From: Terriglobus sp. TAA 43
Lineage (GTDB): Bacteria > Acidobacteriota > Terriglobia > Terriglobales > Acidobacteriaceae
Direction: 5' to 3'
Assembly (NCBI RefSeq): GCF_000800015.1
Contig: NZ_JUGR01000003.1
Coordinates: 275,071-339,070, forward strand
Length of the DNA stretch: 64,000 nucleotides
The position numbers were made by a program, and so were the translations under genes. The notes under the pieces are model-generated. The model was not told where the DNA came from. It worked only from the letters and a program-made list of their open reading frames with translations, and did no database searches. Shown here one piece after another: positions 1 through 64,000 of this stretch (within the stretch, counting starts at the first letter, position 1; the number at the start of each line of letters is the position of its first letter).

Positions 1-14
1 CGAGATCGTAGAGC

Positions 15-875
15 TCATACTGCCACACTCTTCCCTGCTCTATCCCACGCCTCACGCGCAAGACTCACAAGACTGTCAGTTTCCGCCGTGCGCGAATATG
101 TCTCCACTCCGCGGACAAGATAGGCGTATGGCGGTGGCCCCAGTTCCGGCTCAAACACAAACACGGCGTTGCTTGGAGCATTGGCTAGCCATATCTCCAT
201 CGCGCTTTCCCAAATAGACTGTGTCAGCGCGACAGACTGCGTATCCGCAACAGAGACCTGGATCTGTTGGCCGTTCGATATGCGCCCATGAATCAGCTCC
301 GTTGCCTCGAACAAAGGCCCAAGCGACACGTTGAATCTTGTTATGTCTCCTCCAACGCCTTCCCCCGCGACCAGATAGTGAGATACGTCCAGCGCGATGC
401 GCGTCTCGGGACGCCGTCGTACCAACGCGCATGTCGCATGGAGGTCCTGCGTGATCCTTCCACGATGCGTTTCTAACATCAGGGGTAGATCATATTTCTC
501 AGCCAACGCGTATGCCTCATCCACAAGGCGCTCTTTATCGACATCGTGAAGGTAGGCATGTCCAAGATGAAGATTCATCGCAGTCGCGTTCAATTCGATA
601 GCACGTTCGAAAAAAGGGATCGCTTCGCCAATCGTGGAAGCCCACCCCTGCGCGATGAACTTGAGAGGGAGTGTCCGCAGGATTGCTTTTAGCGGCATCA
701 TTCTGTCCTCTCGGAGTCCCGCTTCGAGATACTCGAAGCCTTCCTCACACGAGCGAGCCAACGCATCCTCTATCGAGATTTCGCGGTTCTGCAAGGCCCA
801 ATACGATTGGGCCAGCGCAAGCCTTGGTCCAGCAGTATTGGAAGAGTCGCGAAAGATGTAACGAGAGTGGGTCAC
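15..875 (-). CDS. TIM-barrel sugar isomerase/epimerase (AP endonuclease 2-like)
   Basis: The 286-residue product reads as a xylose-isomerase-like TIM barrel, the fold used by sugar isomerases, epimerases and endonuclease IV. Visible landmarks are LMLETHRG, LDVSHYL, IHGRISNGQQ and FEPELGPPPYAY, which supply the Glu, Asp and His residues that bind the divalent metal in this fold. No signal peptide is seen, so a cytoplasmic place is likely. The start is GTG at 875. It is the last gene of the minus-strand sugar operon, 80 bp after the LysR gene, so it probably processes the imported sugar. The exact substrate cannot be read from the sequence. Confidence 0.85.
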   Translation of the reverse strand: MTHSRYIFRDSSNTAGPRLALAQSYWALQNREISIEDALARSCEEGFEYLEAGLREDRMMPLKAILRTLPLKFIAQGWASTIGEAIPFFERAIELNATAMNLHLGHAYLHDVDKERLVDEAYALAEKYDLPLMLETHRGRITQDLHATCALVRRRPETRIALDVSHYLVAGEGVGGDITRFNVSLGPLFEATELIHGRISNGQQIQVSVADTQSVALTQSIWESAMEIWLANAPSNAVFVFEPELGPPPYAYLVRGVETYSRTAETDSLVSLAREAWDRAGKSVAV

Positions 876-955
876 GTAGTTAGCCTAGATAGATAGCGCT
901 ATCGAGAAAACCAGATAATTTCGATATTTGACATTGAGAAAAACGATGGAAAGGC

Positions 956-1858
956 CTAGGGGTTGGTGCTCACGGAACATGCGCGTTGAATACGCTGTGC
1001 CAATCGCCTCGTCGCTGGTGGCTGCGCCTCCCATCGAAGACACGCGATCAGAAGTTCGCGATGCAGCGGAAATCCTCTCACTTGCTTTGCGGACAGTCCC
1101 TTCCCCGCAGCACCAGTGACTGAGCAGTCCGGGAGTAGTGCCATCCCCATCCCCGCAAGCACAACACTCTTGATCGCCTCCATGTTCTCCATTTCCATGG
1201 CGATGCGTGGGGTGATTCCCAGTTGCTCGAAGTAGTTTCGTTGGACCGTGCGCATTGCAGTACCTGGCAGGTGGGAGATCAACGGTAGACCATCCAGATC
1301 TTGTGGCACCAGTATCCGTTTCGTGCTCAGTGGATGTGTCTCGGGAAGGACAACAAGCAATCGTTCCTGTACAAGCGGAACCGTTTCTACTTGTGCGAGT
1401 GCAGCGGAGGGGCTCATGACAATTGCAAGATCAAGCGTCTGGTCCAGTAGCCCTTGCAACAACACCTCCGTTGTTGCGGTACTCACCTGAATCTCAATCT
1501 GGTTATATTTCGCACGATAGTCGCGCAACACCTTTGGCAAAAGATAGATCAGTGTTGATGCACCAACTCCAAAGCGAATTGTTCCTCGCTGCGTTGTGGA
1601 GTACTCGCGCACCGCGAGTTCAGCATTCTTCACGTCGGCAAGAATGCGCTCAGCGTATGCCAGCAAGGTTTTGCCTGCGGGCGACAAGGCAACTCGGCGT
1701 GGGCCGCGGACGAATAAGACGCATCCGAGTTCACTCTCCAATTGCTTCACATGCAGCGAAATCGTGGATTGTGACAGAAAAAGCGATCGTCCCGCTTCAG
1801 TAAACGAGCCGGTAACGGCAACTGCCTGGAATACTCGGAGATGATGTAGATCGGTCAC
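956..1858 (-). CDS. LysR-family transcriptional regulator
   Basis: This is a standard 300-residue LysR protein. The N-terminal winged helix-turn-helix begins LHHLRVFQAVAVTGSFTEAG and includes LSQSTISLHVKQLE; a periplasmic-binding-protein-like effector domain follows (about residues 90-290). The reading frame is open upstream to 2101, but that extension lies inside the permease gene and is not LysR-like. The GTG at 1858 overlaps the permease stop by four bases (GTGA), gives the family's usual length and is chosen as start. The regulator lies within the operon it presumably controls, co-directional and translationally coupled rather than divergent, which is less common for LysR genes. Its ligand is probably the sugar substrate or a keto-sugar intermediate (inference). 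Confidence 0.9.
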   Translation of the reverse strand: MTDLHHLRVFQAVAVTGSFTEAGRSLFLSQSTISLHVKQLESELGCVLFVRGPRRVALSPAGKTLLAYAERILADVKNAELAVREYSTTQRGTIRFGVGASTLIYLLPKVLRDYRAKYNQIEIQVSTATTEVLLQGLLDQTLDLAIVMSPSAALAQVETVPLVQERLLVVLPETHPLSTKRILVPQDLDGLPLISHLPGTAMRTVQRNYFEQLGITPRIAMEMENMEAIKSVVLAGMGMALLPDCSVTGAAGKGLSAKQVRGFPLHRELLIACLRWEAQPPATRRLAQRIQRACSVSTNP

Positions 1859-3162
1859 GCGGGATACTCTATCGCGTTTTTGGTGAGAATGTGGAACACG
1901 ATCAGCGCAGCGGCGTAGGCCACACCCGCGACGAGAAAGACCAGGGTATAGTCGCCATGCGACACCTGAAGCACCAAGCCAGTGAATTTCTGAAAGACAA
2001 CTCCCCCAAATGCTCCTGCAGCACCTGCAATTCCTACAGACGAGGACAGAGTTGCGGCGGGGAAGCAATCCGCATTGGCCGCGAATAAATTGGCGGCCCA
2101 CGCTTGGTGTGCAGCTGTAAGGACGCTGAATAACGCAATCATCTCTGTCAGAGAGTCAAGCCTTGTTGCCAGCATCAAAAGCAAAGCGCACGCTGCGCTG
2201 ACCGCAAGTACAGCTTTGCGCGCACTCAATATCTTCCATCCACGTCGAATGAGATAACCCGCACTCCAACCGCCAACTACTGCGCCGAGCGACGAGGCAC
2301 AATAGATGATTGCAAGGGGAATACCAATTTGTGCCACGGAGAGATGGAACCGCTGTTGCAGGAACTTCGGCAACCAGAAGAGATATAGCCACCAAACCGG
2401 ATCCGTCATGGCCTTGACGAAAACAAATGCCCACATAACGCGAAGACGCAACAAGTCAATCCAACGCGTGCCTTGTGTGGCTCCGGTAGCTACAGGCTGA
2501 ACTCGGCGCTTCGCTTCTCCGGAAAGCAAGCGTTGATAAGGGAAGAACAGCCACAGAATCAACCACACGAACCCGAGTACACCGACACCAACAAACGCAG
2601 CTCGCCAGGAATGATAACGCGCCAATATAAACGCGATAAAGCCAGGAGCAACCAGTGCAGCGAGGTTGGAGCCCGAGTTGAAGATGCCCGTTGCAAAGGC
2701 TCGCTCCTCGGGTGCAAACCATTCGGAGATTGCTCGGATTGCCGCAGGAAAATTGCCACTCTCTGCAAAGCCAAGACAAAGGCGTGCGAAGAAAAAACCC
2801 ATCACGCTGCTGGCAAACGCATGGGATATTGCAGCCAGCGTCCACAAGAACACGAACACAGCATAGCCAATACGCGTGCCGAGCCAGTCCACGATGCGCC
2901 CAGCGATGATGTAGCCAACACCATAGGCAAGCGTAAACCCGATGACGATGTTTCCGTAGCTGTCTTCGCTCCACTTGAACTCAAGATCAAGCGTATGCGC
3001 CAGGATGCCAAGCGCGGAGCGGTCCATATAGTTAATGCCGGTGGCCAGAAACAACAGGGCGACAACGAGCCAACGATAACGGCTCTTCTGTGACTCCCTG
3101 GGAGCCGCGATTTCAATCACAGTACGACTCTCTCGTTGTGCTCGCGGGTCCAGTGTGACCAT
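1855..3162 (-). CDS. MFS permease, anion:cation symporter (ExuT-like) type
   Basis: A 435-residue major facilitator with about twelve membrane segments. The N-terminal part carries NYMDRSALGILA in TM1, the loop RIVDWLGTRIGY, and CLGFAESGNFPAAIRAISEW, all typical of the ACS subfamily that imports hexuronates and related sugar acids. The start overlaps the stop of the upstream gene by one base (TGATG), and the end overlaps the LysR start by four bases, so translation is coupled on both sides. Within this operon it most likely brings the sugar or keto-sugar across the inner membrane after periplasmic processing. The substrate is inferred from family and context only. Confidence 0.9.
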   Translation of the reverse strand: MVTLDPRAQRESRTVIEIAAPRESQKSRYRWLVVALLFLATGINYMDRSALGILAHTLDLEFKWSEDSYGNIVIGFTLAYGVGYIIAGRIVDWLGTRIGYAVFVFLWTLAAISHAFASSVMGFFFARLCLGFAESGNFPAAIRAISEWFAPEERAFATGIFNSGSNLAALVAPGFIAFILARYHSWRAAFVGVGVLGFVWLILWLFFPYQRLLSGEAKRRVQPVATGATQGTRWIDLLRLRVMWAFVFVKAMTDPVWWLYLFWLPKFLQQRFHLSVAQIGIPLAIIYCASSLGAVVGGWSAGYLIRRGWKILSARKAVLAVSAACALLLMLATRLDSLTEMIALFSVLTAAHQAWAANLFAANADCFPAATLSSSVGIAGAAGAFGGVVFQKFTGLVLQVSHGDYTLVFLVAGVAYAAALIVFHILTKNAIEYPA

Positions 3163-4001
3163 CAGCCTTCACGGTATCCAAGTTCCGCGATCAACTTACG
3201 CATGTAGGCGAAGCTTTTCAGCGTGTCTGGCATCGGATCGTTTTCGTGGGTCTCCAACTCCAGATCAACGTAGTAGGGATAGTTGATCGCAGCCAGAACG
3301 CGAAATATTTCACGTGTAGGCATGACCCCGTCGCCCATCGGGAGCGCTTCTGCAGTTTCGTTTGCCGCAGCCAGATCGCGAACATGCAAATCATAGAGAC
3401 GGCTTCCGGCCATACGGATTGCCGCTACCGGATCGACACCAATGCGTAACGTATGTCCGACATCAATGCAATATCCAATACGGTGATCGAGCGGCTCGAT
3501 CGCCTTCTGAACATCAAACGGCGAAGGCCACTCCGTGTCATGCGGACCGTGATTATGCAACCCCATGCAAATGTCGTATTCCTTCACGAATCGCTCGACG
3601 CGAGGAAGGACGGCATGCGTTGGTGCGCCGACAAAACGCCTGACACCCGCTGCTTTCAGATACTCAAACTTCGCGCGCACATCCTCGTCGCTATCGGTAC
3701 GAAAGTAGATGGCTCCTGCGCAGGTAAGCTGCACGCCCGCATCTCGATACGCTTTTGCAAGCCGTGGCACATCTGCCAGCGGTGTCATGGGCAGATGAAT
3801 GTCCTTCACATTCAGTGAAGGACACTTCAGCTGATGCATGAAACCAATCACCTGATCTGGTCCAAATTTACGGAAGCCATAACTGCACACACCGAGACGT
3901 ATAGTGGGCGTTGCTGGAGCCGCGACCATCTGCGAGGTCAGCATGCCGCCTGCCGCGAGGCAGCCCAGCTTCAGAGCGTCACGACGATTGATTCTAGACA
4001 T
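3162..4001 (-). CDS. Tat-exported TIM-barrel sugar isomerase/epimerase
   Basis: A 279-residue TIM-barrel protein of the sugar isomerase/epimerase group. It begins with a twin-arginine signal (SRINRRDALKLGCLAAGG), so it should be folded in the cytoplasm and exported to the periplasm. Metal-site landmarks include MGLHNHGPHD, YCIDVGHTLRIG, LHVRDL and VDLELETHEN. It overlaps the Gfo/Idh/MocA gene by eight bases and abuts the permease by one base. Together with the other exported enzymes of the operon it suggests that sugar oxidation and rearrangement begin outside the cytoplasm. It is a distant relative of the cytoplasmic barrel encoded at 15-875. Confidence 0.88.
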   Translation of the reverse strand: MSRINRRDALKLGCLAAGGMLTSQMVAAPATPTIRLGVCSYGFRKFGPDQVIGFMHQLKCPSLNVKDIHLPMTPLADVPRLAKAYRDAGVQLTCAGAIYFRTDSDEDVRAKFEYLKAAGVRRFVGAPTHAVLPRVERFVKEYDICMGLHNHGPHDTEWPSPFDVQKAIEPLDHRIGYCIDVGHTLRIGVDPVAAIRMAGSRLYDLHVRDLAAANETAEALPMGDGVMPTREIFRVLAAINYPYYVDLELETHENDPMPDTLKSFAYMRKLIAELGYREG

Positions 4002-5313
4002 TTGCCCACTCCCCGCGTGGAATCGGTGCAGCTAAAAGACTGTTGGCACGATTGCTATCCAGGAATAGCTCCGCCTTCGGATCCCAACGCAATTTCTCTC
4101 CCGTTTGGCAGGCAATCAGGCCGATCTGCGAAATGCTGATATCGCGATGGCCGGTCTCGATTGGAATCATGGTGGGCCTCCGCTCCTGGATTGCGGCGAT
4201 GAAATCGTTCTTGTCCCAGAGATTATGAGAGAAGTCTTCCTCACCCTTTTCTGGTTCCAGCGTCACCAGCTCCGGCTTGCTGCTCGTCATTACACCGGGA
4301 TAGTTCTCAATCTTCAGCCATGCCTCGCTGCCGTGATAGGTAATCGTCGGGATGCTGGTTGGCGTTTGCTCACATGTCATCTCAAGGCCGTTCTCGTAGC
4401 GATACGTCACTTTGAAATTGATCATGGTGTCCCATAAAGCATTCGGAAACTCTCCGTGCCCTTCGATCTCGACCGGGCCGGAGTTCTCTGAGCGATTGGC
4501 CCACTGCACCATATCGAAGTAGTGCGCTCCCCAATTGCTGATCATGCCTTGCGCATAGGTGCTGACGCGCATCCAGTTGGGACGCATCTTCGTCTGCTTC
4601 CGATCGTGCACCCGCTTTTCTGTGTAAGGAACAACCGGAGCTGGACCGAGCCACATCTGGTAGTCAAGCTCCTCTGGAACCGACATATCCGGAGCATCCA
4701 CTACTGGAGTTGGATCGGATGGAAATGTAATTTCCACCCGTTGCAGCCTACCGATGTGTCCATTGCGGATCAGCTCCACAGCGTGGTTTTGCTTACGCAC
4801 ACTTCGGAATTCGCTATCGGTACGTGCGGTAACACCAGAAGCCTTCACGACATCCGCAAGTGCACGCCCCTGCTTCACACTAAGACTAAGTGGCTTTTCC
4901 AGTGCGAAATGCTTCTTTGCCTTCGCCGCCATCGTACCCATGGTTGTGTGCCAGTGGTCGGGCACTGAGATCATCAGCGCATCGATATCGCGGTGGTGGA
5001 TAACATCACGAAAATCTGCGGTCTGAGTGCATCCGTTGTAACCACTTTTCCCATCGCGTTTGGCGTAGAACTCGTTAACGAACTTCTGCGCCTCAGCCAT
5101 TCGCCAGCGGTCGGTGTCACATACCGTAACAACTTGTACGCCCGGTACGGCCAGCATCTGGGGCAAGTTGGAGCCAAACGCCTGCCTGCCCGTACCAATG
5201 AAACCCACATTGATACGGCCGCTGGGCGCATTCGCACCAAGCACTCGTGAAGGAACAATTGCTGCAGAGGCCGCGCATGCAGCCGACCGAATGAGAAACT
5301 CTCGACGATCCAT
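3994..5313 (-). CDS. Tat-exported Gfo/Idh/MocA-family oxidoreductase
   Basis: A 439-residue oxidoreductase. A Tat signal (DRREFLIRSAACAASAAIVP) is followed by a Rossmann domain with GFIGTGRQAFGSN, then the family's EKPLSLSVKQGRALAD segment, whose EKP motif contributes the conserved Lys. The C-terminal alpha/beta substrate domain follows, with NWGAHYFDMVQWA. Family members use a tightly held or recycled NAD(P) to oxidise or reduce sugars, often at C3 of glycosides. Export with a bound nucleotide cofactor fits the Tat route. In this operon it is the likely 3-dehydrogenase that makes the keto-sugar for the neighbouring DUF1080 protein (inference from known 3-keto-glycoside pathways). Confidence 0.9.
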   Translation of the reverse strand: MDRREFLIRSAACAASAAIVPSRVLGANAPSGRINVGFIGTGRQAFGSNLPQMLAVPGVQVVTVCDTDRWRMAEAQKFVNEFYAKRDGKSGYNGCTQTADFRDVIHHRDIDALMISVPDHWHTTMGTMAAKAKKHFALEKPLSLSVKQGRALADVVKASGVTARTDSEFRSVRKQNHAVELIRNGHIGRLQRVEITFPSDPTPVVDAPDMSVPEELDYQMWLGPAPVVPYTEKRVHDRKQTKMRPNWMRVSTYAQGMISNWGAHYFDMVQWANRSENSGPVEIEGHGEFPNALWDTMINFKVTYRYENGLEMTCEQTPTSIPTITYHGSEAWLKIENYPGVMTSSKPELVTLEPEKGEEDFSHNLWDKNDFIAAIQERRPTMIPIETGHRDISISQIGLIACQTGEKLRWDPKAELFLDSNRANSLLAAPIPRGEWANV

Positions 5314-5322
5314 TCCGCTCTC

Positions 5323-6054
5323 CTAAGGCAGCTGCTTTAGTTTCAAGTTACGGAAGGCCACGTTGTGCCCGTGATCCTGCAGAAGGATGTGACCTGTAGA
5401 GATGGATCCGAAGTTGGGATAGGCGTGAAATTTGCTATCTTTCACACCCTGCTGGAAGAGAGCGGATGTGCGTTCCACATCGATAACCTTCTTCCCATCC
5501 AGCCAGTGCTCAATATGATTGCCACGCACGCGGATTCTGGAACTGTGCCACATCCCAACTGCCGTATCACCCTTGTTAGGCGCAACAACGTCATAGATTG
5601 CTGCAGTTTTCTTCTTCGCATCCAGCGGTTTGCCCATGTAGATATAGTTGGCATCGTCGATGATCTGATATTCATAGCCGGGCTGCGATCCTACCGGCTT
5701 GGGCTGACGCTCTTCCACAAAGTACTTCACGCCACTGTTGCCATCCTTGCCAAGTTTCCAGTCAAAGACCATCTCAAAGTTTCTATAGGTCTTCCGCGTG
5801 ACAATGTCTCCACCATCGCCCGCTTCCATGCCTTGAGTAAACTCGCCACGTAACTCTCCCTCGTGGATCGCCCAACCGTGGGTGGGAAGGTTTTCCATAT
5901 ACGCACCGCGCCATTGAGACAAATCCCTGCCGTCAAACAGGAGCGTCCAACCGTCCTTCTTTTCCTCAGGACTCAGCGTGTTGATTGACTGAGCAGTTGC
6001 TGTATGCGCCGCGCAAAGTAGCAGTAAGGCACATGAAATCGTTCGAAGCGTCAT
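5323..6054 (-). CDS. Secreted DUF1080 protein, probable 3-keto-disaccharide hydrolase
   Basis: A 243-residue protein with a Sec signal peptide (hydrophobic stretch ISCALLLLCAAHTATAQ) and a single DUF1080 beta-sandwich domain of concanavalin fold. Landmarks are GWTLLFDGRDLSQWRG, FEMVFDWKLGKDGNSGVKYF, YEYQIIDD and HWLDGKKVIDVE. The family includes enzymes that cleave 3-keto-glycosides. It is the first gene of the operon and ends nine bases before the Gfo/Idh/MocA gene. Its place beside an exported Gfo/Idh/MocA enzyme supports the keto-glycoside role; binding rather than hydrolysis remains possible. Confidence 0.88.
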   Translation of the reverse strand: MTLRTISCALLLLCAAHTATAQSINTLSPEEKKDGWTLLFDGRDLSQWRGAYMENLPTHGWAIHEGELRGEFTQGMEAGDGGDIVTRKTYRNFEMVFDWKLGKDGNSGVKYFVEERQPKPVGSQPGYEYQIIDDANYIYMGKPLDAKKKTAAIYDVVAPNKGDTAVGMWHSSRIRVRGNHIEHWLDGKKVIDVERTSALFQQGVKDSKFHAYPNFGSISTGHILLQDHGHNVAFRNLKLKQLP

Positions 6055-6095
6055 CGTTCCACAATCCCCATCATCTCTTGTTCAGTCCCTGAAAA

Positions 6096-6117
6096 CGCCT
6101 GCATCAGAAGGCAGGCG
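6096..6117 (-). terminator. Probable intrinsic terminator behind the DHA2 exporter gene
   Basis: A perfect 7-bp inverted repeat (CGCCTGC and GCAGGCG, 8-base loop) lies 126 bases beyond the stop of the exporter gene. On the minus strand it is followed by TTTT. It also lies just upstream of the DUF1080 start, so it would insulate the sugar operon from the exporter transcript. Confidence 0.5.
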
Positions 6118-6242
6118 GATTCTACGCAGGCAGAAGCGATTGAGGAAAGTCGAAAATGTCGATATCTGCTATTACTTTTCTCAATGGGAATGTGGCAACG
6201 CTCGCGGGCCATTAGGTGACAGGTGAGAGACTGCATGCCACC

Positions 6243-7745
6243 TCACTTATTTTTGTCCGGCACGATCACCAGCCAACCAACGCAAGCACCAAGGAAAAGG
6301 GATGCTGCACCGACCCAAAGCACACTTCGATAGGCATGAATGAAAGCAACTGCGACGGCGTGCATCGCGCGACTGTCGGACACATGGATGGCAGCCAACT
6401 GCAGACGATTCGCCTCGATCTGAGCCAGGATGTGGTCCGGCAATGAGAGCGATGCAAGCTCGCGATCGAGCGTGACAGTAAAGAGTGCCACCACAAGGGC
6501 CCCGAACGCGGCGATGGAGATAAGCGAAGCCAACCGGGAGACAGCGTTATTGATACCTGAGGCGACTCCTGCATTTGATTTCGGGACAGCATTCATTACC
6601 GTCGTAGTCAGTGGAGCGACGGTAATCACCATCCCCAACGACATCACCAACACAGCGGGTAAAAACGATGTCCAATAAGATCCATTTTGTGGCACTAACG
6701 CAAACAGCATGAAACCGATGCACGTAATGAATGGCCCGACCGTAAGTGGGAGTCGAGGCCCGTAACGATCCACAAGACGCCCCGCCCAGCGCGAAAGCAC
6801 CAACATTGTGACAATGAAGGGCGAGAACGCTCCACCTGCCTGTGTTGTCGAGTAATGCTGGATCTGGATGAGATCCAGAGGCGTGAAAAAGAGGAGCGTT
6901 CCGAGTGGTGCATAGACAAAGAGAGTTAGAAGGTTGGCGCCGGCAAAATTGCGCGAACGGAAGAGCCGAAATGGAAGCATCGGCGCGTGAGCACGTTCTT
7001 CGACATAGACAAACGCAATCAATGCCAACACTCCAGCGACCGCAAGCGTAATGAGCCTGGCCCGGTGTCCTCCCGATGGCCATTCAATCAAGGCGTAAAC
7101 AACAGCGCCGAGTCCGAACGTCGTTAAGAGTGCGCCGAACCAGTCAAGATGACCGTCAACTTTCTGGTCACGCGATTCCGGGATATTCACGCAGAGAGCA
7201 ACGACCGCGATCGCAAAAGGGATATTCAGAAAAAATACCCAGCGCCAGCTCAAGTGTTGGATCAGCCATCCGCCAACTACAGGACCGATAGCCGCCGTGA
7301 TGGCAGAGAATCCCGACCAAGTTCCGATTGCCCGACCGCGTTCGTTCTCTGGAAACGTAGCTGTAATCAAGGCAAGGCTGCCTGGAACCAGGAGTGCCGC
7401 TCCAACACCTTGTAGCGCTCTCGCGCCAATCAGCCAGCCAATGTTGGTGGCTACACCGCAAGCCACGGAGGATAGTGCAAACAGGACCACGCCATAGACA
7501 TAGATCCTTCGGCGGCCATAGCGATCTCCCATCGAGCCCCCCACAAGCAATAGCGACGCGAGTGTAAGGGCATAACTTTCAACAACCCATTGCGCATCCA
7601 GAACATTTGCGCGAAAGAAGTCCTGCAGAGTTGGAAGCGCGAGATTGACGACGGTTCCATCGAGAAATGCCATGCTCGAACCGAGAATGGTCGCAACCAA
7701 CACGAGACGGGCGGTCTTCGATGAAGCTGGGACGGGATCCGACAT
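6243..7745 (-). CDS. DHA2-family (EmrB/QacA-type) MFS drug exporter
   Basis: A 500-residue, 14-segment major facilitator. TM1 has the DHA2 signature SSMAFLDGTVVNLALPTL, followed by SMGDRYGRRRIYVYG (motif A) and the motif-C-like AIGPVVGGWLIQHLSWRWVF. Start chosen at the ATG at 7745 (MSDPVPASSK), which places TM1 close to the N-terminus; the open frame runs 24 codons further upstream without family character. Members export cationic drugs, dyes or antibiotics in exchange for protons. No accessory membrane-fusion or outer-membrane gene is adjacent, so it may act alone in the inner membrane. The substrate is unknown. Confidence 0.9.
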   Translation of the reverse strand: MSDPVPASSKTARLVLVATILGSSMAFLDGTVVNLALPTLQDFFRANVLDAQWVVESYALTLASLLLVGGSMGDRYGRRRIYVYGVVLFALSSVACGVATNIGWLIGARALQGVGAALLVPGSLALITATFPENERGRAIGTWSGFSAITAAIGPVVGGWLIQHLSWRWVFFLNIPFAIAVVALCVNIPESRDQKVDGHLDWFGALLTTFGLGAVVYALIEWPSGGHRARLITLAVAGVLALIAFVYVEERAHAPMLPFRLFRSRNFAGANLLTLFVYAPLGTLLFFTPLDLIQIQHYSTTQAGGAFSPFIVTMLVLSRWAGRLVDRYGPRLPLTVGPFITCIGFMLFALVPQNGSYWTSFLPAVLVMSLGMVITVAPLTTTVMNAVPKSNAGVASGINNAVSRLASLISIAAFGALVVALFTVTLDRELASLSLPDHILAQIEANRLQLAAIHVSDSRAMHAVAVAFIHAYRSVLWVGAASLFLGACVGWLVIVPDKNK

Positions 7746-7875
7746 AGATGTAATTCCAGTGCTGCTGCCACCGTTGTTGAGAGGCCGTAGAGACCAATGC
7801 TGCGGGCAATTCGGCACGCGGCAACCAACAGGTCATTGACAGAGTACACTTCCCACTTGCAGCGGACCACGATTC

Positions 7876-7903
7876 CGAGAATAATTAATCTCGAAAGCGA
7901 GAT
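7876..7903 (+). promoter_or_regulatory. Candidate autoregulatory operator of the Xre-RES toxin-antitoxin pair
   Basis: Three alternating half-sites precede the antitoxin ATG by six bases: CGAGA at 7876, TCTCG at 7889 and CGAGA at 7898. They form two overlapping inverted repeats, the second being ATCTCG-AAAG-CGAGAT. An AT-rich ATAATTAAT between the first two resembles a -10 element. Antitoxins of this class usually repress their own promoter, so this is the expected place for an operator. Confidence 0.5.
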
Positions 7904-7909
7904 ACGCTC

Positions 7910-8356
7910 ATGGCCACCGCTTCCCCCCTCGCCCTGCCCAGAATCGCCGGATACGACTTCGAGACTGGTGCTGATCTCGGCAATCCTGCCGAGCGCGCAG
8001 TGCTCTCCTCTGCAGCCATCAAAGCGTTTCTGAATCTCAAGAAGAAGTGGGATTTGAACGAAGAGGAGTCCCGCTCGCTTCTCGGGGGAGTGGCTTCGTC
8101 AACATTCCATGCGTGGAAGACGAACCCCAAACGCTCGCTCGACCAGGACACCCTCACACGTATCTCGCTCCTCATCGGCATCTATAAGGCTTTGAACATC
8201 TATTTTGGGAAGCCCTGGGCAGACCGTTGGATTAGTCTTGCGAATCGCGGGCCGGTCTTCATGGGGCGCACTCCGTTGGCTTACATGATTCAACGGGGAC
8301 AGCCCGGCATGATTGAAGTGCGACGCATGCTGGATGCCTGGCGAGGTGGGCAGTGA
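7910..8356 (+). CDS. Xre/MbcA/ParS-type (DUF2384) antitoxin
   Basis: A 148-residue antitoxin. The N-terminal half is a helix-turn-helix of the Xre type (LLGGVASSTFHAWKTNP). The C-terminal DUF2384 toxin-binding domain contains ISLLIGIYKALNIYF, FMGRTPLAYMIQRG and VRRMLDAWRGG. The stop overlaps the GTG start of the toxin by four bases (GTGA), the usual coupling in these modules. It should neutralise the RES toxin and repress its own promoter through the inverted repeats just upstream. Confidence 0.9.
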   Translation: MATASPLALPRIAGYDFETGADLGNPAERAVLSSAAIKAFLNLKKKWDLNEEESRSLLGGVASSTFHAWKTNPKRSLDQDTLTRISLLIGIYKALNIYFGKPWADRWISLANRGPVFMGRTPLAYMIQRGQPGMIEVRRMLDAWRGGQ

Positions 8357-9099
8357 CGCCGCCTCTTCGCAAGGTAGAGCGGAGCGGCATGCACCGTTTG
8401 CTTCCGTCTCGTTATAGCGAAACAGGAACGGTTCTCGATGATCTCGCTGAGGACGAAGAGATGCTTGAGAAATTGATTCGTCTGGACGGGGCAACGAATG
8501 ATCGTATTCAGGGTGAACAATTTGGACTCCCGGGTATCAGCACGTATGAACTGATCTATGGCATAGCCAACGCTCACATTGTTCGCGCAGCTTTTCTTCA
8601 CCCCAGCCCAACGGGAGCGCGTTTCAGTGGTCCAACTCGGGGTGCGTGGTATGCCGGTGACAAATTGGAAACATCCTTCGCTGAAGTCAGCTATCACAAG
8701 GCCAAACGACTCGCCGACATCATTGTTCCCGAATCCGTAGCTGGCGTCCCAGAATCCGAATCATCGACCTACGACGACTGGCTCGCGGACTTTCACGGCG
8801 AGTTCCATTCGTTAGAACCCGCGACGAACTATGCCACTTGCCTGGTACCGGAACCTGTTCCTGCATGCTATGCGGAGCCACAGAAGCTCGCTCAAGCACT
8901 AATGAAGGAGAAATCCAACGGGATCCTCTATCCCAGCGTGAGAAAAAAAGGTGGCCGTTGCCTAGTATGCTTCCGGCCAGCTTTGGTCTATCGTCCTCGC
9001 CGCGACAAACGATACCTCCTCTCCCTTTATTGGGATAGGAATCGATACCGGCAAGAAATTCACGAAGTCCCCCTAAAACAATCTCGAAATCGCCCCTGA
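8353..9099 (+). CDS. RES-domain toxin (probable NAD-consuming)
   Basis: A 248-residue RES-domain protein beginning at a GTG that overlaps the antitoxin stop. Domain landmarks are GARFSGPTRGAWYAGD (conserved Arg and Tyr), ETSFAEVSYH (conserved Glu) and NGILYPSVRKKGGRCL (the Ser for which the family is named). RES toxins characterised elsewhere degrade NAD+ or ADP-ribosylate targets to arrest growth. The protein is somewhat longer than many RES toxins (about 150-230 residues) because of an N-terminal extension of about 85 residues. The key residues seem intact, so the module is probably functional. Confidence 0.88.
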   Translation: MTPPLRKVERSGMHRLLPSRYSETGTVLDDLAEDEEMLEKLIRLDGATNDRIQGEQFGLPGISTYELIYGIANAHIVRAAFLHPSPTGARFSGPTRGAWYAGDKLETSFAEVSYHKAKRLADIIVPESVAGVPESESSTYDDWLADFHGEFHSLEPATNYATCLVPEPVPACYAEPQKLAQALMKEKSNGILYPSVRKKGGRCLVCFRPALVYRPRRDKRYLLSLYWDRNRYRQEIHEVPLKQSRNRP

Positions 9100-9332
9100 G
9101 TTTGGCCAAGCTCGTTTCTACTCGCTGCCCGTCATCATGTTTCCGTGAGAGGATGAAGGCGTTCTCGCATCGCAGGCTGGGCTCGCTACCACTGTTTGAC
9201 GGACATTTATCCGTCGCGGATCACGACTTTAGGAAAGTCTTAGCCGAATCGGCAACACACGCCTGATGTGGTCTTATAGAGGCGTTTGTTCGATTCTCTT
9301 CGCCACTCAACCTCGAGTTTGTCGCTACCCTA

Positions 9333-10826
9333 TTACGGCATGCAAGCAAAGTTCGATGCGGCATCTATGCTTCCGTGGCCTTTGTATTTCGCGATCAGCG
9401 GATAAACGCAGAGGGGCCGAGTTCGATCGACTTGCCCGTTCGTTTGGTGAGAAGAGAGAACTTCTGACGGAACCTTTCCTTTCTCGACCCAAAGCTCCAT
9501 CAATTCAATCTTGTCGAAACGATCCGGCCCCTCTCCCCCGGAACAGTGAGCCATACCGGGCGCCATAAACAACCTGGCCCAGTCCTGATGTTTGCCGTCA
9601 TCTCCATTTGCGGCCAGCGTCGCTTGATAGAACTCGACCGTCGACATAGGGGCCACTTGCTGGTCCGCCCAGCCGTGATACAGCAGGAGTTTGCCGTTAC
9701 GTTTCGCGAACGCGCGCAGATCAGGGTCCAATGCGTCTATCCCTTTGTTGGCCATGTTTGCTTTTGCTGCATCACGTGTGAGATTGAAGCTCTTCCAATC
9801 CCACGACGGGTCCTGGTAGACCACATACCGAAACTGGTCCCAAAACAATTCCGCAGGTTCTTTGCCATCTGACAACCGTGACCATCGCATTTCCGTTCCA
9901 GGTTCGAGGCGTGGAAAGTAGATTGCACCCTTTCTATCCTTAACGGGACTGATCATGATCTCGGCACTGTGAACCTGCTTTGCAGTCAAGCAATCAAGAC
10001 GATCCTCACCCTTGCATTCGAGCTTCTTGAAATCCACTTTGCATGTCTCGGGACTCTCGATGAGCCCGTCCTTCAAGCCGTCATTCGTATCGCAGGCGTT
10101 CAGCACGGCTTGATGTAGCATGGCGTATTTGGTCGCCGGGATGTATGCCTGTGGATCCTTGAACGTCTCATTGGCAATCCAAAGTGCCCAAGCATTGCGG
10201 CGCATATCCGCAGGATCACCTGCGATGATGCCATCAAATTCCTCCGGGTAGCGCGCTGCCTGAATAAGTCCTTCGCGACCACCACCGGAACACCCGTTCC
10301 AATACGAATACTTTGGAGCCTCGCCATAAAAGGCACGCACTAGCGACTTTGCGACCACCGTCATTTCGTGTTCTGAGCGATATGCAAAGTCGATGAACTT
10401 TTGAGGATGACCCAACAAGAACTGCGCACTTGAACCTCGATGCCCATCGTCTGTCGCGCTCACAGCGTACCCACGTCGAATACCTTCCGCAAGCGCGTCA
10501 TACGCAATTGATCCGCCCCACCCGCCGGAGCCAACCGCCATGAACTTTCCGTTCCAGCCGACGATTGGCAACCAGACCTCAACCCCGATGTCCGAGTCAG
10601 CAGTGGGATGAAGCGATGCAATCACTCGACAGAACGCTGGCAACGTCGTTGCTGCAGCCGCATGAAGTTCCGGGAGAGTGGATCCCGCTGGAACGAGTTT
10701 CGCGGTTGAAATTCTGGTTGTGGACGAACCTGTGGTCGACAGCGCCTCGCAGGACTGTCCCCGCGCGCCGCCGGCCGTCGCGATTACTGCCACAACAAAC
10801 GCAATCCAAACTCTCGTCATAGTCAT
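9333..10826 (-). CDS. Secreted tannase/feruloyl esterase family hydrolase
   Basis: A 497-residue esterase with a signal peptide (WIAFVVAVIATAGGARGQ). The catalytic Ser lies in WNGCSGGGREGL near residue 180, the Asp in HGWADQQVAP and the His in GMAHCSGGEGP. The Cys before the Ser and the Cys after the His match the CS-D-HC disulfide arrangement of this family. Substrates are esters of gallic or ferulic acid in plant material. The ATG at 10826 is preferred because it directly precedes the signal peptide; the frame is open 15 codons further upstream. It stands alone between the toxin module and a decayed regulator. Confidence 0.88.
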   Translation of the reverse strand: MTMTRVWIAFVVAVIATAGGARGQSCEALSTTGSSTTRISTAKLVPAGSTLPELHAAAATTLPAFCRVIASLHPTADSDIGVEVWLPIVGWNGKFMAVGSGGWGGSIAYDALAEGIRRGYAVSATDDGHRGSSAQFLLGHPQKFIDFAYRSEHEMTVVAKSLVRAFYGEAPKYSYWNGCSGGGREGLIQAARYPEEFDGIIAGDPADMRRNAWALWIANETFKDPQAYIPATKYAMLHQAVLNACDTNDGLKDGLIESPETCKVDFKKLECKGEDRLDCLTAKQVHSAEIMISPVKDRKGAIYFPRLEPGTEMRWSRLSDGKEPAELFWDQFRYVVYQDPSWDWKSFNLTRDAAKANMANKGIDALDPDLRAFAKRNGKLLLYHGWADQQVAPMSTVEFYQATLAANGDDGKHQDWARLFMAPGMAHCSGGEGPDRFDKIELMELWVEKGKVPSEVLSSHQTNGQVDRTRPLCVYPLIAKYKGHGSIDAASNFACMP

Positions 10827-10929
10827 TGCACCGTTCATCATATGCGCGAACGATCTCGGTCTTACTCTCACAGGGCTCCACAGGTGGGATAGGAACCCGG
10901 AAAACGATTTTGTAAACTCGAGGTCTCAT

Positions 10930-11245
10930 GAGGCCTCCAGCGTCCTTGTTTTCGACGACAACCGTAACCGTTGCCAGGGACTGACAGAGTTGCTTACACG
11001 TCAAGGCTTTGAAATTTACACGGAATTCGGCGGAACGGAAGGCATTGCTTGCGCACGGTCTATTCACCCGGACGCCCTGCTGCTGGATCTCCATATGCTG
11101 AACATGGACGGAGTCGAAGTCACAGCGGTACTCCGTAAGATCCATCCATGGAGACGGTCGCAATCATTCTTCTCACCGTGGAGAGCGCCCCGTTTCCACG
11201 CGCAGCTCCGATGCTTACGTCACGTACCCAATTGAGACAACGACG
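10930..11245 (+). pseudogene. Response-regulator receiver domain, frameshifted remnant
   Basis: Translation gives SSVLVFDDNRNRCQGLTELL, then DALLLDLHMLNMDG with the phospho-acceptor Asp, then VTAVLRKIHP. This is a recognisable CheY-like receiver. At about 11148 the homology jumps to the next frame (METVAIILLTVES, the beta-4 region) and then fades. No start codon in frame and no output domain are visible, and the 5' end overlaps the start of the tannase gene. It is a dead fragment, perhaps of a histidine kinase or regulator with a C-terminal receiver. Confidence 0.6.
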
Positions 11246-11462
11246 CTCACGTTGGTGCTGCTGGGTTGCATCGAGAGGCGGAAACAGCAACCACAGGGCT
11301 GCTGTCCTCAAGCCCTGCGAATCTCACGCTCGTGCTGTTCGGACCCGGAGTCGTGTTCTCTGCGTTCGCCTAGCTATGTGGTCCGAACCGGTAATCCGTC
11401 TCGCCTCAACAAAGCGGGCCGCAAGAGAACACGCTGGCGGTCCACTCGGGTAAAGTAAAAGT

Positions 11463-12236
11463 GTGCGAGTTGCCATCGTCACCGGAGCGGCGCAAGGAAT
11501 AGGGCGCAGGACTTCCGAGTTTCTAGCGCAGTCTGGTTATGCCCTTTTGCTGCTCGATCTGCAGCCCTGCGAAGGCCTGCTAGCCGCACTGCGCGCGGCG
11601 GGCTCTGAGGTTGAAGCACTCGTCGGTGACATAACCGACGAAGCGTTCATCGCATCGGCCGTCTCGGTTGTTATGGAACGTTGGGGCAGGGTCGACGTCC
11701 TCGTCAACAATGCAGGTATTAGCTTCATCGCTCCTGCTGAGACGATTGAAGCCTCTGCCTTTCGACGCGTGCTTGAGGTAAATCTCGTCGCACCTTTTCT
11801 TCTCTCGCGTGCCTTCGGCTCCATCATGCTCGAGCAGCGAGAAGGCAGTATTGTCAATGTTGCATCCATCGCCGGTTTGGTCGGTATCAGCGACCGCACC
11901 GCCTATAACGCTTCGAAGCACGGCCTGATCGGGCTGACGCGTACTCTTGCTGCAGAATGGGGAGGTCGCGGCATTCGAGTCAACGCTGTGTGCCCTGGCT
12001 GGGTGAAAACAGAGATGGATGTTGCAGACCAAGCCGGCGGTGGCTATACGGACGACGACATCACAGGCCGCGTCCCCATGGGTCGTTTCGCCAGCCCGGA
12101 CGACATCGCTCGCACCATCCTTTTCCTTGGCGACCCGGCACAAAGCGGCTTCATCAACGGTCAGGCGTTGGCAATTGATGGTGGCTGGACTGCCGACGGA
12201 AGCTGGCAGAGCCTGCGCATCAGTAAGCGTTCCTAA
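11463..12236 (+). CDS. SDR-family NAD(P)-dependent oxidoreductase
   Basis: A 257-residue classical short-chain dehydrogenase. It carries the cofactor motif TGAAQGIG, the NNAG motif (VLVNNAGISF), the catalytic Ser in VASIAGLVG, and the catalytic YNASK in TAYNASKHGL. The C-terminal GFINGQALAIDGGW is typical of 3-oxoacyl-ACP reductase-like or glucose-dehydrogenase-like members. The start is GTG at 11463. It stands as a single gene between pseudogenes. The substrate cannot be assigned. Confidence 0.9.
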   Translation: MRVAIVTGAAQGIGRRTSEFLAQSGYALLLLDLQPCEGLLAALRAAGSEVEALVGDITDEAFIASAVSVVMERWGRVDVLVNNAGISFIAPAETIEASAFRRVLEVNLVAPFLLSRAFGSIMLEQREGSIVNVASIAGLVGISDRTAYNASKHGLIGLTRTLAAEWGGRGIRVNAVCPGWVKTEMDVADQAGGGYTDDDITGRVPMGRFASPDDIARTILFLGDPAQSGFINGQALAIDGGWTADGSWQSLRISKRS

Positions 12237-12378
12237 GCTCGGACCGCCTACTGGTAGCTCGCGAGGGGCGCGAGAGAGCATCATCCTTTAACAAACGCCA
12301 ACACGATTGGCCAACAACGCCGTCATCAAGTTGCCCAAGAAGACAGCCAGCACAGCCCGCCACACCGTCCGAAAGCGC

Positions 12379-13065
12379 TCAGTCGTAACGCAGAGCTACC
12401 ATGGGATCGATGGATGCGGCGCGACGTGACGGAATCCATGCCGAAAGTAAGGTGATGATGGCGATGCCCAACGTTGCCGCAATAAACACGATTGGATCGG
12501 ACGGGCTCATCTGATAGAGCTGAGACCGTAACAGTCGTGTCGCCACCAGCGTGGCAGGCAGGCCTATCGCCAGGCCAATCACCAACAGAGATAACGATTC
12601 ACGTAGTACCAACCACTGCACACCGCCATTTCTGGCGCCCAGGGCCATACTAATGCCAATCTCGTTAGTGCGGCGAGCCACGCTGAAGCTCATCACATCA
12701 TAAAGACCGATCGCAGAGCAATACGGCAAGCATTGCAAAGGTGTAAGTCAGGCGAGAGATGAGTGTCTCGCTGCTGGTGAACGAATTCAGGTGTTCCTGC
12801 ATGGTGTAGACGTTCAGGATAGGCAGGTTAGGGTCGATTGAGTGCGATGCGCCGCGTACGGCCTGCGTGGTCATTGCCGGATCACCCGCAGTGCGGACGA
12901 GGATTGTGGCGGCAAAACTATCCCGTGTCCCCTGTCCTCTGTGAGCTGGGCCACGGGAAGGTAAATCATCGGTTCGGTCATTGTACCGCGAAGTTCAAAG
13001 GTGCGCGTATCGCGAGCAATGCCAATGATGTTCCATGAGCTATTTGTGGTATCGAGTTTGAACAA
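12379..13065 (-). pseudogene. ADOP-family FtsX-like permease, frameshifted C-terminal remnant
   Basis: Three consecutive frames together give the C-terminal quarter of an acidobacterial duplicated orphan permease (MacB/FtsX-like). The first is WNIIGIARDTRTFELRG with MIYLPVAQLTEDRG, the second (after about 12930) ILVRTAGDPAMTT and LNVYTMQEHLNSF, and the third (after about 12720) SVARRTNEIGISMALGA through IPSRRAASIDPMVALRYD. The junctions are single-base slips with no gap in homology. The N-terminal membrane segment and most of the periplasmic domain are missing. Intact ADOPs exceed 800 residues, so this is a decayed stump. Confidence 0.75.
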
Positions 13066-13068
13066 TGC

Positions 13069-13490
13069 TTAAGCTGTCAGTGTCGATGAAGCGGGATTTT
13101 GACCAGTGATCAGTCGGCCATCGGCGATTGTGAAGGGCTCCCAGTTCTTCTTCTTTTCGAAGATCGCACCAAGCCTTAGCAACTCATCTTCGGCGAGGAA
13201 TGCGACGACCTTGGTCAGCTGAACCTCTTCCTCCTCGCCGTTCGTGAAACCAGTCACCTGTTTACCTTTCACTAAGGGTTCGCCCTTGTACTTCACATGA
13301 CGCAACACACCCGAAGATTGGCAAGCCAACGCGATAGGCTTCCCGGAATCGTAGAACGATTCAAGAAGGGCGATCGAGACCGGATCTCCGCCAGATCCCA
13401 CATCGGCCCGTGCCCTTCCGTGTAGAGGCCGTGTCGAAATCCTCTGCTCGTACTTTGGAAGTGCTTTACCGTATTTGCGAAGGAGAGCGG
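13069..13490 (-). pseudogene. PfpI/Hsp31-like (DJ-1 superfamily) protein, frameshifted and 5'-truncated
   Basis: The main frame encodes 110 residues, including IALLESFYDSGKPIALACQS (with the nucleophile-position Cys) and KGKQVTGFTNGEEEEVQLTK, typical of the Hsp31/chaperone-like DJ-1 group. Upstream, the expected GGHGPMWDLAED segment is found as TEGHGPMWDLAE in a second frame, and KVRAEDFDT in a third. At least two frameshifts (near 13400 and 13425) therefore separate them. The N-terminal third is absent, and homology stops where repeat copy 1 begins. The 3' end lies three bases from the ADOP remnant. Confidence 0.65.
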
Positions 13491-13653
13491 CGAAGCGGAA
13501 CGGAAAGGGCCAAGCGCAACGAAGGTCTGCACGAGCCGAAGGTGCGGAAGATTGGGGACACCCTTACGCCGCGCCAAGGAGGAGTCCTCAGCAAAGCTTG
13601 GTTTCCTTGTCTGCGCGTGGGACGCGCGCTCCAACTAAGGGAGGGCGTTGCGG
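13488..13653 (+). repeat. Structured interspersed element, copy 1 (5' module missing)
   Basis: This copy shares with those at 56050 and 60928 a core running from AACGAAGGTCTGCAC through a GCGG...CCGC stem to a GC-rich terminal hairpin. Here the terminal hairpin is GCGCGT-GGG-ACGCGC at 13613-13627. Nested inside the long stem is a GGG-ACA-CCC hairpin. The roughly 95-bp 5' module seen in the other copies is absent; instead the element abuts the truncated PfpI-like pseudogene. Downstream it keeps the AGGGCGTTGCG tail also seen in copy 3. Confidence 0.7.
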
Positions 13654-13869
13654 CAAGTAACGTCCGGCTGATGTGGGTGGCAAAACACACACGAAGCGCC
13701 GGAGACAGAGAGGTATTCCTCCCACCAAGCCAGCTCAGTCCTCAACCGCCGGATACGCGGGTCCTTGACACGAACAGGTATCGAGCCGGTTGGATTCCGA
13801 CAAGTCCGCGAGTGTGCTTTCCGCCTACTCCTGGGATTCAAGGGAAAACTGCCAGGCGCGCTCTGCTCA

Positions 13870-14256
13870 TTAGCACAACGTTGCATTGGGGTTATGGAAT
13901 GTGTCTGCATTGTCTGCATCGTTTCGGTCGATGCATGCGAAGTCCTTCTCGATGGCGATATGTAACGTCGCTCCACCAAACAGAACCTGTTCCGCGTACA
14001 GTCCGACTGCTGCATCGCTCACTGCCCAGGACCGTATCACCTCGCTCGGCACGGCGACGCGAATGGACGCTCCTCTCAAGCCTGCCGAGATCGCCTCATA
14101 AGACGGGCGATGCTTGATCGAGTAGCAGAAACGGTCGGCGGAACTGTCGAAAGCGAAGGACGTAAACGCGGAGATTTCTCCCTCGTCTGCCAGTTTGGCG
14201 ACCTCTGTCCGAAGAAGTCGGAATCGGATCGAATTGTCCTTGATGCGCAACTTCAA
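13870..14256 (-). CDS. DUF7009-like protein, paralogue 1 (nitrate operon)
   Basis: A 128-residue protein starting at TTG (14256) with AAGGAG nine bases upstream. It begins LRIKDNSIRFRLLRTEV and ends with IEKDFACIDR, an acidic stretch (NDADNADTF) and a C-terminal Cys. The same pattern occurs in the protein at 31911-32285. I recall this family as DUF7009, of unknown function. No signal peptide or membrane segment is present. It is the last gene of the nitrate operon, 12 bases after the outer-membrane channel. Position and two conserved cysteines suggest an accessory role in molybdoenzyme or metal handling (inference only). Confidence 0.8.
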   Translation of the reverse strand: MKLRIKDNSIRFRLLRTEVAKLADEGEISAFTSFAFDSSADRFCYSIKHRPSYEAISAGLRGASIRVAVPSEVIRSWAVSDAAVGLYAEQVLFGGATLHIAIEKDFACIDRNDADNADTFHNPNATLC

Positions 14257-14268
14257 GCGGCACGCTCC

Positions 14269-15717
14269 TTAAAGATGTTTTTGGAACCTATAGTTCAATT
14301 CCAGATAGCCATAGTTCGAGTCACGCATACGCGGATACGTTCCCGCAATAACCGTCTTTCCATACGCATGTGCATAGTAGGCAGCGAGTGAAACACGAGG
14401 CGTCACTGCATAATCTGTGCTGATGTCGAAGAGAGACGAAAAGCTGTTGTGTCCATTCGATGGGCGCCCTGTGTATCCAAAGACTTTGGAATCAAAGGCA
14501 CCTCCGCCCTGATACCAGAGGTCCTGGTTCGACGTGAGCTGCAGGAAATGGAGATCACTTCGGATCTCCACCTTCTTCCCCGGAGTGTCGACCATCTGCA
14601 TGAAGCTGTCGGTGGAATTCATCAGGTTATAGAACGGATCGCGTGCATACACTCGCGGCGTTGGGAGGATCTGAAAGAACGTGTTGTGTTTCCCATCGTT
14701 GGGATTGTTGTCGCCAGTCGAGCGGAAATAGCCTCCACGCACCCACGGCATGGATGACACGGTACTTAGTTTCAGACCACCTTCGATCGCAACAGCGCCG
14801 GCAGAGTGATCCAATAATCCCCAATGGCCACTCTGCCCTGCGCCCCACACCACGAAATCCAGAGCCGCTCTCCCCACGGGGATCGCAGCAACAAGATCCC
14901 CACCATAGGTCCCGATGCGAATGTTTGAATGATCCAAAGCTCTTGCTGCCGCGGAGCGGTTATCTGTCTTGGCAATCCCGGTGCGTCCGTCGTGATAGCC
15001 GAGGCCAAAGCCACGGAGTATTGCATGCTGTCCGACTGAGTGAGAGTACGACGCATACTGAATATCAACGTTAAGTTCGGGATTGGCGTTCATATTGAAG
15101 ACACCTTGGGTGACGCGGCCAGCCATAGCCGTCATATCCCACCCTTTGTTTCCGACCTTCACATCGATACCGTCGAAGGATCTCTGGCCGTTCGAAAATC
15201 CAAAATTGCCAACAAGACGTTGTGCGACGCGATTGGTTTGTAGCCATCGAACGGATGTATCCTTCGGCGTTCCCTCCTGTCCGTCGAAGAACTCAAAACG
15301 ACCAACACGGACGGAATCGAAGTCATTGTGAAAGTGATAGCGAAGGTAGCCCTGCCGAAACGATGCCGCAGCCGGGTAGGCATTGTTACTGTTCGCGGCG
15401 TAATACGTGCCACCAAGTCCAAGCTGTCCTTGTGCCGCCACGGAAGAGACAGCATCGGTGGGAAGAGCCAACTCTGCACTTTGTCCAAGGTCCAACATGT
15501 AATCCAGGTTATGTATTCGCTGCGTCAGGGAAAGACGCAGCAACGAGTCTTGATGCCCATAGACTTCGCTCGTTGGCGTCGCAGAAAACCATTGGGTTGC
15601 GTTCGTCCTTTGGCGAATCGAGACGGAGACAGTTGGGTCCCCTGTTGCCGGGGAGGACGTTTGAGCAGACAACAAGGGAGCGGAACTCGCAAGCGCGAGC
15701 ACGAAGAGTGATTTCAC
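14269..15717 (-). CDS. Alginate-export-type outer-membrane beta-barrel channel
   Basis: A 482-residue outer-membrane protein with a signal peptide (SLFVLALASSAPLLSAQ), many alternating amphipathic strands, and a C-terminal aromatic strand (NYGYLELNYRFQKHL). RVGRFEFFDGQEG resembles the alginate_exp barrel family. The GTG at 15717 is chosen because AGGAGA precedes it at proper spacing; in-frame codons further upstream lack a good site. It lies 100 bp after narK in the same direction and just before the DUF7009-like gene. This suggests a channel that lets nitrate or nitrite cross the outer membrane; such barrels usually pass anionic solutes. Confidence 0.8.
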   Translation of the reverse strand: MKSLFVLALASSAPLLSAQTSSPATGDPTVSVSIRQRTNATQWFSATPTSEVYGHQDSLLRLSLTQRIHNLDYMLDLGQSAELALPTDAVSSVAAQGQLGLGGTYYAANSNNAYPAAASFRQGYLRYHFHNDFDSVRVGRFEFFDGQEGTPKDTSVRWLQTNRVAQRLVGNFGFSNGQRSFDGIDVKVGNKGWDMTAMAGRVTQGVFNMNANPELNVDIQYASYSHSVGQHAILRGFGLGYHDGRTGIAKTDNRSAAARALDHSNIRIGTYGGDLVAAIPVGRAALDFVVWGAGQSGHWGLLDHSAGAVAIEGGLKLSTVSSMPWVRGGYFRSTGDNNPNDGKHNTFFQILPTPRVYARDPFYNLMNSTDSFMQMVDTPGKKVEIRSDLHFLQLTSNQDLWYQGGGAFDSKVFGYTGRPSNGHNSFSSLFDISTDYAVTPRVSLAAYYAHAYGKTVIAGTYPRMRDSNYGYLELNYRFQKHL

Positions 15718-15817
15718 GTTAGTCTCCTGTTGATCCATGCGCTGACCCGACCGGGGCCACGCGCAGCTTAAGGCTTCGGGATACAAGCCCATTGTGGAGG
15801 AGCGAGTCTTCGCAGTT

Positions 15818-17077
15818 TCAGACCGCGATCGCGGGACTTACGGGAACAATCACCTCAGAGCTGTCAGGTGCAGGAGACATCGCTCTTCCGCCCTTTCCAA
15901 CCCATGTTCGTGTCCAACGTCGGGCAACGAGCCGCATCACGACCAACACCGCGATTGCGAACACTGCATAGATAGCAAAGCCTGCTGAGAAGGAACCGGT
16001 CTTTTGCTTCGAGATGCCAAGTACATTGGGCAGGATGCTTCCCCCAAGTGCGCCGATCTCACCAATCATGCCGCCCGCAATCGCCGTCGTGAGTGGCCAC
16101 CGCAACGGAACGAGCTGAAAGGTCGCGCCGTTACCAGCACCCAACGCCGCAAAGCACAACATGAAGAGAAGTGTTGTCGCGGCCAACGATGGGGATGTCG
16201 TAAGACCAAAGATGCCCGCGATGGCTACGAGAAAGACAACGGAGAGCGTCGTAATCCCGCCGATCTTATCGGACAACCAACCGCCCAACACACGTGTCGC
16301 GCTTCCCAGCAGCGTTGCCATCATGGTCAACGTGCCAGCCTCCGTTTTTGCCATGTGGAACTGCGACACAAACAACGAGGGCAGGAATGTTGCGAGTCCC
16401 AGGAAGCCGCCAAACGTGATGATGTAGATCAGGTTGAAGTACCAGCCATCGGCCTCCACAAGACACTTGAGGTGCTGCCCTAGAGTCTGGTGCTCTTTGT
16501 CAGGTGGTTCCTTCGCAAAGATGATCATGGTTAACAGAGGCAAGAGCATGAAGAGCGCAGCGACGCCGTATACGTTCGACCATCCGTAGACCTTCGCGAG
16601 ACGCGGTGCGAAGAAGGCAGCAAGCGCTGTTCCGCTATTCCCTGCTCCCGCAATCCCCATCGCGAGGCCCTTGTATTCTTTCGGAAACCATCCTGCTCCA
16701 AGTGATAGTGCGACACCGAAGCTAGCGCCTGCGGTTCCCAACAAGACGCCCATCGCGAGGACGTTTGAAAATGTATGGACAAAAAAGAAGCCATACATCA
16801 ACGCCGCAATGATGGTGAGCATCTCGATGATGGCCGCACTTTTACGTCCGATGTACTGACCAAGCACACCCAACGGGAAGCGCATCAATGCCCCTGCCAT
16901 GGTGGGTATGGAAACCATCAACCCTGTCTGTGCAGGGGAAAGATGAAACTGCTCGGTAATGAATGGCCCCATGGCACCATTGAGGACCCAGACAGCAAAG
17001 CTGAAGTCAAAGTACAGGAACGCTGCGAAGAGAGTTGGTGGATGTCCGGAACGTAAGAACGCCTTTGCGCTGGCCAT
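15818..17077 (-). CDS. narK: NarK-type nitrate/nitrite MFS transporter
   Basis: A 419-residue, twelve-segment major facilitator of the nitrate/nitrite porter family. It contains the nitrate signature region GAGNSGTALAAFFAPRLAK in TM5 and a second glycine-rich GAGNGATFQLVPLRW in TM11, together with a conserved Arg in the first half (ALMRFPLGVLGQ). It follows the nitrate reductase gene by 129 bp. That gap carries a perfect 14-bp palindrome, GCGGCCATGGCCGC, at 17187-17200. It should import nitrate and possibly extrude excess nitrite. NasA is a possible alternative symbol, but narK describes the family. Confidence 0.93.
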   Translation of the reverse strand: MASAKAFLRSGHPPTLFAAFLYFDFSFAVWVLNGAMGPFITEQFHLSPAQTGLMVSIPTMAGALMRFPLGVLGQYIGRKSAAIIEMLTIIAALMYGFFFVHTFSNVLAMGVLLGTAGASFGVALSLGAGWFPKEYKGLAMGIAGAGNSGTALAAFFAPRLAKVYGWSNVYGVAALFMLLPLLTMIIFAKEPPDKEHQTLGQHLKCLVEADGWYFNLIYIITFGGFLGLATFLPSLFVSQFHMAKTEAGTLTMMATLLGSATRVLGGWLSDKIGGITTLSVVFLVAIAGIFGLTTSPSLAATTLLFMLCFAALGAGNGATFQLVPLRWPLTTAIAGGMIGEIGALGGSILPNVLGISKQKTGSFSAGFAIYAVFAIAVLVVMRLVARRWTRTWVGKGGRAMSPAPDSSEVIVPVSPAIAV

Positions 17078-17206
17078 GATGTGGCTCCTAAAGTCGAAGT
17101 GAGTTTGGTTTGGAAACTACGCTTACGGCTTGTGCTGCGGAGCGAACGTCATGGTTCGACTCGTTACTGCGGGTGAAGCTCTCACGGCGGCCATGGCCGC
17201 GAGAAG

Positions 17207-19375
17207 TTAGCGGCTGCGCTCGACGCGCACAGCACACTGCTTGAAGTTTGGTTCGCGACTGATGGGATCGAAGGCGCCCAACGTAACGAGGTTGGAGTTC
17301 TGCTCCGCGAAGTGGAATGGCATGAAGACCTGTCCGGGCGCGACAATACCGGTGATTCGGAGCTCGATGCCCTCCACTCTTGCTCGACGAGACACCAACG
17401 TGATCCGGTCATGTTGACGCAAAGAAAGACGATCCGCATCGATTGGATTCATCTCTAACCACGCATTGGGAACCATCCGGTCAAGCTGGGGAACAGCGCC
17501 CGTCTTGGTACGCGTATGCCAGTGCTCCACCGTACGTCCTGTATTCAGGATGAAGTCGAATTCCTTATCCGGTTGCTCAGAGAATGGCAAGCACGGAACA
17601 CAATGCAATTTTGCGCGTCCACCGTCGTAAGGAAATACACCATCCTTATACAGACTCGTACCGCCCCACTGCGCGCCGCCTTGTCCCTCCAACTGTACCC
17701 ACGTAAAAGCACTGTAGTCACAGAGGCGACCGGCTGATACACGCTGCCACTCCTGCCACGCATCGTGCGAAGAGGTCCATCCGGAAAACAACCTCTCGCG
17801 AACACCAAGCCGCTCCGCGATTGAAAGAAAAATCTCGAAGTCCGGACGCGCCTCTCCCGGAGGGGCAACGAACGCATTCACCTTGCTGACACGACGCTCT
17901 GAGTTGGTATAAGTTCCTTCCTTCTCACCCCAGATCGCAGCAGGGAGTACAAGGTCGGCATAGTCCATGGTGGGAGTTGGATAGAAGCCATCCTGCACCA
18001 CAACAAACTCTGCCGTCGACAATGCCTGGGTCAGCAGCTTTACATTCGGGAAACTCACAACTGGGTTTGTCGCGATGAACCACAGAGCACGGACGCGTTT
18101 ATCGAGCGCGGCCTCAATAATGTCTGGATAGGCGAGCCCACGCGACTTGGGCAGCTCGTCTTCGTCGATATTCCACAGTGCCGCGAGTTCCGCGCGATCC
18201 TTTGCGCTGTCGAATTTGCGATATCCCGGCATACCAGAAGTAAAGCCGCTCTCGCGGGTTCCCATCGCGTTGCACTGTCCTGTAATGGAAAAAGGAGCAG
18301 ATCCCAATTGGCCAATCTTTCCCGTGAGGAGTGCGAGGTTGTTGATCGCCGCAACCGTTACCGATCCTTGCGTGGAATGATTCACTCCCATCGTCCATCC
18401 AATGAAAGCGGACGACGCAGTTCCATAGAGGAAGGCGATATTCTCCATCGTCTCCGCGGTAAGCCCGGTCGTTCTTGCGACCGCCTCCGGAGTGAACTCG
18501 GCAACAAAGCGCCGCAACTCGTCCAGGCCTTCAGTGTGACTCTCAAGAAAGGCTTCATCAATCATGCCGTCGCGCAGAAGAATGTGCGCAATGCCATTCA
18601 ACAAGGCGATGTCCGAACGTGGTTTGACCGGCAGATGAATATCCGCCATCATCGCCGTTTTGGTCACGCGAGGGTCGGCAACAATCAGAACCTGGCCTGG
18701 CCTTTTGCGGAGTCGGTTGCACAGAATCGGATGATTATCCGCGATGTTAGAACCAACAAGGAGAACCACGTCCGCATGCTCCATGTCGGCATAGGAACCG
18801 GGCGGGCCATCAGAACCAAAACTGAGCTTGTAGCCCGATACGGCGGATGCCATACAGAGTGTCGTGTTGCCGTCGTAGTTCCGGCTGCGAAAACCGAGTT
18901 GAACGAGCTTGCCAAGCGTGAAGAACTCTTCCGTGAGCAACTGTCCCGTTCCGATCACGCCGAGTGTGTCGGAACCATGCGCACGCTGTAGGGCTGTAAT
19001 ACGTGCCACCATGACGTCCAGCGCTTCATCCCACGAGATGGGCTCAAGCGGCGATCCTTTTCCACCTCGTCGCAGCAATGGAGTACGGGCGCGACCCGGT
19101 GTATCGATCATCTGGTGCTCACTCAGCCCCTTAGGGCAAAGCTTACCAAGATTGACAGGATGATCAGGATTGCCGCGGACCGCCACTGCCTTGCCATCGC
19201 GGGTTCCCACCAGCATCCCGCAACCGACAGAACAGTAGCCACAAGTTGTCTTCGTCCACTGGTCAGCAATCCGGGATTCTGAGATATGTCCGAAAACTGG
19301 ATCATTTCCGTAGGCATATTTCTTCTTCGCGGTGTCCAGTCCCAGCGCTCTCATCACTCGCTGCGAAATCGTCAT
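17207..19375 (-). CDS. nasA: Assimilatory-type nitrate reductase, molybdopterin/4Fe-4S catalytic subunit
   Basis: A 722-residue molybdoenzyme. The N-terminal 4Fe-4S site is CGYCSVGC, with a fourth Cys in GKLCPKG. The likely Mo ligand Cys lies in NTTLCMASAVSGY, and the molydopterin-binding domain ends with PFHFAEQNSNLVT. No Tat signal is present, so the enzyme is cytoplasmic. The length matches NarB/NasC forms that lack the extra C-terminal 2Fe-2S domain. It overlaps the DmsBC-like gene by four bases (ATGA), so that protein is probably its electron donor subunit. Formate dehydrogenase is a related alternative, but linkage to narK and nirA favours nitrate. Confidence 0.9.
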   Translation of the reverse strand: MTISQRVMRALGLDTAKKKYAYGNDPVFGHISESRIADQWTKTTCGYCSVGCGMLVGTRDGKAVAVRGNPDHPVNLGKLCPKGLSEHQMIDTPGRARTPLLRRGGKGSPLEPISWDEALDVMVARITALQRAHGSDTLGVIGTGQLLTEEFFTLGKLVQLGFRSRNYDGNTTLCMASAVSGYKLSFGSDGPPGSYADMEHADVVLLVGSNIADNHPILCNRLRKRPGQVLIVADPRVTKTAMMADIHLPVKPRSDIALLNGIAHILLRDGMIDEAFLESHTEGLDELRRFVAEFTPEAVARTTGLTAETMENIAFLYGTASSAFIGWTMGVNHSTQGSVTVAAINNLALLTGKIGQLGSAPFSITGQCNAMGTRESGFTSGMPGYRKFDSAKDRAELAALWNIDEDELPKSRGLAYPDIIEAALDKRVRALWFIATNPVVSFPNVKLLTQALSTAEFVVVQDGFYPTPTMDYADLVLPAAIWGEKEGTYTNSERRVSKVNAFVAPPGEARPDFEIFLSIAERLGVRERLFSGWTSSHDAWQEWQRVSAGRLCDYSAFTWVQLEGQGGAQWGGTSLYKDGVFPYDGGRAKLHCVPCLPFSEQPDKEFDFILNTGRTVEHWHTRTKTGAVPQLDRMVPNAWLEMNPIDADRLSLRQHDRITLVSRRARVEGIELRITGIVAPGQVFMPFHFAEQNSNLVTLGAFDPISREPNFKQCAVRVERSR

Positions 19376-20889
19376 ACGACCTCCGCGCGGTTGCCGATGA
19401 AGGTGAGGCCCATGCTAAGGGGCACAACAGACACAAAGAAGAGGTATCTGCCGATGACGACAGTTACTGTGCCTGCAAACAGCGCAAGCCAAGGCAATGG
19501 AGCATATGCGAATAAGACCGATGCGCCTGCACTGAGGAATGCCAGAGCGACCCAATAGAAGAGTTGCTCACCACGTAGCAGGTTGTAGCTGGCGCGCCAC
19601 TCAAACAGGCTTGCGGAACGAAGCCGAACAATGCGAATCGACTGATTCAATCCCCACAACATAGCAAACAGCAAAACCAGGTTGCGATGAAGCACGAATC
19701 CTCTTGTCATTACATCCGCGACGAGACTGCCGAGATAGGCAGCGGAAACGAGAAAATCAATGGGTGTATGGATCGTGTTCCACGAAGGTCTTGCCTTCAC
19801 GAGATAGAGCGCGGCGCTAGCAAGAGTCCCGCACATCCCAAGCAATATGCCGAAATATGCAAGCGGAGTTATGGCCCACTGGAATTCTCGAAGCCACGCT
19901 GCGGCTGCGCATGCAGTCACACTGCCGTAGAAGAGACCGAAACACAAGACTTCGCGGCTAAGCCAGGAACGCCGCCACATGCGAATTGCGCGCCAGGCAT
20001 ATGCGGGTCTCCCCAGATGAAACACGGAAACATTCAACGCGAATGTTGTCAGCAGCCAAAGAGATGTCAGAACCGCTGCGTTTAGTTCATGAGCCAGCGT
20101 CATCACGGCAAGTGCTCCAAACGACGCCTGCATCACCGTCGTCATCGCTATCAAGGATGGATGCGCATGCTCCAGGTGAATCGAGCCTGTATCTACGCGC
20201 TCCAACCAAGAGGACGACCGTTCAGGCAAGGTAATGCGAGTCGTCGAGACGGTCTGTCCAGCCGCAGGCATCCCAGGCGACTCTGCAGTATGAAAATCCT
20301 TACCCCATGCTTCCTTGTTCACGATCTCAATCTGAATCGCATTTTCGGGACATGCATTCACACATGCTGGCTCTCGTCCATCCAGCAGACGCCCACGACA
20401 CATGTCGCATTTCCCCACCACACCGCGCTCCGCATTGAACTGTGGAACGCTATAGGGACAATTCCACACACAGTATTGGCAACCGATGCAAGCATCCGTT
20501 GAATGCAACACAATCCCCGTGAGCGGATCTTTGGTATACGCATTGACTGGACAACCGCGCAGACAGTCCGCACTGAGACAGTGATTGCAGCCCATCGAAA
20601 GATAAGTGCGCTGCGTGTTCGGATAGACGCCGCCTTCCAGTTCGCCAACACGTCGCCACTGGATATGCGCCGGGTTGCCATTCTGCTCGTTACACGCCAC
20701 CTCACACGAACGGCAGCCGATACACTTCGTCATGTCGAAATGGAAGCGATACTGCTCTCCTGCCTCAAGCGGCCGCGATGGAATCAGAGCCTGAGCAAGC
20801 TCTGGTGACGCGCCATTAGCGACGAGCGTCATTCGCACCAAATCGGCGCTCTCTGCTTCCATCGCAATTTCTTGAAGAGGAAGAGGCAT
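19372..20889 (-). CDS. Fused DmsB-like 4Fe-4S protein and DmsC-like membrane anchor
   Basis: A 505-residue fusion. Residues of about 40-190 form a DmsB-type ferredoxin with four cysteine groups: CIGCRSCEVAC, CNHCLSADCLRGC, CIGCQYCVWNC and CDMC...CVNAC, enough for four 4Fe-4S clusters. Residues of about 230-500 contain about eight hydrophobic segments resembling the DmsC quinol-oxidising anchor. In DMSO reductase these are two separate proteins. No Tat signal is seen, so the ferredoxin half faces the cytoplasm, as does the nitrate reductase it overlaps. The likely role is to carry electrons from membrane quinol to nitrate reductase. The fusion is unusual for an assimilatory-type operon. Confidence 0.88.
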   Translation of the reverse strand: MPLPLQEIAMEAESADLVRMTLVANGASPELAQALIPSRPLEAGEQYRFHFDMTKCIGCRSCEVACNEQNGNPAHIQWRRVGELEGGVYPNTQRTYLSMGCNHCLSADCLRGCPVNAYTKDPLTGIVLHSTDACIGCQYCVWNCPYSVPQFNAERGVVGKCDMCRGRLLDGREPACVNACPENAIQIEIVNKEAWGKDFHTAESPGMPAAGQTVSTTRITLPERSSSWLERVDTGSIHLEHAHPSLIAMTTVMQASFGALAVMTLAHELNAAVLTSLWLLTTFALNVSVFHLGRPAYAWRAIRMWRRSWLSREVLCFGLFYGSVTACAAAAWLREFQWAITPLAYFGILLGMCGTLASAALYLVKARPSWNTIHTPIDFLVSAAYLGSLVADVMTRGFVLHRNLVLLFAMLWGLNQSIRIVRLRSASLFEWRASYNLLRGEQLFYWVALAFLSAGASVLFAYAPLPWLALFAGTVTVVIGRYLFFVSVVPLSMGLTFIGNRAEVV

Positions 20890-20894
20890 AGGTG

Positions 20895-22637
20895 TTAGTA
20901 CACGTCCCGGTGATAGCGGTTTTCGTCATGCAGCGCGGAAACATATTCCTGTGCTGCCTCATTCGTAAGGTTTCCGTGGGTCGACACGATGCGATGCAGG
21001 GCAACATCCACGTCCTTCGCCATACGACTCGCATCGCCACAAACGTACAAGGACGCGCCATCATTCAGCCATCGATATAGCTCCGCACCAGATTCAAGCA
21101 TTCGGTCTTGCACGTACACTTTGTGCGCCTGATCACGAGAGAATGCGGTATCGAAGCGAGTCAGATGACCGTCGTCAACGAAAGACTTCATCTCGCAGCA
21201 ATACAGAAAGTCCGTCTCTGCGCTGCGCTCTCCGAAAAACAACCAATTCTTCCCGGTATGCCCAAGTGCGCGACGCTCATGAAGAAATGCACGGAAGGGT
21301 GCAACACCCGTTCCGGGACCAATCATGATGATCGGCGCCTCGGAATTCTTCGGCAGACGAAAGCGCTTGTTCGGATGCAGATAGATCGGCACTCGGGAGC
21401 CTATCTCCATTCTCCGTCCCAGCATCGTGGACGCCACACCACCCCGGTCACGGCCGTGCGCGGTGTAGTTCACAACCCCAATTGTGCAGTGCAGTTCGCG
21501 CCCATGCGCGGTGGGACTAGACGAGATGGAATATAGTCGAGGCGCAAGTCGTGGCAAAAGTTCGACCAGTTCGGCCGCGTTCGAAAGCACTCCTGGATAA
21601 GCATGCAGAAGATCGATCAACCCACGCCCATAAAGGTATGTCTCCAATTCTCCCGTGTCTGCAGTGAGAAGCGTGGAGAGCGTCTGACATTGGGCCTTCT
21701 CTGCAAACCGTTGGACGACTTTGCGCGTCAACTTCGTGATCTGAAGGTGATGCCGAAGAAGCTGCTGTACCGTGAGTGGTCCCGACTTGGGAAGAATGGC
21801 CGTATCGCTAGGTGAAAAACTAAGTAGCGCAAGAATCTCATCCACAAGTGCGGGATCGTTCTCAGCCAAAACACCACATGCATCCCCGGCTTCGTACTGC
21901 AGCTCCGCGTCCGTCAAATCAAAACCGACATGCACGGTTTGTTTGCTCGATGAAGGATGGGTCAGCAGACGCTTATCAACTAGTGGTGCATGATATGGGT
22001 TTTCACGCGTATGCGCGAGGTTAACTGCAGCAGGCGAGGCGGTGATCTGTGCCGCTTCGCTCAACGTCGGACCGAAATCACAGAACGCCTTGAGAAGCTG
22101 CGCACTCCATGCACTGAACGGCGTATCGACATCCAAGTCACTCTCGACGCGTGCCGTGATGCGGGAGGCTCCGAGAGCGTTCAAGCGATCGTCTAGTTCG
22201 ATTCCAAACTGGCAGAAGTGCTCATACGCACGATCGCCAAGACAGAAGACTGCGTAACGAAGTGCTTGCAAACGGGGAGCATTGTCTGAGAAGAGAGCAT
22301 CTCGAAAAGCGCATGCATTCTCAGGGGGCTCTCCTTCGCCGTAGGTGCTGGCAAAAAACAATGCATACGTCTCTTGTCCCAGCGCCGGCAGCGATAAGCT
22401 CTCCACTGATTGCACAGTCGGTGCATGTCCGGCTTCCCTAAGAAGCTTGGACATTTTTTTGGCAAGCCGCTCTGCCGTACCGCTCTGCGACGCGAAATAT
22501 AAACCTAGGCGATAGCTCGCTTGCGGCGCGGGGGAGAGATGCTTGGGGAACAAATCAGCCAGTAACTTGTTGAGCCACGCTCGCTGTTCCGCGCTGAAGG
22601 GTGCATCTTCAGGAATGAATGGTGTCACGACTTTCAT
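20895..22637 (-). CDS. CysJ-like diflavin reductase (FMN/FAD/NADPH)
   Basis: A 580-residue diflavin reductase. The flavodoxin domain (about 45-190) has YFASQSGTAERLAKK for FMN and FFASTYGEGEPPENA. The FAD domain has RLYSISSSP, and the NADPH domain has IMIGPGTGVAPFRAFL, LFFGERS and the C-terminal ENRYHRDVY with its terminal aromatic residue. This is the architecture of the sulfite reductase flavoprotein. Because the gene overlaps the siroheme nitrite reductase by four bases and no cysteine-pathway genes are near, it most likely feeds NADPH electrons to nitrite reduction. It starts at 22637; a sulfite reductase role remains possible. Confidence 0.9.
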   Translation of the reverse strand: MKVVTPFIPEDAPFSAEQRAWLNKLLADLFPKHLSPAPQASYRLGLYFASQSGTAERLAKKMSKLLREAGHAPTVQSVESLSLPALGQETYALFFASTYGEGEPPENACAFRDALFSDNAPRLQALRYAVFCLGDRAYEHFCQFGIELDDRLNALGASRITARVESDLDVDTPFSAWSAQLLKAFCDFGPTLSEAAQITASPAAVNLAHTRENPYHAPLVDKRLLTHPSSSKQTVHVGFDLTDAELQYEAGDACGVLAENDPALVDEILALLSFSPSDTAILPKSGPLTVQQLLRHHLQITKLTRKVVQRFAEKAQCQTLSTLLTADTGELETYLYGRGLIDLLHAYPGVLSNAAELVELLPRLAPRLYSISSSPTAHGRELHCTIGVVNYTAHGRDRGGVASTMLGRRMEIGSRVPIYLHPNKRFRLPKNSEAPIIMIGPGTGVAPFRAFLHERRALGHTGKNWLFFGERSAETDFLYCCEMKSFVDDGHLTRFDTAFSRDQAHKVYVQDRMLESGAELYRWLNDGASLYVCGDASRMAKDVDVALHRIVSTHGNLTNEAAQEYVSALHDENRYHRDVY

Positions 22638-24421
22638 GCGCCCACCTCACTGAAGCGTTCAACCTTGCAAAAGCCACGCAACTCCCTGATAGTGTGCCGA
22701 CCGCAGAACTCCAAGAACGACTCTCCCTGGACGGCTTGTTCCATGTACTGCTTCATGATGTTGTGCAGCGCGGATTGGACTTCTTTATAAGGCAACCCGG
22801 GAAATAGCTCTCGAGCCAGCGCTTGATCGTTGTCAGCACCACCGCCCACGCTCACCTGATAGCCGGGCTCGCCGCCGATCTTCACTCCCATCAAACCGAT
22901 ATCGCCAATGTAGTGTTGTGCACAGGAGTGAGAGCAACCGGTGACGTGCAGGTTGATCGGCTGAAGAACCGGAAACGCTGCATCAAGTAAAGTTGCAAGT
23001 TCAAGAGCATGCCCTTTAGTGTCAGTCGCTGCGAAACGACATCCACGACTCCCTGTACATGCCACCGTACCGCTCAACACACGACCTGCTTCAACTTCGA
23101 GTCCCGCATTCCGAAGAGCTTCACGAGCCGCATCTAAGTTCTGCGTTGTGATGTTCGGCAGCAGCAGGTTTTGCCAGACGGTCAGGCGAATTTCTCCCGA
23201 TCCATACCGATCGGCGACATCGGCAAGTGCGCGCGCTTGACCAACGGGAAGCCAACCCACAGGAACAACCACTCCGATGTAGTGCAATCCCAATTGCGGT
23301 TGTGCATGGATGCCAAGATGGGCTGTACGGTCAATCGCATTCCGCGACTCAGACTCTTCTGCGGAGATCCGTACGATTGGAAATGTCAGTTTCCTCTCTG
23401 TCTCTTCAAGAAAACGATCTGTCCCCCACTTGTCGATCAGGTACTTTAAACGAGCCTTTTTGCGGTCGGTTCGATCACCATGTTCTGCAAAGACACGCAC
23501 CATGGCGGCTGCAACAGCAACCAATTGGTCCGGCCGCAACAGCAAACCACAGTCGGATGCGAACTGCCGGTGCCCCGTGATTCCACATAGCAACACGCGA
23601 AAGTAAACACCCGGGGGGACGGACTTCCGTTCCGCGATACGAACAGCAAGAAAGCCGATGTCGTTTGTGTCGGCAAGTGTGCTGATGGTGCCGCCGCCAT
23701 CAAATGCGATGTTGAATTTTCGTGGCAGCCCGAACATATCGCTAGAGTTGAGGATGTAGGCCTGGAGCGCGTTCGCATATGGCCGCACGTCGATTAGTTC
23801 TGCAGCATCAATCCCTGCAAGCGGAGATGCAGTGATATTCCGAATGTTGTCCGCTCCAGAGCCTTGGGATGTCATGCCAAGGCAGCGCACTGCGTTCAAA
23901 ACATCAACGATCGATCGCGGGGCAAATTCACGAATCTGGACTCCTGCACGTGTCGTGATGTCGAGGCGGCCGCAACCAAATCGCTCTGCGATATCCGCCA
24001 GCCCCCTCAACTGATGGGTGCTCACAATTCCGCCCGGTGCGCGCAGACGCATCATGAAACTATCCTGCGCTGGAGCTACATGAAACAATCCATGGAACTT
24101 GAAGCGATAGCGGAACTCAGCATTGGGAACTTTGTCTTCCGCCGCGTGCTCGAGCAATTCATCCCACAGATCCAAAGGATTGGAATCATACTTCCAGCGT
24201 TCTTCCGCGCATAAGTCTTCTACAGGTGTGTTGAAGAACGTTGGAGCATCCGCCAGATTCGGTCCACCAAGATTCTGATCGGCAGTGAATTGTCCCGAAC
24301 CGACCTGTCCCACATAGGGATAGTTTTGAGCGACCGCAGCGAAAAAGCCCTGCAGATAGGCCTTTTGCTCCGACAAGAACTCTCCGGAGGCAATGATTTC
24401 AGGTGCTTGAACCTCTGCCAT
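22634..24421 (-). CDS. nirA: Siroheme/4Fe-4S nitrite reductase (NirA-like)
   Basis: A 595-residue assimilatory nitrite/sulfite reductase with the duplicated ferredoxin-like repeat. The cluster and siroheme ligands are CTGSRGC (C-x5-C) and CSHSC (C-x3-C) near the C-terminus (residues about 450-500). TTRAGVQIREF and RLTVWQNLLLPNI mark the two substrate-binding halves. The ATG at 24421 is chosen; six in-frame codons precede it. It is the first gene of the nitrate operon. Partnering by overlap with a CysJ-like reductase resembles NADPH-sulfite reductase wiring, so substrate preference (nitrite versus sulfite) is inferred from the rest of the operon. Confidence 0.88.
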   Translation of the reverse strand: MAEVQAPEIIASGEFLSEQKAYLQGFFAAVAQNYPYVGQVGSGQFTADQNLGGPNLADAPTFFNTPVEDLCAEERWKYDSNPLDLWDELLEHAAEDKVPNAEFRYRFKFHGLFHVAPAQDSFMMRLRAPGGIVSTHQLRGLADIAERFGCGRLDITTRAGVQIREFAPRSIVDVLNAVRCLGMTSQGSGADNIRNITASPLAGIDAAELIDVRPYANALQAYILNSSDMFGLPRKFNIAFDGGGTISTLADTNDIGFLAVRIAERKSVPPGVYFRVLLCGITGHRQFASDCGLLLRPDQLVAVAAAMVRVFAEHGDRTDRKKARLKYLIDKWGTDRFLEETERKLTFPIVRISAEESESRNAIDRTAHLGIHAQPQLGLHYIGVVVPVGWLPVGQARALADVADRYGSGEIRLTVWQNLLLPNITTQNLDAAREALRNAGLEVEAGRVLSGTVACTGSRGCRFAATDTKGHALELATLLDAAFPVLQPINLHVTGCSHSCAQHYIGDIGLMGVKIGGEPGYQVSVGGGADNDQALARELFPGLPYKEVQSALHNIMKQYMEQAVQGESFLEFCGRHTIRELRGFCKVERFSEVGA

Positions 24422-24815
24422 GGCAACTCTTCCTCGCACTGCATCAAGTAGGCGAGCCCAGAGTCAAAGATTCGGAGTGGGTCAGCGGCACAAGCTTCGA
24501 GAACACGCTGACGCACACTCAATCGCGAATCGAGTGACATCTGGGCTCATCGTGGAGCTTGTTTCGTAACGCTGGAACCGGCGCACCTTGGGGCCAGTCA
24601 AAAGCAGGAAGGAAGCTGTCCGGCAGTCATGGCAGGACGTACTTCAATACGCGAAGTATGACATGACACGTTCCGAACCGCAATGGGAAAGATTCCTAAC
24701 CATCGCCAAGGATCATGTTCTGGGCCGGCACAGAATGCAGTTCGAACACGTTACACTCAAGAAACTTCGGCAGTTTTCTGTTTTAACCGCTGCCCATTCT
24801 CTTTGGGAGTAATGC
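24422..24815 (-). promoter_or_regulatory. Long structured leader of the nitrate operon, candidate ANTAR target
   Basis: About 390 bases separate the nirA start from the divergent regulator. On the minus strand two stem-loops occur in tandem close to nirA: SL1 at 24516-24536 (8-bp stem with one G-U pair, 5-base loop TCGCG) and SL2 at 24481-24512 (perfect 7-bp GTCAGCG/CGCTGAC, 18-base loop). A third hairpin is formed by TACTTC/GAAGTA near 24640. The ANTAR protein encoded next door would be expected to bind paired hairpins in such a leader. The loops do not match the known hexaloop consensus exactly. A short open frame (start 24540) overlaps the stems but has no recognisable product. Confidence 0.45.
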
Positions 24816-26468
24816 ATGCGTCATGCCAGCTTCGATGGTCTGCGAGTGCTATCGCTTGAGACCCGTCGCGCCCGCGAAGTCGAAAAGCTGATCCGCACGT
24901 ATAACGGCGACCCCATCGTTGTGTCCGCGATGCGAGAGATTCCCCTCGAATCGAATACCGATTGCTTCGCATTCGGGGAACGTCTTCTCAACGGCGACTT
25001 CGATCTCCTCATCTTTCTGACAGGGATCGGGGTCACCAAACTCCTCCAGACTTTAGAGACCAGGTATTCACAGGGCGCAATCCTGGAGCAATTCCGAAAA
25101 CGTGAAGTGGTCACGCGTGGAGTGAAGCCTGTTGCCGTTTTACGGGAGCTCCAGGTGCCCGTGTCCGCGTCGACTGAGGAACCCAGCACATGGCATGAAG
25201 TGCTTGCACTGCTCGATTCGCAGTATGGGCAGCAGCTCGGCGGGTTTCGCGTTGCGGTACAGGAATACGGCGCAACCAATCCGGAATTCATCGCGGAGCT
25301 GGTTGGTCGTTGCGCAGAGGTTACAAAGGTTCCCGTATATCAATGGGGCCTGCCACTTGATCTCGAACCATTGCGCGATGCAGTACGCCGCCTTTGCGAC
25401 GGCGAAATTGACGTTGTCTTGTTCATGACGGCGGTACAGGTGATTCATCTGTTCCAAATCGCTGATGAATTGGGTTTACGCGAGATGCTGAGCATCGCCT
25501 TGCAGCAAGCCATGGTCGTTTCGATTGGACCCACTACCACGGAGGAGTTGAAGCACTACGGCGTTCAACCAGACTTCGAGCCTTCGCGTCCTCGCATGGG
25601 CTTCATGGTGAATGAAGCTGCGCAATACGCCAAGAAGCTTCTGGCCGAGAAGAGATCAGTGCAAACGTCGTCTACTGCCGCACCCAGTGTGAGACCGCGT
25701 CCACCCTACCGCGGGAGCGTGCAACAGGTCGCACCTTCTACTTCTGCGATGTCTGGATTCCGAGACGGCTTGGCTCCGTTTGACGTGCTGCAGGAAATCA
25801 GCAGTCATATCGCATCCACAGACCCGCTTCACGTCACACTTTCACGCATCGTGACGCTCGTGTCCATCGTCATTCCATGTGATTCCTGCTTCCTGTACAC
25901 ACTGGAAGACGACAAACTTGTCTTACGCGCCTCACGGAATCCCCATACGGAAGAACTCGACCATCTCAAGCTCTCCATCGGCGAAGGCGTTACCGGATGG
26001 GTTGCGGAACATCGCGAAACAGTTGCCATTCCGGAACGAGCAAGTGAAGACCCCCGCTTCAGTGCGTTCGTCAGTCTGCCGGAGGACCGCTTCGAAGCGA
26101 TGCTATGCGCCCCCGTAAGTTGCGCAAATCGTGTCGTGGGAGTTCTGAATGTGCAGCACAGGCAGCCTTACCAACATAGCGAGTTGGAGCAGAGAATGCT
26201 CTCCACTGTTGGCATTCTCGTCGGAGCAGAAATTGAACGCGCTCGTCTCGAAACGGAGAACTCTGTCCTCACGAACAGGCTTGAAACCCGCAAGCTCGTC
26301 GATCGTGCCAAAGGCATCTTGCAGCGTGATCTGAATCTTTCCGAGGACGACGCGTACCGGAACATGCAGCGGGAAAGCCGACAGCGAAGAAAGTCCATGC
26401 GCGAAATTGCTGAAGCAATACTTTTGGCTGACAGCTTGAGACGCGACAAGAATGCACGATCCGAATGA
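24816..26468 (+). CDS. HemD-GAF-ANTAR fusion regulator
   Basis: A 550-residue protein of three domains. Residues of about 8-265 match uroporphyrinogen-III synthase (LSLETRRAREVEKLI, LLIFLTGIGV, VVSIGPTTTEELKHYG). Residues of about 320-485 form a GAF sensor (LSIGEGVTGWVAEHRETV, CAPVSCANRVVGVLNVQH). Residues of about 488-545 form an ANTAR RNA-binding domain (RKLVDRAKGILQRDLNLSED, then the invariant-looking helix REIAEAILLAD). HemD makes the siroheme precursor and HemD-like domains sense it or bind DNA in actinobacterial NnaR, while ANTAR proteins such as NasR and NasT prevent transcription termination in nitrate leaders. GGGAG precedes the ATG. It likely controls the divergent operon at the RNA level. 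Confidence 0.9.
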   Translation: MRHASFDGLRVLSLETRRAREVEKLIRTYNGDPIVVSAMREIPLESNTDCFAFGERLLNGDFDLLIFLTGIGVTKLLQTLETRYSQGAILEQFRKREVVTRGVKPVAVLRELQVPVSASTEEPSTWHEVLALLDSQYGQQLGGFRVAVQEYGATNPEFIAELVGRCAEVTKVPVYQWGLPLDLEPLRDAVRRLCDGEIDVVLFMTAVQVIHLFQIADELGLREMLSIALQQAMVVSIGPTTTEELKHYGVQPDFEPSRPRMGFMVNEAAQYAKKLLAEKRSVQTSSTAAPSVRPRPPYRGSVQQVAPSTSAMSGFRDGLAPFDVLQEISSHIASTDPLHVTLSRIVTLVSIVIPCDSCFLYTLEDDKLVLRASRNPHTEELDHLKLSIGEGVTGWVAEHRETVAIPERASEDPRFSAFVSLPEDRFEAMLCAPVSCANRVVGVLNVQHRQPYQHSELEQRMLSTVGILVGAEIERARLETENSVLTNRLETRKLVDRAKGILQRDLNLSEDDAYRNMQRESRQRRKSMREIAEAILLADSLRRDKNARSE

Positions 26469-26517
26469 GATTGGTTGTAGAACAGGACTGGCCACTCGGG
26501 AACGGCTCGACAGTCAT

Positions 26518-27099
26518 GCGCCCCCAATCCTCCTCGAGATGACAGATGCCTTAAGGCCGAGTGAGCTCTTTGCCATCCGCTGGCACGTTTGATGGCGAGA
26601 ACACACTCGACTTAACTGAAACCATCTACCGTGGGGTGATTCGCCCCTTCGGTAAGACCCCCAAGAGCTTGGGGAAAATGCACTGCCAGATGATCTGGTC
26701 ACCGAGCTCAAAGGGTGGAAGCTGGAGTGTAAGGAAGGTTCCTGCCAAGGTGCTCTCTGTAAAAACGAGGCGCACAGGAAATCTTCTCCAGATGACTCGA
26801 TGTTTCCGAATGCGGACGGCGGGTTCATCGACACCAGCAACTACCGGAAAAGGGTCTTGAAGCCTCTCGGGGAGTCTGTAGGTATCGAAAAGCTGAACTT
26901 CCAGGTGATCCGGCGCACGATTGCAACGCGGGCGAGGCATCTCGGTTCAGTTAAAGATATCCAGTCCCACCTACGGCACTCGCGAGCTGACGCCACCGCG
27001 AACGAGTACATGCAGGAACCGCCTGAGAGCGTGCAGCAAATGGTAGGTACGGTCTACGCGATGCTCACCAGCAACGCAGGCTCAGAGATGGTGAATTGA
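26518..27099 (+). pseudogene. Tyrosine recombinase (phage-type integrase), frameshifted C-terminal remnant
   Basis: The catalytic domain can be followed across three frames: LLEMTDALRPSELFAIRWHV, then (after about 26585) FDGENTLDLTETIYRGVIRP and TPKSLGKMH, then (after about 26690) LVTELKGWKLE and a final 99-residue stretch. The last part holds VIRRTIATRARHLG and HLRHSRADATANEYMQE, which supply the catalytic Arg, His and nucleophile Tyr. The N-terminal half is missing, so the integrase is inactive. It points toward the tRNA-Val fragment, as expected for an element that inserted there. Confidence 0.75.
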
Positions 27100-27104
27100 G
27101 CATC

Positions 27105-27123
27105 TGCTACCAAATGCTACCAA
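27105..27123 (+). repeat. Direct repeat TGCTACCAA beside the attachment region
   Basis: TGCTACCAA occurs at 27105-27113 and again at 27115-27123 (10-bp period), directly after the integrase remnant. Together with the TGCCACAAA pair at 27288-27307 it brackets the tRNA fragment, which resembles integrase arm-type sites. Confidence 0.4.
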
Positions 27124-27159
27124 TCGCCAAATCGAGATGCTTGTAAGTTGTTGATTTGA

Positions 27160-27209
27160 TGGTGGGCACAGCAGGATTCGAACCTACGACTTCCACCGTG
27201 TGAAGGTAC
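27160..27209 (-). tRNA. 3' fragment of a tRNA-Val(CAC) gene, probable attachment site
   Basis: Read on the minus strand, this stretch gives an anticodon arm with loop TTCACAC (anticodon CAC), a variable region, a T-arm with GTAGG-TTCGAAT-CCTGC, the 3' acceptor strand TGTGCCC and an encoded ACCA end. The matching 5' half (D-arm and GGGCACA acceptor strand) is absent from the adjoining sequence, so this is not a working tRNA gene. A 3' tRNA piece next to an integrase remnant is the classic sign of an att site left by a site-specific element. Confidence 0.7.
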
Positions 27210-27709
27210 GAATCCAAAATTAAACTACTGATGACATTGGACTTATGAGACGGCATAACCGGTAAAAACGGCCAAAACGGCAGTATTTGCCACAAAAATG
27301 CCACAAAGATTTCACCAAAGCCATTGCATGCAAAAGTGGGCGTTCGGCTGGCTCGCGGGGAGCCAGCCAGCATGGCTTTGTGGAGTCGCACAACCGATGC
27401 TGCTTCGAATCGACCACCTTCGTGTTGTCGGCATAAAACAGCCTGGGCCCGGCCGACCGATTGCATCTCCGGAAATGGTTTATCTCTGCATGCTGGATGA
27501 ATCCAACGTGGAATAGAGGGTGACCTCGATGTCCACGCCGATGATTTGCTTGCCGATACGCTTCATCGCAAACGGTGCGGATCGGGTGTGGGGTTTACTG
27601 GGCGGTTCGCTCAATGGTGTGGCACCATTCAATCGATCAGTTCCGCAGTCCTGTGTGAGCAAAAAATGCTGCACCTTGGCGGAGCAACGTGGTTTGATAG
27701 CGACAAACC
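27210..27709. other. Gene-free stretch beyond the attachment fragment
   Basis: Apart from the TGCCACAAA direct repeat at 27288-27307 (9-bp units, 11-bp period) I see no credible gene here. Short open frames on both strands lack family character. The stretch probably mixes leftover element sequence with the upstream region of the metalloprotease gene. Confidence 0.5.
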
Positions 27710-30175
27710 ATGCGTAAGCTCACTGTACTCGCCCTTGTCGTCGCCCTCTCCCCGCTCTCGATCCATGCCGCGGCAGCACCAAGCATCGCCGATAAGACAA
27801 AGGACATGAGGCATCTCGACGGCTTCTTGCCGCTCGATTGGGATGAACAAACGGGACGGCTGTATCTCGAGATACCGAAGCTCGATAGCGACATGATCTA
27901 TGTCGACTCCCTGCCCTACGGCACGGGCTCCAACGATCTCTCTCTTGACCGCGGCCAGATTGGAGATGGCCGACTTGTGCGGTTTGAGCGCGTTGGACAG
28001 AAGGTGCTTCTTGTACAGCCCAACGTCGCGTTCCGCAGTGGTTCTACGACCGCAGCGGAAGCGCTCGCAGTGCGGCAATCGTTTCCGGAATCAGTGCTGT
28101 GGGGATTCACGGTGGAGGCAGAGACGAACGGCGCTGTCCTCATCGATGCCACCAATTTCCTGCTCAGTGACGTGCATGGCGTCATCAACCGCCTGGCGCA
28201 GGCGAAGCAGGGGACCTATCATCTGGACGCCACTCGTTCGGTCATTGCAATTGACGACTCACGCGCGTTCCCAATGAATACCGAACTGGAAGCCAAACTC
28301 ACATTTGCAATTGACAGCACGGCAGACGCGAAGTTCGTCAAAGATGTAGCGCCGGATGCTCATGCAATGACCCTGCATGAACGCGTCTCTTTTGTGGCAT
28401 TGCCCAAGGATGGATACACTCCCAGGCGCTTCGACCCGCGATCCGGATACTTCAGTGCAGATTACCGAGACTATACCGCTCCGCTCGGAGGCGCACTCGA
28501 TCAGAAGCTTCTGGTTCGGCATCGGCTGGAGAAGAAAGACCCCGCATGCAAAAACGCCTGTGAGGCGGTAACTCCTATCCAGTACTACGTCGACCGTGGA
28601 GCGCCGGAGCCAATTCGCACGGCTCTCGTGGAGGGAGCGCGCTGGTGGGATGAAGCATTCCAGGCAAGCGGATGGGCGAAGGGTACGTTCCGAGTCGACC
28701 TGCTCCCGGAGAATGCAGATCCGATAGATGTCCGTTACAACATCATCCAATGGGTCCATCGCTATACGCGTGGCTGGAGCTATGGCTCGGCCGTCATCGA
28801 TCCCCGGACCGGAGAAATCATTAAGGGCAACGTGACACTGGGCTCTCTCCGTGGGCGTCAGGATTACCTGATTGCAGAAGCTCTGCTCTCGCCGTACAAG
28901 AACGGAACCGTTCCTTCGAATGATCCGATGTTAGCGATGGTGCTGGCTCGCTTGCGGCAGCTCGCCGCGCATGAAACGGGCCACACGTTAGGGTTGGTGC
29001 ACAACTTCGCGGCCTCTAGCTTCGGTCAGAGCACAAGTGTCATGGATTACCCTCATCCGAATATTCAACTCGGCAAAGATGGAGCTGTCGATCTGACCCA
29101 CGCCTACGCGATCGGCATCGGCGCCTGGGACAAAGTAGCGATCACCTACGGCTATCGACAGTTCGCTCCGCGCACGGATGAACAGCAGGAGTTATCGCGA
29201 ATTCTGGAGGAAGCGCAGAAACAGAACCTCCCCTTCCTGAGTGACGATGATGCCCGTCCCGCCGGATCCGCCAGTCCGATCGCGCACCTCTGGGACAACG
29301 GACCCGATGCTACAGCAGAGTTGAATCGAATCCTGGAAGTCCGTAAGGCAGCGCTGGCCCACTTCGGTGAAGATGCGATTCGCAAAGGAACACCAATGGC
29401 GCAGCTTGAACAGACGCTCGTGCCGTTGTACCTGCTCCACCGTTACCAGACGGAGGCTACGATCAAGCTGATCGGCGGATTGCGCTATGAATACAACCTG
29501 CGTGGAGACGGACAGCCAGCCCCATCCATCGTTCCGTTGAAAGACCAGGATGCTGCTCTGACGTCTGTCTTGAAGACGCTGGAACCGGACACCCTCACGT
29601 TGCCGGAGTCCTTACTAAAGATCCTGCCACCCGTTCCCCCCGATTATCCCAGGACGAAGGAATCATTCCCGAGTGAGACCGGTCTGACGTTCGACCCAAT
29701 CGCCGCCGCAGAATCAGCAGCAGATCTCACACTGAATGTCTTGTTTGATCCCGCGCGTGCATCCCGACTGCTGCAATACCACATGCGTGACACAGCGGAT
29801 GGCAACAAGGGTCCCAGTCTACGCGTGATGATGGAGAAGGTTTCGAAGACGACCGCAGAGCGAACCGAGAGCGGCCATACGATCAGCTCTGAGGTGATGC
29901 GAGCCGTTGAATTTCGCGGACTTGAGGCGATGCTTTCACTTGCCGTGAATGCCGATGCGGCCTCACAGGCACGAGCCATCGCTCGCTATCACGTGGAGGA
30001 CCTCCTGAAGCAATGGACTTCTGAGGCGCCCCCTGCTGACAGTGCGGAGGCGATTCACCGCTTGGCGATGATCGAGCGCATCAACGAGTTCAACAGGAAC
30101 CCGGATAAGTTCGTGCCTGCGAAGTCAATCACTACACCTCCGGGAATGCCCATTGGCGACGAAGAAGAGATGTAG
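27710..30175 (+). CDS. Secreted zinc-dependent metalloprotease (DUF5117/DUF4953 type)
   Basis: An 821-residue protein with a signal peptide (KLTVLALVVALSPLSIHAAA). The extended zinc motif HETGHTLGLVHNF (HExxHxxGxxHN, near residue 425) and a downstream Met-turn SVMDYPHP place it among metzincin-like peptidases. The N-terminal DUF5117-like region has GFLPLDWDEQTGRLYLEIP and the C-terminal helical region is typical of these 800-900-residue proteins. All zinc ligands are present, so it should be active in the periplasm or outside the cell. Its substrate is unknown. It stands alone downstream of the attachment scar. Confidence 0.88.
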   Translation: MRKLTVLALVVALSPLSIHAAAAPSIADKTKDMRHLDGFLPLDWDEQTGRLYLEIPKLDSDMIYVDSLPYGTGSNDLSLDRGQIGDGRLVRFERVGQKVLLVQPNVAFRSGSTTAAEALAVRQSFPESVLWGFTVEAETNGAVLIDATNFLLSDVHGVINRLAQAKQGTYHLDATRSVIAIDDSRAFPMNTELEAKLTFAIDSTADAKFVKDVAPDAHAMTLHERVSFVALPKDGYTPRRFDPRSGYFSADYRDYTAPLGGALDQKLLVRHRLEKKDPACKNACEAVTPIQYYVDRGAPEPIRTALVEGARWWDEAFQASGWAKGTFRVDLLPENADPIDVRYNIIQWVHRYTRGWSYGSAVIDPRTGEIIKGNVTLGSLRGRQDYLIAEALLSPYKNGTVPSNDPMLAMVLARLRQLAAHETGHTLGLVHNFAASSFGQSTSVMDYPHPNIQLGKDGAVDLTHAYAIGIGAWDKVAITYGYRQFAPRTDEQQELSRILEEAQKQNLPFLSDDDARPAGSASPIAHLWDNGPDATAELNRILEVRKAALAHFGEDAIRKGTPMAQLEQTLVPLYLLHRYQTEATIKLIGGLRYEYNLRGDGQPAPSIVPLKDQDAALTSVLKTLEPDTLTLPESLLKILPPVPPDYPRTKESFPSETGLTFDPIAAAESAADLTLNVLFDPARASRLLQYHMRDTADGNKGPSLRVMMEKVSKTTAERTESGHTISSEVMRAVEFRGLEAMLSLAVNADAASQARAIARYHVEDLLKQWTSEAPPADSAEAIHRLAMIERINEFNRNPDKFVPAKSITTPPGMPIGDEEEM

Positions 30176-30569
30176 CTCAGACCTTGGATAGGTTCAATCA
30201 TCCAAGCTGTCCATCCACATGTCATCGGATGAAAAATGTCCGGAAATCACTGGGCGGCGAAGTGTCCATATCGCAGGACATGGAACACGTCGACTCCGGG
30301 TCCGTTCTATCATCATCCCTATTCTTTGCGGGTTTCGCTTGCGGCAACGCAGTGCATCGCCCCATTCATTGAAGTGATTGAATCCGACCCAACAGATCGG
30401 GGGATCATCCGAAATTAGCCCGTTCGGCAGTTGCTAATTTTGGGGGGTAGTGGTCGAACAGCAGTTACGTCATGCGAAGCAAGTAACAGCCCACCGCGAT
30501 TGTGTTTTCATCGAACTCCACCGACTGTATCAGGCCGGTTGGCATCTTAGTATTCTGACTTAAGCTGCT
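30176..30569. other. Intergenic stretch before the DAHP synthase gene
   Basis: I see no gene here. Short open frames on both strands have no family character. The last 100 bases should contain the aroG promoter; a TTGGCAT and a TATTCT separated by about nine bases near 30540-30555 are the best weak candidates but their spacing is poor. Confidence 0.35.
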
Positions 30570-31634
30570 ATGACATACCAGACAAACAACCTTCGTATTA
30601 AGTCCAGCCGAATCGTCCTCCCTCCCATCTTTCTTGAGGACGAGATGCCCGTTACGGACGAAGCCGCGCGCACAGTGTTCGAAGGCCGCCGCCAGTTGGC
30701 CGACGTACTGAATGGGACTGATGATCGCCTCATTGTCGTAGTCGGTCCCTGCTCCATTCATGACACCAAAGCAGCACGTGAATACGCTTCCCTCCTGAAG
30801 AAGGCGATCGCTGAGCTTTCGGACGAGTTGCTGATTGTGATGCGTGTCTACTTTGAGAAACCGCGTACGACCCTGGGTTGGAAGGGCCTCATCAATGACC
30901 CCTACTTCGATGAATCCTTCCGCATCAGCGATGGCCTTCGCATGGCACGAGCCCTGCTGCTGGACCTTGCGGAGATGGGCGTGCCCGCGGGGACTGAGTT
31001 TCTCGATATGATCTCGCCGCAATACTTTGCGGATCTCGTAAGCTGGGGTGCCATTGGTGCGCGCACCACGGAGAGCCAAGTTCATCGCCAGCTTGCCAGT
31101 GGCCTCTCCTGCCCGGTTGGCTTCAAGAACGGCACTTCGGGCAACGTCCAGATTGCAGTCGAGGCGATCCTCTCGGCTAGCCACGAGCACACCTTCCTCG
31201 GCACCTCCGAGACCGGTCAGGCATCGATCCTGCTCACATCCGGCAATCCAGATTGCCACATCATTCTGCGCGGCGGTCGCAACGTCACCAACTTCGAAGC
31301 TGCCTCCGTAGCGACGACGGCCGACCAGATGGAAAAGGCCAAGGTACAACCTCGCATCATGATCGACTTCAGCCATGCAAATAGCGGTAAAGATCATCAC
31401 AAGCAGGCGCTCGTATGCCACGATGTCGCCGCCCAGGTGGCAGGAGGCGAACGACGCATCATAGGTGTGATGATTGAGAGCAATCTGGTTGCCGGAGCAC
31501 AGTCACTTGTGAACGGCAAAGCCCTTGTCTATGGTCAGAGCATTACAGACGCCTGCATCGACTGGCCGGAGACTAAGGAGCTTCTCCAGGAGCTTGCTGA
31601 TGCCGTAAAGGAACGTCGGAAGCATCGTTCATAG
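30570..31634 (+). CDS. aroG: 3-deoxy-7-phosphoheptulonate (DAHP) synthase, class I
   Basis: A 354-residue enzyme that joins phosphoenolpyruvate and erythrose 4-phosphate in the first step of the shikimate pathway. Signature stretches are VVGPCSIHDTKAAREYA (metal-binding Cys), YFEKPRTTLGWKGLINDP (PEP-binding Arg and Lys), GARTTESQVHRQLASGLSCP, GFKNGTSGN and IMIDFSHANSGKDH. The length and motifs match the AroF/AroG/AroH type, which is usually feedback-inhibited by an aromatic amino acid; which one cannot be read here. It is a single gene with no linked aromatic-pathway genes. Confidence 0.96.
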   Translation: MTYQTNNLRIKSSRIVLPPIFLEDEMPVTDEAARTVFEGRRQLADVLNGTDDRLIVVVGPCSIHDTKAAREYASLLKKAIAELSDELLIVMRVYFEKPRTTLGWKGLINDPYFDESFRISDGLRMARALLLDLAEMGVPAGTEFLDMISPQYFADLVSWGAIGARTTESQVHRQLASGLSCPVGFKNGTSGNVQIAVEAILSASHEHTFLGTSETGQASILLTSGNPDCHIILRGGRNVTNFEAASVATTADQMEKAKVQPRIMIDFSHANSGKDHHKQALVCHDVAAQVAGGERRIIGVMIESNLVAGAQSLVNGKALVYGQSITDACIDWPETKELLQELADAVKERRKHRS

Positions 31635-31793
31635 ATCGGAAACATCACATGAAAATCGCAAGAGTGCTAGAGGCACATCGCCTCGATTGCGCATATCCGC
31701 TTGTTGGTATGTCTGAGCTCGGAGTTTCTCGTTGACCGAAGCTAGGCATGCAAGCGCTGCGAAAGTTATGGCAAGTCTCCAGCGAACTTTCAT
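31629..31793 (-). CDS. Small secreted protein of unknown function
   Basis: A 54-residue open frame starting at the ATG at 31793, with AGGAGA seven bases upstream. The N-terminus is a clear signal peptide (RWRLAITFAALACLASVNEK, likely cleavage after LRAQ), leaving a mature peptide of about 30 residues with a single Cys. Its end overlaps the tail of aroG by six bases on the opposite strand. It follows the DUF7009-like gene in the same direction. No family is recognised; the good ribosome-binding site is the main support. Confidence 0.4.
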   Translation of the reverse strand: MKVRWRLAITFAALACLASVNEKLRAQTYQQADMRNRGDVPLALLRFSCDVSDL

Positions 31794-31910
31794 CGGTTCT
31801 CCTAATGGATGCTGAGGGTAGACAAGCCAGCAACAGTGCAAGCCGAAGAGGTCTTCCAAGCGGAATATGCAATAGAGGCTTCTGTTAAGAAACGGCCCTG
31901 TTGATCAATA

Positions 31911-32285
31911 TCAGCAGGCGACTCCAGAATGCGGATTTACGAACGTGTCGCTGTTATCTTCGTCTGAGCGGTCAAGGCAGGCAAAGTCTTTCTCAATTGT
32001 GATTTCTAGCTGGCGATCAGGAGCAGTTGGGATGCTGGTGTAGATACCGACTTCTTGTTCGTTCAACCACATCGCCAACTCAGCGCTAGAGATCACCAAT
32101 GTGATTCTGCCATCACGAAAGCTCGCGGTCGTCGCATCGATCTGCGGGGATGAGCCCAACGCGTATCTAAGGTCGCCGCCTGGGAAGTGAACGGTTTCCT
32201 CGATCACCTGTCCGTCCCTGAGACGTTGAAGTTCGGAGCGAGAGACACGGAGACGAATTGAATCCCCCTTGATGCGAAGCTTCAT
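31911..32285 (-). CDS. DUF7009-like protein, paralogue 2 (formate dehydrogenase operon)
   Basis: A 124-residue protein starting at the ATG at 32285, which is preceded by GAGGAGG. It begins MKLRIKGDSIRLRVSRSEL and ends with LEITIEKDFACLDRSDEDN and a terminal Cys. These features match its paralogue at 13870-14256: same start, same EKDFAC(I/L)DR box, same acidic patch, same final Cys. It follows fdhD by 37 bases and closes the formate dehydrogenase operon. The function is unknown; placement behind a second molybdoenzyme locus strengthens a link to molybdoenzyme maturation or stability (inference). Confidence 0.82.
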   Translation of the reverse strand: MKLRIKGDSIRLRVSRSELQRLRDGQVIEETVHFPGGDLRYALGSSPQIDATTASFRDGRITLVISSAELAMWLNEQEVGIYTSIPTAPDRQLEITIEKDFACLDRSDEDNSDTFVNPHSGVAC

Positions 32286-32322
32286 AGCGGACCTCCTCAA
32301 GCCCAATGATGTTGATTTCGAC

Positions 32323-33270
32323 CTAAACCTCAAGTCCCATCACGTGATCCGCCCCATGGTAGATATTGAACCGGTTCTCGCGAAGAAACCCGATGAGGGT
32401 TACATCAAATTGCTCTGCGACGCGCACTGCGAGGCTTGAAGGGGCACCCACCGAAGCAATCATTGGAATCCCGGCCATGACCGCTTTCTGTAGCAGCTCG
32501 AAGCTAGCTCGACCAGAAAGAAGCAACAGTCGCTGAACCAGCGGAGTTCGGTCCGCAAGAAATTCGGCTCCGAGCAATTTGTCGACCGCGTTATGCCGCC
32601 CTACGTCCTCACGCAGGGAGAGTAAGTTCCCTTCGCGATCGAAGAGTCCCGCGGCATGAAGTCCGCCCGTCTGCTGAAAGTTGCCTTGGGCTCTGCGCAA
32701 ACGATCGGGCACGCTCAGGAGAACACTCGCGGCGATGTCGAAGGCATTGGATCGCCGAGGGGGACAAACACTCCGCAGGGCCAGGAGTGACGCTTTGCCG
32801 CAGATCCCACAACTCGACGTGGTGTAGAAGTTGCGCTCCAGGGTATTGAGTGAGATTTCTACGTCCGGCGCCAGTTCAATGAGTATGGAGTTTCTCGCAT
32901 GTACGAGTTCGTCATCAGCGTCGCTCTCTCGCTCTACTTCGGGCGCTCGCGCGGCTACGGTAATGCGCTCAATATCATCTGGTTCTCGAAGCACGCCTTC
33001 TGTCAGCAGAAACCCAATCGTCAATTCCGCATCGTTTCCGGGCGTACGCATCGTCACGGCAATGGATTTAACCGTTCGATTGTTGCTCGGTCCGTAAGCA
33101 AGCTTGATCTCAAGTGGCTCTTCGACTGCCAAAGCGTCCGAGACGAAAGCAGACTGATTGGCCTCCACCTTAAGAATCTCTCGGCGCCTGGTACCTGCAA
33201 TCGGCAGCGTCTTGAGTGGCATGGGGTTGGAGCTTTCAGTCTCCCTCGGTAGAACCAGATGATCCGCCAT
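32323..33270 (-). CDS. fdhD: FdhD, formate dehydrogenase sulfurtransferase
   Basis: A 315-residue FdhD that moves sulfur from a cysteine desulfurase to the molybdenum cofactor, which formate dehydrogenase needs for activity. The mobile loop holds the two essential cysteines in TSSCGICGKASL. VTMRTPGNDAELTIGFLLTE, GREDVGRHNAVDKLLG-like LREDVGRHNAVDKL and LLLSGRASFELLQKA are strongly conserved family blocks. The gene follows the DUF1641 gene by 36 bases in the formate dehydrogenase operon. The sequence looks intact and of normal length. Confidence 0.94.
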   Translation of the reverse strand: MADHLVLPRETESSNPMPLKTLPIAGTRRREILKVEANQSAFVSDALAVEEPLEIKLAYGPSNNRTVKSIAVTMRTPGNDAELTIGFLLTEGVLREPDDIERITVAARAPEVERESDADDELVHARNSILIELAPDVEISLNTLERNFYTTSSCGICGKASLLALRSVCPPRRSNAFDIAASVLLSVPDRLRRAQGNFQQTGGLHAAGLFDREGNLLSLREDVGRHNAVDKLLGAEFLADRTPLVQRLLLLSGRASFELLQKAVMAGIPMIASVGAPSSLAVRVAEQFDVTLIGFLRENRFNIYHGADHVMGLEV

Positions 33271-33306
33271 ACCTTACTCCTGAGTAACGCTTCTTACGGA
33301 TGCGGA

Positions 33307-33750
33307 CTACTTCTCAGTGCGAGCGAGAGCGGCGCCAAACACTCCCAGTAGAGAGAGCCCGACTGACATTCCCCGCCGCACATCCTCATTGTTCATTGTG
33401 CCGACGAGCGAAATGAGAGATGGAGCCTTCTTTTCCGGAGATGTCAGAAGCGTATGGACGCGATCCACTTCCACTGCGCTGAGAAGATTCCCCAACAGCA
33501 GACCAATACGCACTGCGTTGACAGCTTCCTTAGAACTAACAACATCCGTCACTTTTTCAATGACCGTATCGCTGGCCCGAAGAGCTCCATTCAGAGCAGA
33601 CAGGATGCCTTTCTCGTGGAGACTCTCAAGCAGATCGTATGCCTCCAGGATCGCGTCCGCGTGTTCTTGAGGGGCTGCTTCGATGCGACGAATCAGGTCA
33701 TCCCGCGAGTTGGCAGGCTTGAAATGGCGAAACTCCACTGCCTTTGCCAT
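33307..33750 (-). CDS. DUF1641 protein linked to formate dehydrogenase
   Basis: A 147-residue, largely helical protein with the DUF1641 box GTMNNEDVRRGMSVGLSLLG near its C-terminus. The ATG at 33750 shares one base with the fdhA stop (TAATG), so it is translationally coupled; the frame is open 30 codons upstream inside fdhA and that part is not used. DUF1641 proteins are repeatedly found beside formate dehydrogenases of the YjgC/FdhA type and may act as a small partner or membrane-associated subunit, but no activity has been settled. Confidence 0.88.
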   Translation of the reverse strand: MAKAVEFRHFKPANSRDDLIRRIEAAPQEHADAILEAYDLLESLHEKGILSALNGALRASDTVIEKVTDVVSSKEAVNAVRIGLLLGNLLSAVEVDRVHTLLTSPEKKAPSLISLVGTMNNEDVRRGMSVGLSLLGVFGAALARTEK

Positions 33751-36700
33751 TAGGCTTCCATTCCTTTCTTGTGACCGTTGGTGCTCTGAATGGTGACTAA
33801 CTGCGGCGCGCCGGGTTCGTGATAATCCTTTCGCTTCCACTTGCGTTCTACTTCGACACCCATTTGCGGTGTGGGCCTTCCGTTAGCGCGAAAGTTCAAT
33901 GGGTTGAGGGGGCTGTTCCCCAACTCCTCCAGAACCATCAAGTTCACGGCAGTTTCTTTGTACGCGGGAGTGTTGGTCGCATCGTCCGCATGAGAGCCTG
34001 TCAGGACATTCACCGGCCCTTCCTGCGACAACAAAGGGAGATATACTTGACGGCCCTCCACACGAGACGTCACAAGAGCCTTGATCTTGATGGAGCCATG
34101 TCGACTGGTGAGCCGTATCCAACGTCCCGACTCCACACCGCGTTCCTGCGCGAGTTCTGGCGAGATCTCGACGTAGCGCTCGGGGGTTTCCTCATGAATT
34201 CCATGAACACGATTGGTCATGTTGCCTTCGTGGAAGTGTTCAAGCTGCCGACCGTTATTCAGGAATAAATCGAACTCGGTATCAGGCTGCTCGAGAGGCT
34301 CAACGAAGGAGACAGGATAGAAACGTGCTTTCCCATCTGGAAAAGGAAAGCCATTCAGATAAAGAACTGGCTGATCCACGCCCTCTTCCGAAATCGGCCA
34401 TTGCTGTGTGTCATAGCCCTGCAGCCGTGCATAGCTTGCACCAGCATAGATAGGACTCAGGGATGCCATTTCCGCTAAGATTTCGGAGGGATGCGAGTAG
34501 TTCCAATCCGCACCCATATGCCGCGCGATCTCCTGAGTGATCTTCCAATCCGCCTTCGCATCTCCTAGCTCCGGGAGAGCTTGGTACAGACGCTGAATGC
34601 GACGTTCCGTATTGGTGAAGGTGCCGTCTTTTTCGAGAGCGGGGGCTGCTGGGAGGATCACATCTGCATAACGACAGGTCTCGGTGAAAAAGATATCCTG
34701 CAGCACCATAAAGTCCAGCTTCTCAAATGCTTTGGCTACGTGATTGGAGTTGGAATCCGCCCCGATCATATCCTCACCAGCGATGTACATCGCGCGAAGT
34801 TTACCTTCGATCGCAGCTTCCACCATCTGGTGGTTGTCCATTCCACGATCAGCAGGGAGCTTCACTCCCCAGTTCTTCTCAAACTTTTCACGGACCGCAG
34901 GATCATCTACCGCTTGATAGCCCGGATAGAAGTTTGGCGCCGCTCCCATGTCGCCTGCACCCTGCACGTTGTTATGTCCGCGTAGAGGATATGCGCCGCC
35001 GGCACGATGTCCATAGTTGCCCGTCGTCAGCAGCAGGTTCGAAATGGCGGTTGATGTGTCCGATCCACGGATGTGCTGCGTTACACCCATGGCCCAGCAA
35101 ATCGCCACGGTTTTAGCCGCCGCGAGTTCTTTTGCAAGTTGCTCAAGTGTTGCCAACGGAATCTGGCATACATGGGAGGCATATTCCAGGGTGAAGGGCT
35201 CTAGGCTCTGTCGAAAAGCTTCAAGATTGTTCACCGATTTCTCGATGAAGTCCAGCTTTGCATGGCCGTGATCGAACATGTATCGGCTCATCGCGGAAAG
35301 CCAGACCAGATCGGTACCGGGTCGAGGGCGGAAGTGTAGGTCGGCACGCTGTGCCAGCTCGTTGTTCCGAGGATCAGCAACGATCAGCTTCGTGCCGAAG
35401 AACTTGTGTGCCCTCTTCATGCGCGCTGCGAGCACGGGATGGGCTTCCGCCGAGTTTGCGCCAACGATGAGAATCACACTCGAAAAAACGAGATCCTCAA
35501 AGGAACCGGAGTCACCTCCATAGCCGACAGTTCGGAAGAGGCCAGTAGTCGCGGGAGACTGGCAGTACCGCGAACAGTTGTCGATATTCTGCGTACCGAT
35601 CACCTGACGCCCAAACTTCTGCATCAGGTAAATCTCCTCATTTGTTGTCTTCGACGATGCGATGACTGCCAAAGAGTCCGGACCTGTTTCAGCTTTGATC
35701 TGAGTGAACTTCGACGCCACCAGTGTGAGAGCTTCTTCCCAGGATGCTTCACGGAATGTGTCTCCTTCCCGAATAAGAGGCTTCTTCAGGCGATCTTCGT
35801 GGTTGACGAAGTCCCATCCGAATTTGCCCTTCACGCAGGTCGAGATTTGATTGGAGTCGCCATGGGCTGGAACGACCTTGAGGATCTTGCGGTCTTTCGT
35901 CCAGACATCGTAGCTACAACCAACCGCACAGTACGTGCAGACTGTCTTGGTCTTCTTGATGCGAGACTCGCGCATGTGGGCCTCTACCTCTGAGACCTGC
36001 ATGATCACACCGTAGCCCATTTCAGGCTCAATCTCCTTTACGACATCGATTAACTTATCGAGGGCCGCATGCGGGAGATTCGTCATGTAGCCGGCCTCGC
36101 CGAGCATGGACTTCTCCATCAAGGCATTGCAAGGACAGACAGTCACGCACTGTCCGCATGAGACACAACTCGACCCTCCGATCTGCATTCCTCCATCCCA
36201 CAGCACGCGAGGACGATCCAACTCCCAGCCAATCGAGAGCGTCTCGTTGACCTGTACGGTTTGACACGCTTGAACACACTGGCCACAGAGGATGCACTGG
36301 CTAGGATCGTAGCGATAGAAGGGATTGGACATATCCACTTCATATGGCTTCGGTGTGAAAGGAATTTTCTGATGCTCTACTCCGAGAGATCTCGTCGTGT
36401 TGTGGACTCGACAGTTCTCGTTGTTGTTATCGCATACCGTGCAATACAACATGTGGTTGCCAAGAATCGTGTCGAGAGCCTCCATCCGCGCAGCCTTTGC
36501 ACGTGCAGTATCGGTGACGGCATTCATCCCAGCCTTGATGCTCGTGCCGCAGGCGCGAACGATCTCCCCGTCGACCTCAACCATACATGTGTCACAGGTT
36601 TCGATTGGGCCCATCAGGCGAGAGTGATAGCAGATGTGAGGTAGATCCTTCTCATTCAGAATTGAATCGATTAGAAGATCCTCGGTATGCGCCACGATCT

Positions 36701-36833
36701 GCTTCCCATCCAGCACAAACAAAACTTCCTGGGGGACGGTGGATACTGGCCGAAACGCAGAAAACTTTTGTTCAGGGAACATACGCTGACTTGGCTCTAC
36801 TGCGCCAACAACTTCAGATTTTGGCAAGCTCAT
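33750..36833 (-). CDS. fdhA: Formate dehydrogenase alpha subunit, molybdopterin enzyme with NuoG-like N-terminus
   Basis: A 1027-residue subunit. The N-terminal 2Fe-2S domain has CYHSRLMGPIETCDTCMVEV; a His-Cys 4Fe-4S segment (HMLYCTVCDNNNENC) follows, then two ferredoxin clusters (CILCGQCVQAC, CVSCGQCVTVC), a further 4Fe-4S at CTYCAVGC and the molybdopterin domains. The metal ligand position is Cys in NCSRYCQSPATTG, not selenocysteine. The start at 36833 follows GGGAGGG; eight codons upstream are excluded. No FdhB/NuoF-like diaphorase gene is adjacent, so the electron acceptor is unclear. It heads an operon with DUF1641, fdhD and a DUF7009-like gene. Confidence 0.92.
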   Translation of the reverse strand: MSLPKSEVVGAVEPSQRMFPEQKFSAFRPVSTVPQEVLFVLDGKQIVAHTEDLLIDSILNEKDLPHICYHSRLMGPIETCDTCMVEVDGEIVRACGTSIKAGMNAVTDTARAKAARMEALDTILGNHMLYCTVCDNNNENCRVHNTTRSLGVEHQKIPFTPKPYEVDMSNPFYRYDPSQCILCGQCVQACQTVQVNETLSIGWELDRPRVLWDGGMQIGGSSCVSCGQCVTVCPCNALMEKSMLGEAGYMTNLPHAALDKLIDVVKEIEPEMGYGVIMQVSEVEAHMRESRIKKTKTVCTYCAVGCSYDVWTKDRKILKVVPAHGDSNQISTCVKGKFGWDFVNHEDRLKKPLIREGDTFREASWEEALTLVASKFTQIKAETGPDSLAVIASSKTTNEEIYLMQKFGRQVIGTQNIDNCSRYCQSPATTGLFRTVGYGGDSGSFEDLVFSSVILIVGANSAEAHPVLAARMKRAHKFFGTKLIVADPRNNELAQRADLHFRPRPGTDLVWLSAMSRYMFDHGHAKLDFIEKSVNNLEAFRQSLEPFTLEYASHVCQIPLATLEQLAKELAAAKTVAICWAMGVTQHIRGSDTSTAISNLLLTTGNYGHRAGGAYPLRGHNNVQGAGDMGAAPNFYPGYQAVDDPAVREKFEKNWGVKLPADRGMDNHQMVEAAIEGKLRAMYIAGEDMIGADSNSNHVAKAFEKLDFMVLQDIFFTETCRYADVILPAAPALEKDGTFTNTERRIQRLYQALPELGDAKADWKITQEIARHMGADWNYSHPSEILAEMASLSPIYAGASYARLQGYDTQQWPISEEGVDQPVLYLNGFPFPDGKARFYPVSFVEPLEQPDTEFDLFLNNGRQLEHFHEGNMTNRVHGIHEETPERYVEISPELAQERGVESGRWIRLTSRHGSIKIKALVTSRVEGRQVYLPLLSQEGPVNVLTGSHADDATNTPAYKETAVNLMVLEELGNSPLNPLNFRANGRPTPQMGVEVERKWKRKDYHEPGAPQLVTIQSTNGHKKGMEA

Positions 36834-37462
36834 CGGTCCCTCCCACCACATTGCCATGATATGCGCCGTCTACATGTATGCATCGGATAAGTGAGAGGCT
36901 CCCTGCGTGCGGTCGGGATTTACCGACGGCCGCAGTATTCACCATCATCGATTTCCAACGTCCGGCAGTAGCGCCCACAGCACGGCTCCGCCCAATGAAT
37001 CATGGACCACGAGCCTCTGTCACCTATAGAAAGCTATAGATAGGCGTTGCTCGACTCTCTCTCTGTCGACGATTCTCGACTTGTGTTCTTTGACGGTCGC
37101 ATTGAAGACGATGTCGGGAATTGTGTCGAGCGATATTGCCACGACAGTAGACATTAGTTGCTTCCTCGATTGGAGGGGATGGAAAGTTCATCGTGACATA
37201 GTCCAGTCACGGCTTCCCATCAACCATTCATGGCGTGTGCTGATGAATTGACGAGCGACACTCGCTGCACGATGTCGTGCCACGAATGCCGCGAACTCCC
37301 TGCGGCGCGTAGAGGAGCGAATCCTTCCTGGAAATGAAGCGAGTAAGGTTTAAGTATTGACACAATCGCGCTCCAAAGCCCTTATGAGACCTCGATCGGT
37401 AAACCGTCGATGCGTCATTCCTGGGTTGTATATCTCGACATCTTGAAGTTCAGCGCGGATGT
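36834..37462. other. Long intergenic region upstream of fdhA
   Basis: No credible gene is seen in this 629-bp stretch. About 75-100 bases upstream of the fdhA start lies a hairpin, TGCG-GTCGG-GATTTA-CCGAC-GGC-CGCA (36908-36934), which could act in the fdh leader or as a terminator. The rest, including a TTGACA at about 37358, probably contains promoters for the flanking divergent genes. Confidence 0.4.
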
Positions 37463-37804
37463 GTGAAGCAGGCGACAACGAACGGAAAAGCAAATGAGCT
37501 GCTGATTGAACTCACTAACGCGCTGAATGACGCGAAGGTTGATCTCGCTATCGACTATGAAGAGTTCAGCGCGTCAGGAATGAAAGAAGCGCCCCACGTT
37601 GTCAAGATGTTCACGGATAATGTGGTCCTCGGATTCCCGATCCACGACGATGGAGAGGATGAGTTCGGGTCGGATGATTTTCATCCTTGGGTTGTGGCAA
37701 TTCAGCCTCTCAAAGCGAGGCTTTTCGTTCGTGGAGGCAGCGAGCCGAGTTCGTGCAACAAGCTGTTGCACAAACCGGAAGCCGCATCAGACATTGGATT
37801 TTGA
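37463..37804 (+). CDS. Hypothetical protein
   Basis: A 113-residue acidic open frame starting at GTG. Residues 12-50 are predicted helical (LLIELTNALNDAKVDLAIDY), followed by a VVLGFPIHDDGEDEFG strand-turn region and a basic stretch PLKARLFVRGG. I recognise no family, and no good ribosome-binding site precedes the GTG. It lies alone between the fdh locus and the defence block. The amino-acid mix looks like a real protein, but a chance open frame cannot be excluded. Confidence 0.35.
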   Translation: MKQATTNGKANELLIELTNALNDAKVDLAIDYEEFSASGMKEAPHVVKMFTDNVVLGFPIHDDGEDEFGSDDFHPWVVAIQPLKARLFVRGGSEPSSCNKLLHKPEAASDIGF

Positions 37805-37839
37805 GCCAGATCGCCTCCATCTTGCTCGGAGCGGCCCTT

Positions 37840-37906
37840 CCGAACGTTTTTCGACCGAAGAGGTCGTTTCCGAACATTTTTCGACCGGAATGCAGTATTT
37901 TCGACC
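37840..37906 (+). repeat. Short tandem direct repeats, CCGAAC-n-TTTTTCGACCG
   Basis: CCGAACGTTTTTCGACCG at 37840 is repeated as CCGAACATTTTTCGACCG at exactly 30 bp distance (37870), and a partial third unit, ATTTTCGACC, follows at 37897. The spacings of the TCGACC core are 30 and 20 bp, about whole helical turns. This could be a protein-binding array or remains of an element boundary. Confidence 0.5.
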
Positions 37907-38186
37907 AAGGTGGACGCTGTAGGAATCGAATCAACACGATAACGTAGTTTGAACAACATGCAGGTCAGCGGATGACACTCTAGACCATGCAAAACGGCCC
38001 ACAACGAATAAACAGAGCGCACGCAGAGCGCGTAAGAATCTTAATTAGAGGATCTGCGACGACCGCCCTATAGCAGGTTTTCAATCTGCGGCATTCCCTC
38101 TCAGCTGATCGAGCGTTGCTCTCCGCGCGTCGATAGCCTGCCACTACAGCGGAAGGTCGAACTTTTGGTCGGGAATCGGTAGTGCG

Positions 38187-38876
38187 TTACTGGTCTCCAC
38201 TTACCTTGCGCGGCGCTCGGCAAGCAGAGCCAAAAGCAAACCCTCGAAAAGTAAGGCAGTAACTACCGATCATTGCAATCGTACTGTATTCAACTTTCGC
38301 AATGAGATTTGCGGCTTCGAGGTTCGCAACACAAACATAGAAATTCGAGTCGTCTTGTGAGGGAAAACCGGCGATGTATGCAGTCTGCATTTCCCCCAGA
38401 TCGAACTCTGTGCGCGGTATTTTCCCGTTGATGTTGCGGTTTTCATATATCGAAAACAATTCATTGAGGAGTCGCGCCTCATCGATCGCCAGTTGTTTCA
38501 ACATGGCTATGTATGCGGGACGCACCTCGTCCACACCCGACAAAGAAGCGGCATTGGCTAATAGAGTGGCCCACATCGTGTGGATTTCTTCATTCTCTTC
38601 GAACGATGCACCTTCGAGAAGCGGAAATAAGATTTTCGGGGCAACTGGCCCCGTCTTAATGCCCGCGGATTCGGCCATTTTTGCAGCTTTTTCTACGCAG
38701 GCGAGTTGTCGCTCGTATCGATAAAGACGAATCTGATCGCGCATCATTTCAGCAATTTCATCTGATGCCGGACCGAGCATTCGCTTCACGACCCCTGTAA
38801 AAGGGATGGCTATCCCCAGCCCTGCTGCACTCTTTGCTACGAGCGATCCCGCCTTCACTATCTCGTCAGGATTCAT
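38187..38876 (-). CDS. Abi-alpha (DUF4393) family protein, probable phage defence
   Basis: A 229-residue protein matching the Abi_alpha family (formerly DUF4393). A glycine-rich hydrophobic N-terminal segment (SAAGLGIAIPFTGVVKRMLG) is followed by a helical core with the typical EIAEMMRDQIRLYRYERQL, PPLEGAS-like FPLLEGASFEENEEIHTMWA and LLANAAS. The ATG at 38876 (MNPDEIVKAG) is preferred over the one five codons upstream. Members are associated with abortive infection in lactic acid bacteria. It lies next to an AbiE-like pair, which supports a defence role. Mechanism is unknown. Confidence 0.8.
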   Translation of the reverse strand: MNPDEIVKAGSLVAKSAAGLGIAIPFTGVVKRMLGPASDEIAEMMRDQIRLYRYERQLACVEKAAKMAESAGIKTGPVAPKILFPLLEGASFEENEEIHTMWATLLANAASLSGVDEVRPAYIAMLKQLAIDEARLLNELFSIYENRNINGKIPRTEFDLGEMQTAYIAGFPSQDDSNFYVCVANLEAANLIAKVEYSTIAMIGSYCLTFRGFAFGSACRAPRKVSGDQ

Positions 38877-38971
38877 ACTTTCTCCAGTCACGTAATCCTA
38901 CGACTGCAGAGACGCCATTTTAATAATCCGAACCGAGAGGTTTGAAATCGCTGGAGACCTACTGTCTAGGC

Positions 38972-39751
38972 TTAGAGATGGAAGGTCTCACGGATAGCTT
39001 CAAGGAGCGATGCAGGAGCGGGCGCTCGGTTGCCAAGCGTCGCACGGAGCGCAGATAGGATGTTTACCCAATCGGGGTCATCGGCTGGAAAGCCCGCGAG
39101 GAATTGCTTCATGTCGTCCTGCACGCGCGGATCGATCTGCGGACCGGCATCGCCGGTCAATGTCGCAGCCAGGCGAAAGACATCGGCACGATGTTTTTCG
39201 ATGTCTTTCTGATCTACCCTTTCTCCGTTTTGTTTGCGGTGTACGAGATCAAGCCACGCCTTCGCTTTGAGCGGGATGAGAGCCAGAGCGGATACCACGG
39301 AAGGGTCAGAGTTCGGGACGCGATGATTGAGGATGAGCTGATAGTACACATCATCGAGGAGGATGGCGGAGAGACTCGCTTCTGCCTCATCGAGAGCAAT
39401 CGGGACGATGGTTTGCGACTCCCAAAGCGTAATGCCTTCCGGTTTGCGGCTGAAGACTTCGACCACCGCGGGATATCCGTCTTCTTGCGGTTTGGCGAAA
39501 CGATACAGGACGCGACCACCATCTGCCTTCTGACGAATCTCGTATTTTCCTGATTCGATGAACTGCCAAAATCTTTCCACGAACTCCTCGGTCAGAGCTT
39601 CGATGAGGATGACAATGTCGAGGTCCTTGGTGGCGCGGAACTCCCAGCCCAGTGCCTGATACCACTCATGACAGGCGACACTACCAATCATGAGATAGGA
39701 ATCGGGAAACGCGGCGAAGTGTTCCTTAAATGTGTCGAGACCACGAATCAT
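38972..39751 (-). CDS. AbiEii-like nucleotidyltransferase, probable type IV toxin
   Basis: A 259-residue protein with a nucleotidyltransferase core: SYLMIGSVACHEWYQALG supplies the GS motif and FRATKDLDIVIL the metal-binding Asp-x-Asp. The C-terminal half is helical, with ALIPLKAKAWLDLVHR, common in AbiEii/DUF6036-type enzymes. AbiEii toxins transfer nucleotides to tRNA or other RNA and are held in check by a DNA-binding partner. The start overlaps the stop of that partner by four bases (ATGA). The catalytic Asp pair is intact. Exact subfamily is uncertain. Confidence 0.75.
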   Translation of the reverse strand: MIRGLDTFKEHFAAFPDSYLMIGSVACHEWYQALGWEFRATKDLDIVILIEALTEEFVERFWQFIESGKYEIRQKADGGRVLYRFAKPQEDGYPAVVEVFSRKPEGITLWESQTIVPIALDEAEASLSAILLDDVYYQLILNHRVPNSDPSVVSALALIPLKAKAWLDLVHRKQNGERVDQKDIEKHRADVFRLAATLTGDAGPQIDPRVQDDMKQFLAGFPADDPDWVNILSALRATLGNRAPAPASLLEAIRETFHL

Positions 39752-40755
39752 ACGATTACCTTATCGAGGAGATATTGAAGTTCCTTCTGCACTCGCTCGT
39801 CGGCGTTTGCGCGCAGAGATAGGTAGAGTGAGCATGGGTCCACAGTGTCGCCACGCGGGGAGAGTAGAGCGGGATCGTACGCCCAGCCTTCTAGACGCGC
39901 ATCCGCGCCATCTCGTCCAGGGGCGAGGCTGAACCTTCCAGCGCTCCATGCTGCCTGGACGAACCGTTCCCGGATTGCAAATGTTGGTACGCTGTCTTCG
40001 TTCAGCATGGTCAGCTTGGCGAGCGCTGTTGTTCCAGCGAGAGGGATGTCCTTTGGCTTCTTCTGCCAATGTATCCAGTGCGTCTTGCGTACGGGACTTT
40101 TGAGTAGGGGCTCGGCAGTCTCCCAGATCGTGCGTGGCGCTCCGAGGAACTCAAGATATACCTCGCGTCCGCTACGGCGGAGCTCACAGAGTCGGACGTT
40201 CTGGAGCTCTTCGTTAGCTCTGCTGATCGCCATACGGGAGTACCCTAGAAAATCGGCAATGGTGGCCTGCGGCACCTGGTCAAGCGGCTGCCGCACCAAA
40301 TGGTACAGAACGATCAACTGTGCTGCAGTGGAGAGCTGCTGCAGCGGCTTGGTGCCGCGTCGCGCGTATTGTTCTCGGAGGTCGACCATCATCATAGGAA
40401 GGAACATCTGTGTTCCGGGAACGATGAAGGGGACGTGCTGCTGCACGAGCCGATTTCGGACGTGAGCGAGCACTGGCTGGAGCACGAGGGCAACCTCACT
40501 CCCCAGCGCGCGGCGAAGGACCTGCAGTTCTTTTGTAATGCCGGTCGCGGTCACCTCCTCGGTGGTATCCCGTACATCAGGCTTCTCAATGGCAAAAAAG
40601 AGTCTCTTCCCGAAGAGGTCTCCCTCTGCGAGAGCGAACTTCTCCCGCATGAAGAGAGGGAGCTGCCGCGCGGCAGACGCAGGCAGGTGTTGGAGCCAGA
40701 CGCGATCTCCAGCGATCTGAAGCAGATACCGTTCGAGTTGGGCGTAAGCATCCAT
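39748..40755 (-). CDS. AbiEi-like antitoxin with winged helix-turn-helix
   Basis: A 335-residue protein. The middle contains a winged helix-turn-helix (QATIADFLGYSRMAISRANE, residues about 170-190), flanked by an N-terminal region of unknown fold and a C-terminal domain that may contact the toxin. Type IV antitoxins of the AbiEi type have an N-terminal wHTH that binds inverted repeats and a C-terminal antitoxin domain; the layout here differs in having about 160 residues before the HTH. It is the first gene of the pair and is preceded by a perfect inverted repeat 17 bases upstream. Confidence 0.7.
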   Translation of the reverse strand: MDAYAQLERYLLQIAGDRVWLQHLPASAARQLPLFMREKFALAEGDLFGKRLFFAIEKPDVRDTTEEVTATGITKELQVLRRALGSEVALVLQPVLAHVRNRLVQQHVPFIVPGTQMFLPMMMVDLREQYARRGTKPLQQLSTAAQLIVLYHLVRQPLDQVPQATIADFLGYSRMAISRANEELQNVRLCELRRSGREVYLEFLGAPRTIWETAEPLLKSPVRKTHWIHWQKKPKDIPLAGTTALAKLTMLNEDSVPTFAIRERFVQAAWSAGRFSLAPGRDGADARLEGWAYDPALLSPRGDTVDPCSLYLSLRANADERVQKELQYLLDKVIV

Positions 40756-40772
40756 ACGTAAACAAAAATATC

Positions 40773-40797
40773 ACGATAACCTTTTTATTGTTATCGT
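40773..40797. promoter_or_regulatory. Inverted-repeat operator candidate before the AbiE-like pair
   Basis: ACGATAAC (40773-40780) and GTTATCGT (40790-40797) form a perfect 8-bp inverted repeat with a 9-bp spacer in an AT-rich stretch 17 bases upstream of the AbiEi-like ATG. The size and position fit an autorepression site for the wHTH protein encoded immediately downstream. Confidence 0.6.
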
Positions 40798-41270
40798 TAT
40801 TTATTTTGTTACGGTAGCGGGTCGAAACGCCGTTAGTCCTTTATTTTCTTCTGTGAGGAATATTTCTACGCGCATCTTAAGCTCCTTGCGCAATTAGCCA
40901 TCGTCGGGAAATGACCATTCCAATCGGCGATGGCGATCCAAGGAGAACCGTTTGGAGGAGAAACGAGTCTGTTACCAAACCTGACCTAGCACCACTACAC
41001 AGGTCTGGCTTAGAACCAGCCCGTCCTCTCTACCTCCCAATCTCCATAGCGGATGTCCATGGGCATCAACGAGGCAGTGTCGTACCAAAGTGCCATAGGG
41101 CTACCATTCCACAAATTCATCTTCAGGGCGTTCTTTGCCCTGTCTGACAATTGGTCCCACAATCGGGCTGCACAGCAAAGTTTTCGAAGGAATCGAAGAC
41201 GAACTGCACTAGCGCATCGCTCTTTCGAGCGTCCTTAAGCCCTAGGAAGCTTTGAACGAATGGACGATCC
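40798..41270. other. Gene-free stretch next to the defence block
   Basis: No gene is recognised. The word AACGAGTCTGTTAC-C-AAAC at 40962-40980 recurs with one mismatch at 61182-61200, right after repeat copy 3. It may mark the edge of a mobile segment. The remaining open frames are short and lack family character. Confidence 0.4.
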
Positions 41271-41279
41271 CTTGGCGGA

Positions 41280-41483
41280 ATGTTTGAAATCTCCAATGTT
41301 CGGGCGGGACTCGACATCGCGGCAAGCAGAAAAACCTCTGCTGCACGAGGAGTTGAGGTCATTGGTATAGACCGCTACACGTTGAAGCGTCTCGACCCGA
41401 AGGGTGTGCTGCTGGGATTTTCTGCCCATCATGAGACCGCGATTAGGAAAGCACTCATTCAACTCGCTAGATCGTGGAGTTGA
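41280..41483 (+). pseudogene. C-terminal remnant of a MocR-type regulator
   Basis: The frame encodes ARGVEVIGIDRYTLKR, then PKGVLLGFSAHHETAIRKAL, which correspond to the last 60 residues of the aminotransferase-like domain of MocR regulators (compare FGLEVVPISTFTAQYKQKP and LMLGFAGCNANEINRGVEVL in the intact gene at 43327-44841). Nothing of the DNA-binding domain or the PLP-binding core is present upstream. It is a leftover of a second MocR gene. Confidence 0.55.
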
Positions 41484-41523
41484 TCGAGAATGGGACTTTG
41501 AGACCTGTTTGGATGTGATCTAA

Positions 41524-41727
41524 TGGGTTCCTCAAGCCCGGTGGGTTGAAGATGGAAAGTACTTCACGTCCTCGGGCATCTCAGCCGGCACAGACATGGC
41601 TCTTGGCTTGATCGAGAGGTTGTTCGGACATGACGCCGTTGTGAACGTTGCTGGCGGTGCAGAATATGAATGGAACAGTGATCCTCACCACGACCCCTTC
41701 GCCAAGTTAAATGGTCTGGTGAAGTGA
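41524..41727 (+). pseudogene. C-terminal remnant of a DJ-1/PfpI family protein
   Basis: Directly after a TAA, the frame gives QARWVEDGKYFTSSGISAGT, DMALGLIERLFG and EYEWNSDPHHDPFA, a clear match to the C-terminal third of DJ-1/PfpI proteins (transthyretin-like or AraC-associated type). The nucleophile-bearing first part is missing. It follows the MocR remnant on the same strand, so the two were probably lost in one decay event. Confidence 0.6.
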
Positions 41728-41884
41728 ATCACCTCGCTCAATGACATGCTGTGTTGGAGAACGCCACAAACATCACCCGCGTTGCGGCTTGGAAAAGTAG
41801 GAGCAGCGCGGGTATTTCAGTCCAACTGAGTGTGGGGCCCGGATCAATTCAATGAGAACGAGGCCGTACTCAACTTCAACCGGA

Positions 41885-42664
41885 CTACCACGTGTAAGGG
41901 CTTGGGCTTCCCTCTTCCTCCCTCAGCCATTGCTGCCACGTTCTTCCGCCTGATAATCCTTCCACCGGTTCAATCCGGCCAAGTTGTTTCAGCTTGCCAA
42001 TGCGGGGAAAAGGCAACACAATCTTCTTCATTCGGTTGCCGCGAAGCCATGCGTGAATGAGTTCACGTTGCGTGAAGCTCTGAGGTCCATGAACATCTGG
42101 CGAACGCCCCTCTTTACGATCCATAGCAAACTTGCAAAGCACCTCAGCTGCGAACGCAACGTCGATCGGTTGGAACTGCAGTTTCGGAGCCAGAATGATT
42201 GGTCCGACCACAAGGTGCGAGAGGAGGCGTGACACGAAAGGATGAAACTGAGCGATCCGCACGATTCCATACGAGATGCCACTCAACTCGAGATCGCGTT
42301 CGTCCGACAACTTCGACTTGTAGTAGTCGTTATAGGGCGCAGCCGATTCCATACTGCAAATGCTCACGTACACGATATGGCATCGTGTACGTCTCGCGAC
42401 AGCGATGAGATTCCGCATGGTGATGCGATCTTTTTCCGGCTCTAAAGGACTTGAGGCGCAGTGAACTACGACGTCCGCGTCGGCAAGACAAGACTCGACG
42501 CTTGCCGCGTCTGTTAGATCGCACTGGAGCCAGTGCCCAACGAATCCAGGAGGTTTCGGCTTCCGCCCGAGCCCCTTGGGCACCAATCCGCTCTCATTCA
42601 GCCGTACCGCTAACGCCGCACCTAGAACGCCCGACGCCCCGGTCACTACATAGTTTGCCGACAT
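41885..42664 (-). CDS. NAD(P)-dependent epimerase/dehydratase-like protein
   Basis: A 259-residue extended-SDR-like protein with the nucleotide motif VVTGASGVLGAALA (GxxGxxG type), VVVHCASSPLE, and VSICSMES followed by a YYKSK active-site box (NDYYKSKLSDERDL). RIAQFHPFV and SFTQRELIHAWL resemble NmrA/SDR_a5-type members. The ATG at 42664 is chosen because GGGAGAGTG precedes it. It is one of two epimerase-like genes in this region (the other at 45883). It lies downstream of a cupin gene in the same direction and may share its transcript. Confidence 0.85.
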   Translation of the reverse strand: MSANYVVTGASGVLGAALAVRLNESGLVPKGLGRKPKPPGFVGHWLQCDLTDAASVESCLADADVVVHCASSPLEPEKDRITMRNLIAVARRTRCHIVYVSICSMESAAPYNDYYKSKLSDERDLELSGISYGIVRIAQFHPFVSRLLSHLVVGPIILAPKLQFQPIDVAFAAEVLCKFAMDRKEGRSPDVHGPQSFTQRELIHAWLRGNRMKKIVLPFPRIGKLKQLGRIEPVEGLSGGRTWQQWLREEEGSPSPYTW

Positions 42665-42771
42665 CAGTTCACTCTCCCACTTGGCAATGCATGCAGACTG
42701 CTGCCGGAAGCGCCTACCGCGATTCAGCCTCACGCGCGTCAGTCTGCAGGACTCTACGTCGTCCCGGCTGT

Positions 42772-43155
42772 CTACTTCACCGGAGTAACGACAGGAGCGC
42801 CTTTGTCCTTGACGAAGAACGCGATGAATGTAGCGGGGGACGTGGCGCTTGCGTTCTTGCCTTCGAGGTGAATATCGTCTGGGGCTTCATAGAACGTGTC
42901 GCCTGGATGCAGAGTTACAGAAGGTTTCCCTTTGAGTTGCATAACGACCGTGCCTTCGAGAACATAGACGAAGACATGCGCATTATGCCGATGCAGACCG
43001 TCGCTGTGCCCCGGGGGGAATGTGACTTTGACCATCAGGCCCTCTTTGCCGGGAATGCCCGATAGGTCTTTCGATAGGAGCGGTTGCACGTCCGCGCGTT
43101 GTGCAAGGGCCACTGGAGCAATGCAAAACATGAATAGTAGAAAAAGCCTTCTCAA
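42772..43155 (-). CDS. Secreted single-domain cupin, paralogue 1
   Basis: A 127-residue cupin with a signal peptide (LFLLFMFCIAPVALAQ). Metal-site motifs are GHSDGLHRHNAHVFVYVLEG (two His and Glu position) and LHPGDTFYEAPDDIHLEG (third His). It shares DLSGIPGKEGLMVKVTFPPG with DLAGTEGKEGLMITVDIAPG of the cupin at 45433-45840, so the two are paralogues. No catalytic function can be assigned; such small periplasmic cupins often bind metal or quench small ligands. Its promoter contains a TGGTCTA/TAGACCA repeat shared with the MocR control region. Confidence 0.88.
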   Translation of the reverse strand: MRRLFLLFMFCIAPVALAQRADVQPLLSKDLSGIPGKEGLMVKVTFPPGHSDGLHRHNAHVFVYVLEGTVVMQLKGKPSVTLHPGDTFYEAPDDIHLEGKNASATSPATFIAFFVKDKGAPVVTPVK

Positions 43156-43190
43156 GTGAATGTCCTCCAGTTAAAGAGGGTACTTATCAC

Positions 43191-43233
43191 TGGTCTAGCT
43201 TTCTGTACCATATTGGAGTTCTGGAATAGACCA
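43191..43233. promoter_or_regulatory. Candidate MocR operator upstream of the cupin gene
   Basis: TGGTCTA at 43191-43197 and TAGACCA at 43227-43233 form a perfect 7-bp inverted repeat (29-bp spacing) 36-78 bp upstream of the cupin start. The half-site resembles the TGGACT/AGTCCA arms found before the MocR gene, so both may bind the same regulator. Confidence 0.45.
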
Positions 43234-43326
43234 TTGCAGCAGATCACGAACTCCTGCGGGATGCTTCAGACCCACTCCCTTCGACGTCGTTTCAGGCCTG
43301 TGTCCTCCCTATAGCATCTGGACCGA

Positions 43327-44841
43327 TCACTGTCCGATGGTTCTAAAGACCTTTTCCAGAACCTCAACGCCACGGTTGATTTCGTTTGCATTACACCCCG
43401 CGAATCCCAGCATGAGGGCAGGCTTCTGTTTGTATTGGGCCGTGAACGTCGAGATCGGAACGACTTCAAGTCCAAAACGCGCAGCCCGCTCGGCAACGAC
43501 TCGGTCGCTGAGCTTCGGCTTGATCCACGCGATTGTCCTCATCCCAGCCGCTGCAGCTTCCACTTCCAGATTCTCCGCTAGACGGCCGGAGGCTGCCTCC
43601 GTGAGGGAATGCAACCGTTCTGCGTAGACTTGGCGCATTTTTCGAACGTGATTGCCAAAATGCCCCTCGGTGATGAACTCAGCGAGAACTGCTTGCTCCA
43701 AGGTCGCTGGGTGTCTGTCTACGACGCTGCGCGCCCTTTCAAAGGTTTCAACGAGCCTCTCAGGGAGTACAACAAACCCTAGTCGAAGCGCATTGAAAAG
43801 CATCTTGGTGAAAGTGCCGACATACAGGACGGAACCTGACGCATCCACGCTGTGTAAGGATGCGAGCGGCTTCCCAAAATACCGATACTCGGCGTCGTAT
43901 TCATCCTCAATGATCCAGGCCCCTGATCGCACTGCCCAGGCCAAGAGTTCGACTCTCCTCTTCGCAGACATTACTGTACCCAATGGGAATTGATTCGCTG
44001 GCGTCACGTAGGCGACTCGCGCACGTGGCCCCAATTCAATCCCCTTTCCCACCTGCAACCCTTCAGAATCTATCGGAACTGGGATCACTTTGGCTCCGGC
44101 TGCGTGGAAGGCTTGCGATGCACCTGGATAGCCAGGGTCTTCCATCCACACTTCGTCTCCCGCATCAAGAAGAAGACGTGCGAGCAGATCCAAAGCTTGC
44201 TGCGCACCTGAGGTGACGACGACCTGTTCGGGAATGCATTTCACACCGCGCGATCTGCCAACGTATTCCGCAATGGCACGACGTAGGGGCTGATAACCCG
44301 CAGGATCGCCCTGACCATAAAGACTTCGTGGAGCATTTCGATAGACCCGCGCCGCCACCCGTGCCCAGAGGTCTACGGGAAACAGATCGATTGCTGGCTC
44401 ATAGCTTCTGAACGCCATGCCGATAGAGCGTGAACTCGGAAGCACAAACGAGGGGTTGAACAACCCCTTGGTATGCCTGCCCAGCGTTGCGCGTGACGTA
44501 GTTTTCCCAGCGACCTTCCATTTCGGAACCGTGTCCTCCTTGGCAGCAGGAGCGGACGCCACAAACGTTCCGGCGCTGAGTTCCGAAGACACATAGCCCT
44601 CTTCTCGCAGCTGATCAAACGCAGCAACGACTGTGCCACGCGACAGTCCATATTGATCCGCCAGGTTTCTTGTGGACGGTAGACGTGTTCCTGCCTTCAG
44701 TCGGCCATCGAGTATCGCAGAGCGAAGCTCTGTGTAAAGCCAGCGCCAAAGCTCTTGATGCGTCTTCCGTTCCCCAAGAACTAGATCTTGAAATGTTTCT
44801 GTCTTCGGCAAATGACACCGCCATTCGGAGTGATGGACCAT
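43327..44841 (-). CDS. MocR/PdxR-type regulator (GntR HTH fused to aminotransferase domain)
   Basis: A 504-residue MocR protein. The GntR winged helix-turn-helix (residues about 30-100) includes LPSTRNLADQYGLSRGTVVA. A fold-type I aminotransferase domain follows, with VTSGAQQALDLLARLL, IIEDEYDAEYRYF, and GTFTKMLFNALRLGF, whose Lys would bind PLP. MocR regulators sense PLP or amino-compounds and usually act on divergent promoters. The divergent operon at 44909 and the cupin promoter both carry similar inverted repeats. The start is uncertain: a TTG about ten codons in is an alternative. Confidence 0.9.
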   Translation of the reverse strand: MVHHSEWRCHLPKTETFQDLVLGERKTHQELWRWLYTELRSAILDGRLKAGTRLPSTRNLADQYGLSRGTVVAAFDQLREEGYVSSELSAGTFVASAPAAKEDTVPKWKVAGKTTSRATLGRHTKGLFNPSFVLPSSRSIGMAFRSYEPAIDLFPVDLWARVAARVYRNAPRSLYGQGDPAGYQPLRRAIAEYVGRSRGVKCIPEQVVVTSGAQQALDLLARLLLDAGDEVWMEDPGYPGASQAFHAAGAKVIPVPIDSEGLQVGKGIELGPRARVAYVTPANQFPLGTVMSAKRRVELLAWAVRSGAWIIEDEYDAEYRYFGKPLASLHSVDASGSVLYVGTFTKMLFNALRLGFVVLPERLVETFERARSVVDRHPATLEQAVLAEFITEGHFGNHVRKMRQVYAERLHSLTEAASGRLAENLEVEAAAAGMRTIAWIKPKLSDRVVAERAARFGLEVVPISTFTAQYKQKPALMLGFAGCNANEINRGVEVLEKVFRTIGQ

Positions 44842-44856
44842 TCGTTAGGCTCAATA

Positions 44857-44876
44857 TGGACTGTTGGCCTAGTCCA
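44857..44876. promoter_or_regulatory. Candidate MocR operator in the divergent promoter
   Basis: TGGACT (44857-44862) and AGTCCA (44871-44876) form a perfect 6-bp inverted repeat with an 8-bp spacer in the 67-bp gap between the MocR gene and the AhpD-like operon. MocR proteins bind such sites between divergent genes. Confidence 0.5.
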
Positions 44877-44908
44877 ACCAACTATAGCCTCATTTCTAGG
44901 AGGACGAA

Positions 44909-45379
44909 ATGAAAGTACGACTGGACCCGTCGAAGGCATCACCATCAGCCTACAGCGCACTCTTTGGAATGGAAGGCTTTGTGCGGAAGGCTTCGAAGAT
45001 TGAGCCCTCGCTTATCGAGTTGGTCTACATGAGAACGTCGCAAATTAACGGCTGTGCGTTCTGCATCGACATGCACTCGAAGGATGCACGCGCGAACGGA
45101 GAGTCGGAGCAACGTCTCTACGCTCTCTCGGCGTGGAGAGAAACAACGTTCTTTACCGAACGCGAGCAAGCGGCGCTGGCTTGGACGGAGGCGCTTACTC
45201 TCATCACCGTCGGCCACGTACCTGACGAAGTCTACGAAGAGGTACGTCGTGAGTTCAGTGAAGAAGAGCTCGTCAACCTCACGGTTGGGATCAACACGAT
45301 CAACGGTTGGAACCGCATTGCGATCGGTTTCCGCATGTGTCCTGGAAGCTATGATCCGCACGCGAAGAAGCGCGAGTAA
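44909..45379 (+). CDS. Carboxymuconolactone decarboxylase/AhpD-like protein
   Basis: A 156-residue all-helical protein of the AhpD-like group. The redox box NGCAFCIDMHSKDARANG contains the CxxC and the His that form the peroxidase-type active site. It is longer than minimal domains because of the C-terminal NLTVGINTINGWNRIAIG helix common to this subclass. AGGAGG lies five bases before the ATG. It is the first gene of a five-gene plus-strand operon divergent from the MocR gene. A role in disposing of peroxides or reactive small molecules is likely (inference). Confidence 0.92.
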   Translation: MKVRLDPSKASPSAYSALFGMEGFVRKASKIEPSLIELVYMRTSQINGCAFCIDMHSKDARANGESEQRLYALSAWRETTFFTEREQAALAWTEALTLITVGHVPDEVYEEVRREFSEEELVNLTVGINTINGWNRIAIGFRMCPGSYDPHAKKRE

Positions 45380-45432
45380 ATATCCCTCATTCTTCTGCAG
45401 GAACTCCGCACCTACTTTGAAAGGAATTCACC

Positions 45433-45840
45433 ATGACAAAACTACTTCTTGCTCTAACCCTCGCGTTACCAGGCCACGCTGCACAGGTCGGTAGCGTTAC
45501 GGAACTCCTTAAGAAGGATTTAGCCGGAACCGAGGGGAAGGAAGGGCTGATGATCACGGTCGACATTGCCCCCGGTGAAACCGTGCCGAGTCATCGACAT
45601 AACGCTGCTGTGTTTGCGTACGTTCTCGAGGGGGACATCATTACGCAGATTGAGGGCAAGACTCCGCTGACGCTTCATGCAGGACAGAGCTTTTACGAAG
45701 CTCCCTCGGACGTACACCTACCAAGCCGAAACCTTAGTGAGAGCAAACCCGCGAAACTTTTGGTCTTCTTCGTGAAAGACGCAGGGGCTCCGCCTACGGT
45801 TGTCATCACCCCTGATGCGACTTCTCATGATCGGCACTAA
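45433..45840 (+). CDS. Secreted single-domain cupin, paralogue 2
   Basis: A 135-residue cupin with a short signal peptide (KLLLALTLALPGHAAQ). GETVPSHRHNAAVFAYVLEG and LHAGQSFYEAPSDVHLPSRN provide the cupin metal ligands. It closely parallels the cupin at 42772-43155. AAAGGA precedes the ATG. It follows the AhpD-like gene by 53 bases and precedes an epimerase, so cupin and epimerase recur as a pair on both sides of the regulator. Confidence 0.9.
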   Translation: MTKLLLALTLALPGHAAQVGSVTELLKKDLAGTEGKEGLMITVDIAPGETVPSHRHNAAVFAYVLEGDIITQIEGKTPLTLHAGQSFYEAPSDVHLPSRNLSESKPAKLLVFFVKDAGAPPTVVITPDATSHDRH

Positions 45841-45882
45841 GCAACAACAGAGGGCGTAGTACGGCCCTACTAGGAGAAAACG

Positions 45883-46818
45883 ATGAAAGTTTTTGTTGCA
45901 GGCGCAAGTGGAGCACTCGGGGTGCCCTTTCTAAAAGAACTCGTGGAGCATGGACACCACGTCACGGCAATGGCTCGTTCAGCGGCATCGCAGGCGAAAA
46001 GGAGTGGTGGCACGATTGACTTCGTACAGGTCGATGCCTTCGACAAGGAAGCTGTACATGAAGCCGTGCAACGCGCAGCTCCGGATGTCGTGGTGGACCT
46101 CCTCACGTCATTGCCGAAGAATTTAGCTGATCTACCCAAAGCGTTCCCCCAGGATAGGAAGCTCCGAATTGAAGGCGGCGGTAACTTACATTCCGCTGCG
46201 ATCGCGGCTGGTGCGAAGAGGTACGTGCAACAGTCGAGCGGCTTTTATCTAAAGCCGGAGCACGGCGAACTTGCTACGGAAGCTGATGGCTTTCAAGTGA
46301 ACTCCAGTCCCGATATTTCTCTTGGGTGTCAGATGCTGACTCTCTTAGAGACTCGTGCATTCAGCGATTCGCGAATCGAAGGTGTGGCCCTTCGCTATGG
46401 ATTCTTCTACGGGCCCGGTACTTGGTACACACCAGACGGAGGAGCCGCTGATCTGGTTCGACAGAGCTCACTCGCGCTGATCGGCGATGGCCGCGCCGTG
46501 AACTCATTCATACACGTTCAGGACGCTGCGGTAGCAACTCTTGCCGCTCTCCACGCGGAGCCAGGCGTCTACAATATCGTCGATGACGATCCAGTATCGG
46601 TTGCCGAATGGCTGCCTGCTTTCGCTCGCTATGTTGGGGCTCCGGTTCCTCCGCGCGTCAGTGAGGAAGAAGCACTCAAGACGATGGGGCCTGATGCGGT
46701 CTTCTATCACAACGGTCTGAAAGGGGCACGCAACGACAAAGCAAGAGTGGATCTTTGCTTCCGGCCCCGCCGCCTCGAATGGCTCAGCCCCTTACGCGCA
46801 TCGATTCCGGCGAATTAG
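45883..46818 (+). CDS. NAD(P)-dependent epimerase/reductase
   Basis: A 311-residue extended SDR. The nucleotide motif is VFVAGASGALGVPFLKEL, followed by VVVDLLTSLPKN, QQSSGFYLKP and a LRYGFFYGPGTWY substrate region, then YNIVDDDPVSVAEWLPAFA, typical of epimerase-like proteins. AGGAGA precedes the ATG by five bases. It is the third gene of the AhpD-cupin-epimerase-DoxX operon. The substrate is unknown; it may reduce or rearrange a reactive aldehyde or ketone. It is only distantly similar to the epimerase at 41885. Confidence 0.9.
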   Translation: MKVFVAGASGALGVPFLKELVEHGHHVTAMARSAASQAKRSGGTIDFVQVDAFDKEAVHEAVQRAAPDVVVDLLTSLPKNLADLPKAFPQDRKLRIEGGGNLHSAAIAAGAKRYVQQSSGFYLKPEHGELATEADGFQVNSSPDISLGCQMLTLLETRAFSDSRIEGVALRYGFFYGPGTWYTPDGGAADLVRQSSLALIGDGRAVNSFIHVQDAAVATLAALHAEPGVYNIVDDDPVSVAEWLPAFARYVGAPVPPRVSEEEALKTMGPDAVFYHNGLKGARNDKARVDLCFRPRRLEWLSPLRASIPAN

Positions 46819-46843
46819 ACGTATCGAAAGGTAAACCACTGCG

Positions 46844-47038
46844 ATGCGTACTGAGCAACATGAGACGAGCTTAGCAACGGCGGGGAATGAGGCCGATCAA
46901 CTCCGCCAGCAGGTCAGACAACTCCAAATCTGCGTGGCCGACCTCTTAGCGACAAACCAGTCGCTAAGAGTCCGGCTGCTCAGTGCAGAACGCAAACAAC
47001 CCACTTCATCTGTTCCCGAACTGGAGTCCCAGTCATGA
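46844..47038 (+). CDS. Small coiled-coil protein coupled to DoxX
   Basis: A 64-residue hydrophilic protein with a short coiled coil (ADQLRQQVRQLQICVADLLA, leucine spacing of about seven). Its stop overlaps the DoxX ATG by four bases (ATGA), so it is probably translated and couples expression of the membrane protein. No family is recognised. It has one Cys. A partner or adaptor role is possible but unsupported beyond the coupling. Confidence 0.55.
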   Translation: MRTEQHETSLATAGNEADQLRQQVRQLQICVADLLATNQSLRVRLLSAERKQPTSSVPELESQS

Positions 47039-47493
47039 AGGTCCCAAAATCGTCATTGCTCGAAGACCTCATCGTTGCCTTCGCGCGAATTGCTCTGAGC
47101 GCAGGCTTCTTGTCGGCTGTCGCTGACAGATTCGGAGTATGGGGTCCACATGGCTCGGCCGGTGTTGCCTGGGGCGACATGATCCATTTCCTTGGATACA
47201 CGCATCGGCTCACCGCCATCTTTCCGGTTGCTTTCAGCAACCTTCTTGGATGGTTCGCGACATTCCTAGAAATAGGATTTGGCCTGTGTCTGCTTCTGGG
47301 ATTCCACGCGAGAGCGATAGCTAGCCTCAGCGGCCTCCTACTCCTGTCGTTCGGAGTCTCGATGGTTATGGCATCTGGATCGAAGTCACCGCTTGATGCT
47401 TCGGTCTTCGCCGCTGCTGGCTCCGCGTTTCTTCTTTCTCTCCGGAGTCCGGACCGATTCGCGTGGGATTCCAGAGCACGGGCAAATTCGTAA
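47035..47493 (+). CDS. DoxX-family membrane protein
   Basis: A 152-residue protein with four hydrophobic segments: IVAFARIALSAGFLSAVADR, FSNLLGWFATFLEIGFGLCL, IASLSGLLLLSFGVSMVMAS and the last VFAAAGSAFLLSL. This is the layout of the DoxX/TauT-like family, which includes thiosulfate:quinone oxidoreductase subunits and many uncharacterised stress proteins. It ends the AhpD-like operon. In other bacteria DoxX genes often travel with AhpD-like and cupin genes, supporting a role in handling oxidative or organic stress. Confidence 0.88.
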   Translation: MKVPKSSLLEDLIVAFARIALSAGFLSAVADRFGVWGPHGSAGVAWGDMIHFLGYTHRLTAIFPVAFSNLLGWFATFLEIGFGLCLLLGFHARAIASLSGLLLLSFGVSMVMASGSKSPLDASVFAAAGSAFLLSLRSPDRFAWDSRARANS

Positions 47494-47721
47494 CCCGCTG
47501 ACAAGAACGTGAGCGTTTATGGGGTCAATTAGTAGAAAGCTACTTCTGCGGCGAGAAGGGCGTCGTTTGACAGCGGCGAAGATGCAAGGCGCACTTTCAT
47601 ACAAGACACCCAGCGGGCTTTGAGTCCATTCTTGGCATCACGGTACTAGAGCCGCAATCGATGCCAAAGGCAAAAATGTTTGAGAATGCTCTGCCCCTTG
47701 GAGCACAGCTGGACTGCACGT

Positions 47722-48015
47722 TTTCTGAACAAGCTCAACTCAATCAGCCCCAACCCCGGATTCATTCCGAAGTGGAGTGACAAGCCGCTCCTGAAGAGCT
47801 ATCAGAAGGAGAAGCCGCCGCTTAGCTAGCCACGGACGACCAACTCGCTCTGTCTGAAATGTGTCCCGGAGAGATCCGCAAACAGATTGGGGACGGCCCG
47901 CCACCGCACGAAATTCTTCTGAATCAGAACGTCGGAGAGATCAAAGCTCAAATTGTCGAACGAGACGGAAAAATCCTGATGGTCAAAGACTGTCCGCGAG
48001 TGGTGGAAGAAGAAT
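47722..48015 (+). pseudogene. N-terminal stump of a class B-type radical SAM protein
   Basis: From 47722 the frame reads FLNKLNSISPNPGFIPKWSD and KSYQKEKPPLS, then an in-frame TAG, then PRTTNSLCLKCVPE. A frameshift near 47867 leads to EIRKQIGDGPPPHEILLNQN and VGEIKAQIVERDGKILMVKD ending at CP. The last stretch and the CxxC match the N-terminal zinc-ribbon-like region that precedes the radical SAM core in tetraether-lipid-synthase-like proteins. The SAM core itself (CxxxCxxC) is gone. The fragment runs in frame into the LutC-like gene, which begins 15 bases later. Confidence 0.5.
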
Positions 48016-48029
48016 CGAGAGAGCAAGGG

Positions 48030-48686
48030 ATGAGCGAAGTGCGCTTCAAAGTATTGGATACGGTTCGCCGTCAGCTCGCAGCCGACCCGGACATTAAAGA
48101 TCTATCGACAGAGTCGGCGGAGGCCGCCTATGCGCGGATTCTGAGGACGTACCAACGCACTGGGACGCTGGACCATGGAGAGACGTTGGAACTTTTCTAC
48201 GACCGCTTGCGCGACTGGGACAGCGAATTGGTCTTTACGAATGCAGCTGGCATTGCCGATGCAGTGTTGCAAGCCATGCGCGATTCGAATGAGACACTGC
48301 TGCTGGTGCCAACCGGTCTGACCGAGAACTGGCTGCCCTCTAGTGACCTTGAGATTCGGCGCGACGAGAACCTTCCACTACAGCTATTGCAAGAGCCACG
48401 CACCGTTCTTACAGGCTGCACCGTCGCCGTCGCGATGAGCGGCACCATCATTCTGGAACACGGCGACGAACAGGGTCGCAGGGCGGCAACGCTACTGCCC
48501 GATCATCACATCTGCGTGATTCGCAAGGATCAGGTGGTGGAGACGATCGCAGAGGCGATCACGCGCATCACGAGGCGGACATCGCCTATCACGACCATCG
48601 CCGGCCCCTCAGCCACAAGTGACATCGAGATGACGCGCGTTCGTGGTGTACACGGGCCGCGCCGTTTGACGGCCGTCATCGTGTAG
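48030..48686 (+). CDS. LUD-domain protein, LutC-like
   Basis: A 218-residue LUD-domain protein of the LutC/YkgG type. Landmarks are VFTNAAGIADAVLQAM, LLVPTGLTENWLPSSDL, VAMSGTIILEHGDEQGRRAA and the C-terminal TTIAGPSATSDIEMTRVRGV followed by GPRRLTAVIV. The frame is open upstream to 47859, but that part belongs to the radical-SAM stump; the ATG at 48030 gives the family's usual length. LutC normally works with LutA and LutB in L-lactate oxidation. Neither is adjacent here, so it may pair with genes elsewhere or be an orphan. Confidence 0.87.
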   Translation: MSEVRFKVLDTVRRQLAADPDIKDLSTESAEAAYARILRTYQRTGTLDHGETLELFYDRLRDWDSELVFTNAAGIADAVLQAMRDSNETLLLVPTGLTENWLPSSDLEIRRDENLPLQLLQEPRTVLTGCTVAVAMSGTIILEHGDEQGRRAATLLPDHHICVIRKDQVVETIAEAITRITRRTSPITTIAGPSATSDIEMTRVRGVHGPRRLTAVIV

Positions 48687-48724
48687 GAACTACATACATT
48701 CGAAACGAGACTTGGAAAGTTGCT

Positions 48725-48747
48725 TCCTCCGCAGCGGCCGCGGAGGA
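48725..48747. terminator. Strong hairpin between convergent genes
   Basis: TCCTCCGC (48725-48732) and GCGGAGGA (48740-48747) form a perfect 8-bp, GC-rich stem with a 7-base loop in the 84-bp gap between the ends of the LutC-like and AraC genes. There is no T-run, but position and strength fit a bidirectional terminator. Confidence 0.55.
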
Positions 48748-48770
48748 GATGGGTCGGAGGAGAATGAGCA

Positions 48771-49730
48771 TCATCTCACGCTGACGGGACTCTGAGCACC
48801 GCATCGGTTCGGACGCCACTGCGGGAGGTACTGTCCAGGCGTCACGCCCGTGATTTTTTTGAAGTGGCGTGTGAAATGACTCTGGTCGGTAAATCCGATT
48901 TCACTCGCGACGTCCACAATCGAAGCTCCCTCACTGAGATACTTCTTCGCCGCTTCAATTCGAATCTGTGTCAGGTAGGCGTGAAGAGACAGTCCCACGC
49001 GTCGACGGAATGTCCGCATCAAGTGAAACCTGCTGAGTTGAGCGATCTCAGTCATATCGTCAACGCTGATGCTCTTCCAATAGTTCTTATTGAGATAGTC
49101 TCTGACGCGGAGGATTTTGCTTCGCTCGCCGTAGATGACCGAGTCGCTTGTTGGCTCAGCCACGAACTGTTCGCTCAGACGAGAGAACACATCCGCCAAG
49201 TCGTTCTCAATATTGAGAGGGTCCGCGTCTCTCTCCAGTTTGCTATGCAGTCGCAGCAGGCTCGTTGCGAGAGCTGCATCCCGGACAAACGGCTGCGCAA
49301 ATTGAGGAACTCCAGAGCCGAAATCGTCCGATCGGTTCTGAAAGAACTCCTTCTCAAGGTAGATAACGCGGAATCCCCAACCACTGTCCGTTGCAGGTTT
49401 CGGGGCGTGAACTTCGCCTGGATTGAGTAAGAATACCGTTCCAATCGGAAGAACATGGGTTGAGCTTTGACAATAGATACTCATCGTTCCACGGTCGACA
49501 ACACCGATCGCAGGAACAGTATGAAAGTGCTGGGCGAATTCGTACTTCTGGTATGAACCTTGCAACATCTCGACATTGTCGAGCCCCGGATGGCGCCAGA
49601 TTCGCGACGTGTCTTCTGGCCGCATCGGCCTCGCGTCCTGGGAGCGCACGGTCACCTCGTGCGCCATCGACCTCATAGAGACCGGGACTTGCTGTGCGCT
49701 GCCCTTATCGACATCTGCGATCTGGCTCAC
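48771..49730 (-). CDS. AraC-family regulator with N-terminal cupin sensor
   Basis: A 319-residue AraC protein. The N-terminal AraC-binding cupin (about 30-180) has FHTVPAIGVVDRGTMSIYCQ and FLLNPGEVHAPKPAT. The C-terminal double helix-turn-helix includes LSRFHLMRTFRRRVGLSLHA and IVDVASEIGFTDQSHFTRHF, followed by KKITGVTPGQYL. Start taken at GTG 49730, but ATGs 18 and 21 codons downstream are equally plausible. It is divergent from the TolC/HlyD/FUSC efflux operon, 140 bp away, and is the likely activator or repressor of it. Confidence 0.9.
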   Translation of the reverse strand: MSQIADVDKGSAQQVPVSMRSMAHEVTVRSQDARPMRPEDTSRIWRHPGLDNVEMLQGSYQKYEFAQHFHTVPAIGVVDRGTMSIYCQSSTHVLPIGTVFLLNPGEVHAPKPATDSGWGFRVIYLEKEFFQNRSDDFGSGVPQFAQPFVRDAALATSLLRLHSKLERDADPLNIENDLADVFSRLSEQFVAEPTSDSVIYGERSKILRVRDYLNKNYWKSISVDDMTEIAQLSRFHLMRTFRRRVGLSLHAYLTQIRIEAAKKYLSEGASIVDVASEIGFTDQSHFTRHFKKITGVTPGQYLPQWRPNRCGAQSPVSVR

Positions 49731-49870
49731 AGCTTAAGTTTAACAGGACGGGACATTGCTTCTATGACACAAATCTCAATGCAGAGGATGGATATATCTC
49801 TCTCAATGTAGAGCAAGAGCACTATCCTACAAGACCGTTCTGCTGGTCGTTCGAGAAGCTTGTATATGTG

Positions 49871-51334
49871 ATGCCTGTTGCGAGAGACATATCCAAAGTT
49901 AGCCCGACGTGGCGGCCAATCATCCTACTTGCGCTTGCCTCGGCAAGCATGCAGGCTTGGAGCCAACATGCCCCAAGTCTCCCAAATGCGCCTTGGCAGC
50001 CAACTACGACGGTACTGAAGAAGTACGTACCCATCGTTACGCACGATGAGGTGAAGATGGATGCAGCCGATGCGTACACGCTCGGACAGTTGATCGATAT
50101 TGCGGAATCGAATAATCCGACGACTAGGGAGTCTTGGAATCACGCGAAGGCGAGTGCCGCCGCAGTCGGGATCGCAAAAAGCGAGCTCTACCCAACGTTG
50201 TTCGCATTCGCTACGGGCAAAAATTACAACCTGCCGCCGCTCCTCTATAACACCTTCGTCGTCCAAGATATCGGCCTCTTTGCTACTGCAGTCCATCTTG
50301 ATTACACCTTGATTGACTTCGGCACTCGCCGGTCTGAAATCACGGCAGCACAGGCGAAGCTCGTCGCTGCGAATCTGAGCTTCAATGACACGCACCTGCA
50401 ACTGATTCAACAGGTGAGCCAGGCCTACTACGCTCTTCTAAACGCACGCGGCTTACGGGCGGCGGCGGAAGTGAATCTCACTGACGCGAAGGCTCTTGAA
50501 GAAGCTGCGCAGGAGAGACGTGACAATGGTCTCGCGACACTGCCAGATCTTCTCGAAGCCCGTGCGGAACGAGAAAAGGCAAACTACGATCTCCAGAGTG
50601 CGATTGGAGCGGAGAAGACTGCCTTTGGCGATTTGGCGACAGCCATCGCAGCACAACCCGTTCATGCCTTCAAGGTCCAAGGACTCGATGACCTTCACAT
50701 CCCCAATGCCTTGGATCAGTCCGTAGAGGACGCAATCGCAAACGCGTACAAGCAGCGCCCAGACCTATTGGCCGAAAAGGCAAAGGTCAAAGCTGCCCAT
50801 GCCGAAGTGACTCGCTACACCTCGGCTTACTTCCCTACGCTGAGCTTCGAAGCTGAGGGCGGTTGGGTTCGCGCGTGGGGACAGCAAAAGACCTATCCGG
50901 GGACGTACGCCCAGACCCGAACGTACGAGACCGCTCTCTCGCTCAAATGGACGATCTTCGATGGCCTGCGGCGCGAGAACCGTATCTCCCAAGCCAAAGC
51001 CGAGGAGGCCGAAGCAAAGAACGCCGTTCATGAGCGCGAGGACCAGATCGGTGAACGTGTATGGGCCAGCTATCAGGAGGCAGTCACGGCGCTGGAACAA
51101 CGTAAAGCCGCGGCTTCGCTGCTTGCGGCCTCCGCCGAGTCCCATTCTGCCTCGGTCGAGTCGTACAAGGATGGCGTACGCAATTTACTTGATGTCTTGA
51201 ACGCGGAGCGTGATCTTGCACGGGCTAGAGCTCTTGATGTCACTGCCCGTACACGAGTCTTGCAGTCGTTTACCGGTCTCGCCTTCAGGACCGGCGACCT
51301 GCTCGCGCAACATCCGAAAGGTAACACCCCATGA
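49871..51334 (+). CDS. TolC-family outer-membrane efflux protein
   Basis: A 487-residue TolC-like channel. An N-terminal signal region (PIILLALASASMQAWSQ) precedes two repeats of the outer membrane efflux domain: GIAKSELYPTLFAFATGKN with QQVSQAYYALLNARGLRAAA, and AEVTRYTSAYFPTLSFEAEG with YQEAVTALEQRKAAASLLAA. The ATG at 49871 is chosen since 59 earlier codons in the open frame lack protein character. It heads an operon with YtcA-like, HlyD-like and FUSC genes, forming a complete three-part efflux pump. Substrate may be aromatic carboxylic acids or a drug (family-based inference). Confidence 0.9.
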   Translation: MPVARDISKVSPTWRPIILLALASASMQAWSQHAPSLPNAPWQPTTTVLKKYVPIVTHDEVKMDAADAYTLGQLIDIAESNNPTTRESWNHAKASAAAVGIAKSELYPTLFAFATGKNYNLPPLLYNTFVVQDIGLFATAVHLDYTLIDFGTRRSEITAAQAKLVAANLSFNDTHLQLIQQVSQAYYALLNARGLRAAAEVNLTDAKALEEAAQERRDNGLATLPDLLEARAEREKANYDLQSAIGAEKTAFGDLATAIAAQPVHAFKVQGLDDLHIPNALDQSVEDAIANAYKQRPDLLAEKAKVKAAHAEVTRYTSAYFPTLSFEAEGGWVRAWGQQKTYPGTYAQTRTYETALSLKWTIFDGLRRENRISQAKAEEAEAKNAVHEREDQIGERVWASYQEAVTALEQRKAAASLLAASAESHSASVESYKDGVRNLLDVLNAERDLARARALDVTARTRVLQSFTGLAFRTGDLLAQHPKGNTP

Positions 51335-51639
51335 AGATCAATCCATTGCTGAATCGAAGGAACTTTGATAATTCGATCGGAAAGTGCGTCACGCTGACTT
51401 TCACAACGCTATCTGTCCTCAGCCTAAGCGGTTGTTCCAACGCACCGACATTCAATCTTCTCGGCTCGTACTTCCCGGCTTGGATTATCTGCTTCGCGGT
51501 CGCGACAGGCCTGACGGCCGCTGTCCATGCAATGTTCACCAAAGCAGAGATCGTGAAGGAGCTATGGCCGCTGCCTGTTGTCTACACCTGCCTGACCAGC
51601 TTCCTGAGTTGCACGCTCTGGATCATCTTCTTTAACTAG
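51331..51639 (+). CDS. YtcA-like small lipoprotein/membrane protein
   Basis: A 102-residue protein with a lipobox (LSVLSLSGCSNAPTF) after a hydrophobic stretch, followed by two membrane segments (PAWIICFAVATGLTAAVHAM and the C-terminal TSFLSCTLWIIFF). GSYFPAWIICF resembles the YtcA family found beside HlyD/FUSC pumps. It overlaps the TolC stop by four bases (ATGA). It probably sits in the inner membrane as a small pump component; its role is unknown. Confidence 0.78.
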   Translation: MKINPLLNRRNFDNSIGKCVTLTFTTLSVLSLSGCSNAPTFNLLGSYFPAWIICFAVATGLTAAVHAMFTKAEIVKELWPLPVVYTCLTSFLSCTLWIIFFN

Positions 51640-51655
51640 TGAGGCCCTGAGTCCC

Positions 51656-52864
51656 TTGAACGGAATGAACCAACCATCGCAACGAACACCCCGTGGCACC
51701 CTCATTAGTGCAGGCATTTGTGCGTGCGCATTGATCTCAGGAGTAGCGGTCGCGCACAGCGTAACGGCCTACCCGAGGACAGACGACGCCGAGGTCACGG
51801 CTAACTTTATCGGAATAGCGCCGCTGGTCGAAGGGCCAGTTTCCGAGCTTGCTGTGCACGATAACGAGTTGGTCAAGAAGGGTACGCTGCTTTACAAGAT
51901 CGACGATCGACCCTACCTCTATGCGTTACAGAATGCACTCGCAGCGCAGGAACAGCTCGAAGGCCTCATCGAAAACGAATCACGACATATCTCATCGCAG
52001 GTTAGCCACGTTGACGTTACGAAGGCCGCAACGCAGGCTGCTCTGGCGAACGAGGCCCGCGCTGATAACGAAATACACGCGAGTGAAGCTGCGATCTCTG
52101 AGGCAGAAGCGGCAGTCACGCAAGCCCGTGCGGACTCGGAGTACGCTTCCGGCAACCTGCATCGTATCGAGCCTTTGCTCGCGAAAGGCTTTGTTACTAC
52201 GGACGATGTGCACCGCGCTCGAACGCTTGCCGATGCGAAGAGCGCGGCAGTGCAGAGGTCAGATTCGCAACTGTCACTGGCCAAAGCAAGGCTGCTTGTT
52301 GCGACTGCGACGCGGCAGCAAGCAGTCGCACAAAAGACGCAGACTGAAGCCCAGGTCAACGAATCAAAACATTCCGTTCTGGTCCTCGCTCCACTGGTTG
52401 CGCAAAGAGAAAGTCGCGCGGCAGCAGTCAGGCTGGCGCGCTACAACTACGAGCAATGTCGTGTCGTGGCTCCGTTTGATGCCTTGGTTACGAACTTGAC
52501 GATTTCTGAGGGACAGTACGCCAAGGTTGGCCAGCAACTGTTCACACTGATCGACAGCCGCACTTGGTGGACACTCGCGAATTTCCGCGAGTCGCAGCTC
52601 AGCAAAATCACTCCAGGTAAGTCGGTCGATGTGTACCTGATGTCCGATTCGAAGACTAGGTTGCATGGAACCGTCGAGAGCATCGGGCACGGTGTCACAC
52701 CAGATCCGGATGTTGTCGGAAAGCTGGCTTCGGGTCTGCCCGATGTACAGCGCACGCTCAACTGGGTCAGACTCGCGTCGCGCTACCCCGTACGCATCCG
52801 CATCATCGATCCGCCGCCTTCGGTAATGCGCGTTGGGCAAGTTGCGAACGTCATCGTTCGATGA
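51656..52864 (+). CDS. HlyD-family membrane fusion protein (EmrA/AaeA-like)
   Basis: A 402-residue periplasmic adaptor. One N-terminal membrane anchor (SAGICACALISGVAVAHSVT) is followed by the biotinyl-lipoyl-like half motif VEGPVSELAVHDNELVKKGT, a long alpha-hairpin coiled coil (residues about 100-240) and the second lipoyl half with VVAPFDALVTNLTISEGQYA. The start may be the TTG at 51656 or the ATG three codons later. Its stop overlaps the FUSC start by four bases (ATGA). It would connect the inner-membrane FUSC transporter to the TolC channel. Confidence 0.92.
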   Translation: MNGMNQPSQRTPRGTLISAGICACALISGVAVAHSVTAYPRTDDAEVTANFIGIAPLVEGPVSELAVHDNELVKKGTLLYKIDDRPYLYALQNALAAQEQLEGLIENESRHISSQVSHVDVTKAATQAALANEARADNEIHASEAAISEAEAAVTQARADSEYASGNLHRIEPLLAKGFVTTDDVHRARTLADAKSAAVQRSDSQLSLAKARLLVATATRQQAVAQKTQTEAQVNESKHSVLVLAPLVAQRESRAAAVRLARYNYEQCRVVAPFDALVTNLTISEGQYAKVGQQLFTLIDSRTWWTLANFRESQLSKITPGKSVDVYLMSDSKTRLHGTVESIGHGVTPDPDVVGKLASGLPDVQRTLNWVRLASRYPVRIRIIDPPPSVMRVGQVANVIVR

Positions 52865-54999
52865 GGAATGCGATGTCAAGAAATCTTCAAGCATTCCCGT
52901 CCCTCGGCCGGGTCGTCGACGTAGTTCGTGCAGAGCTTGCCCTGTACCCGGGCAGGTTCTCGTTGATACTAAGAATCGTGCTCGCCTGCACTTCTGTAAT
53001 GGTGCTGGTAATGGTCTTCCGCATCCCCGCCGCAGCGCTAGGGGCCTACTATCCATTGTTGCTTTCACGCGACAGCCCAAGAGCAACACGGCGAGCGGCG
53101 TTGCGCACGTCGATTGCCTGTACGTTGGGTGCCATAGAAATCATCATCGGTGCGATGCTCTTTGCAGGCTCTCCATTTTTCCATTTCTTTTGGTTGATGG
53201 CGAATCTCTTCGCAGTTTTCTATCTCATCAGCGCGATGAAGCTCTATGACGCGGCTGTAGCTCTTGGTGTGTTGATCGCTTCTTCGATGACTATCTGGGA
53301 TTCGGGTGCGTCGCCAGCGACACGTGTGACGCTCACGCTATACACACTGCTCTCCATCTTGATGGGATGCGTGATCTCGGCTCTGATCGAAACTTTGTTC
53401 GCCAAAATACATCCTTCGGACGCCGTCCTTGATGGCATTCAACAGCGTCTCATCCTTGCGGAGACACTGTTGCGAAAGGGAGGCAATGCCGATGCGAACA
53501 TTGCCTCCATCAGAGTCCAGATAGGGCGTTACGGCACGAGAGGCACGGGCGAGATTCGCGAACACCTTGCCCATTCGACCTACGACACCTCCTACAAGGT
53601 GCAGCTTGCAACGGTAACCGCGTTGTCAGGACAGCTAATGGAGCTCTGCGTGAATCTCGGGGAGGCGGCCTGGCCTTTGTCGCCTTCCGATGCGGTTCGC
53701 TGCGATTCCATTGCGCAGGATATTGCAGGGATTCGTTTGAGGCTTGCTCGGGAAGAGGCCCCGGATTGGCTTAATTTCTCAGGCGATGATGATGACCGCA
53801 TACATCCCACGCTCGGAGAAATCGGAAGAAACGTTCATCTCATAGCCGACAGCTTCTCAGACAGCGACCCGATCCCGCATCACCACTTGCCCGAACCGGG
53901 CGAAGGGCCGGGGATCGCCGTCTTTCGGGATGATGCTCTTAGCAATCCCGAGCATCTGAGATTTGCAATTCGTGGAACCCTGAGCGCGATGGCTTGCTAC
54001 CTCTTTTATATGAGTGTTGGATGGATGTTTCTGGCGGGGTCTGTCACAACCTGCATCTTGACGGCTCTTACCAACACAGGGGCGACAAGACATAAGCAGT
54101 TGCTCCGATTCGCCGGCTTCTTCGTCGGAGCCTGCATCCTTGGCTTCGGTGCGCAGACGCTGGTTCTGCCACGGCTCGATTCGCTTGCAGAGTTCACAAT
54201 CCTCTTTGCCTTCGTAATTGCCATCGGAGCCTGGGTGGCCACATCAAGCCCGCGCCTCGCCTACCTTGGGTTTCAGATTGTCCTGGCCTACGATCTCACG
54301 AACCTCAACCGCTTTACCCTGAATACGTCACTCGTCCCAGCACGCGATGCGATCCTCGGCATCGTTCTGGGCATCGTCGCGATGTGGTTTTTCTTCGATC
54401 ACGTATGGTCGCGCTCGGCGACAGAAACGATGCGGCCAGTCCTCGTGATGACGATTCAAGACATTGTGAGACTCGATTATTCGAACGACGCTGAGCCATC
54501 TCGCGAACTAAGTCGCCTTCAGGCTGAGTGCGAAGATGTGAATCGGAACTTCGACAAGATTCGTACCCTCTCCGACCTCTCAGCCTTTGAGTCCTTTCCC
54601 AAAAACCGTGAGGAGACCTTCATGGCTCACTGCGTGGAGTCCTTTCTTCCCCAGTTGCGCGCGTTTCTTCTTGTGAAGGCCGGGTTGCTGCAGCACAACG
54701 CAACAGCCGGCACGCAGCAACAAACTAAGTTAATCGCTGATGTGAAAAATCGGTGTTCAGTGATCCTCCTAAAAGCCGCGCAAACCATTGAACAGTATCC
54801 CGAGGTTTCCATCGAGACTGCTGAGTCGGCAGACAAGCAACTTCGGCATGCAATAGAGGAAGCGGCCCGCGAAGCTCATGAAGGTGATGATGTCAGCCCT
54901 GTCACAGAGCTGCGTCTCTCCTCTTCGTTACTGGACTTGGCGCTCCATGTTCAGAAGCAGCTTCAAGCTTCATGGTTCGAATCCACACAAATGGGTTAG
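52861..54999 (+). CDS. FUSC-family inner-membrane transporter (AaeB-like)
   Basis: A 712-residue FUSC transporter with two sets of about six hydrophobic segments (residues about 40-190 and 385-535) separated by soluble regions. Landmarks are AGSPFFHFFWLMANLFAVFY, GWMFLAGSVTTCILTALTNT and YLGFQIVLAYDLTNLNRF. The family includes AaeB, which exports p-hydroxybenzoate and other aromatic acids. Starts are possible at 52861 or, four codons later, at 52873. It forms the transport core of the pump with the two preceding genes. No truncation is apparent. Confidence 0.9.
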   Translation: MRNAMSRNLQAFPSLGRVVDVVRAELALYPGRFSLILRIVLACTSVMVLVMVFRIPAAALGAYYPLLLSRDSPRATRRAALRTSIACTLGAIEIIIGAMLFAGSPFFHFFWLMANLFAVFYLISAMKLYDAAVALGVLIASSMTIWDSGASPATRVTLTLYTLLSILMGCVISALIETLFAKIHPSDAVLDGIQQRLILAETLLRKGGNADANIASIRVQIGRYGTRGTGEIREHLAHSTYDTSYKVQLATVTALSGQLMELCVNLGEAAWPLSPSDAVRCDSIAQDIAGIRLRLAREEAPDWLNFSGDDDDRIHPTLGEIGRNVHLIADSFSDSDPIPHHHLPEPGEGPGIAVFRDDALSNPEHLRFAIRGTLSAMACYLFYMSVGWMFLAGSVTTCILTALTNTGATRHKQLLRFAGFFVGACILGFGAQTLVLPRLDSLAEFTILFAFVIAIGAWVATSSPRLAYLGFQIVLAYDLTNLNRFTLNTSLVPARDAILGIVLGIVAMWFFFDHVWSRSATETMRPVLVMTIQDIVRLDYSNDAEPSRELSRLQAECEDVNRNFDKIRTLSDLSAFESFPKNREETFMAHCVESFLPQLRAFLLVKAGLLQHNATAGTQQQTKLIADVKNRCSVILLKAAQTIEQYPEVSIETAESADKQLRHAIEEAAREAHEGDDVSPVTELRLSSSLLDLALHVQKQLQASWFESTQMG

Positions 55000-55012
55000 C
55001 GCCTCGATCCCG

Positions 55013-55756
55013 ATGAGCAGTTTGACGATCTCCCCGCCAGCGCATCAAGACGGGAACAATTGCCGACGTAGAAGCAAGATCCTTTGCCCACTGTCAGGCG
55101 TGGCGATTGTTACCACTCTCAATCGAACGTGGAGCGTTCCGACTAATCATGGATTGTGGCTCCCGGCTCAGGTAGAACACGACCTCCGCATGATAGATGT
55201 TGTCGAGATGCAGAGTCTCGATTTTGGACCGGAGCTGTCCCAGACCATGCCACGTGAATGCAAGGTCGTTGAAATGTCACCTTTCGCAAAGAACCTTATG
55301 GCTGAAGCCGTCCAGCTGCGGGATAGGGATGAGCAGAAGGGCCGGGCAGCGGCCTTAATGACCTTGTTCAAACATCAGATTGAAATGATGCCTGCGTTGC
55401 CTTTGTGGCTCCCGCTACCCAGCAGCGAGACGCTCTCACTAGTATGTCGGCAGTTTCTTTTGAATCCAACATCCGCCAGTCATATAAAGGGCTGGGCCGA
55501 TGCCCTTGATACGAGTCGTCGAACGTTCACTCGCAATTTCCGTAAAGAAACGAATCTTAGCTTTGCAGAGTGGCGCCAACGAGCATGCATCTTGGCTGCT
55601 CTGCCCAAGCTCGCAGCTGGCGCGTCTGTCACTGAAACCGCGCTATGCCTTGGATACGAGAATCCTGCGTCATTCACGACGTTGTTCAAGAGGGTACTTG
55701 GCGTCCCACCGAAAAAATACGCGACTTCGATTATCCAGAATCAGCCAAGACGATGA
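55013..55756 (+). CDS. AraC-family regulator, second regulator at the efflux operon
   Basis: A 247-residue AraC protein. The N-terminal cupin-like sensor has GLWLPAQVEHDLRMIDVV, and the C-terminal helix-turn-helix region has ALDTSRRTFTRNFRKETNLS and TETALCLGYENPASFTTLFK followed by RVLGVPPKKYA. The layout resembles NimT/AraC_binding-type repressors. The frame is open upstream into the FUSC gene, but the ATG at 55013 fits family length. It follows FUSC by 13 bases, so it is probably on the efflux transcript and may feed back on it. Confidence 0.85.
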   Translation: MSSLTISPPAHQDGNNCRRRSKILCPLSGVAIVTTLNRTWSVPTNHGLWLPAQVEHDLRMIDVVEMQSLDFGPELSQTMPRECKVVEMSPFAKNLMAEAVQLRDRDEQKGRAAALMTLFKHQIEMMPALPLWLPLPSSETLSLVCRQFLLNPTSASHIKGWADALDTSRRTFTRNFRKETNLSFAEWRQRACILAALPKLAAGASVTETALCLGYENPASFTTLFKRVLGVPPKKYATSIIQNQPRR

Positions 55757-55896
55757 ATTGACCACATCCAACCCTCACCCATAGGGTCCGGCTCTATTTC
55801 TAAATTGTTCACTCCTTTCACTCCTTTGTCATAGCGCTTCAAAATCAGCCGGCCATGATCGGCGAGATCCGCCATTCGGTACATCTCTGTGCAAGA

Positions 55897-55916
55897 CACA
55901 CCAAACCTTTGGTGTG
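55897..55916. repeat. Perfect 20-bp interrupted palindrome
   Basis: CACACCAAA-CC-TTTGGTGTG is a perfect 9-bp inverted repeat with a two-base spacer in the 293-bp gap between the AraC gene and repeat copy 2. It could be an operator or a small terminator stem. A minus-strand open frame crosses it, but that frame has no recognised family and also runs into the repeat element. Confidence 0.55.
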
Positions 55917-56049
55917 AAATCATCTCGACAAGTATCGGCCATAACACCCCGCCATAGGCAAAGCGGCGACCGACAGCTACGAAACATGCTGTCCTCCTTA
56001 TAAGCGTGCATGATTGGATGACCATTCGAAGTCGGACCGTTTCGAACGA

Positions 56050-56255
56050 GGCATGCACATGCCGAACGACTATGTGGCGAACGGTGGGGCGGCAAAGTGC
56101 AAGGGGAGGGGTCTCACCCATCCTTGAAGAGCAGCGAAGGTCTGCACAAGCGCCAGCGCGGAAGACTGGGGACACCCCTTGCGCCGCGCCAGGGCGGAGC
56201 CCTCAGCAAGGTTTGGTTTCCTTATTGAGTGCGTGCCAACGCACACCAACTAAGT
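56050..56255 (+). repeat. Structured interspersed element, copy 2
   Basis: This full copy starts with the hairpin GGCAT-GCAC-ATGCC and continues through a module shared with copy 3, then the common core. The core has an outer stem GCGCGG/CCGCGC, an inner GGGG-ACA-CCCC hairpin, an AGGGC-GGA-GCCCT hairpin and a terminal GTGCGT-GCCA-ACGCAC hairpin at 56229-56244. It lies in an intergenic gap and lacks the short A-rich insert found in copy 3 before the core. Confidence 0.75.
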
Positions 56256-56465
56256 CGCTCACTCTCACCTTGGTCCCTTGACCCAACGAGAGTTCCACCC
56301 CGGAAGCTTGAATCCGACATTCACAAAGCTGCGCGGAAAGCGGAATGAGCTGGTAAGCTCCGAGACACTGCCAAAGCTTCCCTAACAATGATTTCCCGTC
56401 CCACTGTGAGTTGGTTCAGGGGACTCGAACCCCAAGTGGACGTGCAACGTTCTATGGAGGAGAAA

Positions 56466-58361
56466 ATGGTGTTTTTGACAGGAGACTCTCCGGCAAAGTT
56501 CCTGCGGAGATTTGGTGTATGTGGAGTACTTAAATTTCTGGCAGGAACGACTGGACTGGCCATGCTATGCCTAGCCGGGTGTACGCCAACCGGCCCCCAA
56601 CATGTGTACGATTCCGTACCGAAAGTCACAGTCACGCCACCGTTGGGATGGGACGATCCTTCTTTCACGCGATCACACGATGTACCTTTTGATCAGCCTT
56701 CGGTCGCTGTTGTCGAATTCGATGAGAGAGGGAATCTTTGGCCGTGTGGTGACGGGAAGGACGGGCCTTACTGTCAGAAAAATCGTGCGATTGAGTTCAT
56801 TCAAGAGGCGCGTGCGCTACGCGGAAGCAAGGATCTGGTCGTTATTACCTACGTGCATGGCTGGCATCACGATGCAGGCCGACGGAGTGATAACTTTCGC
56901 AACTTTCAGACCATGATCAACTGCCTCAATTGGGGCGACCCAGCTAACGGCAATCAAGATCAGAAGCTCAATCACCCCGGAGATCAACCGGCAATATGCG
57001 CTGGGATGACTCCCAATCCCTCCGAATTGTATGTAGGCGTATATGTCGCATGGCGGGGGGAATCGATCGACTCAAGGCTGGGGATCCTAACCCAAGCCTC
57101 TGTCATCTCTCGACATGATGTAGCCGCCAACATTGCAGAAAATCGCGGGCCTAACGGTATGGAACAGACTTTCCTGAGCCTAAGCCGCGCCGCAAAAGAA
57201 GGTCGCGATCCCGCACGTTTCATTCTTGTTGGTCACTCCTTTGGAGGCTTGATTGTCGGCCGCATCACGGCCGATATCTTTACCAAACGACTCGCTTCCA
57301 AGATCCAGCCTCCCAACTTCGCATGCAACGACGATTCTCCGATCTTTCCGGGATTTGCCGATCTTGTCGTTACCGTCAATCCCGCGGACAGTAGTCTTCG
57401 TATGGCTAACTTGACAGAGCAGTTCAAGCGCAAGCAGCCCGTGCCTGCTTCAAGCCCTTGCCCGGGACGCCTTCTAAACGATTCCCTGCGTCATCCGCTC
57501 CTGGTCTCGCTCCACACGAGTTCAGACACATGGACCGATGACACGGGATCTCTGGGTCTGAAACTCGCTCCGTGGATTGATCACAAGTACATGCGTCAGA
57601 TCGCTTCCGAGTGGAACGATCGCCCCGATCAGGGACCGGAACATCTTCTCGACGACGCCTACACGATCGGGAGTCTTCGCAGAAACACCGTCAATCGAGT
57701 CGATTATCTGCGCAACTTATGTTATTTCGATCAGCCCAATAAGCAAGACTGGATCTGCCTTGGGCTAAATGACACGCTTCACGACTTGAAGAAAACAGCT
57801 TATGAGCGCGTTCTTCCCCATGACCCGCCAGTCGTTTGGAACACTCAATATTCTTCCGACCCTTACTATCACGGAGCCTATGAATTGCTTACTTCGGTTT
57901 GCAAGGAAGAATGGGAGAACCCTGTCGAGCTCTGGAGTAGCGATCATCAATTCTTACCCGACTTCAAGAGCAAATACAGCTGTTCTTGTAATCCAGAACG
58001 GAAAGCAAAACGCCAGGAGCTGTATCAAGAATTCAAGAGAGTCTTACATGACTATCTGGCCTTTCCTGGAGAACGAAGCGAGTTACAGGACGATCTCCTA
58101 CTCGACGTCTATAAGCGCGTTTACACGGGGAAGCTACGCAATTACGATATTGACGCAAAGCCAAAGCCAATCGATTCGGATCAATATACCACTCGATACG
58201 TGGGAGAAGGCTCCTGGAACGATACTCCGTTCTGGACGATAAATACCTCGTATGAAATCCTCCAGGGGCATAGCGGCTTCTGGAACACAGATGCGTTTTC
58301 CCTGATCGTAGGACTCCAATCGCAATTTCCCGTCGTTGAATTTGATTGGAATTACAAGTAA
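56466..58361 (+). CDS. Lipoprotein alpha/beta serine hydrolase
   Basis: A 631-residue protein. The N-terminus has a lipoprotein signal (GLAMLCLAGC, lipobox Cys), so it is likely membrane-attached outside the cytoplasm. An alpha/beta-hydrolase core follows, with VVITYVHGWHHDAGRRSDNF as oxyanion region and the nucleophile Ser in FILVGHSFGGLIVGRI. The end includes many Trp, Tyr and Cys residues (CKEEWENPVELWSSD, SCSCNPERKAKRQELY). The start at 56466 has GGAGGAG just upstream; an ATG four codons earlier is possible. The natural substrate is unknown; esterase, lipase or amidase are options. It precedes a proline-rich protein gene. Confidence 0.78.
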   Translation: MVFLTGDSPAKFLRRFGVCGVLKFLAGTTGLAMLCLAGCTPTGPQHVYDSVPKVTVTPPLGWDDPSFTRSHDVPFDQPSVAVVEFDERGNLWPCGDGKDGPYCQKNRAIEFIQEARALRGSKDLVVITYVHGWHHDAGRRSDNFRNFQTMINCLNWGDPANGNQDQKLNHPGDQPAICAGMTPNPSELYVGVYVAWRGESIDSRLGILTQASVISRHDVAANIAENRGPNGMEQTFLSLSRAAKEGRDPARFILVGHSFGGLIVGRITADIFTKRLASKIQPPNFACNDDSPIFPGFADLVVTVNPADSSLRMANLTEQFKRKQPVPASSPCPGRLLNDSLRHPLLVSLHTSSDTWTDDTGSLGLKLAPWIDHKYMRQIASEWNDRPDQGPEHLLDDAYTIGSLRRNTVNRVDYLRNLCYFDQPNKQDWICLGLNDTLHDLKKTAYERVLPHDPPVVWNTQYSSDPYYHGAYELLTSVCKEEWENPVELWSSDHQFLPDFKSKYSCSCNPERKAKRQELYQEFKRVLHDYLAFPGERSELQDDLLLDVYKRVYTGKLRNYDIDAKPKPIDSDQYTTRYVGEGSWNDTPFWTINTSYEILQGHSGFWNTDAFSLIVGLQSQFPVVEFDWNYK

Positions 58362-58409
58362 AGACTTACAGAAACATTACGTCAAGAATGTGAAAACAGA
58401 GGAGACACT

Positions 58410-58727
58410 ATGCCGTTAGTTCACGTTCCACCGCCACCGGACCCAAACAACGAACAGATCTCATCCACTTTTGAGGGCGTCACCGCACCTTCAGCAATTT
58501 CTGTTGGATCAGACACCTTGGTCGCTTCAATGCAGGTGACAAAGCCAGGCGCCTCTAACCCACCCCAATCTCAACCCGCATCCCCACCACCCTCGTCCAC
58601 GTCGGCTTCTCCTCAACCGAAACAACTCGGATCAAGGCCGGACACCTTTCATTGGTCATCCTTATGGCCCTGGGGCGGGCAGTCTCAACAGGGACAGCAA
58701 CAAGGACCGAAACCCAAGAGAAAATGA
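58410..58727 (+). CDS. Small proline-rich hypothetical protein
   Basis: A 105-residue protein with PPPPDPNNEQ at the start, a Pro/Ser/Gln-rich middle (PPQSQPASPPPSSTSASPQP) and a C-terminal basic end (GPKPKRK). No signal peptide, membrane segment or known domain is seen. GAGGAG lies six bases before the ATG, which supports translation. It follows the lipoprotein hydrolase by 48 bases and may be co-transcribed. Low complexity suggests a disordered linker or substrate; no role can be claimed. Confidence 0.6.
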   Translation: MPLVHVPPPPDPNNEQISSTFEGVTAPSAISVGSDTLVASMQVTKPGASNPPQSQPASPPPSSTSASPQPKQLGSRPDTFHWSSLWPWGGQSQQGQQQGPKPKRK

Positions 58728-58810
58728 TGGGAAAGGACATCCAGCCCTCATCGTTGGATCGTGGTGCGTTGCCCACTCTCCTGCCTAGAAGCTGCTTGCA
58801 ACGGAAGTGG

Positions 58811-58834
58811 CTCTGGCTCTGGCTCTGGCTCTGG
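58811..58834 (+). repeat. CTCTGG hexanucleotide microsatellite
   Basis: Four perfect copies of CTCTGG in tandem, preceded by a GTGG half-unit. It lies in the 211-bp gap between the proline-rich gene and the SDR remnant. Such a tract can slip during replication. Confidence 0.8.
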
Positions 58835-58938
58835 ATAGAGAGCTGACATGGCCCATGTCGAGAGCGTAACGGAGACATCGTTCCGACGCAGTCGGAGTGC
58901 TGCCGCATGAATGTTCCTTAGCTCATGCGGCTTTGCAG

Positions 58939-59345
58939 TTAGGCGTTCCAGCCACCGTCTACAGTGAGGGTTTCTCCATTGATGTATGCCGATTCCGGGA
59001 GTGCGAGGGATGCAACAGCCGAAGCGACCTCCTCAACGCGGCCATAGCAACCTAGGCTCGTGAGCTTCTTCATAACCTCAGAGTGCGGAGCATTTTCAGG
59101 ACTCATCTCAGTGACAATAGGTCCGGGTTGAACTCCATTTACAGTGATCTCAACAACTCCGAGTTCACGCGATAGCCCACGCGTGAAGCCGTGCACCGCA
59201 AACTTGGTGGCGATGTACATCGTGACTCCCGGCAGAGGGGCTCCTTCTCCGAAGACGGAACCGATGTTGATGATTCGTCCCCACTTCTGCGGAATCATGC
59301 GCTGTGCAGCATTCTTCGATAGCTCGATGACCGGGCGAACACTGA
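58939..59345 (-). pseudogene. SDR oxidoreductase, C-terminal remnant
   Basis: The frame gives VRPVIELSKNAAQRMIPQKW, then GRIINIGSVFGEGAPLPGVT (catalytic Ser), a TMYIATKFAV active-site Tyr/Lys and a YINGETLTVDGGW C-terminus, which is the second half of a short-chain dehydrogenase. The nucleotide-binding N-terminal half (TGxxxGIG) is absent: homology starts near 59345 with no start codon. The fragment faces a LysR stump on the other strand, a common gene pair, so a deletion or rearrangement removed the region between their starts. Confidence 0.7.
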
Positions 59346-59409
59346 TACCGATACACCGTGTGATTCAATTGCACTGTTCACGAAACGCGATCAGTGGATG
59401 GAGTGAACT

Positions 59410-59452
59410 ATGGAGCTGCGACATCTTCGATACTTCGTGGGAACTGCGGAAT
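59410..59452 (+). pseudogene. Start of a LysR-family gene, about ten codons remaining
   Basis: ATG at 59410 encodes ELRHLRYFVGTAE, the standard first residues of LysR proteins (MELRHLRYFV). Similarity ends abruptly after about 14 codons, where VOC-family coding sequence begins in another frame. This is a deletion junction between two unrelated genes. Confidence 0.55.
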
Positions 59453-59462
59453 GGAATGGATA

Positions 59463-59750
59463 TCGTCGGGTGTCATGCTGGGTTTACCTGATTCGCGATT
59501 CCATCTGGAGTTCATACATCATGATGATGGGAGCCCATGCCCAGCTCCGACGAAAGACAATCTCCTAGTGCTTTATATGGCTGACGCGCGCATGTATGAA
59601 GCGGCTCTGGCGAGATCGAAAGCTAAGGGACACGATCCTGTGGAACCCGAGAACCCATACTGGAATGTCCGCAGTGTCACGTTTGAGGATCCCGATGGAT
59701 GGCGTGTGGTCTTGTGTTATCAGAGTGCCTTTACGAAAGAAGGCGCATAG
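59463..59750 (+). pseudogene. VOC-family (glyoxalase-like) protein, N-terminally truncated
   Basis: The 95-residue frame includes VMLGLPDSRFHLEFIHHDDG, TKDNLLVLYMADARMYEA, NPYWNVRSVTFEDPDGWR and VVLC. These match the second half of vicinal-oxygen-chelate proteins of the YycE-like type, with metal His and Glu in the HLEF and FEDPDG strands. The first part is missing and is replaced by the LysR stump in a different frame. The piece is unlikely to fold as an enzyme. Confidence 0.65.
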
Positions 59751-60001
59751 TGACTTAATGCGAATGGAAGGTGTGGTCAAAATGGGCCCGAGACACTCGT
59801 GTCAGTAAAGCCCGTCAAGCGTCTGAATTAAGTGCTTGAGCAAAGCATGTATTGTTGCGACCCACCGAAAGGATAGACGTCGTACAAGAACGTCACAAAA
59901 TCAGCTGCGTTTCTCAGGTGTCTGTATCCATTGGGATTAAGCACGTCATGGTATGCTCCTCTCGCGCGCGGTGAGCTGTCTTGGCGAGTGGAGAATCTAT
60001 A

Positions 60002-60865
60002 ATGAGAAGCACACGACGATCACGCACTCTCGCATTGTTGATGGCCACGATAGCTCTTACCCTGAGCCGTCCCGCGTCTCCGCAGTCATCTCCCAAAGCG
60101 GACGATAGCCATCCTCTCCGCTTCGATGTCGTGTCCATTCGTCCAAGTTCGGAAGCCAGCAAGATGGCCGTCGGTATTCTTCCCGACGGATACGTGGCCA
60201 ACGGGGTGCCACTGGAAACTACGATCTACGCTGCCTATGTTCCAGCTCCCTTCTTCAAGCACCTCGAAGAGGTTAAGGGCTTCCCCTCCTGGGCCACATC
60301 CGAAAAGTATGACCTGCGCGCTAAGGTGGCGCCGGAGGACGCAGAGCGCTGGCGCAGCCTCAAGGTGAACAACTGGCAGACCTCCGCGGAACTGCAATCC
60401 ATGCTCCGCACAGTCCTTGCCGAACGCTGCAACCTGCAGATACGCAGCGAAGAAGGCATGACCGATGCTTACGCCCTCGTCCGCCGCCCCAACGCGCCGC
60501 CGCTGACCGAAAACACCGAGCTTCCCTCCGCAGGAACCATCATGGAACTCCCAGACGGTGCCAGGGCTGTCTTCGAGAAGCACGAAGGCGAGCGCATCTA
60601 CAACTTCTACAACACACCCATGTCCGTCCTCGCGACTTTTATCGGAATCCCCTCGAAACGTCCCGTGGAAGATCGAACCGGCCTGCACGGTCGGTACAAA
60701 CTGGTTTTGCACGAATTTGACGCGCAATCGCCTGACAGCGAGGGCCCTCAGGCCGAGAGGCCCGTACCGTACGATCTCCGCTCCATCGGCTTGACGATAG
60801 AGGACATTAAGGTCCGTTCCACAATCTGGACCATCAACAAGATGGAGCGGCCGAGCCCGAACTAG
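60002..60865 (+). CDS. TIGR03435-family protein (Acidobacteria-typical)
   Basis: A 287-residue protein with a signal peptide (LALLMATIALTLSRPASPQ). The conserved beginning FDVVSIRPSS and later LRTVLAERCNLQIRSEEGMT, YALVRRPNAPPLTEN, PVEDRTGLHGRYKLVLHEFD and C-terminal IKVRSTIWTINKMERPSPN match TIGR03435, a family found in many copies in Acidobacteriota and of unknown function. The ATG at 60002 is selected because it directly precedes the signal region; seven further codons are open upstream. It stands alone and looks intact. Confidence 0.92.
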   Translation: MRSTRRSRTLALLMATIALTLSRPASPQSSPKADDSHPLRFDVVSIRPSSEASKMAVGILPDGYVANGVPLETTIYAAYVPAPFFKHLEEVKGFPSWATSEKYDLRAKVAPEDAERWRSLKVNNWQTSAELQSMLRTVLAERCNLQIRSEEGMTDAYALVRRPNAPPLTENTELPSAGTIMELPDGARAVFEKHEGERIYNFYNTPMSVLATFIGIPSKRPVEDRTGLHGRYKLVLHEFDAQSPDSEGPQAERPVPYDLRSIGLTIEDIKVRSTIWTINKMERPSPN

Positions 60866-60927
60866 GTGAAATTCTTTGGGACAGTCGGTATTGCGTCTTT
60901 GCTTCGATCTCGCACGTTATAGAAACA

Positions 60928-61176
60928 CGGCATGCCTATGCCGAACGCCCACGTGGCGAACGGCGGGGCGGCAAGGTGCAGGGGGAGGGGTCTCTCCCAT
61001 CCTAGGAGCGAAATGAAATGAAGCGGAAAGGACGAAGCGCAGCGAAGGTCTGCACAAGCGTCAGCGCGGAAGACTGAGGATACCCCTTGCGTCGCGCCAG
61101 GGCGGAGCCCTCAGCTAGGTTTGTTTTCCGCATCCGTGCGCGTGAGCGCACAGCAACTTCAGGAAGGGCGTTGCGA
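60928..61176 (+). repeat. Structured interspersed element, copy 3
   Basis: The longest copy. It starts with a CGGCAT-GCCT-ATGCCG hairpin, continues with the 5' module shared with copy 2, a short insert GAAATGAAATGAAGCGGAAAG (partly present in copy 1) and the core. The outer stem GCGCG/CGCGC, the AGGGC-GGA-GCCCT hairpin and the terminal GTGCGC-GTGA-GCGCAC hairpin (61136-61151) are kept. It lies in an intergenic gap and is followed at 61182 by a word also found at 40962. Confidence 0.75.
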
Positions 61177-61281
61177 GAAGGAACGAGTCTGTTACGAAAC
61201 TCGTTGGCGGTCATCAGGTACCTTGTGTTGCTGGAGATAAGACGACTTATCGGTAGTGATGGCCCGCAGGCCGTGCTTGGC

Positions 61282-61785
61282 TCAGGTTAAAGAACGAATA
61301 GCCAATGGGAGCTCATTTTCCGAAGGTGGTTCGTCGAGGCGTTCCGCAAAGTCGAACATCGCTGGTGTAACTTGAAACGCAAAGGTGTCGCCGCCCTTTG
61401 CATTCCGTTCTTCCACACGCTTTCTCCTTATCTCCGTGGCACCCTCGAGAACGTGCCACTCGATCTTGCACTGACTGGCAGCAGCCCTCTGGCTGACGTT
61501 CTTGCGACGCTCTTGACGAATGAAGCCCCAGTCAAGCACGACATTCACATCCTGCCCCAGCACTTGTTCGACGGTTTGCCACGACTGGTCCTCACACCGG
61601 GCCACCCGTTCCGAAAACCATGCAAAGTTGCTCGAACCTGAACCTGCGGGAATGTCTTTAACGAAGAGTGTGTTCATCCACTTATCCATGGAGAAGACAA
61701 TCGCAGCGTTTTGTGCGGCCAAGGCCGCCGAATAGGTACTCTTACCGGATGCGACGGGGCCGCACACGCAAAAGATCGTTGCCAC
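61282..61785 (-). CDS. P-loop kinase-like protein (AAA_33/zeta-like fold)
   Basis: A 167-residue nucleotide-binding protein. The Walker A motif is CVCGPVASGKSTYSAAL at the N-terminus and the acidic metal site is VNVVLDWGFIRQERR, with a C-terminal RKRVEERNAKGGD Arg-rich lid. The layout matches small AAA_33 kinases that phosphorylate small molecules or antibiotics. No partner gene is adjacent, which argues against a zeta toxin. The substrate is unknown. Confidence 0.82.
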   Translation of the reverse strand: MATIFCVCGPVASGKSTYSAALAAQNAAIVFSMDKWMNTLFVKDIPAGSGSSNFAWFSERVARCEDQSWQTVEQVLGQDVNVVLDWGFIRQERRKNVSQRAAASQCKIEWHVLEGATEIRRKRVEERNAKGGDTFAFQVTPAMFDFAERLDEPPSENELPLAIRSLT

Positions 61786-61969
61786 TAGACTGGTCCTTTC
61801 AAAAGCTCGTAATCGTGCTTGAACAAGAGTCTACGGCGCAATAAGCCGGTTCAGTGAGTACCGGGCAACCCCGAGCGTTAGTCGGCGCGGATCGTTACCG
61901 TTAAGCCGACTTGTCGATGCCAATCATCGCGTCGACACCCGAGTTGGCAGCAACATGGATTCCACGCTC

Positions 61970-63049
61970 TCACTGTTTTAGCGCCTCTGTAAGTAATTGG
62001 TCAGTAATGCTGTTCGTGGCTTCACCCTCCACATTGCTTAAAACGACTATCGCTATACGCTTATCTGGTACATAGGTCAGGCTGGTCTTGAAGCCCGCGA
62101 TGGCTCCTGCATGGGTCACGATAGTGATGCCGGACTCATTAGCGAACACATAGACGCCCAGTCCGTAGCTTCCTTTCCCCGGCGTCAACATCAACTTCAA
62201 AGAATCCTTATTGAGCAGTCTCCCGCTAAAGAGAGCGTGCTCCCATTTGAGAAGATCCTCTGTCGTCGAATACATTGAGCCCGCCGCCCAAGGAACAGAC
62301 ATAGATAGAGAACGTACCGAAATCAATCCCGACTTTCCAGGTCGATAGCCTTGAGCACGCTTCGCCAGAATAAGGCCGTCCATATCCAACCCCGTGTTCT
62401 TCATTTCCAATGGAGCGAAGATCCGTTCCTGGAGCTGGTCGCCGTAAGTTCTGCCGGTTACTTTTTCGATGACTGCTCCAAGGATCTCAAAATTCGAACT
62501 GCTGTAAGCCCACTTGCTGCCAGGTTCAAAGTCCAGCGGCTTGTTCTTGAAAAACTCAAGCTCCTCCTCAACAGTGTGCGGGCTCATTCCCCATACCTTG
62601 AATTCTTTGAAATTGGTGAAGTCGGGAATACCTGATGTATTCCCCATCAGATCTGCCAAAGTGACCTTTTGCCACGTCTGAGGCGCATCCAGAAGGTATT
62701 CGCTAACAGGGTTCCTGATATCGAGCTTTCCATCTTCCTGCAACAGCAATATCAGCGCCACGGTGAACTGCTTGGTCAATGAACCTAAACGGAATTTAAC
62801 GTCGGGGGCGTTGGGAATATTCCACTCTAGATCCGCCGATCCATAGCCCTTATCGAGCAGCACATGATCACCTTCTGAAACAAACACAACACCCATAAAT
62901 GCGTTCGCGGCTGTGTAGGATCTGACAATCTGATCCATACGCATCTCTGTAGGTGTCGCTCCCAAACGGGTTGTGGTTTGTGAGAAGGTCGAACTGGCAC
63001 ACGCAAGAGCTATCGCTAAACTCACGAGTGTTAGCAAACTAAGCTTCAT
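61970..63049 (-). CDS. Secreted beta-lactamase-fold serine hydrolase (class C-like)
   Basis: A 359-residue protein with a signal peptide (SLLTLVSLAIALACASSTFS). The active-site Ser-x-x-Lys lies in RLGSLTKQFTVALILL, the Tyr motif in WAYSSSNFEILGAVIE, and a THAGAIAGF box near the C-terminus takes the place of the KTG triad. These are marks of the serine beta-lactamase/esterase (PF00144) family, whose members are often esterases or D-aminopeptidases rather than antibiotic-resistance enzymes. It stands alone; the physiological substrate is unknown. Confidence 0.9.
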   Translation of the reverse strand: MKLSLLTLVSLAIALACASSTFSQTTTRLGATPTEMRMDQIVRSYTAANAFMGVVFVSEGDHVLLDKGYGSADLEWNIPNAPDVKFRLGSLTKQFTVALILLLQEDGKLDIRNPVSEYLLDAPQTWQKVTLADLMGNTSGIPDFTNFKEFKVWGMSPHTVEEELEFFKNKPLDFEPGSKWAYSSSNFEILGAVIEKVTGRTYGDQLQERIFAPLEMKNTGLDMDGLILAKRAQGYRPGKSGLISVRSLSMSVPWAAGSMYSTTEDLLKWEHALFSGRLLNKDSLKLMLTPGKGSYGLGVYVFANESGITIVTHAGAIAGFKTSLTYVPDKRIAIVVLSNVEGEATNSITDQLLTEALKQ

Positions 63050-63223
63050 CTATTGCCCCTGACCGGGCCATCGCACGGCCTTCAATCAGCTTAGGTGATA
63101 TTGAGACTCATCAGTTGGTGACGAGAAACGACCCTATCGTCACTTTGACGATAACGCAGTATTTGAAGCAAGTGGATTCGTGAAGGTACGACCGGCGGAA
63201 AGATTTTGTCTGGGGTTTGCGCT

Positions 63224-63337
63224 TCAGATGCCAAGAAGATAATGCAGCATCCACCAGATAAGGAATAGCGAGATGAGGGCCCCAGCGACATGAACAATCC
63301 AGTCGCCTGCGGTTTTCGGTTTACCGAAGTTGAACAT
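63224..63337 (-). CDS. Short single-pass membrane protein, hypothetical
   Basis: A 37-residue peptide starting at the ATG at 63337. After a basic FGKPKTAGDW, one hydrophobic stretch (IVHVAGALISLFLIWWMLHY) spans the membrane. An in-frame ATG at 63427 would give 67 residues, but the upstream part has no such character. No strong ribosome-binding site is seen. The strongly membrane-like profile and short length suggest a small real gene, but support is weak. Confidence 0.4.
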   Translation of the reverse strand: MFNFGKPKTAGDWIVHVAGALISLFLIWWMLHYLLGI

Positions 63338-63625
63338 GTGGGATGGTAGCACTTTACTGTCTACGGTTCCCCGCGTCGAGGCACAGACCATCGCATACCC
63401 GATTGAAACTAAACTAAACCGCCACATTTGCTCCTACATCTGGCTATTTGCAGCGGCTCGGATAGCTGACAAAATGTCGGATCGTCACAGTACCTCGACG
63501 TTTTCTGACACTCCACCAGCCATAATCTAACCTCAATGGAGTTTGTCGAGAATGAGCGGACCACTATCGATAAGCCGACTTATCGTGACCGATCCGGTCT
63601 ACATTGCGGGGTGGTGTTGAGTTCG

Positions 63626-64000
63626 TTATTGAGTCGCAGACGATTTGCCGCCGTGGGCCGCCAGCAATCGGGGAAGAATGATCGAGGTCATGATCTTATT
63701 CGGAGCAGATCCACCTGCGTTATAGGAGCCCGCAGTAAAAACTGCGACGAAGTCATATTCCGGAAGAATGAAAATCTTCTGCCCTCCGTTACCTTCTGCG
63801 GCACCCAGATAGACCCGTTCCGGCCCCGTGGGCATCTGGACGTTGAACCATGGGCGCCACCAGAAATATCCATAGCCAGAGTCGTCCACATGGCTGACCG
63901 TTGAGATGGCATCGTGTGCATAGGTGGGCGAAAGAATCTGCCTGTCATGCCATTTGCCTTTGTCCTTGTAAAGAATGCCGAGTTTTAGCATGTCCCGGGG
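63626..64000 (-). CDS. Beta-lactamase-fold serine hydrolase, partial at window edge
   Basis: Only the C-terminal about 125 residues lie in the window; the frame is open to base 64000. The visible part begins RDMLKLGILYKDKGKWHDRQ, a common region near the end of PF00144 serine hydrolases, and includes GYGYFWWRPWFNV, AEGNGGQKIFILPEYDFVAV (the KTG-like GGQKIFIL strand) and a C-terminal helix. The catalytic Ser lies beyond the window. It is the second such hydrolase in this stretch, in the same orientation as the one at 61970. Confidence 0.75.
   Translation of the reverse strand, partial: PRDMLKLGILYKDKGKWHDRQILSPTYAHDAISTVSHVDDSGYGYFWWRPWFNVQMPTGPERVYLGAAEGNGGQKIFILPEYDFVAVFTAGSYNAGGSAPNKIMTSIILPRLLAAHGGKSSATQ

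Follow-up and report, generated by a model that had tools for sequence, protein, structure and literature searches.

The repeat that occurs three times in this stretch of DNA belongs to a strongly structured family found on plasmids and in genomes of several bacterial phyla, and selection on its base pairing is strongly supported. The strand that folds serves as the template for the gene on its 5' side, which is most often ardC. At about an even chance, we read the element as a signal resembling a single-stranded DNA (ssDNA) promoter, of a new structural class, that heads establishment genes. The stretch analysed, called the window here, comprises 64,000 nucleotides and forms the last 64 kb of a 339,070-base contig (C3) of the source genome.

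A sequence-only reading had placed three copies on the plus strand of the window. A covariance model, R1, built from 13 equally spaced sequences from outside the window, recovers all three at those sites and on that strand. The extents given earlier hold as positions but fall short at the end of copy 1, where recognisable sequence continues to about 13723, and the whole unit is larger. The terminal hairpins are present as described, and the hairpin AGGGC-GGA-GCCCT occurs in copies 2 and 3. The parts of the three copies, in window coordinates, are as follows.

56050–56244, plus strand: copy 2, the best preserved of the orphan copies, running from the 5' palindrome GGCATGCACATGCC up to the terminal hairpin (R1 74.1 bits at 56097–56184)
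56074–56082, plus strand: copy 2, GTGGCGAAC with the GGCGA motif, in the region left of P1
56097–56106, plus strand: copy 2, 5' arm of stem P1, GTGCAAGGGG (R1 match and covariation)
56107–56119, plus strand: copy 2, AGGGGTCTCACCC, whose CCC is predicted to pair with the GGG of 56168–56171
56139–56150, plus strand: copy 2, GGTCTGCACAAG, near-invariant core and 5' arm of P3
56158–56167, plus strand: copy 2, GCGGAAGACT, near-invariant core and 3' arm of P3
56175–56184, plus strand: copy 2, 3' arm of stem P1, CCCCTTGCGC (R1 match)
56191–56203, plus strand: copy 2, hairpin P5, AGGGC-GGA-GCCCT (similar hairpins in other loci were picked for their pairing and so are no test of it)
56229–56244, plus strand: copy 2, terminal hairpin P6, GTGCGT-GCCA-ACGCAC
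60929–61203, plus strand: copy 3, orphan, ending in GTTACGAAACTCG (R1 61.4 bits at 60976–61092)
60976–60985, plus strand: copy 3, 5' arm of P1, GTGCAGGGGG (R1 match)
61083–61092, plus strand: copy 3, 3' arm of P1, CCCCTTGCGT, with wobbles in the pairing (R1 match)
61047–61075, plus strand: copy 3, core GGTCTGCACAAG..GCGGAAGACT
61136–61151, plus strand: copy 3, terminal hairpin P6, GTGCGC-GTGA-GCGCAC
13488–13723, plus strand: copy 1, 5'-truncated and decayed, right end with GAGAGGTATTCCTCCC (R1 29 bits, E 1.7e-4, at 13489–13570)
13524–13553, plus strand: copy 1, core GGTCTGCACGAG..GCGGAAGATT
13613–13627, plus strand: copy 1, terminal hairpin P6, GCGCGT-GGG-ACGCGC

Three ORFs that overlap copies have no Pfam match, in agreement with the earlier view that they are artefacts. 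An AraC-type gene lies to the left of copy 2 and a DUF3738 gene to the left of copy 3, both on the plus strand, and the small ORF to the left of copy 1 has no Pfam family. No ardC lies beside any of the three; given these left neighbours, the window copies are orphans that head no ardC. The left flank of copy 1 (window 13206–13481) is 83% alike to positions 78452–78728 of contig C3, which lie a little more than 1 kb left of another copy, a likeness that may reflect the duplication, and later shortening, of an ancestral neighbourhood. Some copies end on the right with GTTACGAAACT, the reverse complement of the left end of others (AGTTTCGTAAC). Such end pairs are seen at window 61191–61203 (copy 3), in L008, in L038 from 13131 and in L043 from 14215, as if these copies had a short inverted end in common.

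The decisive covarying helix is P1, formed in copy 2 by 56097–56106 with 56175–56184. A first MAFFT/RNAalifold consensus and single-sequence folds of the window copies did not settle this helix; hand segmentation of diverse loci found it. As MAFFT misaligned P1 where lengths varied, the covariance model was built from the equally spaced sequences. The inner hairpin GGG-ACA-CCC proposed earlier draws on the 3' arm of P1; the main helix itself had been missed. The inner stem takes 49 distinct forms among 63 distinct loci (63 of 92 loci remain after filters and de-duplication, and some visibly wrong P1 registers were kept).

Two alignments, both fitted to a model in which G.U is a permitted pair, show that selection acts on the structure, as the sequence-only reading had supposed. 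The first, A5, takes in 55 of 56 plasmid elements (the one at W04 40208 was left out) and contains 45 distinct copies. Within it, 94.6% of cells are paired and 15 of 22 pairs show double changes; double-change cells number 193, against a mean of 57.7 in shuffled alignments and at most 39 when the partners are slid. A6 consists of 66 distinct acidobacterial copies, mostly contig loci and including those of the window and others from the source genome. Here 97.0% of cells are paired, 12 of 22 pairs have double changes, and the 138 double-change cells compare with a shuffled mean of 36.3 and at most 40 with slid partners. Pairing in P3 (GGTCT with AGAYT) likewise covaries in plasmids, as GCCCT with AGGGT and GGCCT with AGGCC. 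By eye, P5 and the terminal hairpin recur in other loci. The 18 and 21 stems returned for P5 and P6 are no test of covariation, because the scan picks the best-paired hairpin in each stretch and several are plainly neither. An outer stem GCGCGG/CCGCGC, also put forward from the sequence, is not supported as a conserved pairing: in a permissive scan it could form in 39 of 59 acidobacterial and 12 of 32 other loci, with its left side hardly varying. Single-sequence folding of copy 2 nonetheless prefers this stem.

The family is multi-copy and lies outside Rfam, as had been anticipated. The source genome holds six copies (blastn, E up to 0.001), all on the plus strand of contig C3, with none on the other six contigs; a genome-wide search with R1 finds five of the six, missing copy 1. 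Blastn matches occur in 15 of 61 genomes, source included, and 14 of these are within the genus. R1 reaches further, with matches in 52 of 200 genomes of the order, in 9 of 57 genera. An exact pattern gives at least 119 loci in named genomes, and 92 of the 119 listed carry GGTCTGCACAAGC. The 27 listed loci without the form GCACAAGC were left out of the contig-locus counts below; among the matches listed, they comprise Mesorhizobium and other matches that look coding by eye, and some may be real, since window copy 1 itself has GCACGAGC. Record titles among the matches listed name Acidobacteriaceae, Bryobacterales, Planctomycetes, Verrucomicrobia, Bradyrhizobium, Tardiphaga and Thiothrix, several of them metagenome bins whose taxon labels are possibly wrong.

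On plasmids the element is often repeated. Four blastn queries matched 23, 5, 74 and 63 plasmid records, in overlapping sets, and most of the listed matches have no annotated feature under them. Across 24 plasmids R1 matches 23, a proportion that is no measure of frequency because the 24 were hand-picked from blastn hits; the 56 elements reach up to seven per plasmid and, where there are several, mostly share one orientation. The fold is also kept in copies on chromosome-sized contigs, for example one of 5.1 Mb (G007:C1). With one element as query there was no match in 20,395 E. coli records or in a phage collection; a single viral-contig match looks like chance by eye. Rfam 15 yielded no match to the element at the gathering score or at the E-value limits used, and the three hits of one relaxed search scored far short of gathering. 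HEARO, considered early, is among the Rfam families with no match. No published description of the element was found in the open-access literature, from which many papers are missing.

Genes beside the element point to its context. At the 92 contig loci, a tblastn search of the 700 nt to the left finds ardC (56 loci) or parB (6) on the opposite strand, at a median of 135 nt from the core; 25 loci have neither and 5 have too little flank. None of the 92 has ardC or parB on the plus strand to its left, and only L154 has a gene of this type within 700 nt to the right, a parB match stronger than the one on its left. In annotated plasmid stretches the left gene lies on the opposite strand for 26 of 26 elements and encodes ArdC/zincin, ParB, DUF3768, DUF932, DUF3560, one MerR-like regulator, one IS3 transposase or hypothetical proteins. 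By an ad hoc picking rule with no null control, 35 of 46 plasmid copies have a start codon, accompanied by a ribosome-binding motif, at 68–112 nt from P1; in 8 it falls elsewhere, and in 3 none was picked. This spacing and the row listing used 46 of the 55 A5 elements; eight of those omitted repeat kept rows, and L224 does not. The source genome has two ArdcN domains, one in a 385-aa open frame and one with an internal stop, both beside elements outside the window. In two sphingomonad plasmids (L170-L171 and L173), reverse transcriptase/maturase genes are annotated within the ardC region and seemingly split it.

Several of these loci bear on the reading of the repeat as a non-autonomous mobile element, which the sequence-only reading had raised as one possibility; a REP/RAYT-like element is not supported. 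Six copies are scattered over the source genome, and a 3.5-kb unit, consisting of the element, ardC (PF08401), DUF6908 (PF21849) and parB (PF02195), appears with sharp ends and unlike flanks in five of nine stretches from this genome and its relatives. The unit recurs at unlike sites, with no recombinase (L037 12779–16328, L038 13131–16646, L039, L043 and L045). No transposase is seen within it, the ends of five units, compared for short shared words, show no clear target duplication, and ends differ between copies. Outside this family the plasmid elements adjoin different genes, and the element stays tied to the 5' side of genes such as ardC and parB. We regard mobility as the explanation of the repeat as very unlikely. 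One acidobacterial copy (L042 16892–18884, in reversed coordinates) is split by about 2 kb that contains an IS110-like ORF.

Wobble pairs indicate which strand folds, because a wobble on the opposite strand would appear as A.C on the plus strand. A5 contains 54 G.T and 2 A.C on the plus strand, although the model behind its alignment accepts G.U; when Watson–Crick pairs alone decided the P1 registers, the counts are 24 and 8. The H1 hairpin, with its GGCGA loop, carries no strand signal when taken alone (G.T 5, A.C 3). From the excess of G.T over A.C, the plus strand is the one that folds and, as the left gene is on the opposite strand, the strand that folds is also the one that templates this 5' neighbour. 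A fold there would matter only if that strand is ssDNA or is itself transcribed, so the folding molecule would be either single-stranded DNA or a divergent RNA, and no leader of that gene. The structured RNA family suggested earlier would correspond to the second of these. If the element were a 5' leader RNA or riboswitch for ardC and similar genes, it would sit at a suitable distance from the start codon, but on the coding strand its G.U pairs would appear as A.C on the plus strand, and the 54-to-2 count leaves this reading with hardly any probability.

A divergent RNA is the main rival, albeit an unlikely one. The element would then be a non-coding RNA gene on the plus strand, transcribed divergently from ardC and similar genes, whose structured product would bind protein or act antisense to the neighbouring leader. 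Folding of the plus strand fits, and the complex fold, near-invariant loops and G.U-tolerant helices resemble functional RNA. Against this, the opposite gene has its ribosome-binding site and start codon near the 5' side, which leaves little room for a plus-strand promoter outside that gene. Sigma70 hexamers are not enriched on the plus strand, no Rfam model matches, and by eye most aligned rows have no T-run after P5.

The position of relaxase genes connects the folding strand to conjugation. According to PMC11541004, the lagging region is the typical place of relaxases, and leading-region genes are served by ssDNA promoters (Frpo). We assumed that oriT lies just upstream of the relaxase gene and that the relaxase gene enters last. 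The element strand is, by majority, opposite to the relaxase strand in 17 of 19 MOBP/MOBQ plasmids (two-sided binomial p 7e-4) and 44 of 49 elements are opposite to the relaxase; if oriT does lie upstream of that gene, the plus strand is the transferred strand in those 17. On the presumed leading side, 33 of 49 elements fall within 25 kb of the relaxase gene against 17.7 expected, three of the 33 being reversed. W08 and W20 are exceptions to the orientation rule, and W05, W10 and W13 have one reversed element each. In W16, W20, W21, W22 and W23 all elements are more than 50 kb ahead of the relaxase gene, outside the near leading region. Five of the 24 plasmids were left out of the count: W14, with a relaxase below cut-off and two elements opposite and one on the same strand; W15, with no R1 hit; W24, with no relaxase by three families; and W17 and W18, which have TrwC only, on the element's strand, and with which the rule would hold in 17 of 21 plasmids. 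The rule mostly restates the orientation of leading-region genes and does not by itself tell ssDNA from RNA. Two Caulobacter plasmids each have a single extra, reversed element (W05 10331, which is L242, and W10 58968, which is L230) at roughly 1 kb from the relaxase gene; in pCB4 the extra element heads a MerR-like gene at the presumed oriT. On contig C3 of the source genome TrwC and VirB4 are on the minus strand and the elements on the plus strand. As both genes are present, the contig is likely a conjugative plasmid or the carrier of an integrated one.

We favour the ssDNA reading because every conjugative plasmid is single-stranded on entry and ssDNA promoters do this work in F and ColIb-P9, where they express genes from the entering strand, as described in PMC11541004 and PMC8708921. 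The plasmid would enter the recipient as a single strand and the plus strand of the element, probably as transferred ssDNA, would fold. RNA polymerase or primase might then start at the folded element and make the mRNA of the neighbouring gene, for example ardC, so that the incoming plasmid would express ardC-like genes before its second strand is made. For R388, PMC7213743 reports that ardC is required in the recipient and not in the donor. From 5' to 3', the predicted order on the folding strand is a hairpin beside the ribosome-binding site, the hairpin with the GGCGA loop, an outer CAAGG/CCTTG pairing, P1 and P5, the outer parts being seen by eye only; P1 would enclose the near-invariant core, GGTCTGCACAAG..GCGGAAGAY in Acidobacteria. 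Pairs of sigma70 -35 and -10 hexamers showed no excess over shuffled sequence on either strand of five regions, in a scan run with no positive control. The element is for this reason not filed as Frpo, and it may be read by a factor other than sigma70, or by primase. This is the main result against an ssDNA promoter. Also against it, the elaborate fold with near-invariant loops exceeds the needs of a simple promoter, the fold is kept on chromosome-sized contigs too, all elements of five plasmids lie far from the relaxase gene, and the orientation is reversed for 5 of 49 elements and, by majority, for 2 of 19 plasmids.

The same strand and region would also suit an ssi-like priming site on the transferred strand, at which primase starts the second strand and the proximity of genes is incidental or a dual function. 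The presence of up to seven copies per plasmid agrees with this, as do TOPRIM or DUF3991/TOPRIM proteins annotated on two of these plasmids, and Frpo itself has both roles according to a title among the references of PMC11541004. The near-constant 68–112 nt to the start codon in 35 of 46 copies would be unexpected for a pure priming site, and we find this reading quite unlikely. Slightly less likely still is a folded strand that serves as a docking site for a plasmid ssDNA-binding protein (ArdC, SSB or ParB-like) and so regulates or protects the entering strand. PMC7213743 describes ssDNA binding by ArdC, ardC and parB are the commonest neighbours, and the near-invariant loops fit as well; yet the adjoining genes vary (DUF3768, DUF932, ParB, ArdC) while the core stays, so that no single protein is the constant neighbour.

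Returning to the ssDNA-promoter-like signal, we propose, with rather less than even confidence, a broader statement. The family may constitute a new class of folded ssDNA control elements, unrelated to Frpo and free of sigma70 hexamers, that stand ahead of the genes for establishment and anti-restriction on conjugative plasmids of Pseudomonadota, Acidobacteriota, Planctomycetota and further groups and work only while the plasmid is single-stranded in its new host. Early plasmid gene expression before double-strandedness is best known from the Frpo/ssi of F and ColIb-P9. With a family that a covariance model recognises on plasmids of alpha-, beta- and gammaproteobacteria as well as in records of Acidobacteriota and Planctomycetota, early expression would become testable outside enterics. 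The element would mark leading regions, and the genes behind it would yield predictions of unknown anti-defence genes.

Among known systems, the element resembles the structured RNAs of Rfam 15 in its compensatory pairs and conserved loops but is matched by no model there. It differs from REP/RAYT elements and MITEs in that no transposase-linked ends or target duplications were seen in the short words shared by the ends of five units, and from cis leader RNAs and riboswitches in that its fold is not on the coding strand of the downstream gene. Like the EGeRS of pLS20-family plasmids, in the account of PMC8708921, it is a conserved sequence that would govern establishment genes. The same account gives the transferred strand of pLS20 as the non-template strand and judges ssDNA promoters highly unlikely there; in our element the folding strand is the template strand. 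Frpo is defined by -35/-10 hexamers in a duplex, of which none was detected in the element (no excess, in the scan with no positive control), and the GC-rich fold with near-invariant loops also sets the element apart from Frpo/ssi. One element, used as query, had no match in the E. coli collection. The closest parallels are nonetheless the Frpo/ssi of the F and ColIb-P9 leading regions, which PMC11541004 and PMC8708921 describe as inverted repeats, present in several copies per plasmid and upstream of several operons, whose folding strand templates leading-region and anti-restriction genes. Our element too has its secondary structure on the template strand, and it sits ahead of leading-region genes whose template is the transferred strand (judged by orientation, in 17 of 19 plasmids, with oriT assumed upstream of the relaxase gene; in 5 of the 19 the elements are more than 50 kb away).
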